A DNA stretch of 40,480 nt, taken from IMG/VR virus record IMGVR_UViG_3300031673_000177, positions 1-40,480 of that record. One strand, written 5' to 3'. Below, piece by piece: positions 1 to 40,480 of this stretch (position 1 is the stretch's first letter; each line of letters opens with the position of its first letter). The stretch comes from a virus. The notes below the pieces were generated by a model. It was not told where the DNA came from. It made no database searches and saw only the letters and a program-made list of their open reading frames with translations. The translations under genes and the position numbers were made by a program.

Positions 1-2049
1 TGTGGTGTTGGTGGGGATGTTCTGCCAGCTTGTATTGGTGGTTCCTGTCGCAATCCAGAGCGGGGCGGTTGTCGAGTTTAACTGTACGAACTTAGTGCCT
101 ATCGCAGAAGGAGTCACCGTACCTACCGGCGTGTTGTTGCTTACAAGCACACCGGACGCTGACGTGATGTGTGCCCAATCGAAACTGACGGCCCCCGCTT
201 GCAGCGTGTTGGACAAATCCCAAACTAGCAGGCCAGTGTTGTTTCCGTATCCGTCCTGAGACACGTACACAGCCGGTAGACCGCCCGTTTCATTGAAAGT
301 GTTCCCAGCGAATTTCAGATAGCCAACGCCGCGAAAGTCTGTGCAATTTGCATTGCTCGCGGAGCAGTTGAACGTGTTTCCCTGCACCGTAACCTGAGCC
401 GACGTAAAAGGATTCAGAGAGCTTCCAGGGATAGCCACGAGAGCGTTGCCGTTCGGTGACCAAGTTTGGTTGTCTACAAGTTTCACCGCTCCATTCATGC
501 CGGTGCTGAGAGCGATGGCTGCTTCGGTTCCCGCGCTTCCACCGCTTCCAGCGTGGATGATATTGCCTGCTGCGGTAAGATTGGTCACGTAGTTCGTGTA
601 GAGACATCCTGAGCAGTTATTCAGGTTGTTGCCGTTCACAATCACGTCTGTGGCATAACTAGGGACACTGGTTCCAAGAACGCTCACGCACGGCAGCTTG
701 ACGCCCGCCACTCCGCCGACGCTCCCTGTGGTTGTCTCTCCTGATCCATCACAAGTGTTGTTCGTGATTTGAGCGCGAGCCTGCGTGCTCGATCCGGTTA
801 GGTTTCCAGCGAAGTAGGTATAGGTGCCAATGTGTGATCCTTGAGCCGCGCTGGTCTGCGCGTTCACCGCCACGTTTGAATCGATAATCACATCGCTTGA
901 AGCCTTGATGACCATGCAGGCGAAGCCGCAAGCCTCAAAGTAGTTGTGCGCGATGTTGACCCCACCGCTCGATGGATAGAGATGTATCGCAGCAACGTCC
1001 GAGCCAAGATAGTTTCCGCCGTATCCCCAAAAGTAGTTGCCAATGGCGGTGAACTGCGAGAAGTTTCCAGGGTTCGGGATGCCTGTCCCTACCGGACGCG
1101 TGGCCACGAAGATGCCGCCGGGACTTTGTCCTGTCGCGGATAAGGCACTGGCTACGGCAGAGTTGTAATTGAAGTTGATCTGCCCCATGCACCCAGTTCC
1201 GCCCGATCCGACATAGGCGATAAACGTGGGTTGTGCTCCCGTTGAGTCAGTCCCCATGAGTGCCTGATTCGTAAAGAAGCTGCCCTCAATCGTCAGTGTC
1301 CCGCAGAATGCCGACACGTTTACCACGCTGGAAGCGGAGTTCTGCACATGCACGTAGCGAAGCGTGAGAGATGTTCCTGTAGGCAATGCCGCACTAATCA
1401 GCGTAGGCCATGTGCTAGTTTGTCCCGCGAAGTTTCCGTCAATCGTGCCACCCTCGATGGTTAGATGGTTGCTGGTCATGGCGATCATCGGGTTGGCTGT
1501 CGCGCTCTTGTGAAAGAGTGTGGCTTTGCGATTTAGGAGAAAACTGGCGTCCGACGAGAGCGCCACGTTGTCGAGCAAATAGGTTCCGGGAGGGAAGTAC
1601 AACTCCTGCCCGTTTGCAGCCGTGATTGCAGCGTTGAGCGCTGCAGTGTCATTGGTGATCCCGTCACCCTTTAAACCGAAGCAGGAGGTGACTTCCATTG
1701 CCGCGCTCTTATCGCAGACCGCGTTCCCGCCCACGGTTCCAGTCGGCGCTCCAGCGGGTAATGTAATGCCAGCCGCGACGGTGCCTGAGAAGGTGGCCGA
1801 TGTGCCGGTCAGGGGTCCGGTGAGCGTGCCACCCGGACCTACTATATTGGTGAATGCTCCAGGTTGTGTAGCCGCCCCCGTGCCGCCTTGCGTGAGTGTG
1901 CAAGGTAATGCACCCCCGCAGCCCGTTCCAGTGCCGCCGACCTGCACTGCACCTCCCGTTATAGCCACTTGCGCGCGCAGCGGTAGTGCGTAGAGTGCGA
2001 GAGCAATAGCGAATGCTACGATAAGTGCGCATTTATGCTTATGAACCAT
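1..2049 (-). CDS. Secreted-type beta-helix tail spike, 3' end outside window
   Basis: The reading frame starts at ATG 2049, seven bases downstream of an AAGGAG site, and stays open to the left edge, so about 683 residues are seen and the C-terminus is missing. Residues 1-26 form a Sec-type signal peptide (basic start, hydrophobic core, LRAQ end). Around residues 120-160 lies CFGLKGDGITNDTAAL followed by LYFPPGTYLL, the entry motif of pectate-lyase-3-type right-handed beta-helices. The rest is Asn/Gly/Ser-rich with rung-like repeats (for example VIIDSNVAVNAQ). It is the most distal gene of the tail-fibre group, so a receptor-binding or polysaccharide-degrading spike is likely. No catalytic residues can be assigned. 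The signal peptide is odd for a virion protein. Confidence 0.85.
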   Translation of the reverse strand, partial: MVHKHKCALIVAFAIALALYALPLRAQVAITGGAVQVGGTGTGCGGALPCTLTQGGTGAATQPGAFTNIVGPGGTLTGPLTGTSATFSGTVAAGITLPAGAPTGTVGGNAVCDKSAAMEVTSCFGLKGDGITNDTAALNAAITAANGQELYFPPGTYLLDNVALSSDASFLLNRKATLFHKSATANPMIAMTSNHLTIEGGTIDGNFAGQTSTWPTLISAALPTGTSLTLRYVHVQNSASSVVNVSAFCGTLTIEGSFFTNQALMGTDSTGAQPTFIAYVGSGGTGCMGQINFNYNSAVASALSATGQSPGGIFVATRPVGTGIPNPGNFSQFTAIGNYFWGYGGNYLGSDVAAIHLYPSSGGVNIAHNYFEACGFACMVIKASSDVIIDSNVAVNAQTSAAQGSHIGTYTYFAGNLTGSSTQARAQITNNTCDGSGETTTGSVGGVAGVKLPCVSVLGTSVPSYATDVIVNGNNLNNCSGCLYTNYVTNLTAAGNIIHAGSGGSAGTEAAIALSTGMNGAVKLVDNQTWSPNGNALVAIPGSSLNPFTSAQVTVQGNTFNCSASNANCTDFRGVGYLKFAGNTFNETGGLPAVYVSQDGYGNNTGLLVWDLSNTLQAGAVSFDWAHITSASGVLVSNNTPVGTVTPSAIGTKFVQLNSTTAPLWIATGTTNTSWQNIPTNTT

Positions 2050-2057
2050 GGTTCTCC

Positions 2058-3266
2058 TTAATACCCCGCGCATTGATACCATTGAGTGCCTGTGGCCTGC
2101 GTCGAGCTAAACGTGAATACAGCCGTGGTCGTGGTTGTTGCAGTTTGTATGCTCCCATTAACTGCGGCAGGAAATGCGCATGTCCATCCATTAGGAGCTG
2201 CTTGCAGTGTGACCGTAAGCACGCACGCCGTGGTAGACCCATTTGTAAGCGTGAAATCCCCAGCCGCCGCCCCGCCGATTGGCGCGCTCACTGCGCACCC
2301 AGCCCCAGTTACTGTCACCGCTGGCGTACCACCTTGGATGATCGCACTACCGCCGCCGACTGTAACCAATGTCCCACTACCTGTCAAGTTGACTGGGCCG
2401 ATAATGGCAGTGATACCTGTGATGGTGGCCGCCGAAATGTGCGGTGTTGTAAGTGATGCTCCACTTGCCAGCACTACATTCCCTGATCCGGTTACGCCGT
2501 AGCTGGTTCCCCACGCCGCTCCGGTAGAGTTGGGAATACCAGCGGCAGGGTACGGAATTACAGCGTACTGCGGAATGTTCAGAACAGTGCCGGTAAGCGT
2601 GGCAGACCCGCTGGTGCCTATCGTGGTTAGCGAGAAGATACTAGCCAATGCTGTTGCCGGGTTTTTAGTGTTGAACTGCCAAAGTGTGTCAGGCGTGGAA
2701 GTGGGACCGATGATGGCGTAGTCACCAGTCGGTGCACCACCTACGGACACACCATCACCTCCTACCATGTTTAAGCCTGTGCCGGTTGGTTGCGTGATGG
2801 TCTGCGAAGCCGTGGGATTCAGCAGTACAACATTACCCAATGCCGCGCTGGACGCCCAACCTGCAGACCCGCAGAAATACTGTAGATTAGACGTTGTGTC
2901 CACATATGGCATGCCGTAGCTGTAAAATGACAGGCTGACGCCCGTGCCACCAGCCGTCGCGCCCTGGCTCAAGATGACAGTGTGAGTGGAGGCATTGACG
3001 GCCGCCACCGTCGTCCCGGCCGCTATTCCGGTGCCGGCCACCGTTTGGCCGGGCATCACGTCCGTCGGGGTTATGTCTGTAACTATGGCAGAACTTGTGG
3101 CGAGCGTGCCGGTAGCCGTGCCTGGGCAGTACGTGGTTGGCGCGCCGGTTCCTGTGGCGAACGGCCACGCTATTTGTCTGACCGGGTCTATCTGGGAAGA
3201 GGACTGGGCGAGGCACGCCGCCGCCGTAAGCACTAAAAAACTAAGCGCTGTAGAAGTATTGCGCAT
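2058..3266 (-). CDS. Tail fibre/spike-like protein with signal peptide
   Basis: This 402-residue protein starts at ATG 3266 with AGGAG upstream and overlaps the end of the preceding gene by 26 bases. Residues 1-21 look like a Sec signal (hydrophobic core, AAACLAQ end). Residues about 50-116 are a copy of a module seen elsewhere in this window (GQTVAGTGIAAGTTV, then HTVILSQGATA). The C-terminal 100 residues (GAGCAVSAPIGG, then GWTCAF and a final WYQCAGY) resemble C-terminal domains of phage tail spikes. It lies between the short fibre gene and the beta-helix spike, so a role in host binding is inferred. There is no enzymatic motif. Confidence 0.7.
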   Translation of the reverse strand: MRNTSTALSFLVLTAAACLAQSSSQIDPVRQIAWPFATGTGAPTTYCPGTATGTLATSSAIVTDITPTDVMPGQTVAGTGIAAGTTVAAVNASTHTVILSQGATAGGTGVSLSFYSYGMPYVDTTSNLQYFCGSAGWASSAALGNVVLLNPTASQTITQPTGTGLNMVGGDGVSVGGAPTGDYAIIGPTSTPDTLWQFNTKNPATALASIFSLTTIGTSGSATLTGTVLNIPQYAVIPYPAAGIPNSTGAAWGTSYGVTGSGNVVLASGASLTTPHISAATITGITAIIGPVNLTGSGTLVTVGGGSAIIQGGTPAVTVTGAGCAVSAPIGGAAAGDFTLTNGSTTACVLTVTLQAAPNGWTCAFPAAVNGSIQTATTTTTAVFTFSSTQATGTQWYQCAGY

Positions 3267-3636
3267 ACACGCCGGCTCCTGATGGTGTTGGGTTATTCAA
3301 TGTGACGATGTTGCTGGTCAACGTATAGGAAGTGGGTGGCTGAAACACGCCATTGACGTAGAAGCTAAGCATGGCGGCCGGATTGGGTACGTGTGCGAGC
3401 GTGTACACGCTGCCCGGCACCGCGCCTGCAGGGGTTTCCGCCGCCGCAGGCGGCAGTGTGATGCCGCTTATGTTGCCAGCCGTCAATACGGCGACGTTCA
3501 GTGCTGGCACCGTTATCGATCCGCCGAAGATAAGGTCCAGCAGGTTGAGGTCATAATTGATGGGAACTTGCCAGTTGGCCTGGTTAAAAGCTGGCACCTG
3601 TAGCCCTATGTTTGGCGTGGATGTTTCACTGGCCAT
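3241..3636 (-). CDS. Short tail-fibre protein carrying a beta-sandwich module
   Basis: This 131-residue protein begins with a segment (TPNIGLQVPAFNQANWQVP, then INYDLNLLD) typical of short phage fibre proteins that attach to a longer fibre or to the baseplate. Residues 67-130 are the ETPAGAVPGSVYTL...YVNGVFQPP..YTL module, also found here inside two neck proteins. There is no signal peptide. It sits two bases downstream of the main tail-fibre gene and overlaps the next gene, so it is probably a fibre accessory or second fibre subunit. The assignment rests on motif recognition and position. Confidence 0.65.
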   Translation of the reverse strand: MASETSTPNIGLQVPAFNQANWQVPINYDLNLLDLIFGGSITVPALNVAVLTAGNISGITLPPAAAETPAGAVPGSVYTLAHVPNPAAMLSFYVNGVFQPPTSYTLTSNIVTLNNPTPSGAGVYAQYFYSA

Positions 3637-3638
3637 CG

Positions 3639-4628
3639 TTAGTACCCCACCACAGTGACGAAGAGGCTAGGGCTTCCAGTGTGGTAGTTGAAGACGGTGG
3701 CCGCCGAGGTGGTGTAGGACTCCACTGTCACAACATTCTCCTGCGCCACGCCGGCTGGGTCGTAAATGGTCGCCTGCACGCCCAGGCAAGCGACAGGAAA
3801 TGTCGTGGGATAGTTGAAAGTGGTCGTGCTGCTTCCGGCTATGGCGGGTACCAATATATATTGGGTTATCAGCCCTGCCGGGTTCTTGTACCAGTGGCCA
3901 TTGGCGTTGCTGCCGCTTGTGAACCCAGGTGCCGCGACGGGTACGTAGCTGGTTCCATTTCCGGTTAGAACCTGCCCACTGGGTGCAGCGCCGGCTACCT
4001 TCAACGTAGAGAAGTTGCCGGGTGCCGCGTTCGCCGTCCCTATCGCTAAGCCTCCCATGCCACTCGAGGAGACGCTGGGGCCGACTGCCACTAGGGTGTA
4101 TGCCGCGTCTACTTTGAATAGCTGCGCACTGATGGCGCCAGCTGTCGGATCCGGTTGTGCGGCGCCGATAGTGCCCGCCGGAAACACCACTGTATGCCCG
4201 CCAGAGGCGTCCTGCACGAACAGCAGCGTGATAGCCTGCCCAGTGGTTTGCCCGCTAATTGATAGTGTGACATTGCCGGCTAGAGCCACCTGGAACCCAG
4301 AATAGGCCGCCGCATTCAGGGTCAAGGTAGCTGCATATGAGACCGATTGCAGCTGACCGGGTACGTCAGCGGTCGTTAGCACGTTAGCCAGTACCGCTGT
4401 CAGCGTTCCAAGATTGGCATCGCTTATGGTGTAGCCTTTATTGGCCAGGGCCTGCGCGAACGCGGCTGAAAGTGTGCTTATCTGGTAAAGCGTCTTATTG
4501 GCGCTAACGCTGGGCCACAGGGCGTCCACCCCGGCACCGCCGGTGCGCGTGGAGTCCACTAGGTATTCTGAATCTGTTTCCTGATTGGCCTGCGTGGGGT
4601 TGAATTGAAGTATGTTCGTACTGCCCAT
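3639..4628 (-). CDS. Tail fibre with gp53-like receptor-binding C-terminus
   Basis: This 329-residue protein starts at ATG 4628 behind AAGGAGG with 7-base spacing. The N-terminal 90 residues (NILQFNP..NQETDSEYL, then LANKGYTISDANL) match the baseplate-attachment part of phage tail fibres. The C-terminal 95 residues contain GHWYKNPAGLITQYI, FNYPTTFPVACL and a final VTVVGY, the pattern of the gp53-like C-terminal domain that forms the trimeric receptor-binding tip. It lies just downstream of DUF2612, the usual place for the fibre gene in contractile phages. Confidence 0.82.
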   Translation of the reverse strand: MGSTNILQFNPTQANQETDSEYLVDSTRTGGAGVDALWPSVSANKTLYQISTLSAAFAQALANKGYTISDANLGTLTAVLANVLTTADVPGQLQSVSYAATLTLNAAAYSGFQVALAGNVTLSISGQTTGQAITLLFVQDASGGHTVVFPAGTIGAAQPDPTAGAISAQLFKVDAAYTLVAVGPSVSSSGMGGLAIGTANAAPGNFSTLKVAGAAPSGQVLTGNGTSYVPVAAPGFTSGSNANGHWYKNPAGLITQYILVPAIAGSSTTTFNYPTTFPVACLGVQATIYDPAGVAQENVVTVESYTTSAATVFNYHTGSPSLFVTVVGY

Positions 4629-4640
4629 CCAGTGGCCTCC

Positions 4641-5318
4641 TTACGACCAATGCCCTAAGTCCCACCCTGCCACGTAGGAGTTGTTCAGGTCGAAGCCGAA
4701 CGCCGGCAGCGTACCAAGATTGAAGTTGTACTGCACGCCCTCAGGGCGCGGCACTATGAGGCCGCCGCGCACCGTTCCGCTGGTAGCGCCATTCACCGCG
4801 TAGCCGGCGACCATGTCTATTAGCAGCGAACTTGGCAGCCCGCCGATGAATAGCGTTGCACTCATATTCTGGTTGTCTGCTATCGTGATCCGCACGGTCG
4901 GGAACAACTTTGTCCAGACGGCGTACAGCGAGTCTATAGTCCCGTCCCACTGGTTCTGCGCTATCTTAGCCTTGATGTACACGCGATAAATGGCATCATC
5001 CAGAATCGGACTCACGCCATAGCTTGGCTGGAATGGCAATGTCCTGCCCGCGCTGGCCACTGTCCCCAGTATGTCCAACTGCGCACCCACTGCACTGTCC
5101 AAGTCCAGAGCCGTGTCCATCTGCACCAAACATTGGCTGACGTCATCGAATTTCTTAGCCAGCACGTACAGCAGAGCGTTCAATTTCGGCGAAGAAGGCG
5201 CCGTCCAGTAATGCGTCAGCCTACCAAGATAGTAGCCTATGGGCAGCGTCTCTACTGGTGCGTTACCGTATCCGCCCGTACCGTATCCACCCGTGCCATA
5301 AGCCGGATTCTGCATCAT
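4641..5318 (-). CDS. DUF2612 baseplate/tail protein (tail protein I analogue)
   Basis: This 225-residue protein has a DUF2612-like core: LPIGYYLGRLTHYW near residue 25, ALDLDSAVGAQLDILG near residue 70, then an internal DDAIYRVYIKAKIAQNQWDGT segment (first 20 of these residues are the signature). This family occupies the position of P2 tail protein I, at the edge of the baseplate joining the fibre. The N-terminus has a small tandem GTGGYGTGGYG repeat, also visible in the DNA at about 5260-5300. Its start overlaps the end of the J-like gene by 4 bases (ATGA). Confidence 0.8.
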   Translation of the reverse strand: MMQNPAYGTGGYGTGGYGNAPVETLPIGYYLGRLTHYWTAPSSPKLNALLYVLAKKFDDVSQCLVQMDTALDLDSAVGAQLDILGTVASAGRTLPFQPSYGVSPILDDAIYRVYIKAKIAQNQWDGTIDSLYAVWTKLFPTVRITIADNQNMSATLFIGGLPSSLLIDMVAGYAVNGATSGTVRGGLIVPRPEGVQYNFNLGTLPAFGFDLNNSYVAGWDLGHWS

Positions 5319-6754
5319 GCGGCGCTCACTTCTACGTTGCCTGCAACGCCCTCTGATACGGTATAGTACGCGGGCATGTCTATGTCGACGGAAGCCACTG
5401 TGACGAATTGCGCCGATATGCCCGTGGCCGTGGCCGTGGCCGCGTTGGTCATAGTCACTGTAGTACCACTGGCGTAGCCTGTAACGAACGTATTAGGAGG
5501 CACGCCAGTAGCCAGTATGAGTTGACCATTTGCTACTCCGGTGGCTGAGGCCACCGTTATGCTCGTGGACGTGGCGGTAGTATCCGCAGTAGTCGAGTTC
5601 GCCACGATTGAGCCCATCTGCATAGCCTTGACACCGAAAGCGGGCGAAGTGAGCGACGCGTCCAGTGTCATTATTTCGGCTATGATGGCCGAGTACGACA
5701 CGGTTTCGCCGATGGCCAAGTCATTAAGGTACGCAACCACGGCACTCTGCACGCCGGCGATTTGCGCGCTCGTCGGTGACGCGCCGTAACCCACCAGGAC
5801 CACGTTGACGAAAATGGGCAAGTAGGTTGGCTGATAGTAACTGATGTTTTCGACGTAGTTCGGATTTGTAGGGTCTTGCACCGCTACCGTGGTGGTGCCG
5901 TTGGTCAGGCAGCCGATGGTCTTCTTTAGATAGATTGCCAGGGCCACAGCGGCGGGCGTGCCGCCCTCCGCCACGATGGAGATGCTATGTGCCGGATTCC
6001 CCCAGCTGTCAATGGCCCCTGTTGGATTCTCAATGGACGTCCCTGGACCGCCTGGCGTGGGGTAACCCGGCGCCACGCGCGTCACGCCTGGCACGGCCAG
6101 TACGGCGGCCACGGTGGACGCTATGGGCGTAAGCGCCGGAAGGGCCACGCTGATGGCTTGTCGCGCCCTCGCATTGCTGTCTGGCTCCACCTGGACGCCC
6201 GGCACGGCTGCCGCGGCGTTGGTCACCGAGCCGGACGGCGGCGACCAGCCAAGCTGCGGCGTAGCTACGATGTTGATGGTTCCTGGGTCGGCGGCCACGT
6301 TGCCTGGGGTGGTACACACGGCGGTCACATTTACACTACCGCCTGTGATGGTGAGTGGCGTGGGCAGAGCCCACAAGTTGCCCGCCTGATCCTGCGCGAA
6401 CCCGTTGGTTACCACAGCACCGGACGAGCCGGCCACGGTCAGCACAGCAGTGGAGTACGTATACGGCAGCCGCGCCAGCCCGTTCATCTTCAAGTCTCTG
6501 TCCAGACCGGCGCCGACCGCCGTCTGCGGGCTGGACTGGTTGTAGGCTAGCTGAAGACCATTATTCTGGTCGGCCTGCTTCAAGCTGAGTATGGACAGCA
6601 GTTGGTAGATTGGCGAGTCCTGGCCGACGTACTGGCTTTGGCCGTAGATGTTGAGGTACGCCTGGATGTTATCAGCGAGGATGCTCTGGTATGACGCAAC
6701 TGTCAATCCGCTTGGCCCGATGGTGGGCGGCGCGTAGGGCGGTGTGGCACTCAT
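5315..6754 (-). CDS. Baseplate J-like wedge protein with inserted module
   Basis: This 479-residue protein follows the baseplate J / gp6 wedge architecture: an N-terminal segment with GQDSPIYQLLSILSLKQADQ, a central YTYSTAVLTVAGSSGAVV..GF domain, then EPDSNARARQAISVALP and IVAEGGTPAAVALAIYLKK. Residues about 390-455 (SITVASATGVANGQLIL...TVTMTNAATATATG) are an inserted copy of a module that also occurs in a neck protein, the cement protein and a spike. It lies between the gp25/W-like and DUF2612 genes, the canonical order for a contractile baseplate. Confidence 0.88.
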   Translation of the reverse strand: MSATPPYAPPTIGPSGLTVASYQSILADNIQAYLNIYGQSQYVGQDSPIYQLLSILSLKQADQNNGLQLAYNQSSPQTAVGAGLDRDLKMNGLARLPYTYSTAVLTVAGSSGAVVTNGFAQDQAGNLWALPTPLTITGGSVNVTAVCTTPGNVAADPGTINIVATPQLGWSPPSGSVTNAAAAVPGVQVEPDSNARARQAISVALPALTPIASTVAAVLAVPGVTRVAPGYPTPGGPGTSIENPTGAIDSWGNPAHSISIVAEGGTPAAVALAIYLKKTIGCLTNGTTTVAVQDPTNPNYVENISYYQPTYLPIFVNVVLVGYGASPTSAQIAGVQSAVVAYLNDLAIGETVSYSAIIAEIMTLDASLTSPAFGVKAMQMGSIVANSTTADTTATSTSITVASATGVANGQLILATGVPPNTFVTGYASGTTVTMTNAATATATGISAQFVTVASVDIDMPAYYTVSEGVAGNVEVSAA

Positions 6755-6758
6755 TAAT

Positions 6759-7160
6759 CTAACCTCCCACAGCGGCGTAAGCGCCGGGCGCGTTGGTGAC
6801 GGTGACTGGCCCGAAGGCAGTCTGTGCCGTCACGGTGAACTGCAGCGCGCCGCCCTTGAACGAAGTGGACACAGAAGTGACGGCAGTGACATACGGCACG
6901 CCTGCAACCAGCTGCTGCACGCTCAGGCGCATAGCGGCCAACCCGGTCTGGCTGGCGAGTTGTCCCAGCATCTGCTGAAACACCGGCAGTCCTAGATTCA
7001 GGTTCTCCCACCACTCACCCATGAACAAGTTCAGGCGCGTAAGTATGATCTGCGCCACTGCGTCGCCGTTGGTAAGCGCAGTGCCGGGCGCAAACACGGG
7101 GTCGTTCTGCGCGTCCAAGGCTAGGTATGAAATGATGGGCGATGTGGACATTGATGTCAC
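6759..7160 (-). CDS. Baseplate wedge protein, gp25/W-like
   Basis: This 133-residue protein contains DAVAQIILTRLNLFMGEWWE followed by an NLGLPVF stretch, the signature of the gp25/W-like sheath-initiator family in this phage group. The C-terminal half (YVTAVTSVSTSFKGGALQFT) matches the family's beta part. Its start overlaps the spike gene by 4 bases and the J-like gene follows after 4 bases, so the three are co-translated. Length and position both fit. Confidence 0.8.
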   Translation of the reverse strand: MTSMSTSPIISYLALDAQNDPVFAPGTALTNGDAVAQIILTRLNLFMGEWWENLNLGLPVFQQMLGQLASQTGLAAMRLSVQQLVAGVPYVTAVTSVSTSFKGGALQFTVTAQTAFGPVTVTNAPGAYAAVGG

Positions 7161-7885
7161 TGTGCTTTCAGTATTACGGTCTCGCTACCAGCCGGCACGG
7201 TCGGCCCCGCATAGCCCTTGGAAACCAGGAACGGCAAAATGTCGGCTACGAACCACTGGTAGAACGTGTCATTGACAAGCGCCTGCGCCGCGCCCACACC
7301 AGCGGCCCCGGTGACGGCCACCCCAGCGGTGGACACGTCAATTACGGTGGTGGTGCCGTCGTCAGTGCGTATCTGCCGTGACGTGGTGGAGTAGTTCGGC
7401 AGTAGGCGCCGCTGGTTCCACAGCCCGGGGTAGAACCCGCAGTCATGCACGTAGTGGCGCCGCACTTCGTTCTGCCGCTGTGTGCCGCTGACCACACCTG
7501 TGTTCTGCGCTGGTGGACTATTGGTCTGGCCATTTTGCCACCAGAAGTCTATGCATGTATCGCAGAAGATGAGCATGCCCTCGTCACCCTTCTTGAGCGG
7601 GAACGTATCGGCAAAGCCACCGCCCCGCGGCGTCATGATGGGCACGTAGACTATGGGCGGCACGTCCCACCACTGCGGCCCCGTGGCTGTGCGTACGCGC
7701 TCCTGCGTTGCGATCTGCGCTGTGACGGTCTGCGTCACCGGGTCCATGTCGGTGGTCAAGAAGGCTGGCGCAGCGCACCGCGCATCGGCCAGCGCCTGCC
7801 GCAACGCCACGCGCCACTGCGCACTCTGCGCCTGGTTGACCTGGTCGGGCGTGAGCTGAAGCAGAGGATTGTAGCCAGTAGTCAT
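7157..7885 (-). CDS. Baseplate central spike, Gp138 family
   Basis: This 242-residue protein has an N-terminal OB-fold-like region with VTAQIATQERVRT, VPPIVYVPIMTPRGGGF and FPLKKGDEGMLIFCD, characteristic of Gp138-type membrane-piercing spike proteins that sit at the tip of the tail tube. The C-terminal region (VIDVSTAGVAVTG) could form a short beta-helix. It is linked to the hub gene by a 4-base overlap. The spike is expected to close the tube and lead membrane penetration on contraction; that is family knowledge, not visible in the sequence. Confidence 0.83.
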   Translation of the reverse strand: MTTGYNPLLQLTPDQVNQAQSAQWRVALRQALADARCAAPAFLTTDMDPVTQTVTAQIATQERVRTATGPQWWDVPPIVYVPIMTPRGGGFADTFPLKKGDEGMLIFCDTCIDFWWQNGQTNSPPAQNTGVVSGTQRQNEVRRHYVHDCGFYPGLWNQRRLLPNYSTTSRQIRTDDGTTTVIDVSTAGVAVTGAAGVGAAQALVNDTFYQWFVADILPFLVSKGYAGPTVPAGSETVILKAQ

Positions 7886-8958
7886 GCGCCGCCTCCGAAA
7901 GAAGTGAGCAATGAATCAGCGTAGGCGGTGCTCCACCCGGTAACGTCGGTCTGCCATATGTTGCCGCGCGTGTCTCCGGTGTGTCGAACCTGCGTCACGA
8001 AAAACGTGAGGTTGGAATTGTTGGGGGATGCCAGGCCAAAAGGCAGGTTTCCGCTGAGAGGCTCAACGGCTAGCTGATTGATCTGGGTGCGCACCAGCTG
8101 TGCGATCATTGTCTTGGCAGTCACCTTTAGGCGCGGGTCAAGCAGTACAGTGAAGTCCACTCCCTGCTGAGTCTGCACAGGTGTGCCGATGATGCTGCTC
8201 GTGGTGCCATCCGGCAGAGCATACGCTGCGTCCACACCGCCGGGCGGGAACGGCGGGCTGTAGATCAGGTCCGGGGCGCGCTTGCCGCTGGCGGCCTCGG
8301 CCACGTACACTTGCAGTCCGTCAAACCACGTCTGCACGCCGTTGCTGTCCGCTACTTGCGTAAGGTACCTCGGAAGGGTGCCGAACACGGTGTTGCCACG
8401 CGGATACTGCGTGGCTTGCATGCGCTGCGCGGCCACCCGCCCCTGGTTGGCCGGCCCTAACGGCGGCAGATTGGCGCCCTGTATCATCTTGGCGACCAGC
8501 TTCTGCTGGCTGGAAAACACGCCCATGGAAAACGATTGCGGAAACAGGCTCACGCCGGCCGGGAACGCCACGCAGTGCAGTGTTAACTTTTGGTCTACGA
8601 CGCCTTCACGCGTGAACAGTCCTTGGAACACGGTGCTGCTCCAGATGACGCCCATTTGGTTTGGGCCCGTCTGGAAGCCGGCCTTCAGCGTGACGTACAC
8701 GTTGCCCTGTACAGCAGCCAGAACCACGTCCTGCGCAAGGTTTGGATCCATGTTGTAGACACTAATATCAGCATGCCATATAGGTGCCGTATTAGCGGCC
8801 TGCAACACTTCGAACGTTATTCGCAGCGCTTCTGGTTCCCACGTGTTGGATGTCAGCTTTACCTGCTTGGGCCCGTTATTAGGGGCGTAGTCGATGATCA
8901 GCTCGTAGGCTTGGCCCCACAAAGGCGTGGATGAAGATGGCAGTGCGAAAGTGCTCAT
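7882..8958 (-). CDS. Baseplate hub protein
   Basis: This 358-residue protein has an N-terminal beta-rich domain (YELIIDYAPNNGPKQVKLTS, then LRITFEVLQ) and a later region with LPRYLTQVADSNGVQTWFDG and a C-terminal FFVTQVRHTGDTRGNIWQTD. This is the pattern of hub proteins (gp27/D analogues) of simple contractile baseplates. The gene lies between the plug-like and spike genes with 4-base overlaps on both sides, so it probably forms the trimeric hub under the tube. No peptidoglycan-cleaving motif is seen. Confidence 0.75.
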   Translation of the reverse strand: MSTFALPSSSTPLWGQAYELIIDYAPNNGPKQVKLTSNTWEPEALRITFEVLQAANTAPIWHADISVYNMDPNLAQDVVLAAVQGNVYVTLKAGFQTGPNQMGVIWSSTVFQGLFTREGVVDQKLTLHCVAFPAGVSLFPQSFSMGVFSSQQKLVAKMIQGANLPPLGPANQGRVAAQRMQATQYPRGNTVFGTLPRYLTQVADSNGVQTWFDGLQVYVAEAASGKRAPDLIYSPPFPPGGVDAAYALPDGTTSSIIGTPVQTQQGVDFTVLLDPRLKVTAKTMIAQLVRTQINQLAVEPLSGNLPFGLASPNNSNLTFFVTQVRHTGDTRGNIWQTDVTGWSTAYADSLLTSFGGGA

Positions 8959-9293
8959 GTGTTATTGTCCGTCCACAGCAAGCTGAATTGCGCCAGCGTG
9001 TACTGATCAGGATAGTCGTAAGGTGCGCTGCCAGTATTGAGTAGATATGCCTCTCCTATTCGCAGATACTCATACTGTGCAAGCATATTGGAAGCCGGGT
9101 ACAGACCAGTTACAAGCGGTACGCTCGCGATAAGCGCCGTGCCAGTGACGTCGGTTATCGCCATTTGCCAATAGCCGGCCATGACCGAGTACGCCAGCGT
9201 CAGGCCGAGCGTTAGTGCGGCGCCGTTCACCGTCAATTGCACTGCGAACGTCTGGTTGGGCTGCGTAGTGAGCGGAACTATCTGCGCGCTCAC
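8955..9293 (-). CDS. Baseplate plug-like protein
   Basis: This 112-residue protein (IVPLTTQPNQTFAVQLTVNG near the start; YEYLRIGEAYLLNTG and YTLAQFSLLW at the end) looks like the small beta-barrel plug domain of compact contractile baseplates such as that of cyanophage Pam3 (DUF6983-like). It overlaps the Dit-like gene and the hub gene by 4 bases each. The family assignment is from memory of the pattern, not from a search. Confidence 0.7.
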   Translation of the reverse strand: MSAQIVPLTTQPNQTFAVQLTVNGAALTLGLTLAYSVMAGYWQMAITDVTGTALIASVPLVTGLYPASNMLAQYEYLRIGEAYLLNTGSAPYDYPDQYTLAQFSLLWTDNNT

Positions 9294-10210
9294 GGCAGCG
9301 CCTGCTGGCCGGGCGAGCTGGAATAACTTCCTGATCCCGGCACGTTGACTGCCTGTGGCAAGTAATCGACCATACCTATTGGGGCCAACCCATACGCAGC
9401 TGACAGCGATGTTGCAGGCGTAGCCAGCACGGGTACTTTAGTGACCACGCCGTTAGTGCTGACAGCCTGCGGGATCTGGAACTGGCCTTGCGTGGCGGAG
9501 GGTACGGAAGACGGACTGACCACGCCCAACCCGGTAGTCTGCGTGGTGTCAGGGCGCGCCGACAACGGCGTAGTGGCCGTGGAAGCGGTGTATATCTGCT
9601 CGAACTCCACGCGCATGCGCAGGCCGGTGATGGTCTTGGCGTTCTCTTGAGGAGATACTTCCGTGACCACCATGTTGGTGTACGCGCGCAAGCGCGTGAC
9701 GATCGTCAACGGCTGGCGCGCGGACTGTAGTGACAATATGGTCTGGTATGCGCTGACGCTCTTGCTGGGCGCCCCCGTGAATGGTGCAGCCGTGGACGGC
9801 GTGGTGCTGGCTGTGGAGCCAGTGGCGGGCGCGAGCTGCCCGGTGGCGTAGGCCGCCATCACGTCGCTCATGCCGACGTCCATGCTTAGCCGCGCGGGCA
9901 GCAAGTATGCATGGCTGGAGATCGACGCCCCAGTCTGCACCGGGTGCATGGTTTTCTCCAATCTTTGGGTGTGGTCTAGCGAGAACACTGCGTCGAACAC
10001 GTAGGTAAACTGGGTGCTTCCGCTGCCACTTATAAGGTAGCCGCCCTCTATGTCAGAGGCAGAAACGGACCCGGAGGCACTGCCGACCATATTACTGGCG
10101 CCTTGCACTGGCGCCTGCGTCACGCTTATCATGGCCGGACCTTTGAACCATTGCGGCGGCGCGTATCCGGCTGATGCGGTGTATTCTGGCGTGGCGGCGA
10201 TTACGGTCAT
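9290..10210 (-). CDS. Dit-like baseplate/tail protein
   Basis: This 306-residue protein has an N-terminal domain with HPVQTGASISSHAYLLPARL, then SVSAYQTILSLQSARQPLTI and LRAYTNMVVTEVSPQENA, a pattern seen in the Dit-like N-terminal domain of contractile-phage baseplate proteins. The C-terminal third is rich in Ser, Thr, Pro and Ala and may be flexible. It begins one base after the tape-measure gene ends. It probably links tail tube and baseplate. Confidence 0.7.
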   Translation of the reverse strand: MTVIAATPEYTASAGYAPPQWFKGPAMISVTQAPVQGASNMVGSASGSVSASDIEGGYLISGSGSTQFTYVFDAVFSLDHTQRLEKTMHPVQTGASISSHAYLLPARLSMDVGMSDVMAAYATGQLAPATGSTASTTPSTAAPFTGAPSKSVSAYQTILSLQSARQPLTIVTRLRAYTNMVVTEVSPQENAKTITGLRMRVEFEQIYTASTATTPLSARPDTTQTTGLGVVSPSSVPSATQGQFQIPQAVSTNGVVTKVPVLATPATSLSAAYGLAPIGMVDYLPQAVNVPGSGSYSSSPGQQALP

Positions 10211-10211
10211 T

Positions 10212-11783
10212 TCAATAGCTCCATGCTTGTGCCTGGAACTCGTCCAGGTTGCGCTGTACCTGCTTGCCAGTGCGGTCGGCCACCACGGCGGCTATGTGCT
10301 CTGCGCTGGCATTGCTTCTGCCCACCGATACGTTCACGTTGACGGACCCTATGGTCGCCCCAGATTTGTATGCTCTGTCGTACCTCTCCAACCCAGCAGC
10401 ATACACCGCCGGATTGTCGCTGTAGTACGCGCCTAGCCTTCCATGCTTCAATGCACGTGCGAACTGCGTCGGGTCCGTGGCCGAGAGCGCATCCGGATAG
10501 TTGCGCTTCAGATTAGCCGCGTAGTACGCCGCGAACTCGCCCAGAGAGCCGAATGCGCGGTAATCCGTACCGGACCCCCCTGGAACGTTTATACCGGCCA
10601 GATTGTTGGCCGCGCCCAAGTGCGTAAAGCCGCCCGTCTCATGCGCCCATTGCGCCCATATTATGTCGGCAGGCACGCCGGTGGCCGCGCTCACTTGCTG
10701 CGCGGCACCTTTGGCCTCCGCCGCCAAGTCCGCCGAAGATCCGCCCGGCACGCGCATCCCCGCAGGATGTCCAGCGCGGTACGCGTCGAACAGGCCGCCC
10801 AGTACGCCGCCGCTCACTGCGCCTATCGTGGTGCCGGCCGCTCCGCCGCCCACCGCGCCGGCCAACATGCCGGCAGGGCCGCCGGCCACGCCGGCCACGC
10901 CGCCTATGATGGTTCCTAGCATACCGCCTACCGTGCCGCCGCCCACTGCACCGGTCAGCAGGCCAGTGAACTTCACCAGTAGGTCAGCGGCCACCGCGAT
11001 CCAGTGGGCCACGTCCGCGATAGCACGCGCCAGTTTGTCGAACGAAACGGCACCCTGCAGCGTCTCGTCTCCGGCCAGCAGTCCTATGATGTTCGTGAAC
11101 ACCTGCGCGAAGTCCACGCCCACCTGCCAGACATCCTTCATTATCTTCTCTATGTCACGCCAGACAGGCAAGAAGTCCCGCACCAGCGTCTTCGAAATAC
11201 GCGGTAGCGAGTTCACTACCCAATCGTTGAACTGCCGCAGCTTCTTGAGTAGTGTATCCGGCCCCAACCCCAGCGCGCGCAGGAAATCTGTCACAACGTG
11301 CATGCCTAGGTATTTGAGTTCCACTTCCATGCGTGTAAACTCAAAGCGAATGTCGCGCACCTTGCGCATCTGCGCGTCAAAATCCCTGCCTGCGGCCATA
11401 GCGCGCTGATCCTGTATGAGCGTGGCCGCGCGCCCGCGCAGTTCTGGGTCCCACATGAGGTTTTCCAGTGGCTGGCCCAGCGCGTCCATTGCCACCTTGA
11501 GGTCGCGCGCCTGATTCTTGCCCATGTACATGTGGAGCCCGAAAAGCCTAAATTCTTGGTCCGCCATGGCTACGTTGTCCACCAGCCCCACGGCGGCCGA
11601 GCCTACGGCCGCAAAGGCACCCACGAGGGCGGCCTCTACCCCAAGAACACGCTTGCTCAGCGCGCCTATGGTCCTCTCCACATCGGAGGAAATTTCACGC
11701 AGCGCCGACTGAAACTTTCCTATTCCGACAGCATCCACAGTGGCGCCGAGGCGCAAGAGGTATTCGTCAATGAAGCTGGGCAT
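10212..11783 (-). CDS. Tail tape measure protein with C-terminal muralytic domain
   Basis: This 523-residue protein begins like a tape measure (FIDEYLLRLGATVDAVGIGK, then FQSALREISSDVERT) and has a central Gly/Ala-rich membrane-like stretch near residues 285-345 (GGGTVGGMLGTIIGGVAGVA). From about residue 360, ATGVPADIIWAQWAHETGGF and NNLAGINVP are typical of a FlgJ/GH73-type N-acetylglucosaminidase or lysozyme domain; the Glu of HETGG is the likely acid. The length is short for a tape measure and would predict a tail of modest length. Its ATG lies just after the TAG that ends the chaperone extension. Confidence 0.83.
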   Translation of the reverse strand: MPSFIDEYLLRLGATVDAVGIGKFQSALREISSDVERTIGALSKRVLGVEAALVGAFAAVGSAAVGLVDNVAMADQEFRLFGLHMYMGKNQARDLKVAMDALGQPLENLMWDPELRGRAATLIQDQRAMAAGRDFDAQMRKVRDIRFEFTRMEVELKYLGMHVVTDFLRALGLGPDTLLKKLRQFNDWVVNSLPRISKTLVRDFLPVWRDIEKIMKDVWQVGVDFAQVFTNIIGLLAGDETLQGAVSFDKLARAIADVAHWIAVAADLLVKFTGLLTGAVGGGTVGGMLGTIIGGVAGVAGGPAGMLAGAVGGGAAGTTIGAVSGGVLGGLFDAYRAGHPAGMRVPGGSSADLAAEAKGAAQQVSAATGVPADIIWAQWAHETGGFTHLGAANNLAGINVPGGSGTDYRAFGSLGEFAAYYAANLKRNYPDALSATDPTQFARALKHGRLGAYYSDNPAVYAAGLERYDRAYKSGATIGSVNVNVSVGRSNASAEHIAAVVADRTGKQVQRNLDEFQAQAWSY

Positions 11784-12092
11784 CTATTCCCCTCCTTGCT
11801 GCCTGGCGCGCCATTCCGTGTAGCGCCGCTGGTTTTCGTCCTTCACGTCAAGATACTCAAGCACGTCCGCCAAGTCACCCACGTCGTATGTGCCGTCCCA
11901 CATCTCATGCTGGCGCCACAGCCCCGCCGCCACCGGGCGCCACACTAGCGCATCGATGGTCGGGAATGGCGTAGGGTCCCAACTTAGCTCTTGGCCGGGG
12001 TCGGCGAGTTCCCGGCCAAGTAAGGGGCGAGGTTGAATACCAGTGACTCGGTCATAATCTGCGTGACCAGGAATGGGTCTGTCTGTACGTCT
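11784..12092 (-). CDS. -1 frame extension of the tail assembly chaperone
   Basis: This frame is open from a TGA at 12093-12095 to a TAG at 11784-11786 and overlaps the end of the chaperone gene in the -1 frame. It contains no ATG before WDPTPFPTIDALVWRP; the sequence continues HEMWDGTYDVGDLADVLEYL and ends ARQQGGE. The gap between tube/chaperone and tape measure is where phages make a G-GT fusion by programmed frameshifting, so I read this as the T part. I see no textbook slippery heptamer; a Pro CCT codon preceded by C (CCC in the -1 frame) upstream of the stop is a weak candidate. Independent translation from a rare start is the alternative. Confidence 0.55.
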   Translation of the reverse strand, partial: RRTDRPIPGHADYDRVTGIQPRPLLGRELADPGQELSWDPTPFPTIDALVWRPVAAGLWRQHEMWDGTYDVGDLADVLEYLDVKDENQRRYTEWRARQQGGE

Positions 12093-12439
12093 TCAGTGCC
12101 CGGCGTCCAGCGTCCGTCGCCAGCCATCAATGGCATGGGCAGACCGCCTGCGTCTACACGGCTAGTCGCCTTAAGCGTCTCCATCTGCGCTTTCTCATAG
12201 TCGGCCAGGTCCATCTGCATGAAGCCTATCGCGCAGATGGTACGCAGACGTTGCTCTGGTGTCAGATCGGAAGCTTGCTCCGCGCCTTCCGCAGCCTCGC
12301 CACCTTGATGTGCGGCCTGCGCGGCCTTGTTGCACGCCCACATCAGGCGGTGCCACAAGTACCCACCCACAGCAGGCGTGACGCGGCGCAACTGGTACTC
12401 AGATGCGCCAATAGGCACATTCTTCGTTCTGTCATTCAC
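11984..12439 (-). CDS. Tail assembly chaperone-like protein
   Basis: This 151-residue protein starts at GTG 12439, preceded by AAGGAGG. It is not a strong family match by eye, but it lies exactly between the tail tube and tape-measure genes, has the size of the G-type chaperone, is helical and acidic (AAEGAEQASDLTPEQRLRTI), and ends in a region where the -1 frame stays open into the next segment. A chaperone that coats the tape measure during tail assembly is inferred mainly from position and from the overlapping frame. Confidence 0.6.
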   Translation of the reverse strand: MNDRTKNVPIGASEYQLRRVTPAVGGYLWHRLMWACNKAAQAAHQGGEAAEGAEQASDLTPEQRLRTICAIGFMQMDLADYEKAQMETLKATSRVDAGGLPMPLMAGDGRWTPGTEDVQTDPFLVTQIMTESLVFNLAPYLAGNSPTPAKS

Positions 12440-12466
12440 TTTAGGTTCCTCCTTGCTAAGATGGTT

Positions 12467-12922
12467 CTACGTGTTGATCGCGTTGGCCGCCATCAAGCCC
12501 CAGGTGATGTTCTGCCCCTTGGCGGCGTACGGCTTGTCGGGAAACTTCTTGAAGCTTACTCCCTGCAAGTTGTGCTGCGAGCCGTCGGTCAGCATGACGA
12601 ATTGAATGGTGGTGGCGGCCCAACCGGATACGTCGTCGTTGTTGGCGGCCAGCAGGCAGAGGTTGTAGAGGACCAGCAATTCTTGGTGAAGCAGGCTGGA
12701 TTCTTGCACTTCAACATCCAGATCGGCGTTGTCGCCGGCTTCGTAACTGGTCATCACAGTGCCGTCCGCAGCCACCAGATGGCTGGTACGCTCGGTCAGC
12801 ATGCGCACGATGAACTGCCCGGCGCCGATGTTGCCGCCCGTGAGCGGGATGGTAATGCCGAAGACTGGGTTCACTAGGACCCCCGTCAGACTTTTGAAGC
12901 TGTAGGTTGCGCCCTGCGCCAT
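12467..12922 (-). CDS. Tail tube protein
   Basis: This 151-residue protein begins MAQGATYSFKSLTGVLVNP and continues IPLTGGNIGAGQFIVRMLTE, followed by SYEAGDNADLDVEVQESS, the pattern of the DUF3277-like tube proteins that pair with DUF3383 sheaths. It follows the sheath gene directly, the canonical order. It should form the inner tube through which DNA passes. Confidence 0.8.
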   Translation of the reverse strand: MAQGATYSFKSLTGVLVNPVFGITIPLTGGNIGAGQFIVRMLTERTSHLVAADGTVMTSYEAGDNADLDVEVQESSLLHQELLVLYNLCLLAANNDDVSGWAATTIQFVMLTDGSQHNLQGVSFKKFPDKPYAAKGQNITWGLMAANAINT

Positions 12923-12943
12923 TGTCCGCTCTCCTTATTCTGG

Positions 12944-14569
12944 TTACAGCTGGGTGTACACGCCAATGACGAGCGATTGAACCGCGCCGGCACTGGTGAT
13001 GGTGCAGTAAATGGGCGCGGCCTTGCCGGCGGCGATGTCCGCCTGTGACACCGTGGAATATGGCGGTGACACGTTGATGTACCCCAGCGGCACGGCGCTG
13101 CCCGTGGATGGCCCGCCATACTTTGCCAGTACAGGCGCGCCTGCCCACACGCCGCCGGCTAGGAAGCCGATGGATGCGGAGTTGGCGCACGCGTTGTTAG
13201 CGCCCTGCAGCAACAGCTGCTGCCCCGCATTAGTTTGTGGAACGGCGGGCGTGGATTGCAGCACGTTGATGATGTCGAGTTGCAGGTTGGCCACTAATAC
13301 GGCCAGCTGCAGCCATAGGTATGCGGGCGAGCCGTTGCTCATGAACCCCGGCTCGTACAACTGGTACGGCTGGAAGTTGCAATAAGCGTTGAAATTGGCG
13401 CTTACGATATTTGTATACTCGGTCTGTGTAAGCGGCTCGGCGGCGATGCCGATGAGTTGCTTGTGCGCCGTGGTGAAGAAGCTACCGGCCAGCCCAGTAT
13501 TCAACCCCATCTCTACGCCCATAACGGCCGCTGCAGCATAGATGTTGTTCGGATACAGGCCACCTTGTGTAGTGGCATAGGTACCGAGTACGCGGTACTT
13601 CAGCGTCTGCAATTGCAGCGCTAGATTGTTGGCCGTACCAGCCGGGATAGCTGAGTTTGCGGACCATGGATAGTAGCGGGTGGTCTGCCACAGCGGGTCG
13701 GCCCAAGCAGCCAGTGCCAGGTTGTCGGCGTCCACCGGGTTGTAGACAGATAGCCCGTACCAGCCATTGTTGGCGGCGCGGCAAGCCACAGCGGCCTGTA
13801 GAAGCGTCTCGCCTATGGCGGTGATGTTCACCTTGAGGCCGGTGCCTGCGGATGGCGACACAGCTACGGTGCTCAGCGCACTTGCGACGGTGTAGCCAGT
13901 ACCCTGCGAGCCGCTTATGACCTCGGCCGTCAGCACCTGACCGCTCGTACCAACCGTGAGCACCTTGCCGGTGCCGTAGCTGGCGTTCGACTGCGTAACG
14001 GTGAAGGTGTCATTGGCTGCGTAACCGGAACCCAGCGCTCCGATGCTGGTCTGCGCGGCTGTGACCGTGGTGGACGCCGTGGCAGTGAGTACGGCGGTGG
14101 TGGCGTTTGTGACGGACGTAATGGTGGTGACCAATGCCGCGCCAGCCGCGCCTGCGCCTTCCACGATGATCGTAGTGCCTACATCGCCGCTTACGAAGTC
14201 AGCCGTGGCGCTGGTAAGTGTGTCGCTGACGGCCGTCATGGCTCCGTCGGTCACGGTACGCCCATCCAGCGTGATAGTCTGCAGCGCGGTGGGATCCTGC
14301 GCGCCAATCCAGATGAACTGCGCGGGCGTGGTCTGCGAAAGGTAGATCTGCGCCGCGATGTACTCCGGGTCGGCCGTGGTAAATCCATCCGTGAGCATGG
14401 CCGATGTGGACGAGTACTGACGTACGCGCGGGTTGACGCCGTACGACGGAATGACGCCGCTGTTGCCGATGAACAGCCCTTGGTTGAACCCAGCCGCGAT
14501 CACCGCCGCTGGGGCGACCGTTACGCTAATGTCCACGATGTTCGTGAGAGAGAGGGGCGGAATTGACAC
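12944..14569 (-). CDS. Contractile tail sheath protein, DUF3383-like
   Basis: This 541-residue protein starts at ATG 14569 with AAGGAG upstream. The N-terminus (LTNIVDISVTVAPAAVIAAG, then RQYSSTSAMLTDGF and PEYIAAQIYLSQ) and the C-terminal half (GSFFTTAHKQLIGIAAEPLT, NAYCNFQPYQLYEPGFMSNG) match DUF3383 sheaths of contractile phages. Residues about 100-250 are beta-rich, Ala/Thr/Val-rich inserted modules that probably decorate the sheath surface. Presence of a sheath sets the tail type as contractile. Confidence 0.87.
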   Translation of the reverse strand: MSIPPLSLTNIVDISVTVAPAAVIAAGFNQGLFIGNSGVIPSYGVNPRVRQYSSTSAMLTDGFTTADPEYIAAQIYLSQTTPAQFIWIGAQDPTALQTITLDGRTVTDGAMTAVSDTLTSATADFVSGDVGTTIIVEGAGAAGAALVTTITSVTNATTAVLTATASTTVTAAQTSIGALGSGYAANDTFTVTQSNASYGTGKVLTVGTSGQVLTAEVISGSQGTGYTVASALSTVAVSPSAGTGLKVNITAIGETLLQAAVACRAANNGWYGLSVYNPVDADNLALAAWADPLWQTTRYYPWSANSAIPAGTANNLALQLQTLKYRVLGTYATTQGGLYPNNIYAAAAVMGVEMGLNTGLAGSFFTTAHKQLIGIAAEPLTQTEYTNIVSANFNAYCNFQPYQLYEPGFMSNGSPAYLWLQLAVLVANLQLDIINVLQSTPAVPQTNAGQQLLLQGANNACANSASIGFLAGGVWAGAPVLAKYGGPSTGSAVPLGYINVSPPYSTVSQADIAAGKAAPIYCTITSAGAVQSLVIGVYTQL

Positions 14570-14587
14570 TTGGTGGTCTCCTTGTGG

Positions 14588-15214
14588 CTACTTTGTGACC
14601 GTAAAGTCCGCCACCGGATCATTGGGCGAACCGTCGTACAGTTTCACTTCGACGCTGGTCGCAGCGCCGCCGACCGGCGTGGTCAAGGTCTCAGTGACCT
14701 GCTCGTAGAGGCTAATTTCGAAGTCTGCCCGCGGCCACCACATCGCGTTCCAGTTCTCAGGGGCATAGGTGACTTCGTGCGGGTCGTTGACCAGGTAAAG
14801 CGCGCTGTTGGAAATCTGATCGTTGACCCAGTCCATGAACATGCCGCTGCGCACGGCCCGCAGGTTGTCCTCTGCATTTGGACCATACGCTGTCCAGGCG
14901 ATGCGCCAACCTTTGGTATAGGTCCACGACTGCGTGACGGGGTCGCCTGTTGTGCCGGTTCCACCGTTGGCCTCGTCGCGCACGCGGCTGTATTCCACGT
15001 CCGTGGGTACGCACAGCAGCGCGCAGCGGTCCTGGCCCGGCGTGCGAATGAACGGCTGCCCCTCCTGCTGCCAGTCAACCGTCACCCGAGAGAAGTCCGG
15101 CGGATTCACGCCGAGCATACCGCACGTGAGGGCCTGCCACAGCGTGGCCATTTGCGACACCGTGAAAGCGGAGGACTGCAATATTTGGCCATTGGGGTAC
15201 GTAATGGTGGTCAC
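14588..15214 (-). CDS. Tail terminator-like neck protein
   Basis: I place the start at GTG 15214, which shares GTGA with the stop of the HNH gene; the longer open frame upstream lies antiparallel to that gene's coding and reads like shadow sequence. The 208-residue product (ITYPNGQILQSSAFTVSQMA, VTVDWQQEGQPFIRTPGQDR, GWRIAWTAYGPNAEDNLR) resembles the gp12-like neck/tail-terminator family. It lies directly before the sheath, as expected for the terminator ring at the head end of the tail. Confidence 0.68.
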   Translation of the reverse strand: MTTITYPNGQILQSSAFTVSQMATLWQALTCGMLGVNPPDFSRVTVDWQQEGQPFIRTPGQDRCALLCVPTDVEYSRVRDEANGGTGTTGDPVTQSWTYTKGWRIAWTAYGPNAEDNLRAVRSGMFMDWVNDQISNSALYLVNDPHEVTYAPENWNAMWWPRADFEISLYEQVTETLTTPVGGAATSVEVKLYDGSPNDPVADFTVTK

Positions 15215-15702
15215 GGCGCGGCTTCCAACATCTTTACCCGCGCCATGCACGTCACCCAATCGGTACTGACGCACGCCTGAGCATCCTTCAGGCTGATCTT
15301 GCCGGCGCACACCAACTTGGGCAGCGGGTCTTCTACGCCGTGGTCCTTGACGCGCGCATCGGCTATCGGCTGCGGCCACAAGTTTTGTACGGCATCCGAG
15401 CCGCCGATCTCCAGCGATATGAGGTGATCCAGCTCCCAATTGGGACCCGGGCACGCCGTAGCCTGCCCGTACGCCTTGCACGCAGCTTTCTTCTCTGATT
15501 CGCTGACTTTGCGCCACGGGCCGGTTCTGAAGTCCTTGGCGCAGAGGTTGGCCTCCACACCGCCGACCATGTGTGGCTTCTTGGATGTGTCAGCAACCAG
15601 GCGCGCGTCCACCGCGCCCGGCGTGATTTTGGGGTTGGGCCGCGCGTACTGCTGCGCCATGAGTGGCATGGCAAGCAGCGCCAAAACGAGAAACTTAATC
15701 AT
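15211..15702 (-). CDS. Secreted HNH-type nuclease-like protein
   Basis: This 163-residue protein has a clear signal peptide (residues 1-17, MIKFLVLALLAMPLMAQ) and a C-terminal HNH-like core: ELDHLISLEIGGSDAVQNLW at residues 90-109, then DARVKDHGVEDPL and VSTDW. This matches a widespread small secreted bacterial family with DHLIPLELGG..NLWPQ. It sits between two neck genes with 4-base overlaps on both sides, so it is expressed with virion genes although its signal would direct it out of the cytoplasm. It may be a cargo gene acquired from bacteria. Nuclease activity is unproven. Confidence 0.78.
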   Translation of the reverse strand: MIKFLVLALLAMPLMAQQYARPNPKITPGAVDARLVADTSKKPHMVGGVEANLCAKDFRTGPWRKVSESEKKAACKAYGQATACPGPNWELDHLISLEIGGSDAVQNLWPQPIADARVKDHGVEDPLPKLVCAGKISLKDAQACVSTDWVTCMARVKMLEAAP

Positions 15703-16286
15703 GCGGCCTCCTCTCGTGTGCCCATGCTCTTCCAGTAACCGCTACCGGGGTCATACTGCGTGGTCAGAATGCGGTACGTGTGACCCTCCCACTGTATCTT
15801 GTCGCTCGCGGCCGCCTGCACATCAGCCTCTACGGTCCAAATGATGTATGGTGCCACGGCGGCCTGGACGGCCAATGTAACCACGTTGCCAGAAAGCACG
15901 TAGGCCGTCGAAGGTTCCAACAATCCTCCGACATATACGTCGCACGCTCCACCGGGAGGTGCCTGACTCAGCGTGAATACCGTTCCGGGCACCGAGCCCA
16001 TCGGAGTCTCGCCGTGCGTCGTCGGGGCAGGCGCGTAACCGCGCGTGGTGTACACCTGTATGGTGGTCCAGAAGGCGCGCACGCTGCCCACGCGGTCCGC
16101 CTCGGGCAGCATGGCGATTTCCTTTGGAGACGCCTGCTGCACAGGCCCCAGGATCGTGATGGGGAAAGTGGTAGATTGGAACCCACCCTCTACCCACGTG
16201 CCCGTGCTGCGCAATATAGTGAACGGCTGCGACGGGCGTAGATCCGGGTCCGAGACGACGTCCTGCATGTTGATCATCGTAGCCAA
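15699..16286 (-). CDS. Head-closure/neck protein with inserted beta module
   Basis: This 195-residue protein lies between the connector genes and the tail terminator. Residues 1-90 (RPSQPFTILRSTGTWVEGGF; FPITILGPVQQASPKEI; VGSVRAFWTTIQVYT) and 160-195 (KIQWEGHTYRILTTQYDPGS) together resemble phage head-closure or stopper proteins. Residues 91-152 (HGETPMGSVPGTVFTL; YVGGLLEPSTAYVLSGN) are an inserted module shared with a connector protein and a tail fibre of this phage. The insertion interrupts what is otherwise one domain. Confidence 0.65.
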   Translation of the reverse strand: MATMINMQDVVSDPDLRPSQPFTILRSTGTWVEGGFQSTTFPITILGPVQQASPKEIAMLPEADRVGSVRAFWTTIQVYTTRGYAPAPTTHGETPMGSVPGTVFTLSQAPPGGACDVYVGGLLEPSTAYVLSGNVVTLAVQAAVAPYIIWTVEADVQAAASDKIQWEGHTYRILTTQYDPGSGYWKSMGTREEAA

Positions 16287-16771
16287 TCATCAGACAACGA
16301 CATGTAGAATGCCGTCGCTGATACCTCTGGATACTTCTTGTGCATCGCACTGGCCGCCCAATTAAGTCGCGCCCAACGCCCGTCATCCTTGCCGGACAAC
16401 GCAGTGCGTGCCAAGTGATACAGGTTCACAGCTTCGTGCATGTACTTGGCAGGCGCCCGGCCTGCGTCTTTCGCATAGGCCGTATTCGCAATTTTTCGCA
16501 ATGCTTGGCGACGGGTTTTAAATGCGTAAGGGTGGCCGGCCACCTTGACCCACACGTCGCCACCACGAATGGCTGCAAGTATACCTGGCGTATCTTTGTC
16601 GAACCTTCTAAAATCCTCTGGAAACTTGCCGCCTTTGCCGCCCCAACCAGCCTCTATAATTACGGCATCGCCAGACTTCAATTCATCGGCGTCCATCACA
16701 GCGTCCAGCGCCCTGTGCAGTTGCGCCCTATCGTATGTCTTCTTCACGGTTCCACGCTCCCAGTCTCCCAT
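16274..16771 (-). CDS. Unknown neck-region protein with LHRALDAVMD motif
   Basis: I do not recognise this 165-residue protein as a family. Residues 17-26 are LHRALDAVMD, the same peptide found in two large head proteins of this window. The centre is Gly/Lys-rich (IIEAGWGGKGGKFPEDFRRF) and the C-terminal half is helical and basic (YMHEAVNLYHLARTALSG). It overlaps the genes on both sides (by 28 and 13 bases), so it is translated with the neck genes. A virion or head-assembly role is only inferred from context. Confidence 0.6.
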   Translation of the reverse strand: MGDWERGTVKKTYDRAQLHRALDAVMDADELKSGDAVIIEAGWGGKGGKFPEDFRRFDKDTPGILAAIRGGDVWVKVAGHPYAFKTRRQALRKIANTAYAKDAGRAPAKYMHEAVNLYHLARTALSGKDDGRWARLNWAASAMHKKYPEVSATAFYMSLSDDWLR

Positions 16772-16953
16772 TGCGATTCAAGATAGAGGCAACCGCAGCC
16801 GTAGCAGTACGTGACTCGGGTGCGGCGCATGCGGTTCATGTATGGTTCGCGCACCTGCACGGGCATCATAAGCTCGCCCAGCCGTATGGGTGCGTCGCAC
16901 TCCTTGCACGTCTCGGCTTTGTCAGCCGGTACAAAATGCGCGCGGCGCGTCAC
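16744..16953 (-). CDS. Small zinc-ribbon protein
   Basis: This 69-residue protein starts at GTG 16953, overlapping the previous stop as GTGA. It has one CKEC pair (ETCKECDAPIRLGELM) and a second Cys cluster near the end (YCYGCGCLYLES), spaced to bind one zinc ion. It is one of several small Cys-rich proteins in the head/neck operon. Its function is unknown; DNA or protein binding is possible. Confidence 0.65.
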   Translation of the reverse strand: MTRRAHFVPADKAETCKECDAPIRLGELMMPVQVREPYMNRMRRTRVTYCYGCGCLYLESQWETGSVEP

Positions 16954-17099
16954 ACAAGCTCCAAAGACGTGCCCAGGAACAGCGCGCCCACGAGTTCGGC
17001 CACGCGGTAGAACACCAGGCCGTTGTGTGCCTCTACGGCACTGACGGTGTAGACTGTAGGCCCCTGGCCGACTAGCCTGACGCGGTCTCCGATCTTCAT
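16950..17099 (-). CDS. 49-residue SH3-like small protein
   Basis: This short gene starts at ATG 17099 behind GAGGAG and ends in a TGA shared with the next start (GTGA). The product begins MKIGDRVRLVGQGPTVYTVS and ends with LFLGTSLELV, a pattern seen in small SH3-like barrel proteins of phages that begin KxGDxVxLxxxG. The strong ribosome site and coupled overlap support translation. The function is unknown. Confidence 0.65.
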   Translation of the reverse strand: MKIGDRVRLVGQGPTVYTVSAVEAHNGLVFYRVAELVGALFLGTSLELV

Positions 17100-17103
17100 A
17101 TCG

Positions 17104-17709
17104 TCACTCCTCGTCCACTATGCCCTGTATAGCCGCGCGCATGGCACCAGTGTCAATGCCCGGACGAGCGCTGCCTTTGCGCTTAATCGTGGACGGCGCG
17201 TTGGGCGCCCAGTTGTTGCGGCTGTCGGTAAACCAGGAACGCGCCGCATTCTGCCCGCGCAGCGCTGCCCGCTTCATGTTCTTTACGGCCAGTTCATGGT
17301 CACCGGCTACCGCAGCCTTCACGCTGGCTGCTATCTCTTTCGCGATCTTTTCCTGGTTGGCATCGACGGCAGGTTCCAGCACAGGTCTCGGCTCTTGCAG
17401 TTGCAGTGGTGATCCTTTTTCATGCAGATGCAGGTCAGCAGCTGCGGAGTAGCCGGGCTTCGCCTTGCGCCCTTTGGTGAAAATGAATAGCAGCTCGGCA
17501 TTGTTGATGTCGTTGTCGGCGGCCTTCTGCAGCCGCTCCTTGCGACGGCCCTTGGCCTTGCCGGCCATGCCCAGTAGCTGCGCAGACCGTGCTCCGGCCG
17601 CCGCCGCTGGCACCCCGACGTAGGCAGCTAGTTTCTGCGCGCCGAACACGCGCTTGAGCACGGCCGCAGCGCCGCTCTTGCGCGCCAGCGTAATCTTAGG
17701 GCCTGTCAT
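17104..17709 (-). CDS. Tail-completion/neck protein, HK97 gp10- or Mu G-like
   Basis: I place the start at ATG 17709, sharing ATGA with the previous gene, giving 201 residues. The N-terminal half is basic and helical (AAAGARSAQLLGMAGKAKGR). The C-terminal half (VKNMKRAALRGQNAARSWFT, then WAPNAPSTIKRKG and PGIDTGAMRAAI) has the W-x-P-x-x-P-x-T-x-x-x-K...L/I-D-T-G pattern of gp10/virion-morphogenesis proteins that complete the tail-head joint. Position between connector and head closure agrees. Confidence 0.65.
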   Translation of the reverse strand: MTGPKITLARKSGAAAVLKRVFGAQKLAAYVGVPAAAAGARSAQLLGMAGKAKGRRKERLQKAADNDINNAELLFIFTKGRKAKPGYSAAADLHLHEKGSPLQLQEPRPVLEPAVDANQEKIAKEIAASVKAAVAGDHELAVKNMKRAALRGQNAARSWFTDSRNNWAPNAPSTIKRKGSARPGIDTGAMRAAIQGIVDEE

Positions 17710-18713
17710 CCGAACACCGCCGGGCCGGCCCCGATAACGCGCGCGGCCGTGGCGAGTTGCTGGCCGTACTTTGTAAGGTTCCACTGGCCCCACTCTTCAA
17801 TCGAGGCCAGCGCCTGGTAGGACGCAGACACGTCGCCGACAGACTTGGACGTTAGGATGCCCACGGCCACGCCCTGCGCCGCGATCTGCGCGGCATTGGC
17901 CGCCACAGGTACTTGCGTCTGGCTTTGCACGGGCCAGGTGGCATAAAGCGCATCGCTGGGGGCCGGGGCAGTCAGCGTGATGGTGACGCCGGATAACGTG
18001 TAGTCCGCATCCGCACCGGGCGTCAGGAACAGCCCGTTGTTGGACAAGGACTGCAGCACGCCGCCCGGAGGTTGCCCGCTCAAGGTGTAGACGGCCTGCC
18101 CCGCTACTCCGACCGGCGTCTCGCCGTGCACCACCGTCTGCCAGGCCGTGGCGAGCGCCGTGGCGTCCGTCTCGGCCCACAAGGTGGCGTAGTGCGCGAT
18201 GAACCACGCCACGGCGATGGCCCACTGGTCGAACCAGCGCGCCTGTACCAGCGACGCCACTGCCAGGCTGAGATATGCCTGCAACACGGCCAATGGCACT
18301 ACGGGCTGTGTATAAAATGTGGCCGGGGCATTGATGACGGTGGAAGTAGCGGCCAAGGCCACCGTTATGGTGGTCGCACCCGTCAGCGCCGTGATCACAC
18401 TGCCTGGAGGCAGCCCCGCGCACTGCATGAACTGCCCCGCCGCCAGACCGTTGGTCGACGGTACTGTGACTGTCTGGCTGCCCAGCGTGGTGGAGCAATT
18501 GGCCAGCTGCGTAGGCGGCCCGAAGAACTTAGGGCTGAACGCCAGGAAGTTGTCCAGGTAGTAAGGCGGGTTGAGCCCAAAAACGAAGTTGGTGGAGAGG
18601 CCGAAACCGTTCCAGCCGGACCCGCCCGCCATGCCGCTGCCCCACGTATTGTCGTAGAGGGCGGTGAAGTCCGGCCAGAAGCCGCTGCCGGTGTACGCCT
18701 GATAGCCGCCCAT
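17706..18713 (-). CDS. DUF4054-like head-tail connector with two inserted modules
   Basis: The core of this 335-residue protein (residues 138-190, with YLSLAVASLVQARWFDQWAI, and 265-335, with GILTSKSVGDVSASYQ, WGQWNLTKYGQQLATAARVI) resembles DUF4054 head-completion proteins. Residues 73-134 (TVTVPSTNGLAAGQFMQCAG and on) and 197-263 (HGETPVGVAGQAVYTLSGQP and on) are two different beta-sandwich modules that recur in other virion proteins here. They are probably surface decorations. The gene follows a small unknown gene after 17 bases. Confidence 0.72.
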   Translation of the reverse strand: MGGYQAYTGSGFWPDFTALYDNTWGSGMAGGSGWNGFGLSTNFVFGLNPPYYLDNFLAFSPKFFGPPTQLANCSTTLGSQTVTVPSTNGLAAGQFMQCAGLPPGSVITALTGATTITVALAATSTVINAPATFYTQPVVPLAVLQAYLSLAVASLVQARWFDQWAIAVAWFIAHYATLWAETDATALATAWQTVVHGETPVGVAGQAVYTLSGQPPGGVLQSLSNNGLFLTPGADADYTLSGVTITLTAPAPSDALYATWPVQSQTQVPVAANAAQIAAQGVAVGILTSKSVGDVSASYQALASIEEWGQWNLTKYGQQLATAARVIGAGPAVFG

Positions 18714-18730
18714 CTAGCGCCTCCTGTGGC

Positions 18731-19069
18731 CTACTTGGAAGAAGCCTTGAGTCCAACCGCCTTGCCTGCATCCTTCGCAGGCTTCGCCTTTGGAGCGTCC
18801 TCTTCGACGTGGTCTTCAGACATAACAGGTTCTAGCGCAGCAGCCTCAATGGCGGCTTCTTCGGTCTTTACAACTGGCGCGGGCGCAGGCGGCGTAAGGT
18901 CGACAATGCTGCCGTCCTTGATGCCCAGCTTGTAAGTCGCAGTTTCGACAATCCATTCCGGCGCGGCCACGGGTTTGCCGTTGGATGTGCGCCCGAGCGC
19001 CACGGTACGCGCAGCGCCGTCCACGTCACAATTGAAAATCTTGGATCGATTCAGGTAGATTTGACGCAT
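18731..19069 (-). CDS. Unknown small structural-operon protein
   Basis: I place the start at ATG 19069, behind a strong AAGGAGGAGG site, giving 112 residues; the frame upstream covers a terminator and is unlikely to be coding. The product begins MRQIYLNRSKIFNCDVDGAA and has an N-terminal beta-rich half, then a Pro/Ala/Glu-rich C-terminal half (VKTEEAAIEAAALEPVMSED; AKDAGKAVGLKASSK). I recognise no family. It is the first gene after the terminator and so begins the neck operon. Confidence 0.65.
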   Translation of the reverse strand: MRQIYLNRSKIFNCDVDGAARTVALGRTSNGKPVAAPEWIVETATYKLGIKDGSIVDLTPPAPAPVVKTEEAAIEAAALEPVMSEDHVEEDAPKAKPAKDAGKAVGLKASSK

Positions 19070-19207
19070 TTCAATTCCTCCTCCTTGCAGGTTGTTGTTA
19101 CGCGGGCAGCCTCGAAGGCCACGGGGCGGCAAGGAGGTGGCACCCCTTGGCCGTTCGGGTCTGATTCGACCGCCCGCGCAACGTCGTTGAAGTCGAATTT
19201 CGGGCAC

Positions 19208-19234
19208 AGAAAAGGCCGCCTGGTTGGGCGGCCT
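19208..19234 (-). terminator. Intrinsic terminator after the capsid/endonuclease genes
   Basis: On the minus strand the sequence AGGCCGCC, a 6-base loop and GGCGGCCT form a perfect 8-bp GC-rich stem (19213-19220 with 19227-19234), followed by TTTTCTG. It lies 25 bases past the end of the endonuclease remnant and well before the next gene's ribosome site, so it would end transcripts of the capsid genes and leave the neck genes to another promoter or read-through. Confidence 0.75.
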
Positions 19235-19258
19235 GTGTGGTGCGCTTTGGTTGCGTGG

Positions 19259-20038
19259 TTATTTCTCAGGCTTAGACATTCCGCGAACTTTATACCACCA
19301 AGCACTGCGTTCCTCTGAAGTCAGCGCGGCCCATCTTGCCTTTGCAGATATAGAACATTTGGAGCGCGCCTCCGAAGTTCGGTGACCATCAGTTATAGCC
19401 TTGCGCCAAGCAGCCCGCTGCTTTGTTGTAGCCGTTTTAAAGCGGCTGTGCGCTCCCTCGGAGCAAGCTCGGCGGTGAGAAGCCGTTCGCATCTTGGCCT
19501 TAAACGCAGCTAAATTCTTAGGGTCTTTGTAAAACTTCGAAACGGACGCCGTACGGCGCGCTAACAGATCAGATGACATGCTCGCGGCAAGCGCCGTTCT
19601 GTACTCAAAAGACTCCATTCTTCTAAGGTGCAGAGCGCGGTTAGCGTCCGACGAAAACCAAACCTGCTTGGCAAAGCGCATCTTAGCTCTGGTTTCTTCA
19701 GTGTGTCTGAGCCCAGAAGCACCTTCACCGCCCGTCGTAAGGTTGTAGCCGCCTGGCGCCAACGTTCGTAAATTCTTAATCCACAGCGTTTCTGCTTTGT
19801 TGAGCGTGTGCACGGTTCAACACCGCTGCACGATTTCCATCCTAAAGTTTTCTACACCATACGCGGCTATCGCGCAATGCAGGTACAATCTTGAAGTGCC
19901 GGATAGAGCAGCGTTGATGTGCGCACGCCAGCGCTTTTCAGGCTCACGTTTTTCAGTTTTACCAACGTACTGCATATTGTTGGTCAAGTTAGTTATGACG
20001 TAAATTACGCCTGCCCAGCAAGAGTTCAGCTTAGCCAA
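19259..20038 (-). pseudogene. GIY-YIG homing endonuclease split by an in-frame TGA
   Basis: The gene starts at TTG 20038 behind GGAG. Residues 10-28 (GVIYVITNLTNNMQYVGKT) are a clear GIY-YIG core, followed by RWRAHINAA and IAAYGVENFRMEIVQRC. A TGA at 19817-19819 then interrupts the frame. The same frame continues with LNKAETLWIKNLRTLAPGGY and NLTTGGEG, then GLRHTEETRAKMRF, a NUMOD3-like DNA-binding motif, to a stop at 19259. The half after the stop carries the segment that normally holds the family's catalytic Glu (LNxxExxWI). No frameshift is present: only this one codon breaks the gene. A GTG at 19813 could restart translation. Confidence 0.82.
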
Positions 20039-20063
20039 TGACCGTCTCCATCACCGCCCAATT

Positions 20064-20133
20064 AATTTGGGGAAGCGCGGTGGACGTACCGCGCTTATCA
20101 CGCCGGATCATGACTCCGACGCTATCCCCAAAT
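20064..20133. repeat. Nested inverted repeats between capsid and endonuclease genes
   Basis: An 8-base inverted repeat (ATTTGGGG at 20065-20072 and CCCCAAAT at 20126-20133) encloses a 9-bp perfect hairpin (AAGCGCGGT at 20073-20081 with ACCGCGCTT at 20088-20096, 6-base loop). It lies between the major capsid stop and the endonuclease start. There is no T-run after the hairpin on either strand, so it is not a standard terminator. It could be an mRNA-processing or stability element or mark the edge of the endonuclease insertion. Confidence 0.5.
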
Positions 20134-20151
20134 ATATTTTACTACACTACG

Positions 20152-21222
20152 CTAGATTCCGTCAGCATAGACCTGCGTGGTGGTCCTCTTGAAAATTACT
20201 TCGCCAATGCACGCCATATAAGCGGTTTCGTAGGCAACGCCGGCCCTCGTGGTGGGAACGGTCATCACCTTGGTCATGACCTGCGGCACCTTGAGGTAGA
20301 GCGACTTCTTGTCGTTCTTGTAGAACACGGCACGGTCCAGCCCGTTGCCAGGCTGCCCCGGAGCCGCAGTGTTGCCGGCGCCAGTGCCGCTGATCCAGGG
20401 ATTGGGCAGCGGATTGATGCGGAAGTTGATGCCATGGTGTGCTGCAATGCAATGCTTCTCAATGTACTCAATGACGGACATCGCCACCGGCACGCCAGCG
20501 ATTGCCTGGGGTTGAGTGAGCACGTTGAACTGCGTGTAGGGAATCAACAGCCGATCAGCCATGCCCTCCTGCGCAGCGAACCCGCTGTTGCTAAGCGTCT
20601 GCGTCAGGCCGTAGTTGACATCCGCCAGAATCTCGTTGGGCGTCTTCTTGGCCCACGTGGTGGAGCCGCCAGCGCCAGCGGGCACCACATACTCGTACAC
20701 GTTGGGGTTGTTGATCAGCGCGGCGCCGCCCAGGAACCCAGCATAGACCACGAAGTCAATGGCCTTCACATAGTTCGTTTCCACGCTGTTTTCGTAGAGC
20801 TCCTGCAAGCTGAACGGCGGCGCCTGCCCGGTCCGAAGCGCGAACTCCATGCGCTGCAGATCGACATAGGTCACCGTCATGCCCATGGCCCAGATGTAGG
20901 TCGCCCACACACCCTTCTGCACGTCGGCCTGAGCCTCGGGCAGTTCGGTGTTGTTGGTGCCCTGCAATCCGTAGTTCTGGGTGCCCGTGGTGGCGTAGTT
21001 GGCGCTCCACGCGCTGAGGAACTGCGGGAAGCCCCCGCCTGTCTCAACGGTAATGTCGCGCGGATGGGTGACGGCCTGGAGCGGTTCCACCAAGTCGGTA
21101 TCAATGAGTTCGAGCTGGGCGTTGAGGAAGGCCAGGCCGGAAGCGCCCGCAGCATCGAATGCCTGCGCGCGATTGTAGCTTGGATATCCGTCATACCCAC
21201 GCGTTTTCATTTTGCGTGCCAT
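20152..21222 (-). CDS. Major capsid protein, DUF2184-like
   Basis: This 356-residue protein fits the DUF2184 capsid family: a short N-terminus, AQAFDAAGASGLAFLNAQLE then LIDTDLVEPL; NYATTGTQNYGLQGTNNTEL; AMGMTVTYVDLQRMEFALRT; NYVKAIDFVVYAG; and a C-terminal domain ending ETAYMACIGEVIFKRTTTQV. It follows the cement protein gene after 33 bases. It should form the HK97-fold shell of the head. Confidence 0.87.
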   Translation of the reverse strand: MARKMKTRGYDGYPSYNRAQAFDAAGASGLAFLNAQLELIDTDLVEPLQAVTHPRDITVETGGGFPQFLSAWSANYATTGTQNYGLQGTNNTELPEAQADVQKGVWATYIWAMGMTVTYVDLQRMEFALRTGQAPPFSLQELYENSVETNYVKAIDFVVYAGFLGGAALINNPNVYEYVVPAGAGGSTTWAKKTPNEILADVNYGLTQTLSNSGFAAQEGMADRLLIPYTQFNVLTQPQAIAGVPVAMSVIEYIEKHCIAAHHGINFRINPLPNPWISGTGAGNTAAPGQPGNGLDRAVFYKNDKKSLYLKVPQVMTKVMTVPTTRAGVAYETAYMACIGEVIFKRTTTQVYADGI

Positions 21223-21255
21223 GATTGTGATGTTCTCCTCTCGTGTGGGTATGGG

Positions 21256-22074
21256 TTAAGCCTGGTTGCGGATCTTGAAGGTGATCTCGGCCACGCTGTT
21301 GACGTCTACCGCGCCAGTACGCATCGCCGTGTTGGGCGCGAGTACCAGGTTGCTGAACGTGATCAGGGCACCCGCCGCGCTGGCAACGGTGAGGTTCTGG
21401 CTGATGGTGACGGAGGTGTTTGCAATCAGGCTCACGACATAGCTGCCTGCCGGCACGCCGATGCCCGACACCACCTGCCCGACCTGAATATTGGCCGTGC
21501 TGGCGAACGGGATAACTGCCTGCCCGGCAGCGGCAGCTCCTGCGCCCACGGCCACACTGAACAGGTCGGTGGCTGCAGGAGCGCCCACTTCCCAGTCACC
21601 CACGGTACCTGCGGTAACTGCGCCGTTGGCCACCACGCGGGTGTAAACCGGCGCGCCGCTGGTGGGTGAGTTGGCCACGGATACCATTACGGTACCGTTG
21701 CCGCGCTCCAGCACCTCGGCCATCTGGCCGGGGGCGTAGTAGCCAACCTGCAAGTCGCCCGGCTGGATACCCGCGCCGAACGGGTAGGCAAGCTGCGTCT
21801 GCACTTCGCGGACAGCCATGCCGGCGAACTGCGTGGCCACCAGTGCGATATTGGCCACTGCGTTATTGACGGCGTCGGCCACGCTAGTCCACACGCCGCC
21901 AGTAGCCGTGTTGATCAGCACGGCGGGGTCGCCGAAGTTGAGGTTGTAAGCCGCGCTGAAGGGCGTGAACACGCGCGCCGGAACGACGCGCTCACCCTGG
22001 CGGCTGATGGTACCGGGGAACCCGAGGTTCGGCCCGGTGACTGGGATGACCTGTCCGAAGCTAAGAGGGGCCAT
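21256..22074 (-). CDS. Head cement/decoration protein, Gp24-like
   Basis: This 272-residue protein begins APLSFGQVIPVTGPNLGFPG and contains PARVFTPFSAAYNLNFGDPA and VREVQTQLAYPFGAGIQPGD, a pattern typical of structural cement proteins encoded between the protease/scaffold and the DUF2184 capsid. Residues about 185-240 (STANIQVGQVVSGIGVPAGS; SVTISQNLTVASAAGALITF) are an inserted copy of a module shared with three other virion proteins here. It probably stabilises the shell. Confidence 0.75.
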   Translation of the reverse strand: MAPLSFGQVIPVTGPNLGFPGTISRQGERVVPARVFTPFSAAYNLNFGDPAVLINTATGGVWTSVADAVNNAVANIALVATQFAGMAVREVQTQLAYPFGAGIQPGDLQVGYYAPGQMAEVLERGNGTVMVSVANSPTSGAPVYTRVVANGAVTAGTVGDWEVGAPAATDLFSVAVGAGAAAAGQAVIPFASTANIQVGQVVSGIGVPAGSYVVSLIANTSVTISQNLTVASAAGALITFSNLVLAPNTAMRTGAVDVNSVAEITFKIRNQA

Positions 22075-22077
22075 TGG

Positions 22078-23718
22078 TTATTTACCTGCCTTTCCCGCCC
22101 GGAGACGGTCGTAGATGTCCTGCACCTTGGCGTTGGCATCGGCCGCCGCGCCGACAGCGTCGCCTGCCTGTGCTCGGCTGGGCAACTTGCCAGTGCGCGC
22201 GTGCGCTGCACGTGTGAACCCACCATAGTTAGCCGCAGCGTCACGCACGCGGCTTTTGCCGCGCAGTACGCCGAGCGCCGTGTTGAACCCGTCCATTGCG
22301 GCCTTCTGCCGTGGGTCACGGGGGTTGAGCCGCGCAATCACCGGGCGCAGCGTGTTGAGCGCGGCGGTGGCACCATCGTGCGCGGTGGCGCGGTCCTTAG
22401 CGGGTTTCTTGTCGCGGGCCTTGCCGTCGCGACAGCCGCACTCAGGGCATGCTTCCTCGTCCATAGCTGCGCCGCAGTGCGCGCATTCCATGTCCTCTTC
22501 GTCGTCCTCGGCGATGATGTCTTCCTCACCGTCCGGTCCCATCTCCTCCGGGTCAGGTTCGTCTGCCGCCACCACTTCCTCCAACTCTGCGGGGTCAGCT
22601 TCAACGATGTCTTCCTCGTCGTCCTCGACCTGGTGCTCTGGCTCCTGGGCTTCCTGGCCGAAAAACTCCTTGAGCATGCTGCCAAGCTCGTTAAGGTCTT
22701 CGTCGCCGGCCTTGCGGTCGCCCATGGTGTCGAGCATACGGTCGAACGCATCATGCATGCGCTGACGGCGGTCGTTGGTGTGGGTGACTTCAATCTCGGG
22801 GTCCAGGTCGCGACCATGACGCTTGCGGTCCTTCACCTGTTCGGTCTCCTCGATCTCGAAGGGTTCGTCCTTGCCGGCGCGCTTGCCAATATCCATCGCC
22901 GCCTCAGCCAGTTCTTCCGGGGTCGTGTCTGCATCAGCCGCCATGGCCTTCAGTCCACGTCCCCAGATGTGCAACAGGGGGTTTTTCACCTTGCGCTTCT
23001 CCTTGTGCCGTTGTGGTTCGTTGATGTTTGCCACCGCATGCCCGTTCCCGGACCCTGGAGGCGGTAACGAGGCCTCGGGCTCGGGCGGAGCGGCGCGTGG
23101 GGGAGGGTCTCCAGCCGCGTTGTCGCCGATGGACACCAGGTCCCCGGCGCGACCCTTGGGCACGACGGCGTTGTGATTCGCCACCATGTCGCATTGGATA
23201 ATCTTGTCGCCGTCGCGGTCAATGCCGAAGTCATAACCGAGGCTGACGTCGCGGGCGCGTTTGTCCAGCACCTTCTGGATAAGCTGCTCGCCGCTGATAA
23301 TGATGTCGGCGATAATGGGCCACTCGCCGTCGTCCAGCGGTTCCGGCCCCTTGCGCGGGTTCTGAATGTGACCCTGCGAGTACTTGCTGAATGTGGCCGG
23401 GGTGACGAAATTGGGCGGATGCCCATCAGTTACTGGTCTGCCATTGAGGCTTGCCAGAAACGTTGGGCTAAACACTTCCTCGGGAGGCCGGTAAAGATCG
23501 ATCATCGCGGCGGGGTTGGCCGTGTCGATGCCCAACTCCTTGGCGCGGTCAAGAGGCAGATCACGCACGGCGTACTGCTGCCAGCCCGTGCGGGCCACCG
23601 GGCAGCCCACTATGAGCAGACTGCCATCCGGCATCTCGCTGATATGCTCGCTCAGCGGGCTGGCCAGGTAGCCATGCACGGTACGCGTGGCAGGGATGAG
23701 TTCGGGTTCTTCGTTCAT
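22078..23718 (-). CDS. DUF2213 prohead protease with acidic scaffold-like tail
   Basis: Residues 1-175 of this 546-residue protein match DUF2213: HGYLASPLSEHISEMPDGS, VARTGWQQYAVRDLPLD, LASLNGRPVTDGHPPNF, DVSLGYDFGIDRDGDK and a closing MVANHNAVVPKGRAGD. DUF2213 proteins are prohead proteases or protease-like. The rest is acidic and helical, as in scaffolds, with RMHDAFDRMLDTMGDR near residue 320 and a zinc-ribbon (CAHCGAAMDEEACPECGCRD) near residues 410-435. It sits next to cement and capsid genes as expected. A protease-scaffold fusion is inferred. Confidence 0.82.
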   Translation of the reverse strand: MNEEPELIPATRTVHGYLASPLSEHISEMPDGSLLIVGCPVARTGWQQYAVRDLPLDRAKELGIDTANPAAMIDLYRPPEEVFSPTFLASLNGRPVTDGHPPNFVTPATFSKYSQGHIQNPRKGPEPLDDGEWPIIADIIISGEQLIQKVLDKRARDVSLGYDFGIDRDGDKIIQCDMVANHNAVVPKGRAGDLVSIGDNAAGDPPPRAAPPEPEASLPPPGSGNGHAVANINEPQRHKEKRKVKNPLLHIWGRGLKAMAADADTTPEELAEAAMDIGKRAGKDEPFEIEETEQVKDRKRHGRDLDPEIEVTHTNDRRQRMHDAFDRMLDTMGDRKAGDEDLNELGSMLKEFFGQEAQEPEHQVEDDEEDIVEADPAELEEVVAADEPDPEEMGPDGEEDIIAEDDEEDMECAHCGAAMDEEACPECGCRDGKARDKKPAKDRATAHDGATAALNTLRPVIARLNPRDPRQKAAMDGFNTALGVLRGKSRVRDAAANYGGFTRAAHARTGKLPSRAQAGDAVGAAADANAKVQDIYDRLRAGKAGK

Positions 23719-23721
23719 AGG

Positions 23722-25170
23722 CTACACGCTCAAAAACATCGGCGAGCCGCCGTGGGTGGGCGCTGCGTCGGCTGCGCGGGAGCGACGGCCGTCCCTCGCC
23801 TCCAGCCTTCCAAGCTCGGCCTTGGCCACTGTGTTACCAGGCGCGCGGCGCGTTTCGCGGCGCAGTTGCGCGACGTGTGCGGAGTGGGACTCTGCGTCCT
23901 TCGCCCAAGCGGCGTTTTTATCACGAGGTGACACACGATACAACTCTTCGCCGGGGCGCACACCTGCCTTTGCCTTTCGCATGGCGTCATTCCAGCTACT
24001 GGCGGTGATGACAATATCTCGCCACGCACCTTTAGGGTCGCCATTCTTTGGCTGATAACCCACATCATACGGACCTTCTATGGCGTCCTTCGCCCCATAC
24101 TTCTTGGCGTTGATGGCGCCGGCCACCTTCTCGGCGTACTCCTTGGACTTGCCCTCGCTTTCCAGTTTCTTGACCATCTTGTTCCAGCCGAGGTGTTCGT
24201 CCTTCGCATAACCATCCTTGTCGCGCGGGGTCCAGGTATTGCGAGCATCTGGCCTATATTTGGGCTTTTTAGACAGATCGCCCGGTTTTACTTTGGTAGA
24301 GAAAATACCGCCGCAAGAAGCATGCTGGCAACCAGCGATTCCCTCTTTACCACAGTAAGTGCAGAGCCCGTGTGACTTTCCGGTGATGTCGTCATTGACG
24401 GGGATGGGTGCAAGGCCGGAGTCCTTCCCATTCGCGATCATCTTCTTCCGCTCCTCCGCGCTCAGCGCATTCCACTGCGGCACTGTGAGACCAGCCTTCT
24501 CGCGCGGCGTGGCGCCCTTGGCGAATGCTTCGTCCTCGCCCGTGGGGATGGGGGCGGGGAGGTTGTCGAATGCCTTCTCATACCCCGCGCGCTCAAACTC
24601 CTTCCAATTACGCGCCGGCACTACCCAGAATTTACCGTCGTCACCGAGGAATATAGTAGATATGTCGCGACGCGAATTGATCGCCGCCTTTGCCAAGGCG
24701 AGTGATGAATAGCGCGCCACGCCATAGGATGACTGTCGTGCCGGGTCCATCTTGGATACGTCCTCACGCATATCTTTCACGCACGCTAGGCCCGTGGGGA
24801 TGGGGGCGGGGAGGGAGTCCTTTGCCGGCGCCTGGGCTGGGCCACCCTCACGAAGCATCCGAGTCTGCTCAGTGTACGCTTGCCACATCGTCGCCTGTGG
24901 ATACTTTCGGCTGTAATTAGCCCAGAACCCGGCGAACATTCCGGCTCCCTCTTCACTCGCCTGCGTATTGCGTAGTGCCCATTCATAGGCAGGTCTCTCT
25001 GACTTCTTAATAGCCGGCAGTGACCAGTTTTTGTCTTCGTCCTTCCCCTCCGCTTCCCGCTTCTTGGAGTAGGCAATGGCGACGGCCTGCTTTTGCGGTT
25101 TGCCGGCGGCGATCTCGGTCTCGACGTTCTTGCTGAAGCTCTTTGGGCCCTTGCCCGTGATAAGCGGCAT
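23722..25170 (-). CDS. Modular head protein with LPAPIPTG linkers
   Basis: The N-terminus of this 482-residue protein (FSKNVETEIAAGKPQKQAVA, IAYSKKREAEGK) is a motif common in phage head-associated proteins. It continues as several small domains separated by near-identical linkers: SLPAPIPTG before LACVKD, NLPAPIPTGED before a VPQWNALSAEERKKM segment, and GLAPIPVNDD before a Cys/His cluster (CTYCGKEGIAGCQHASC). KKLESEGKSKEYAEKVAGAI and DVGYQPKNGDPKGAWRDIVI follow. No enzyme motif is recognised. It may be an internal or multi-domain virion protein. Confidence 0.68.
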   Translation of the reverse strand: MPLITGKGPKSFSKNVETEIAAGKPQKQAVAIAYSKKREAEGKDEDKNWSLPAIKKSERPAYEWALRNTQASEEGAGMFAGFWANYSRKYPQATMWQAYTEQTRMLREGGPAQAPAKDSLPAPIPTGLACVKDMREDVSKMDPARQSSYGVARYSSLALAKAAINSRRDISTIFLGDDGKFWVVPARNWKEFERAGYEKAFDNLPAPIPTGEDEAFAKGATPREKAGLTVPQWNALSAEERKKMIANGKDSGLAPIPVNDDITGKSHGLCTYCGKEGIAGCQHASCGGIFSTKVKPGDLSKKPKYRPDARNTWTPRDKDGYAKDEHLGWNKMVKKLESEGKSKEYAEKVAGAINAKKYGAKDAIEGPYDVGYQPKNGDPKGAWRDIVITASSWNDAMRKAKAGVRPGEELYRVSPRDKNAAWAKDAESHSAHVAQLRRETRRAPGNTVAKAELGRLEARDGRRSRAADAAPTHGGSPMFLSV

Positions 25171-25179
25171 CTTTGTCTC

Positions 25180-25512
25180 CTAGTTCCCGGTAGCGATGTT
25201 GAGCGTGGCGTCGGGTTGCGAGAACCCGAGCGACGGCGCTGGGCCGGACGTGATGCCGGCGATGTGTGTCTGCCCAGCCAAGCCCAAGAACGTAGCCACG
25301 TGGCCCGGCGCAATGAGCACGCCGGTAGCCACCGTGACGGTGACGGCGTTGGTGCCCAGGGCTACGAACACGGACTGGCCGCTCTGGTTGACAAGGCGCA
25401 CCACGGTATCGCCTGCGGGCGTGCCGGGCAACGCTACGGCAGAGCTGACGGTGTCGAACGACGCGTTGACGGCCGCGTCCACTGTGAACGCGGGTTGGGG
25501 TGCTGTGGCCAT
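25180..25512 (-). CDS. Small capsid-decoration candidate
   Basis: This 110-residue protein is beta-rich, with VVRLVNQSGQSVFVALGTNA, LIAPGHVATF and GQTHIAGIT, ending in LNIATGN. This looks like small phage head proteins with the pattern N-Q-x-x-x-x-V-F-V-x-L-G...P-G...T-H-I-A-x-I. It lies between two large modular head genes. A decoration or minor head role is inferred from pattern and position. Confidence 0.6.
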   Translation of the reverse strand: MATAPQPAFTVDAAVNASFDTVSSAVALPGTPAGDTVVRLVNQSGQSVFVALGTNAVTVTVATGVLIAPGHVATFLGLAGQTHIAGITSGPAPSLGFSQPDATLNIATGN

Positions 25513-25524
25513 GGTGCGTGCTCC

Positions 25525-26697
25525 TTATTTTCTCCGGAACAGGTCCGGCTTGCGCTTGGTATGTTCCAGGCCACGCGCGACGCGCGCTTCCTCGGCTGTC
25601 TTAGGCGCAGTCCAGACAGAAGCCGCCACGCGTTCTTGTGCCTCTTTTTTCAAACGCGTCATTTCTCCAGGTCTGAATGGCTCTTGATCTTGGTCCAGTA
25701 GCTTGTTGTACAGGCGCGTGGCCGCCGCAATGTCAGACGGCGTTTTCGCCGTTTCGTACATGGTCCGAACATCCTGTATATCCCCCACCCCAGTGCGGTC
25801 CATGACGGCGTCCAGCGCGCGGTGCAGGCGGGCACGGCGGGAGTCTGTGGCTTTAGCAAGCCTGCGCAGTTGCTCGTACGCATTCTCAAGATCCTGTGGC
25901 CGCTGCCCGCGTACTTTTCCGACCTTTAACTGCTCGATATGACGCTCCAAGCCAGCCTTGTACGCCGCGCGGCCTTCTGGTGTTGGCGGCAGTGGTATGA
26001 GAGCATCATGGGCGCTCTTGCGCTTCTTCTCCAACTCCTTAATAGCTGTGTGCAATAGCGCCTCCTTCTGCGCCTCGGTGCGGCACATGTACTCTTTGAA
26101 ATCTATCCCCAACGTGTCCAGGATCTCGCGCATGGTGTAGTGGTCGCCTTTGGCGTCCCACGCTTTGGACCGTGGGCGATATGCGAACGGGTCACTGCAG
26201 GACTCGGTTTGCGCACTTTTCTTGTGCCACCGCCACAGCAGAGCCAGCAGTGCCAGTGCCCACGGCGTAGCGCTGGAGTCCTTCGCGGTGTAGTGCAGCT
26301 GCATCTCTCCGTCCTTGTCGGGCGTCATAGTCATGGCGTCCTCCGCCTTCCCAACCGGCACCAGCACACCCCACGCATTCACTTCGACTAGGCCGCGTCC
26401 AGTACCATCCTGCGGATGCGGGTCCATAGCGAGCCGGCCGTTAATGCCAACCACGGCGTGCTGACCGCCGCGTGGTGACGTGCCCAGGATGAAGTGATAA
26501 CCCACTGGAGTCGGACCATCAACCGGCGTCTCTACGTAGCGCAGCCCGCGCCCAGCCAGCCAGCGGTTGACGCCCGTATCCTGGTTTGCGTCTGGCCAGT
26601 CCGGCACGTCCTGCTCGCGCAGGTCAAGGATGGAGGCCATGGCGGTGCGGAAGCAGGTGCCCGTCTCGCCGGTGCGGCTTTGTACAAGCCTCTTCAC
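25525..26697 (-). CDS. Modular head protein with papain/C39-like N-terminal domain
   Basis: The start is GTG 26697, sharing GTGA with the DUF6527 gene. Residues 1-115 of 390 form a compact cysteine-peptidase-like domain: ETGTCFRTAMASILDL (Cys15), YHFILGTSPRGGQHAVVG (His near residue 79) and LAMDPHPQDGTG (Asp near residue 90), a Cys-His-Asp order as in C39/papain-like folds. The rest is helical and charged, with RLHRALDAVMDRTGVGD near residues 290-306, a peptide shared with two other proteins here. Peptidase or deubiquitinase-type activity is possible but untested. Confidence 0.65.
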   Translation of the reverse strand: MKRLVQSRTGETGTCFRTAMASILDLREQDVPDWPDANQDTGVNRWLAGRGLRYVETPVDGPTPVGYHFILGTSPRGGQHAVVGINGRLAMDPHPQDGTGRGLVEVNAWGVLVPVGKAEDAMTMTPDKDGEMQLHYTAKDSSATPWALALLALLWRWHKKSAQTESCSDPFAYRPRSKAWDAKGDHYTMREILDTLGIDFKEYMCRTEAQKEALLHTAIKELEKKRKSAHDALIPLPPTPEGRAAYKAGLERHIEQLKVGKVRGQRPQDLENAYEQLRRLAKATDSRRARLHRALDAVMDRTGVGDIQDVRTMYETAKTPSDIAAATRLYNKLLDQDQEPFRPGEMTRLKKEAQERVAASVWTAPKTAEEARVARGLEHTKRKPDLFRRK

Positions 26698-27044
26698 GCT
26701 GCGTACTCCGGCAGGTCAACCGTATGGCCAGCGAGCGCATGCGTGGAGTCAGCCAAAAACTGAATCTTGCCATCGGTGATGAAGCTGTGGCAGCGCACAC
26801 AACTGAAAGAATGTTCGGCGTGCTCCGGGTGCTCCTGCTTATAGGTGCACCAGCACTTTGGACCGGCCCAACCTTGTGCGAAATGGCCGGAGGCAAAGAG
26901 GACGCTCGGTCGCAGGGTCGGCGACCCGATGCTGCCGTTCCACTCCCATGCACGCGGCCCACTGACCATAACAGCGTGCATCATCTGGCAGCCGGGGCAC
27001 GTGAATGAGTAGCGATTCTCGCCGTCATGGTTTAGCCTTGCCAT
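26694..27044 (-). CDS. DUF6527-like protein with zinc-ligand cysteines
   Basis: I place the start at ATG 27044, six bases from a strong AGGAGG, which gives 116 residues; the frame upstream runs through the neighbouring small gene. The sequence has FTCPGCQMMHAV, AWEWNGSIGSPTLRPSVLF and SFSCVRCHSFITDGKIQFLA, the pattern of DUF6527: paired CxxC sites, a W-x-W-N core, and a P-T-L-x-P-S-V motif. The family is widespread in phages; its function is unknown. It overlaps the 40-residue gene by 20 bases. Confidence 0.78.
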   Translation of the reverse strand: MARLNHDGENRYSFTCPGCQMMHAVMVSGPRAWEWNGSIGSPTLRPSVLFASGHFAQGWAGPKCWCTYKQEHPEHAEHSFSCVRCHSFITDGKIQFLADSTHALAGHTVDLPEYAA

Positions 27045-27147
27045 TGTCCGCCTCCTTGGTCTCCGTGGTTCTGCGCGGTAGCTTCGCCTTGCACGCGTCG
27101 CACACCAGGTAATGTGTTCTACACCCACACACTACGCAGCGTGTCAC
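27025..27147 (-). CDS. 40-residue Cys-rich micro-protein
   Basis: The start is GTG 27147, sharing GTGA with the stop of the preceding micro-gene. The product begins VTRCVVCGCRTHYLVCDACK and ends in a charged tail (RTTETKEADNGKAKP). Four or five cysteines in two CxxC-type pairs suggest a zinc ribbon. Support comes from the chain of coupled overlaps rather than from a family match. Confidence 0.55.
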   Translation of the reverse strand: MTRCVVCGCRTHYLVCDACKAKLPRRTTETKEADNGKAKP

Positions 27148-27230
27148 GGCCACAGCGCCCACACCGTCATAAGGCCCAGCGCTACAACGGCCGCCAGGAA
27201 TGCCATAGACCACCGCTCTTCGCGCGTCAC
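27144..27230 (-). CDS. 28-residue membrane micro-protein
   Basis: The start is GTG 27230 overlapping the preceding TGA (GTGA), and its own TGA overlaps the next GTG. The product has a short charged head (TREERWS) and one hydrophobic helix (MAFLAAVVALGLMTVWALWP). The frame choice rests on the two perfectly nested overlaps. It may work with the preceding 31-residue membrane peptide; the function is unknown. Confidence 0.5.
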   Translation of the reverse strand: MTREERWSMAFLAAVVALGLMTVWALWP

Positions 27231-27322
27231 CGCGTGGCCCACCAGCCCAGCGCGACGCACGCAGCACCAAGCGTTGTGAGCCACGCGGCCATCAACAAGG
27301 TTCCCTTTGTTTTGTCCGTCAT
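27227..27322 (-). CDS. 31-residue single-span membrane micro-protein
   Basis: ATG 27322 shares ATGA with the stop of the 167-residue gene. The product is MTDKTKG, one transmembrane helix (TLLMAAWLTTLGAACVALGW) and a short WATR end. It lacks the length of a classical holin. Its position in a translationally coupled chain supports expression. A role in membrane perturbation is conceivable but not shown. Confidence 0.55.
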   Translation of the reverse strand: MTDKTKGTLLMAAWLTTLGAACVALGWWATR

Positions 27323-27822
27323 GCCTCGACCGCCTCTACTCTGCTGCAGAAGAATGGCAGCACGTAGAAACCGCAGCCGCCCTGAAACTTTACCGCGCCG
27401 GAGTTCAGCAGTTCTACAAACCTGGTACGCTGTGCGGCGTCTAGATGCTGGAAGTAGAACTTGGTCTCCTGACGGTCGCGCGTCACCCAATGAGCGCAGT
27501 AACTTGGCCCTTTATCGCAGCTACTTACGTAATACTCATTACCGTACGCGCCCGTCATCTTCTTGTCGCGCGGGCACTCGCGCCACGTGGCCTTGAACGC
27601 GGCACCGCCGTCGTTCTGCACGTACACCTTGTAGTTCTTGTCCGTCGTGCCCAGCTTGACGTTACCAGCTTCCAAGCGCGCCATAAACGTTGCAGGATTC
27701 AGAGAGCCACAGTACCTGCACGAATCATCGGAAGGGTCGTAGTCGTTGTCGCGAGCAAATGCTGGCGACGTGCCGAAATTGCTCTCGTTACGTCTAGGAC
27801 ACTGAAACACTGTATCGCTCAT
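27319..27822 (-). CDS. Small Cys-rich protein downstream of portal
   Basis: This 167-residue protein shares ATGA with the portal stop. It has a Cys pair near the start (VFQCPRRNESNF, the second Cys of an expected CPxC is Arg here) and DDSCRYCGSLNPATFM at residues 32-47, then GTTDKNYKVYVQNDGG, a layout I associate with small phage proteins encoded next to portals. The middle contains more Cys (WRECPRDKK, SSCDKGPSYCAHW). Function unknown. Confidence 0.65.
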   Translation of the reverse strand: MSDTVFQCPRRNESNFGTSPAFARDNDYDPSDDSCRYCGSLNPATFMARLEAGNVKLGTTDKNYKVYVQNDGGAAFKATWRECPRDKKMTGAYGNEYYVSSCDKGPSYCAHWVTRDRQETKFYFQHLDAAQRTRFVELLNSGAVKFQGGCGFYVLPFFCSRVEAVEA

Positions 27823-30197
27823 TTCCTAACCCCTCCCGCCGGCCGCTTGTGGTCGCCCTCGGCCAACCACTGCTTGAACTCGTCCACCTGCATGGGCATA
27901 ACGTCCATATAGACCTGGCACGCACGGTCGTGCCCGGCGTTGAAAGCCCGCACGGCGTCGGCCATTGTGGACCAACCGATGAAGCATTTGTGTTCATCAA
28001 AGCCCTTGCCGGGCGGCAAATGACGTTGGTCGAACAAGTATACCCAGCCGGATTCAGGCTCCGGTCCAAGTGCTACGTCCATGCTGTCGCCGTCCGCCCC
28101 GCGCACGCCCGGTATGTAGCCGTAGTCATATGCCATACGCCACTTGCCACCACGCAGTTCGCCTTTGCGGGTTTCAATGACTACTGGAATGCCGTGCACC
28201 GTGAGGCGCATAACGGCTGGACCGTCTTCGTCATTAGCGCGTGCCTTCCATTGCTGCTCTATAAGATCATCGAGCAACTCTTTCAACTCACGCGCGTCGC
28301 GACTGCCAGTAGCTGCACGTTCAAGCAAATTCTCAACAAGCTGAATACGTTTCTCTAACGGCTTGTCTGCTTTGTCATGCGCATGGCACCTTTGCCATTT
28401 TTGAAAGCATTTATTGCAGCGATTGCCTTTTGGATCCTTGTTCATGCAGCAGCAATTACCGAACCACTTACCGCAATCCTGGCACGGCACGGCGGAGTTG
28501 CTGGCGTCGCAGTGCGTACTAATGTAGTCGCCGCACCCCGCACATGCGCCGCGTTCTACCTGCTCTCCGCACTCCTTGCAGATTGTTCCGTCCGTGCGTA
28601 ATGCGGAGTCAGCAGCCCGCGTCCTATCCTGCGCATGCTCGGCGCGCTCGGGCTTGTCTGCCCTGGCCTCCTCACGCAGCACCTTCTGCGGTCCGCTGGA
28701 AGGTGTAAGCTGAGCAGCGCCGCCCGAGGTCTCGTCGGCCTCGTTCTCTTCATTGCCAGGAAACAGCCCCTCGCCCAGCTCGCCTTCTTGCTCGGCGGTG
28801 TCCGGCAGGGACTGGATGAACTCGTCCGTGATGTTAGTGAACACGCCTGTGGTATCGCTCGACGCTTTGAGTTCCTGCGCGTAGGTGCGCTTGCTGATGC
28901 CTCCGCTGTTGAGCGCCACGGTGACCGTGTCCACAACGGTGCGAGCCAGGTCCGTCTTCTCCTTCTCGTCCAGCACGCGGATGGACGGGAAGTTGAGGTC
29001 CATGTCTTGCGGCACCTCTCCCAACTCGCTCATGCAGACAACGGGCAGCAACTTCTCCAGCGCAGGCCGTAATGATACGTCGGCCTCGGTGGCAATGGTC
29101 TTCTCGTAAATGCGCTCGTCGCCGTCGCCCGCATTGCCCAGACCGTTGTACGTACGTCCCCACAGCAGGCTGACGGGCATCTTCGCTGCGCCGGCCAGCT
29201 GCAATTGGAACATCTGGATAAGTTCAGCCAAACCGCCAAAGCTGTACTGGATGTTGCTAAGTTCACCCTCTTTACCAAGTACAATGAGCGACTGGTTGCT
29301 CATGGTCTGGTTGATGGCGGCCAGGCGTTCTTGGAATGCGGCCGCCGCTTTCTGGTTCATACCTACGCCGCTCAGGGCCTGAGCCAGCGTGTCCTCTTTC
29401 ATACCGATGAGGTTGGCACGGAAGCTAAGACTGAGGGCGTTGGCGCTTACATTATCGTAACTGGTGAGCGCCTGCATGACTGGAGCCAGCACCGAGATAC
29501 CCCACTGCGTGTAAACGCTGTTCTCCGGCTCTGGCATGCGCGGCCCGCAGAAGCGCAGAATGCGGCTCGCGTGCACATTGAAGCTGCCGCCGCCCTGCGG
29601 GCTGACGGTATAGTACTCCGGCAGGTTGACGTCCAGCGGACGCTCAATGTCCTGGCAGATGTCGCCGCTGGGCTGGATGCCGCTCCAGCGGTCGAACACG
29701 CTCAGGCCACGGTACGAGCCTATTGGTATGTCGTCCAAGTCCAGCGGCTCGTCCAGCTTGTTCTCGTGGCCCTTGATTACAATGAGCGCGCCCGCGCCGC
29801 CAAACAACCGGCCCAGTTCCATACCCCAAAGTGACTGACCCTTGGTGTTGGTGCGTCGCACGGCCGCATCTACGCGAGCCAGCTCCTTGGGCTCCATGTC
29901 GCACATGATCTTGGGCCAAGTCTTTATGACGTCGGCCGCAGGGGCGTCAACTATGCGGCGCGCGATCCAGGATCCTTCATACATGCTCACTAAGCCCCAA
30001 AAATTAAGAGAAAATCTAGTAAGCGGGTACTGGCTGCCGTTCTCCAGGCTGCTTGTGAACCTGCCGGTGCGCGCCGAAGGGTTGCTGAACACGTCCAGTG
30101 CGGCGCTGGTCATCGGGCCGCGAAGCCCCATGGCCAGTTCTACCGCTGAGGCCGAACGCCTGCGAGGCCCGCGACGGGCCGCTACTCTCTGCTCCAC
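27819..30197 (-). CDS. Portal protein fused to zinc cluster and pyrophosphatase-like domain
   Basis: The start is GTG 30197 behind AAGGAGG. Residues 1-500 of 792 are a portal of the DUF1073/Mu-portal type: GLVSMYEGSWIARRIVDAPA, FGGAGALIVIKGHENKLDEP, SYDNVSANALSLSFRANLI, and AAKMPVSLLWGRTYNGLGNA. Residues about 540-605 hold about 15 cysteines in repeated CxxC pairs (CKECGEQ, CAGCGDY, CQDCGKWFGNCCC, CNKCF). Residues about 662-785 (MAYDYGYIPGVRGADGDSMD, then VALGP) match the inorganic-pyrophosphatase-like domain seen in phage polyvalent proteins. Portals are usually 400-550 residues, so the C-terminal 290 residues are a real extension. Confidence 0.86.
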   Translation of the reverse strand: MEQRVAARRGPRRRSASAVELAMGLRGPMTSAALDVFSNPSARTGRFTSSLENGSQYPLTRFSLNFWGLVSMYEGSWIARRIVDAPAADVIKTWPKIMCDMEPKELARVDAAVRRTNTKGQSLWGMELGRLFGGAGALIVIKGHENKLDEPLDLDDIPIGSYRGLSVFDRWSGIQPSGDICQDIERPLDVNLPEYYTVSPQGGGSFNVHASRILRFCGPRMPEPENSVYTQWGISVLAPVMQALTSYDNVSANALSLSFRANLIGMKEDTLAQALSGVGMNQKAAAAFQERLAAINQTMSNQSLIVLGKEGELSNIQYSFGGLAELIQMFQLQLAGAAKMPVSLLWGRTYNGLGNAGDGDERIYEKTIATEADVSLRPALEKLLPVVCMSELGEVPQDMDLNFPSIRVLDEKEKTDLARTVVDTVTVALNSGGISKRTYAQELKASSDTTGVFTNITDEFIQSLPDTAEQEGELGEGLFPGNEENEADETSGGAAQLTPSSGPQKVLREEARADKPERAEHAQDRTRAADSALRTDGTICKECGEQVERGACAGCGDYISTHCDASNSAVPCQDCGKWFGNCCCMNKDPKGNRCNKCFQKWQRCHAHDKADKPLEKRIQLVENLLERAATGSRDARELKELLDDLIEQQWKARANDEDGPAVMRLTVHGIPVVIETRKGELRGGKWRMAYDYGYIPGVRGADGDSMDVALGPEPESGWVYLFDQRHLPPGKGFDEHKCFIGWSTMADAVRAFNAGHDRACQVYMDVMPMQVDEFKQWLAEGDHKRPAGGVRK

Positions 30198-30215
30198 GCG
30201 CGGCCTCCTTTTGGG

Positions 30216-30440
30216 CTACACATCGTTGGGTGCCTCGGTGCGCACCAGATCGTCGTCCGACAACCAAATGCACTGCGCCTCTGAATACGCAACCGGCATA
30301 ACATCGCCGTCTTTCTTTACGAACGCCCACAACAGCCGTTTAGTGGGGTTCACTATCTCGCGCAGTATCTCGGCGTCGATTTCCACGCCACCGATTATAA
30401 GCACGTCGTCCTTCTGCACCACGATGCGCCGCCGGGCCAT
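30216..30440 (-). CDS. Small unknown head-operon protein
   Basis: I choose ATG 30440 because GGAGG lies six bases upstream; an ATG at 30494 has no ribosome site. The 74-residue product begins MARRRIVVQKDDVLIIGGVE and ends SEAQCIWLSDDDLVRTE. It reads like a small beta-containing protein. It lies just upstream of the portal. No family recognised. Confidence 0.6.
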   Translation of the reverse strand: MARRRIVVQKDDVLIIGGVEIDAEILREIVNPTKRLLWAFVKKDGDVMPVAYSEAQCIWLSDDDLVRTEAPNDV

Positions 30441-30501
30441 CACCATCCTCCGCCTGCGTTGGAAAGTAGGGTAACGGCCCAGGTAGCTCATCACGCCCGG
30501 C

Positions 30502-31275
30502 CTACTGCTGCACGTAGCTGAGCACGCCGTAATGGCCGTTGCCCACCGTCAGCGCGCACACGGCGTTGCCCGTTGGCGCGGCCGCCACGGTGCCGGCACC
30601 GGAGCCGATGTTGATGGCGCTGCCGCTGGTGAACGGAACCGCCCCGGTGAGCTCCGCGGTGCCGGTGGCGCAGGAGCTGCCGGTGCCGTACTCGAGCGAG
30701 ATGGAGGGCGTGGTTCCGGCCGAGCCGTCCGTCACGCCGCACACGTACACCTTCTTGCCCGTGGACAGCGCCACAAGCTGCACGGTACCGGCGCTGGCCT
30801 GGCTGATAGCCACCGAGCTCTTCGCGGACGAGGAACAGGGGTCCGCGCTGGCCGTGGCCAACGGACTGAAGCTGACATTCAGCGCTCCGGCGGTGGGGTA
30901 AGTGGCACAAGTGTAAGTGGCCACGTAGTTGTCGCCGGAAGGCGAAGACGGCGCCACTGCGAATGTTTGCGTGCCGGTGGACGGCGTGAAGGACTGCGCG
31001 AACACAGCGGCGGAAGGCGTGGTTGCATTGTTCTGCTGATAGGCCAGCGAGATGGCGCAGCCGGACGGCGATCCTGTGACGCCGGTCTCAGTGACGCCGA
31101 GCGTGCCCGCGCCGCTGAAGTTCGGCAGGCGGGCCTGGCCCGTGGCCGTGGCCGTGGCCGGCGTTCCGGTAAGCAGGCTGACGCCCGAGGCTGCCGAGTA
31201 GACAAAAGTGCTTTGTGCCGCAGCGGCGATAGGCAGCGCGAAGAGCGCCGCGAGCGTGATGAGGAACTTCTTCAT
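30502..31275 (-). CDS. Secreted-type virion/decoration-like protein
   Basis: This 257-residue protein starts at ATG 31275 behind AGGAGA. Residues 1-21 are a textbook Sec signal (KKFLITLAALFALPIAAAAQ). The C-terminal half (VQLVALSTGKKVYVCGVTDG; YGTGSSCATGTAELTGAVPF; GNAVCALTVGNGHYGVLSYV) is a beta module I recognise as recurrent in phage structural proteins. A signal peptide inside the head operon, between the Mu F-like and portal genes, is unusual. It may be displayed on the cell envelope or act at virion surfaces. Confidence 0.65.
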   Translation of the reverse strand: MKKFLITLAALFALPIAAAAQSTFVYSAASGVSLLTGTPATATATGQARLPNFSGAGTLGVTETGVTGSPSGCAISLAYQQNNATTPSAAVFAQSFTPSTGTQTFAVAPSSPSGDNYVATYTCATYPTAGALNVSFSPLATASADPCSSSAKSSVAISQASAGTVQLVALSTGKKVYVCGVTDGSAGTTPSISLEYGTGSSCATGTAELTGAVPFTSGSAINIGSGAGTVAAAPTGNAVCALTVGNGHYGVLSYVQQ

Positions 31276-31309
31276 GCTGCTTTCTCCTGGTATGGTTGAA
31301 TGGTTGGTG

Positions 31310-32170
31310 TCACGCAGCCTTCTGTAACCCGGCGATGCGTAGAAACGCTGTCTTAGTCATCTGCTTGATGCTGCCGTGCCAATGCACGCGGTGCGGCCAT
31401 GTGACGTCGTCTATGTCTAGGATCACAAGCGCCGTGCAGCGGCAGTTCGGGCAGTTTCCAACGTTGTAGTGCCCTAGTGACGATTTCTCATCTACTAGTG
31501 CCTCGGGGTCTGGTGGGTCGTGCCAGCTGACCAGCACGTCGTCCATCTTCTTATGGCTGACGCGCACTCGCACATCTTCGCTCGTCTGCCACACATACCA
31601 GGCCAGCCCGATTTCCTCGGCGCGCGCCTGGGTAAGTGCGCTGCTGACTTTTGCGCTTTCCGTACGGGCTATGAGCTGCGTGCGGCTCCGCAGCAACTGC
31701 GGGAACCTGGAACGCATCATCTTGGCGATGGTAGCCGGTCGCGCGCCGTTCAACTCGGCCTGCTTCACTTCGTGCACCAGGCGCTCGGCAGACTCTGTGG
31801 CGACGGACCGGATGTACTTGGCGTTTTCCTGCACTAGCCGGTTGAACGTCTGCCCCACGCGGTCCTGCAACTCGTTCTTCAGTGCCGCGGTGAGTTTGGC
31901 GCTGCGCATGGCCTTGGCCGCTGCGTCCCGCCAGGTGCGCTTGTTTCCTGCGTCCACCTGCGCCACGAAGCGTGATGCAAGCACCTCACTAGCTTCTTGG
32001 ATGTCCCGCTCCTGGCTTGCTGCCTGCAGGGAACGCAGCCAATCATCCAGGCTTTGCTCGGGCATGCGCGGCTTCAACATACGGCCTGTGACTGCACGTA
32101 TGCCGGCCGCATACTCGTCACGCAGACGCTTTGTGGGGTGGAAGTCCTGGGTCTTCTTGGGTGGGGTCAT
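31310..32170 (-). CDS. SPP1 gp7/Mu F-like minor head protein
   Basis: This 286-residue protein has the signature of the phage Mu F/SPP1 gp7 family in its C-terminal half: LIARTESAKVSSALTQARAE, GLAWYVWQTSEDVRVRVSHK, then MDDVLVSWHDPP and a Cys pair in YNVGNCPNCRCTALVILD. The N-terminal half is helical (portal-binding in relatives). Family members are packaged in small numbers and help head assembly or DNA ejection. Here the gene precedes the portal in transcription order, whereas it more often follows it. Confidence 0.85.
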   Translation of the reverse strand: MTPPKKTQDFHPTKRLRDEYAAGIRAVTGRMLKPRMPEQSLDDWLRSLQAASQERDIQEASEVLASRFVAQVDAGNKRTWRDAAAKAMRSAKLTAALKNELQDRVGQTFNRLVQENAKYIRSVATESAERLVHEVKQAELNGARPATIAKMMRSRFPQLLRSRTQLIARTESAKVSSALTQARAEEIGLAWYVWQTSEDVRVRVSHKKMDDVLVSWHDPPDPEALVDEKSSLGHYNVGNCPNCRCTALVILDIDDVTWPHRVHWHGSIKQMTKTAFLRIAGLQKAA

Positions 32171-32172
32171 TG

Positions 32173-33546
32173 TCAGTACGCGTGTACGTCACACCACTTT
32201 TTAGCAGCTTCAAGGTTCTTACCTTTGAACACCGTTTTACCATTAGAGTCTACAACGTGAATTGGCCCGTGTTGGCTGCCGGTCAGGTACTTCAGCCTGA
32301 AACCTTTGTAACTAGTCTCAAAAGGTTGCGCGTCCCCCACCCTGTCCATCACCGTGTCCAGGGCGCGGTGCAGGCGTTGACGCTTGGCGATGTCGGTGGC
32401 TCTATCGCGAATCTGCCTGATGTGCCCACTTTTAGTTCGCTCGGCCGGACTCCAGTTCACGCAATGTTCTGTCTTAGCGTGTAAACCATTGTGACTACCC
32501 GCGTCACAGATGCCAAGCTTGGCGGCGTCTGTGGCTTTGGCGCGAAGTGTAGACTCCACAAACTTCTTGGCTTCGGCCTCAGATCTAAATGTCTGTTTCA
32601 TTCGTTGGCCCTTATGTGGGTGCATATATGCCACCCACTCATTATTATGACTACCTTTGAAAACATCGGCTAAAACAGGATGCGCAGAATCAGACCTATC
32701 TACATAAGCCGCACTTCCACCCATAAGCTCCCAAGAGGCATCCTTCGCCCTCGCGCTGAACCCCTTGAACGCATCCCTCACACCCCGGCCCACCGTGTCT
32801 ACGGTGACGGAGCCGCGCGATCCCGTGGGGATGGGCTTGAGGAGGGAGCGGTCTGTTCCACGCTGTAATTCCGCTAGCATAGCTGCTCCGCGTCCCATGG
32901 AATCTACCCGTCGTTTACCTTCGCCGACGCTCTTAGTCTGCCCAATCACTTTGCCGGAAGGCGCTATGATCTCGAACCGCCCATAAGACGAGTATTTACC
33001 TTTGGGCGCAAGTTTAATCGTGTAACCTTTGTGTTCTACAGATTCGACGTCCCCCACCGGCACCGGCTCGGGGAGGAAGTCTTTGGTCTTCTTGGGCTTT
33101 AGGAGGGAGCGGTCGGTGGTTTTGGATGGCTTTTCCTCTACCACCTTATAACGCATGCGGTAATACTGGCGTTCACCCGGCGTCAACTGCTTGGTCATTC
33201 GTTTAGCCTGCGCCTGCGCCGCTTCCTTGGTATTATGTTCACCCATAACAGACGGCCCCTTGTTTCCGATAGAGCCGCCTTCCAAGATAACCTTGAACTT
33301 CGCCACCCCTACACTCGCATCCCCCACCGGCACCGGCTCGGGGAGGGAGTCTTTGGATGCCTTCTTCACTTCGCCTCCGTACTTCTGCAGTAAGCGCCGC
33401 GCCTCGGCTTCGTTTTCACCTTCATACGTCATGCCCTCGCCGTTGGGTAGCCAATGCTGCCAAACTTTGCGCTTCTTGGCCGGGCCGCGACCCTGCTTCA
33501 TAAAGCCTTGCTTCAACAAGTCCATGTATCTATCCGAAGGCGCCAT
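32173..33546 (-). CDS. Modular head protein with repeated LPEPVPVGD linkers
   Basis: I place the start at ATG 33546, two bases after the preceding stop and behind GGAGAGG, giving 457 residues. The protein is a string of small domains separated by short recurring linkers: SLPEPVPVGDAS, FLPEPVPVGDVE, RSLLKPIPTGSR and RLHRALDTVMDRVGDAQP. Domains include FKVILEGGSIGNKGPSVMGE, with YYRMRYKVVEE; a HKGYTIKLAPKGKYSSYGRF unit; and a similar C-terminal YKGFRLKYLTGSQHGPIHVV unit. No catalytic motif is recognised. It may be an internal virion or assembly hub protein. Confidence 0.62.
   Translation of the reverse strand: MAPSDRYMDLLKQGFMKQGRGPAKKRKVWQHWLPNGEGMTYEGENEAEARRLLQKYGGEVKKASKDSLPEPVPVGDASVGVAKFKVILEGGSIGNKGPSVMGEHNTKEAAQAQAKRMTKQLTPGERQYYRMRYKVVEEKPSKTTDRSLLKPKKTKDFLPEPVPVGDVESVEHKGYTIKLAPKGKYSSYGRFEIIAPSGKVIGQTKSVGEGKRRVDSMGRGAAMLAELQRGTDRSLLKPIPTGSRGSVTVDTVGRGVRDAFKGFSARAKDASWELMGGSAAYVDRSDSAHPVLADVFKGSHNNEWVAYMHPHKGQRMKQTFRSEAEAKKFVESTLRAKATDAAKLGICDAGSHNGLHAKTEHCVNWSPAERTKSGHIRQIRDRATDIAKRQRLHRALDTVMDRVGDAQPFETSYKGFRLKYLTGSQHGPIHVVDSNGKTVFKGKNLEAAKKWCDVHAY
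33051..33086 (-). repeat. 36-bp coding direct repeat, copy 1 (LPEPVPVGD linker)
   Basis: This block matches 33321-33356 with a single mismatch over 36 bases. The copies are 270 bases (90 codons) apart and in the same frame. Each encodes the linker KDxLPEPVPVGD. Such strong DNA identity, more than the peptide needs, suggests recent duplication or recombination at the linkers. Confidence 0.75.
33321..33356 (-). repeat. 36-bp coding direct repeat, copy 2 (LPEPVPVGD linker)
   Basis: Second copy of the repeat at 33051-33086. Related but more diverged linker sequences occur at about 24538-24562 and 24790-24814, which are identical to each other over 25 bases, and at about 32822-32850. Confidence 0.75.
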
Positions 33547-33548
33547 CC

Positions 33549-33902
33549 CTACACCTCTCCCCTCGACCACTTCTGGTACTTGATCATCGCTGTGGCCCAC
33601 GCATCCGGCAACCACATATAGCGGAACCCGTCCTGCGGAGCGTTCATCTCAGGCTTGAGCCGCGCCAGGCGGCCATGTGCGAGCGTCAGCTTGAGCACGC
33701 CCTCGACCGGAGCCCCAGCCGCGCGAAACTTCTCAAGCAGGTACTGGTTGAACGCCGTGGGCGACGTCTTGGTGGCCCACATACGCCCGATCTCCTGCGC
33801 GTCCAAGGCGATCATGATGGGGCGCTCTTCCATGCTTTGCAACGCTGCATCTGTCTCTTCACGCGTGGCGGTGCGGTCTGTAACGGGGTCTTCGCTAATC
33901 AC
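33549..33902 (-). CDS. Unknown small protein downstream of large terminase
   Basis: The start is GTG 33902, sharing GTGA with the large terminase stop. The 117-residue product has a helical N-terminal half (REETDAALQSMEERPIMIAL) and a C-terminal half containing GVLKLTLAHGRLARLKPEMN and YMWLPDAWATAMIKYQKW. It has no motif I recognise. Tight coupling to terminase suggests a packaging or head role. Confidence 0.6.
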   Translation of the reverse strand: MISEDPVTDRTATREETDAALQSMEERPIMIALDAQEIGRMWATKTSPTAFNQYLLEKFRAAGAPVEGVLKLTLAHGRLARLKPEMNAPQDGFRYMWLPDAWATAMIKYQKWSRGEV

Positions 33903-35152
33903 TGTCCCACCAATCTGTACGGATGTATCTTGCCATGCAAGCCGTAGCGCAGGGCGTCCACTTCGTCGTCGTTGGTCTTCAACGGTTGCTCCTCGCCACG
34001 TTTGGCCGCTTTGTCATCCCAGGCGTACTGCGGCAGCTTCTTGCACAGGCGCGGGCAGCCTGTCTTGCTGATGCGCAACTTGCGGCGGTTGAGCATGGTG
34101 CTTATGGTGTGAATGCCTTCAAGCACGCTGTTGTCTGCGTCCACCACCCAGAAGCCTCGCCCCACAAGCTCAGCACGCAGGCTGGCGGCCTCCGGCGGCA
34201 ACCGCAACTCGAAACCCTTAGCCCCGAACTCCTCAAGGTCGTCAGCGTACTGCGAGTCCGTTTTCTGCTTCTGCATCTCGCGGCTGTCCCACACCTGCTC
34301 GCGTGTCACCCATATAACGTCGCTGTCGTCATAGAACTCAAGGTGGCATTGCGGGTGGTCCACGCCGGGGTCGCAACTGAACCAGCGGTCTACGTAGCCG
34401 CCCCGCCCCCATGGGTCCGGGTTGAGCAGTGCCGCCGCCGGGCTGCCGAACGTGTTCTCGGCGTCATCCCAACTGTCCCTGAATATAGAGCCCTCGGCCA
34501 CCACCCAGAGGCCGTCGATGTATCTGAGTTTGTAGACGCCGCTCTGGCTGGCTACAATGGCGGCCTTGGCATCAGGGCTGATGTTGGGGTTGTCGTCGAG
34601 TACGTAGGATATAACCTCAAGCTGCTCCGGACTGAACTTGTCAATGACGTCGGCCTTGAGGTAGGAGTACGGCGAACCGGGGTTGGTGGACCCTACAAAG
34701 CGCGACGCATCGTGTGACATACGCATCCACACCTGCGCCAGAAAGCTCCTAGGGAACTCCACTATCTCGTCGCCGATGAACAGGCCAATGGTGCTGCCCA
34801 GAATCTTCTTGTAGCTGGCGTCGTCCCTGGCTCCTACCACGAAGTACTGCTTGCCGTACAACCACATCTCGCCGGTGGACATGTTGTACGTGAAGTCGCC
34901 CTGTCCGACTATCGCAGCGATGTCGATGAGCATGTTGCGGTGGACGGTGTCCTTGCTCACGCCGGCAATGAACCGCTTGCCGGGCACATCATACTGGCTG
35001 TACTGCACGAGCAGCTTTGCGTCAATCGTGAAGGTTTTCGATGAACGAACACTGCCAGATAAAATCGTGTACCGTCTATCTTTAGACGGATTACGAAGTA
35101 TGAAATCACGAGACTTCTTGCCAAACGGCTTTACGAGCGGGGCGTCGCTCAT
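33899..35152 (-). CDS. terL: Terminase large subunit
   Basis: This 417-residue protein has the two-part terminase design. The ATPase part shows a Walker A-like GSVRSSKT at residues 33-40 and a Walker B-like GLFIGDE at 123-129, then MRMSHDASRFVGSTNPGSP (coupling region). The C-terminal nuclease part has FSCDPGVDHPQCHLEFYDD, FWVVDADNS and a terminal NDDEVDALRYG with acidic residues expected to bind metal. It follows the small subunit with no gap. It should cut and pump DNA into proheads. Confidence 0.9.
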   Translation of the reverse strand: MSDAPLVKPFGKKSRDFILRNPSKDRRYTILSGSVRSSKTFTIDAKLLVQYSQYDVPGKRFIAGVSKDTVHRNMLIDIAAIVGQGDFTYNMSTGEMWLYGKQYFVVGARDDASYKKILGSTIGLFIGDEIVEFPRSFLAQVWMRMSHDASRFVGSTNPGSPYSYLKADVIDKFSPEQLEVISYVLDDNPNISPDAKAAIVASQSGVYKLRYIDGLWVVAEGSIFRDSWDDAENTFGSPAAALLNPDPWGRGGYVDRWFSCDPGVDHPQCHLEFYDDSDVIWVTREQVWDSREMQKQKTDSQYADDLEEFGAKGFELRLPPEAASLRAELVGRGFWVVDADNSVLEGIHTISTMLNRRKLRISKTGCPRLCKKLPQYAWDDKAAKRGEEQPLKTNDDEVDALRYGLHGKIHPYRLVGQ

Positions 35153-35827
35153 TTATTGCGCCTCGGTCTTCAGCGCTTCAAACAAAGCACGCAGCTGCTC
35201 ATTACCGCTGTCTCCAACCTCAATAGGTTGGACGCCGAATTTCCTGGGGCGCTGCTTGGACAGCAGCCACTTCCTAGTGTCTACAAGCAACCGCGCTCGA
35301 TCCACGTTGTCATGCGTGCGAATTTCTTTGCTGTCGAATGGTTGACCCTGCGCGTCCGTGCCGCTGCGCGTGACTTCCACCGTGCCGGTCATCGGAGCGG
35401 CCGCGATCTCCGCCAGCTCCTCAGCCTGTTTGTCAAACTGTATGTCCCGAGACCGCGCGTAGAGCCTCTCAAAGTCAGGGCGTGTACGCAGCCATTCATA
35501 GAGGGTCAAAGATGTGGGCAAAGTAGGGTCATTGTCCAGTCGACCAAGAGTCATCTTGGTGTCTGTGGCGAACAACAGACACACTTTACGCGCAACCTCT
35601 TCGTCGTATTCGACAGGACGATTCACACTAGGCGCCGTGACCGGGTGGCCGTCAGGTTTGCGCTTAGCAAGTGGCTTATCTATATTCAGTAGTTTGCGCG
35701 CAACCTGTTGTGCGGCGCGGTGCTTTGCAGCGTTCTCGGCCTTATTACTGTGGCCGCCCTTTTTACGGCGCTCCCGCTTTGCAGACGCTGGCGCGCCCTT
35801 AGCCTTCTTGGCGGGTGCCATATTCAT
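35153..35827 (-). CDS. terS: Terminase small subunit
   Basis: This 224-residue protein starts at ATG 35827 behind AGGAG. It has a very basic N-terminus (KRERRKKGGHSNKAENAAKH), then a helix-turn-helix-like part (EEVARKVCLLFATDTKMTLG; LPTSLTLYEWLRTRPDFERL) and an oligomerisation/C-terminal part (VDTRKWLLSKQRPRKFGVQP), typical of small terminases in which W-L-x-x-K-x-x-P-x-K-x-G follows the helical core. It precedes the large subunit directly. Confidence 0.85.
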   Translation of the reverse strand: MNMAPAKKAKGAPASAKRERRKKGGHSNKAENAAKHRAAQQVARKLLNIDKPLAKRKPDGHPVTAPSVNRPVEYDEEVARKVCLLFATDTKMTLGRLDNDPTLPTSLTLYEWLRTRPDFERLYARSRDIQFDKQAEELAEIAAAPMTGTVEVTRSGTDAQGQPFDSKEIRTHDNVDRARLLVDTRKWLLSKQRPRKFGVQPIEVGDSGNEQLRALFEALKTEAQ

Positions 35828-35843
35828 GTCTCCTGTGTGGAAC

Positions 35844-35880
35844 GCGAAAGACCCAAGACCGGCAGCCTTAGGTCTTTCGC
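35844..35880 (-). promoter_or_regulatory. Hairpin in the 5' leader of the small terminase gene
   Basis: A perfect 10-bp stem (GCGAAAGACC at 35844-35853 with GGTCTTTCGC at 35871-35880, 17-base loop) ends 16 bases before the terminase start codon in minus-strand order, just upstream of its ribosome site. It could protect the mRNA end, be a processing site, or be bound by a regulator. It has no T-run. Confidence 0.5.
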
Positions 35881-35973
35881 ACTACGTGGCGCCAAGTGTG
35901 AGAGCATACGCAACAATGTGCCGATGCCGGTGGCGCGCCACGATACAAAACGATCCGTTCATGAATCGCAGAT

Positions 35974-36013
35974 AAAAAGAAGAGGCCACGTGCTTTGGGT
36001 CACGTGGCCTCTT
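35974..36013 (-). terminator. Intrinsic terminator downstream of the tmRNA gene
   Basis: A perfect 13-bp stem (35980-35992 with 36001-36013, 8-base loop) is followed on the minus strand by CTTTTTATC. It is a strong rho-independent terminator, placed just beyond the last structured part of the coding piece of the tmRNA. It isolates the tmRNA transcript from the terminase operon. Confidence 0.85.
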
Positions 36014-36019
36014 TGGACG

Positions 36020-36480
36020 CACACCTGACAACCGGGAAAGGAGATCCTGGAGGTCGGAGGATCACCGGTTGTTGGGCCGCGTCACACTTCGCCGCGATTC
36101 TGTTGCCAGGCTCGCGGCCAGCCCCGACTGCTGTTAGGCAGCCATCGGAAGTGCAGCCGCGTCGCGGGCCGGGAAGGCCAGCACCTTGGCGCTCTTCGCA
36201 CTGACACTGTTGGTGGCAGTTTTGGTTTAGTTCTCGTTACGGTGAGCACCAATCCCGGCATGAAACTGCAATCCGCTGATCCCGTCGAGACCTCGACGAG
36301 CCCACCATAACCGCCTCATTCATGTTCGGTGGCATGCCCAGGCAAGCCAGCGTGGGAAGCAACGAGCAAATGCTTGACGAGGCTTCCGGGGCGGTTATGG
36401 TGGACTCGGCGGGAATCGAACCCGCGTCCGAAATCACTTTCTTGCAGCGTTGACATGCTTAACTTACGGGGCATCGCAGA
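36020..36480 (-). ncRNA. ssrA: Circularly permuted (two-piece) tmRNA
   Basis: The minus strand carries the two halves in swapped order. The acceptor piece comes first and ends in CCA at 36398-36400: T-arm GCGGG-TTCGATT-CCCGC (36409-36425), then acceptor strand CGAGTCC (36402-36408), preceded by TTTCGGACG and TAAGCATG as in other tmRNAs. The coding piece starts at 36303 with GGGCTCG, which pairs with CGAGTCC (7 bp, one G-T), followed by GGTCTCGACGGGAT, the hallmark of tmRNA 5' ends. Helix P2 also forms between the pieces: TTGCAG (36266-36271) with CTGCAA (36442-36447), and CATGC (36258-36262) with GCATG (36454-36458). The likely tag frame is 36217-36137, 27 codons beginning ATNSVSAKSAKVL and ending AALPMAA, then TAA. 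GC-rich stems follow (36075-36081 with 36113-36119; 36028-36035 with 36065-36072). Outer ends are approximate. Confidence 0.88.
36304..36397 (-). other. Intervening segment of the permuted pre-tmRNA
   Basis: The segment between acceptor and coding pieces begins and ends in a perfect 12-bp inverted repeat (36304-36315 with 36390-36401; the latter includes the CCA complement), which extends the 7-bp acceptor stem to 19 bp in the precursor. The loop is 74 bases. In permuted tmRNAs the intervening part is removed during maturation. This extended stem is what the processing enzymes would act on. Confidence 0.8.
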
Positions 36481-36516
36481 TGCCTCCACCGCCTAGTCTG
36501 GTTCGGACTAGGACAC

Positions 36517-36627
36517 TTAATAGGTGAGCAGATCGCGCTTGGCGCGCTCCCAGGTGCTCTGCTCCTTGCACCCTGCACTGGCCGCAGCCAATGCAGACTT
36601 CAATCTCTCGCAGGTCTGTTTCCCCAC
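36517..36627 (-). CDS. Possible 36-residue protein following an in-frame TAG
   Basis: The frame opens at GTG 36625-36627, three bases after the TAG that ends the upstream gene and in the same frame. The product begins with GKQTCERLKSALAAASAGCK and ends STWERAKRDLLTY, an amphipathic helix with good coding character, then TAA. There is no clear ribosome site. It could be a separate small gene, or the C-terminal part of the upstream protein if the TAG is read through. Confidence 0.4.
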   Translation of the reverse strand: MGKQTCERLKSALAAASAGCKEQSTWERAKRDLLTY

Positions 36628-36630
36628 ACA

Positions 36631-36873
36631 CTATGTGACGTCGGGGTAGTCTATAGGTTCAAACACATTTTCGCCAATTTTGACATAAAACACTGCGCCG
36701 CACGCAATGATCTCCGCGCTGCGCTCGGAAACACCCCTGCGCAGTAGGTTGGCATGAAGATCTTCAAACAAATGTTCAGAAGCCTCACGAGTGACCCACA
36801 TTAACGTTGGCTCTCCACGTTCCAGTCTAGCCGCCATTTCCGACATGCATGTGAAATACTCCGACATCTCCAT
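36631..36873 (-). CDS. Unknown 80-residue protein
   Basis: I choose ATG 36873, with AAGG seven bases upstream; the frame extends back to 36906 without a better start. The product (SEYFTCMSEMAARLERGEPT, VTREASEHLFEDLHANLLRR, SAEIIACGAVFYVKIGENVF) is a compact helix-plus-strand protein ending IDYPDVT and a TAG. No family recognised. It lies just upstream of the tmRNA and is probably co-transcribed with it. Confidence 0.55.
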   Translation of the reverse strand: MEMSEYFTCMSEMAARLERGEPTLMWVTREASEHLFEDLHANLLRRGVSERSAEIIACGAVFYVKIGENVFEPIDYPDVT

Positions 36874-36981
36874 GAATAGACCTTGCCTCCGAATCCTGTC
36901 AAGCACTCACGTCAACGGCGCAATCTATTAATCCTTTGTCGCGCTTATCCCCCCACTCGACCGATTTCAATGCCTTTCATT

Positions 36982-37087
36982 GAGGCGCGCAGGATTCCAA
37001 CCTGCGAGAGCACGCCGAATCCGACGCACCGGCGTTTCAAGGCTCTAGAAGTGCGTTCCCCGTTTCAAGCGCTCACGTCAGCGCCTC
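36982..37087 (-). other. Class II tRNA-like element, degenerate
   Basis: On the minus strand a 7-bp acceptor stem (GAGGCGC with GCGCCTC) stacks directly on a 5-bp T stem with a 7-base loop, TTGGAAT, where TTCGAAT is expected. A D arm CGT-GAGCGCTTGAA-ACG closely resembles that of Ser tRNAs. A stem ACGCCG/CGGCGT could be a long variable arm. The anticodon arm does not fold into the standard 5-bp stem and 7-base loop, though TTCTAGA lies where it should be. No CCA is encoded. It is either a tRNA remnant or a tRNA-mimic structure; it starts right at the stop of the upstream gene. Confidence 0.4.
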
Positions 37088-37370
37088 AATCCCTCGCCGG
37101 CTTGTTACCCCAAACCCTAAACCCGATAATCGGCTTGCCGTCTTCCATGTGCGCCTGCACCGGAGTCCACTGTGCCGCGCCCACAGCCACGATCATGCTA
37201 ACGGGCGTTCCCTTTGGACCGCTCAAATATCGCGCCGCGCCGGCCTTGGCCTGCTCGTCCGCTACGCGACGGCTGCAGTGTCGATGATCCACGCACCGGG
37301 GCCATTGCTTCCAGTGCTCAAGTCTTCCTGCTTCTGCTTGCGAAAGAATACAGACGCTCAACAGCGGCAC
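37086..37370 (-). CDS. Unknown small protein at the start of the minus-strand unit
   Basis: This 94-residue open frame from GTG 37370 ends DGKPIIGFRVWGNKPARD and contains ADEQAKAGAARYLSGPKGTP and VSMIVAVGAAQWTPVQAHME, which reads as real coding sequence. The N-terminal part (LEHWKQWPRCVDHRHCSRRV) is less convincing, and the start is uncertain because the purine stretch abuts the GTG. No family recognised. It would be the first gene of the leftward unit. Confidence 0.45.
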   Translation of the reverse strand: MPLLSVCILSQAEAGRLEHWKQWPRCVDHRHCSRRVADEQAKAGAARYLSGPKGTPVSMIVAVGAAQWTPVQAHMEDGKPIIGFRVWGNKPARD

Positions 37371-37496
37371 TCCACCCTACGCATACGCAGAAGAAGTGCC
37401 GCCGTCCGCCGCGACATCGCGAAACAAGAACGCTGGTCCTGCGCAGCCCGCGTTCTCTTGTGAAACTTTCGGCACAGCACACTCGGTGGTGATTTA

Positions 37497-37531
37497 ATTA
37501 TACCCCCGCCGCGCCTTCCTCGAACGGTCAA
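37497..37531 (-). promoter_or_regulatory. Candidate minus-strand promoter
   Basis: The minus strand has a perfect TATAAT (37497-37502) and TTGACC (37526-37531), but 23 bases separate them, longer than the usual 16-18. The -10 box alone is good and is placed about 125 bases upstream of the first leftward gene. Low confidence for the -35. Confidence 0.35.
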
Positions 37532-37661
37532 AACGCCAGCGAAGCGCGACTATCATGTAAGTTGTTGTTTTTAAAGGCTTACTACTATCCTAAATTTCAT
37601 AATAGTTTTCTAAATCCTTCATTCTAATACTTTAACTGTTATTACTATTAACTATTATATA

Positions 37662-37691
37662 TTTACACTATAAAGACGTACATCATATAAA
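37662..37691 (+). promoter_or_regulatory. Candidate plus-strand promoter
   Basis: TTTACA (37662-37667) and TATAAA (37686-37691) are separated by 18 bases and each match the sigma70 consensus at five of six positions. The upstream AT tract could act as an UP element. A start near 37698 would give a leader of about 125 bases before the first rightward gene. The AT-rich context makes chance matches likely. Confidence 0.4.
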
Positions 37692-37823
37692 TACATCTTA
37701 TATATACACATGCATTTTCTACTTTTACTTTATATATATAACCCGGAAGCGTTTAAAGTACACTTGGTAGTAGTCGTCATCCGGCTCTTTTCGACCGAGC
37801 GAAAAACTTATAACGGCTGTAGA

Positions 37824-38459
37824 ATGAACGCTATAGGTAGGTTGGTTTATAATAAACCTATCATGCGAATGCCTATTGTAGGGACCGTGGACACGGCGGT
37901 CTTGGACCGTGTCAGCGCATTTGTGACGCGCATTTGTTCAGATCCGGCGCTTTGCCGCCACGTCCTTGGCCCTCCGCCAAGCTCGACTAAATCGCAACCT
38001 CAACCCTCGCTTCACCCTTTTTTGCCCACTGACCCCGTTGACGCGCACAACATGGCGCAGTCAGATTACGCATCTCTTTGTGCTTCTTTTGACATTGACC
38101 CGCCTCAATATGGGGATGATTTCTTCGCCGCTATACGGCGCCGTCTTAACAATTTAGGCGTGCGTGGCATTCCCCTCAGTAAGCGTTTCAATGCCGAAGT
38201 TGCGCGGCTGGTCAAGGCCAGAAAAGCGGCGCAAAGAGCCGCTAAGGCGCGCCAACGCAAGGACGCCGCATATGCAGTAAAGGTCGCAGCACGGAGAACG
38301 GAGCACGAAATAGCCGCGCTCGCAAAGCGCAAAAATAAGAGCCGCATTATTGAGGCTTTACTGGTCAAGGGGCTGGATCATTTTGACAAAGCAACCACTA
38401 TTACGCACCGAGATGCTGGCGAAGTTGCAGAGCAGCGGCCTGACCGCGGCGCACGCTAA
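37824..38459 (+). CDS. Unknown basic protein, first gene of the replication unit
   Basis: From ATG 37824 the product has 211 residues. The start is uncertain: ATGs at 37710, 37863 and 38052 are in frame and none has a good ribosome site. The N-terminal half (VGTVDTAVLDRVSAFVTRIC; QSDYASLCASFDIDPPQYGD) is followed by FFAAIRRRLNNLGVRGIPLS and a long basic helix (residues about 130-190, rich in Lys, Arg and Ala). This may bind nucleic acid. It overlaps the primase-helicase gene. No family recognised. Confidence 0.55.
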   Translation: MNAIGRLVYNKPIMRMPIVGTVDTAVLDRVSAFVTRICSDPALCRHVLGPPPSSTKSQPQPSLHPFLPTDPVDAHNMAQSDYASLCASFDIDPPQYGDDFFAAIRRRLNNLGVRGIPLSKRFNAEVARLVKARKAAQRAAKARQRKDAAYAVKVAARRTEHEIAALAKRKNKSRIIEALLVKGLDHFDKATTITHRDAGEVAEQRPDRGAR

Positions 38460-40452
38460 AACCCTTTGTATTGAACCGTTCGAAAACGCTGGATTTCGTA
38501 TACCTTACTTCTCTCCGACCGGTACAGTTCTACATGATGCTTACGCAGTTCGATTTTTGGCAGAAGAGCCAGCCGGAATACATGCAGTGGCGCCCAGCGC
38601 CGCGTTGCGTTACGCGCACACGGACGCTACCGAAGGCTTAGTGTATCTACCGCCCATATTACAAGCTGACGCCACATGGGTAGACGTTGCCGCAGACCCC
38701 GTGCCGTTGTGCATTGTGGCGGGTGAGCTCACGGCCGCCGCGCTCACGGCCGCCAAAGGCGGTTACATAACACTAGGCCTGGGCGCGGCGGTGGACTGGT
38801 TTTGCCGCGCCTCGGCGTTGGCGTTGCCACCGTCACTGGCGGCCTTTAACTGGGCCGCGCGTCCGGTGCGGCTCTGCTTCAACAGTGATGTAGCTTCGCG
38901 CCCGCGCCTTATGCTAGCCCTTAGCCGGCTGGTGCTGCTGCTCACGGCGCATAGCGCCAGTGTAAGTCGCCTTCGCTGGCCGGACAGCGTCGACACGCAG
39001 CCGCAGACTGTAGTACGTTACATGCGGGAGCAGGGCGTAAAGGCGCTCGCAGATTTAATCGAGACCGCCGAGCTTACCGAGCCGGAGGTGGAGTTCTACC
39101 GCTTGAATGAAGAAGTGGCCCTGCTGTGGTCGGGCGGAGCGGCTGGCAACCTGATGCGGCTGGCCGACGCGCAGATTATGAAGCCTAAGACCTGCACCGA
39201 GAGCTTTTACTCCGACCGCGTTTATTATGAGGCCGTGCAGAGCAAGAACGGCGGTAGCTCGCTGGTGCCGCGGCCGGCGGCGCCTGCCTGGTTAAAGTGG
39301 CCCTGGAAACTGCGGGTGCGGCAGATCACCTACGCGCCCGGCGCACCACGCATAACTTTCGACAATGACTATAACCGCTACTGCCCAGACGGTGCGCGCC
39401 CGCAGAAAGGCGACATTACGCCGTGGCTGGCCCTGCTGACGCATATGTTCAAGGACTTGCCTGAGGAGCACATGCTTTGGCTAAAGCGGTGGTTCGCCTA
39501 TCCGCTGCAACATCCCGGCACTAAGCTCTACACATGTGTGTTGCTGTGGTCACATGCCGGGGGCACGGGCAAGAACCTGCTGGCCGAGACAATGATCCCC
39601 ATCTACGGTCCTAGCAACTGTGAAACTGTGCGCAGCAAGCACTTGACCAGCGACTTTAACGAGTGGATCGAGGGTAAGCAGTACATCATCGGCGACGAGA
39701 TAAGCCTGGATGATAAGCGCCAGACCACCGGCGATCTCAAGGCTATGCTAAGCAACGAGCACGTGCGCATCAACTTGAAGGGCGTAGGTGCCTACAAAAT
39801 GCCGGACTGTGCCAATTACGTACTCACCAGTAATGACCCCGTAGCCCTGAGCCTGGAGCCAGGGGAGCGTAGAACCTTTGTCCACCACGTGAATGAGACG
39901 CCGCTCGGCGCTCTTAAGGGCGACCAGTACGCAGCCTGGTTGCGGGCCACTGGGGCTGCGGCCCTGGCCTGGTACTTGACAAAAGAACTGGACCTGGGCG
40001 AGTTCAGCCCCCACGCGCCGCCACCCATGACGGCCGCGCGGCAAGACATGATCAACAACAGCCGTAGCGAGGTGGATGCTTGGGCCGTGGCGTTGAAGGA
40101 CGCGCCTGACGCTTTATTGGCCGGCCCCAGCGCTAAGTTTGCAGGGCAGACTACGCCGGGACCGTTTAACGTATACACGTCCGATGAATTGCTGCGCCTG
40201 TATGACCCCGAGGAGCGCAAGCGCGTAGGCAAGCGCGCCTTGGGTATTGCCCTGGAGCGTGCGGGCTTCCGCAAGGCAGCGGACAACAACGGCCGGTTGC
40301 CAAACGGCACGCGTCCGCAGTTCTGGTTTGTGCGAGGCGACAACCCTAACCATCCTGCCGTGTCCGGCCAGAGAGCGGCAGAGCTTTACACGGCGGAGCG
40401 CGGCAAGACTGTGCGCTCCGCAGGTGTGGAAAAAGGAGCCCGCGTGCAATGA
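38413..40452 (+). CDS. Primase-helicase: DUF3854-like domain plus SF3 helicase
   Basis: I start at ATG 38413 (679 residues); a TTG at 38383 is an alternative, and the gene overlaps the upstream one. The N-terminal 170 residues (SGLTAAHAKTLCIEPFENAG; GLVYLPPILQADATWVDVAA; VPLCIVAGELTAAALTAAKG) resemble DUF3854, a TOPRIM-like primase-associated domain. The C-terminal part is a superfamily 3 helicase: Walker A HAGGTGKN near residue 380, Walker B QYIIGDEISLDD near residue 420, motif C NYVLTSND near residue 470, then GERRTFVHHV. Such proteins start phage DNA replication. It is the main plus-strand gene. Confidence 0.85.
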   Translation: MLAKLQSSGLTAAHAKTLCIEPFENAGFRIPYFSPTGTVLHDAYAVRFLAEEPAGIHAVAPSAALRYAHTDATEGLVYLPPILQADATWVDVAADPVPLCIVAGELTAAALTAAKGGYITLGLGAAVDWFCRASALALPPSLAAFNWAARPVRLCFNSDVASRPRLMLALSRLVLLLTAHSASVSRLRWPDSVDTQPQTVVRYMREQGVKALADLIETAELTEPEVEFYRLNEEVALLWSGGAAGNLMRLADAQIMKPKTCTESFYSDRVYYEAVQSKNGGSSLVPRPAAPAWLKWPWKLRVRQITYAPGAPRITFDNDYNRYCPDGARPQKGDITPWLALLTHMFKDLPEEHMLWLKRWFAYPLQHPGTKLYTCVLLWSHAGGTGKNLLAETMIPIYGPSNCETVRSKHLTSDFNEWIEGKQYIIGDEISLDDKRQTTGDLKAMLSNEHVRINLKGVGAYKMPDCANYVLTSNDPVALSLEPGERRTFVHHVNETPLGALKGDQYAAWLRATGAAALAWYLTKELDLGEFSPHAPPPMTAARQDMINNSRSEVDAWAVALKDAPDALLAGPSAKFAGQTTPGPFNVYTSDELLRLYDPEERKRVGKRALGIALERAGFRKAADNNGRLPNGTRPQFWFVRGDNPNHPAVSGQRAAELYTAERGKTVRSAGVEKGARVQ

Positions 40453-40480
40453 CGAACAAACTGGATTATGCCCTGCGCTA
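40449..40480 (+). CDS. Start of next replication gene, truncated by window
   Basis: ATG 40449 shares ATGA with the primase-helicase stop, and AAGGAG lies upstream within the previous gene. Only MTNKLDYALR is visible, too little to assign. Confidence 0.6.
   Translation, partial: MTNKLDYALR

Follow-up and report, generated by a model that had tools for sequence, protein, structure and literature searches.

A survey of 18,146 phage genomes reported tmRNA genes in 402; among the 133 unique structures, 53 were two-piece, and these were mostly aquatic (PMC9004378). Another study has 79 unique phage tmRNA sequences among 97,179, with tags of 10 aa as the most frequent (PMC11915505). The tmRNA genes of mycobacteriophages Bxz1, Wildcat and others are phage-borne ssrA genes as well, but one-piece rather than permuted (PMC4131195). 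A two-piece phage tmRNA is therefore not a new kind of gene, because such RNAs have been published (PMC9004378, PMC11915505). They are less unusual in phages than an earlier note on the present DNA had supposed: besides the 53 of 133 unique phage structures, more than 140 permuted tmRNAs occur on the IMG/VR contigs sampled here. The gene described below joins the known phage two-piece tmRNAs; less ordinary are its expanded tag and a precursor helix that closes over the CCA.

The window, that is, the whole stretch of DNA analysed, corresponds to an IMG/VR record 40,480 bases long; related and compared IMG/VR viral contigs are given L numbers. A complete permuted tmRNA gene was found on its minus strand. 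RF04321 (tmRNA_permuted, the new merged permuted-tmRNA model of Rfam, cut-off 47 bits) matches at 36458–36134 with 94.8 bits and an E-value of 2.8e-17 over the full length of the model (1–213). The alpha_tmRNA model (RF01849) matches at 36526–36088 with 51.5 bits against a cut-off of 50 and is the top of its clan. ARAGORN gave a starred tmRNA call at 36043–36490 with the tag ATNSVSAKSAKVLAFPARDAAALPMAA followed by a stop. The earlier note had proposed a circularly permuted two-piece tmRNA in a phage genome and had set the covariance-model search as a refuting test; both models scored over their cut-offs, and ARAGORN, compensatory changes and conserved synteny agree with them. The features of the locus, in window coordinates, are as follows.

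38350–40452, plus: divergent primase (DUF5906; phrog_1156, 1.5e-30; PF19263); its counterpart at the corresponding position of L004 is 51% identical
36631–36906, minus: small ORF upstream of the tmRNA, 91 aa, no family; 70% DNA-identical stretch upstream of terS in L002/L003
36492–36512, minus: 5' hairpin CCTAGTC-CGAACCA-GACTAGG, 5' of the acceptor piece; stems identical in L004, one loop base different
36470–36484, minus: second 5' hairpin GGCATC/GATGCC; its sequence differs yet pairs in L004 (GGCGAGCC/GGTTTGCC)
36091–36490, minus: permuted tmRNA gene (acceptor piece, intervening sequence, coding piece), by RF04321, alpha_tmRNA and ARAGORN
36429–36458, minus: P2, acceptor-piece strand (GCAUG, CUGCAA, GAU, UCG), with its partner at 36284–36258
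36409–36425, minus: T arm GCGGG-TTCGATT-CCCGC with a canonical T loop
36398–36408, minus: acceptor 3' strand CGAGTCC (36408–36402), discriminator A73 (36401) and encoded CCA (36400–36398)
36304–36397, minus: 94-nt intervening sequence that processing is predicted to excise; the acceptor stem is lengthened by its ends
36258–36303, minus: 5' part of the coding piece, with acceptor GGGCTCG (36303–36297), D-like loop GGTCTCGACGG (about 36292–36282) and the coding strand of P2
36229–36250, minus: pseudoknot PK1, GGUGCUC with GAGAACU, 6 of 7 pairs
36134–36217, minus: tag reading frame ATNSVSAKSAKVLAFPARDAAALPMAA and stop codon, by ARAGORN
36091–36118, minus: terminal helix GCCGCGA...UCGCGGC of the coding piece, enclosing alpha-type GCCTGGCAACAGAA and fitting the 3' end of alpha_tmRNA
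35980–36013, minus: intrinsic terminator, 13-pair stem and CTTTTT, tail CTTTTTATCT
35153–35827, minus: terminase small subunit (phrog_1482, 4.3e-23; PF20901)
33899–35152, minus: terminase large subunit, TerL (phrog_2, 5.6e-27)

The acceptor half (T arm, acceptor strand and CCA) lies upstream of the coding half on the same strand, as had been proposed without naming the strand, here found to be minus, and the coordinates given for the 7-bp acceptor stem (36297–36303/36402–36408) were exact. All seven pairs form (GGGCUCG/CGAGUCC), the third being G3-U70, the pair through which AlaRS recognises tmRNA. The pairing of the halves through P2 was likewise present, with four segments (5, 6, 3 and 3 pairs) instead of the two claimed. 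PK1, placed ahead of the resume codon, and the 7-bp terminal helix are additional to the elements recognised earlier. A strong terminator after the gene and a location in the packaging region had also been read correctly: the 13-pair stem with CTTTTT occupies 36013–35980, and the gene immediately precedes the small and large terminase genes. The stems of the hairpin at 36492–36512 are unchanged in L004 while the surroundings are about 70% identical. This hairpin may be part of the primary transcript, the mature 5' tail or end, or a regulatory element.

Judged from its gene content, the window is from a contractile-tailed phage, since terminase, portal, head, tail sheath and baseplate genes are present, and at TerL and portal its lineage shares no more than about 30% identity with isolated phages. 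The tblastn matches of these two proteins among isolated phages (about 30% identity) were to phages of very different hosts, a secreted-protein-like window gene had no match in the same search, and no relative of the window TerL was found in 84,980 bacterial and archaeal genomes. With the phage two-piece tmRNAs described before (Melnitz and others, 53 ARAGORN calls, PMC9004378) the window gene shares a complete permuted ssrA without evidence of integration, a body of the alpha lineage and a full tag. It differs from the Melnitz type by its place upstream of terminase genes, its canonical T loop and its 27-aa tag, and no glutamine riboswitch was found at cut-off in the window. The Melnitz type belongs to a marine myophage cluster.

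Gene order, P2, PK1 and CCTGGCAACAGAA near the 3' end are as in the permuted tmRNA of alphaproteobacteria (RF01849), so that the body is of the alpha type. The T loop, in contrast, is TTCGATT instead of the alpha-type GGCRGTA/G; 83 of 87 parsed alpha genes carry GGCGGTA, GGCAGTA or GGCAGTG. The acceptor is GGGCTCG and not GGGGGCG, the tag is not of the ANDN kind, and the intervening sequence is 94 nt long against a median of 35 nt in alpha genes.

Relatives of the phage were located through TerL in IMG/VR. L004, a 105-kb contig with TerL 68% and primase 51% identical to those of the window, has a homologous permuted tmRNA (77.8 bits) at the matching position ahead of the terminase genes, and in both contigs the tmRNA lies between these genes and the divergent primase. 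Helices were assigned by hand with the Rfam alignment as a guide for the comparison of the window with L004, L131 and L137. The T stem changes from GCGGG/CCCGC in the window to GUGGG/CCCAC in L004, the C-G to U-A compensatory change of the T arm being found in both L004 and L137. P2 covaries in L004, L131 and L137; CUGCAA/UUGCAG of the window becomes CUGUGG/CUACAG, and GAU/AUC becomes AAU/AUU, in L004. For PK1, GGUGCUC/GAGAACU of the window is replaced by GAUGCUC/GAGAAUC in L004 and by UAUGCCC/GGGAAUG in L131; L137 does not form PK1 as assigned, and the other helices are kept in both L131 and L137. The terminal helix covaries fully across the four contigs (GCCGCGA/UCGCGGC in the window, GCCGG/CCGGC in L004). 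The earlier note had proposed a search for compensatory changes in the acceptor stem 36297–36303/36402–36408: all seven pairs and the AlaRS identity pair are kept in all four contigs, where the stem is identical. In L004, too, the acceptor stem runs on into the intervening sequence, by a helix of different sequence. Gene anatomy, structural covariation and the conservation of place and frame in a relative are direct observations. L002, with TerL 75% identical, has no tmRNA at the corresponding place; hence the gene is dispensable and comes and goes, which counts against a working tmRNA.

In the precursor, ACCATAACCGCC (36401–36390) pairs perfectly with GGCGGTTATGGT (36315–36304). These are the 12 perfect pairs that the earlier note had seen extending the acceptor stem, and none of 100,000 shuffles of the intervening sequence reached 12. 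The 129-nt precursor hairpin has a fold z of −6.4, with no shuffle of 200 as good. The note had regarded such an extension as a requirement of permuted precursors; this did not hold, for most sampled alphaproteobacterial genes are without it. At least 11 of the first 16 positions are paired in 120 of 144 distinct viral genes among the matches listed, compared with 14 of 85 alpha chromosomal genes, where the viral genes are mutually related, so that the test is not independent, and were collected by T-arm patterns from contigs some of which may hold host DNA. Shuffled sequences reach this pairing in less than 1%. The median intervening length is 72 nt in the viral genes among the matches listed and 35 nt in the alpha chromosomal ones. 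As a general observation, viral permuted tmRNA genes usually have a 12–15 bp helix of acceptor, CCA and intervening sequence, and most alpha chromosomal genes do not. Among the matches listed, C74 is unpaired in 93% of the viral helices and A73, C75 and A76 are paired, owing to the TGAT that directly precedes G1 in 100 of 120 viral extended helices. The clade of the window has a mismatch at C75 instead (flank TTGT). With its flank TGGT, the window helix is paired throughout, CCA included, as in one other of the 120 viral extended helices among the matches listed. In the modelled precursor, a fully paired CCA could slow end processing, and this was counted against a working tmRNA.

For the analysis of origin, about 87 chromosomal tmRNAs drawn evenly across Alphaproteobacteria (the class of G060, taken as Alphaproteobacteria from match scores and tags) were compared with permuted genes from viral contigs, at least about 165 in number. 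A quick tree built on the tRNA-like core grouped the window only with L004, L116, L131 and L137, all viral (support 99, among the matches listed); within this group the window and L004 form a sister pair (93), which L116 joins (86). These four viral contigs, and not bacterial chromosomes, carry the nearest tmRNAs among the matches listed. Like the window, they have the acceptor GGGCTCG (GGGCATG in L116) and the extended helix of CCA and intervening sequence; the canonical T loop and the acceptor sequence separate the clade from the sampled alpha chromosomes. These comparisons support the assignment of the window tmRNA to a phage-only clade and not to the ordinary alphaproteobacterial chromosomal kind. 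L116, L131 and L137 have no detectable relative of the window TerL; therefore the tmRNA clade appears to be shared by different phages, unless the records of these three contigs are incomplete. A search of bacterial genomes with the pattern of T arm and acceptor 3' strand (CGANTCCACCA) gave no pointer to a donor, because the matches were mainly standard one-piece beta- and gammaproteobacterial tmRNA genes; no record titled Alphaproteobacteria was among them. By blastn, the tmRNA had no related gene in plasmids or in isolated phages, where only a 36-nt T-arm match in Phass-1, at a place with no annotated feature, was found.

The window tag has 27 residues and that of L004 has 28 aa. The two frames differ by one whole codon (a 3-nt indel), so that the frame is conserved, and the changes fall on third, first and second codon positions in 11, 6 and 5 cases, respectively. 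VSxK, VLAFP and the MAA end are common to both tags. The window tag starts with Ala and has a hydrophobic/Ala terminus of the proteolysis type and a stop codon; it is without the usual ANDN start, a point against a working tmRNA, and is unlike any sampled chromosomal alpha tag. The tags of L116, L131 and L137 (ATAEPFALPMAA, AEDNALPMAA and ADASALPMAA, respectively) are shorter (10–12 aa) with the same end, and same-clade viral tags end in ALPMAA or QMAA. Since these three tags are shorter and end alike, the simplest account is that the 15–16 extra residues arose on the branch leading to the window and L004. A long tag as a general phage trait was considered and rejected: it recurs in viral contigs, but also in 4 of 83 chromosomal genes.

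Several observations were made on other viral tags. The tmRNAs of L384, L389, L406, L416, L398, L102 and L121 have tags of 28–31 aa (e.g. ANDNALSNVTFVDFSAPVTAVNEDFALAA in four contigs), some of which look like tandem duplications. An LPMAA ending recurs in viral permuted tags (window, L062, L082, L112, L116, L131, L137, L045) and is found in none of 83 alpha chromosomal tags. An apparently unrelated phage tmRNA (L023:6687–7034, minus strand) has the tag ASANKTAKVIAFPASASMAFAAAA with KV[IL]AFPA in common with the window tag; this may be convergent or horizontally shared.

Very probably, the gene encodes a functional phage tmRNA that rescues stalled ribosomes during infection with the help of AlaRS, SmpB, RNase P and proteases of the host. 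Its own terminator was counted in favour. As directly observed, there is no SmpB gene in the seven phage records searched, some of them fragments; therefore host SmpB would be needed. For the processing enzymes, charging, ribosome rescue, fate of the tag and benefit to the phage we infer the following course. The minus-strand transcript would stop at the terminator, with the acceptor stem continuing into the intervening sequence in the predicted fold. Host RNase P, cutting at G1, and a 3' endonuclease/exonuclease acting at the CCA would excise the intervening 94 nt, and the acceptor and coding RNAs would stay joined via the acceptor stem and P2. Host AlaRS would charge the molecule through G3-U70, and host SmpB would bring it to ribosomes that have stalled on broken or nonstop messages, where translation would resume on the phage tag. 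The tagged protein, ending in MAA, would probably be degraded by host ClpXP-type proteases. A possible gain to the phage is that stalling would be offset when messages are cut or decay during infection.

Since the tag is expanded and part of the addition is conserved, a phage-specific fate of tagged proteins is possible. The RNA might then compete with or modulate host trans-translation, taking SmpB and stalled ribosomes and replacing the host tag with one of different fate (slower decay, another protease or a binding function) instead of merely adding rescue capacity. The difference of the tag from all sampled chromosomal alpha tags and the partly conserved 15–16 extra residues (VSxK, VLAFP) speak for such a role, and an RNA of phage DS6A consisting only of a tmRNA-like domain inhibits host tmRNA (PMC4131195, PMC11915505); against it, the tag is complete with its stop codon and its C-terminal MAA is typical of proteolysis-type endings, and we consider it unlikely. 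Doubtful, too, is the joint claim that phage permuted tmRNAs are RNA lineages of their own, with a distinct precursor architecture (a long helix of acceptor stem, CCA and intervening sequence, normally with one conserved C74 mismatch) and, in some, an expanded tag giving a phage-chosen fate and not simple degradation.

The gene could also be a drifting passenger, acquired from a host through recombination or an imprecise excision, in the way that prophage ssrA fragments arise (PMC9004378); its absence from L002 would fit. The completeness and covariation of the gene, its frame and place kept in L004, the phage-only clade and the lack of an integrase in the records searched make this very improbable. 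No point was found to support misassembled host DNA as the source of the contig or of the tmRNA segment. The gene stands between terminase genes and a phage primase, with the same order around the L004 homologue, and the sample holds no close bacterial tmRNA, which leaves this explanation with a negligible chance. If the gene is a functional phage tmRNA, phages outside the well-sampled marine groups keep their own complete, structurally constrained ribosome-rescue RNA, and a phage-only tmRNA lineage would be common to phages with unrelated terminases. The expanded, conserved tag makes it testable whether trans-translation redirects proteins beyond freeing ribosomes.

Several other candidates in the window were considered. 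An explanation of the locus as an attachment site was rejected, the gene being complete and no tyrosine integrase being found in the records searched. The plus-strand ORF 20038–21669 was taken as a shadow of the minus-strand ORF 20152–21222. A tRNA-Arg called by ARAGORN at 10769–10861 (minus) lies inside the tape-measure frame (10212–11783), has no Rfam tRNA match at the gathering score and is probably false. By eye, the minus-strand ORF 19259–19813, which has no Pfam match, resembles homing endonuclease-type proteins (PGGYNLTTGGEGASG). In L004, the permuted tmRNA adjoins two tRNA genes, and in L131, a 134-kb phage contig with a related tmRNA, a large tRNA gene array surrounds it.
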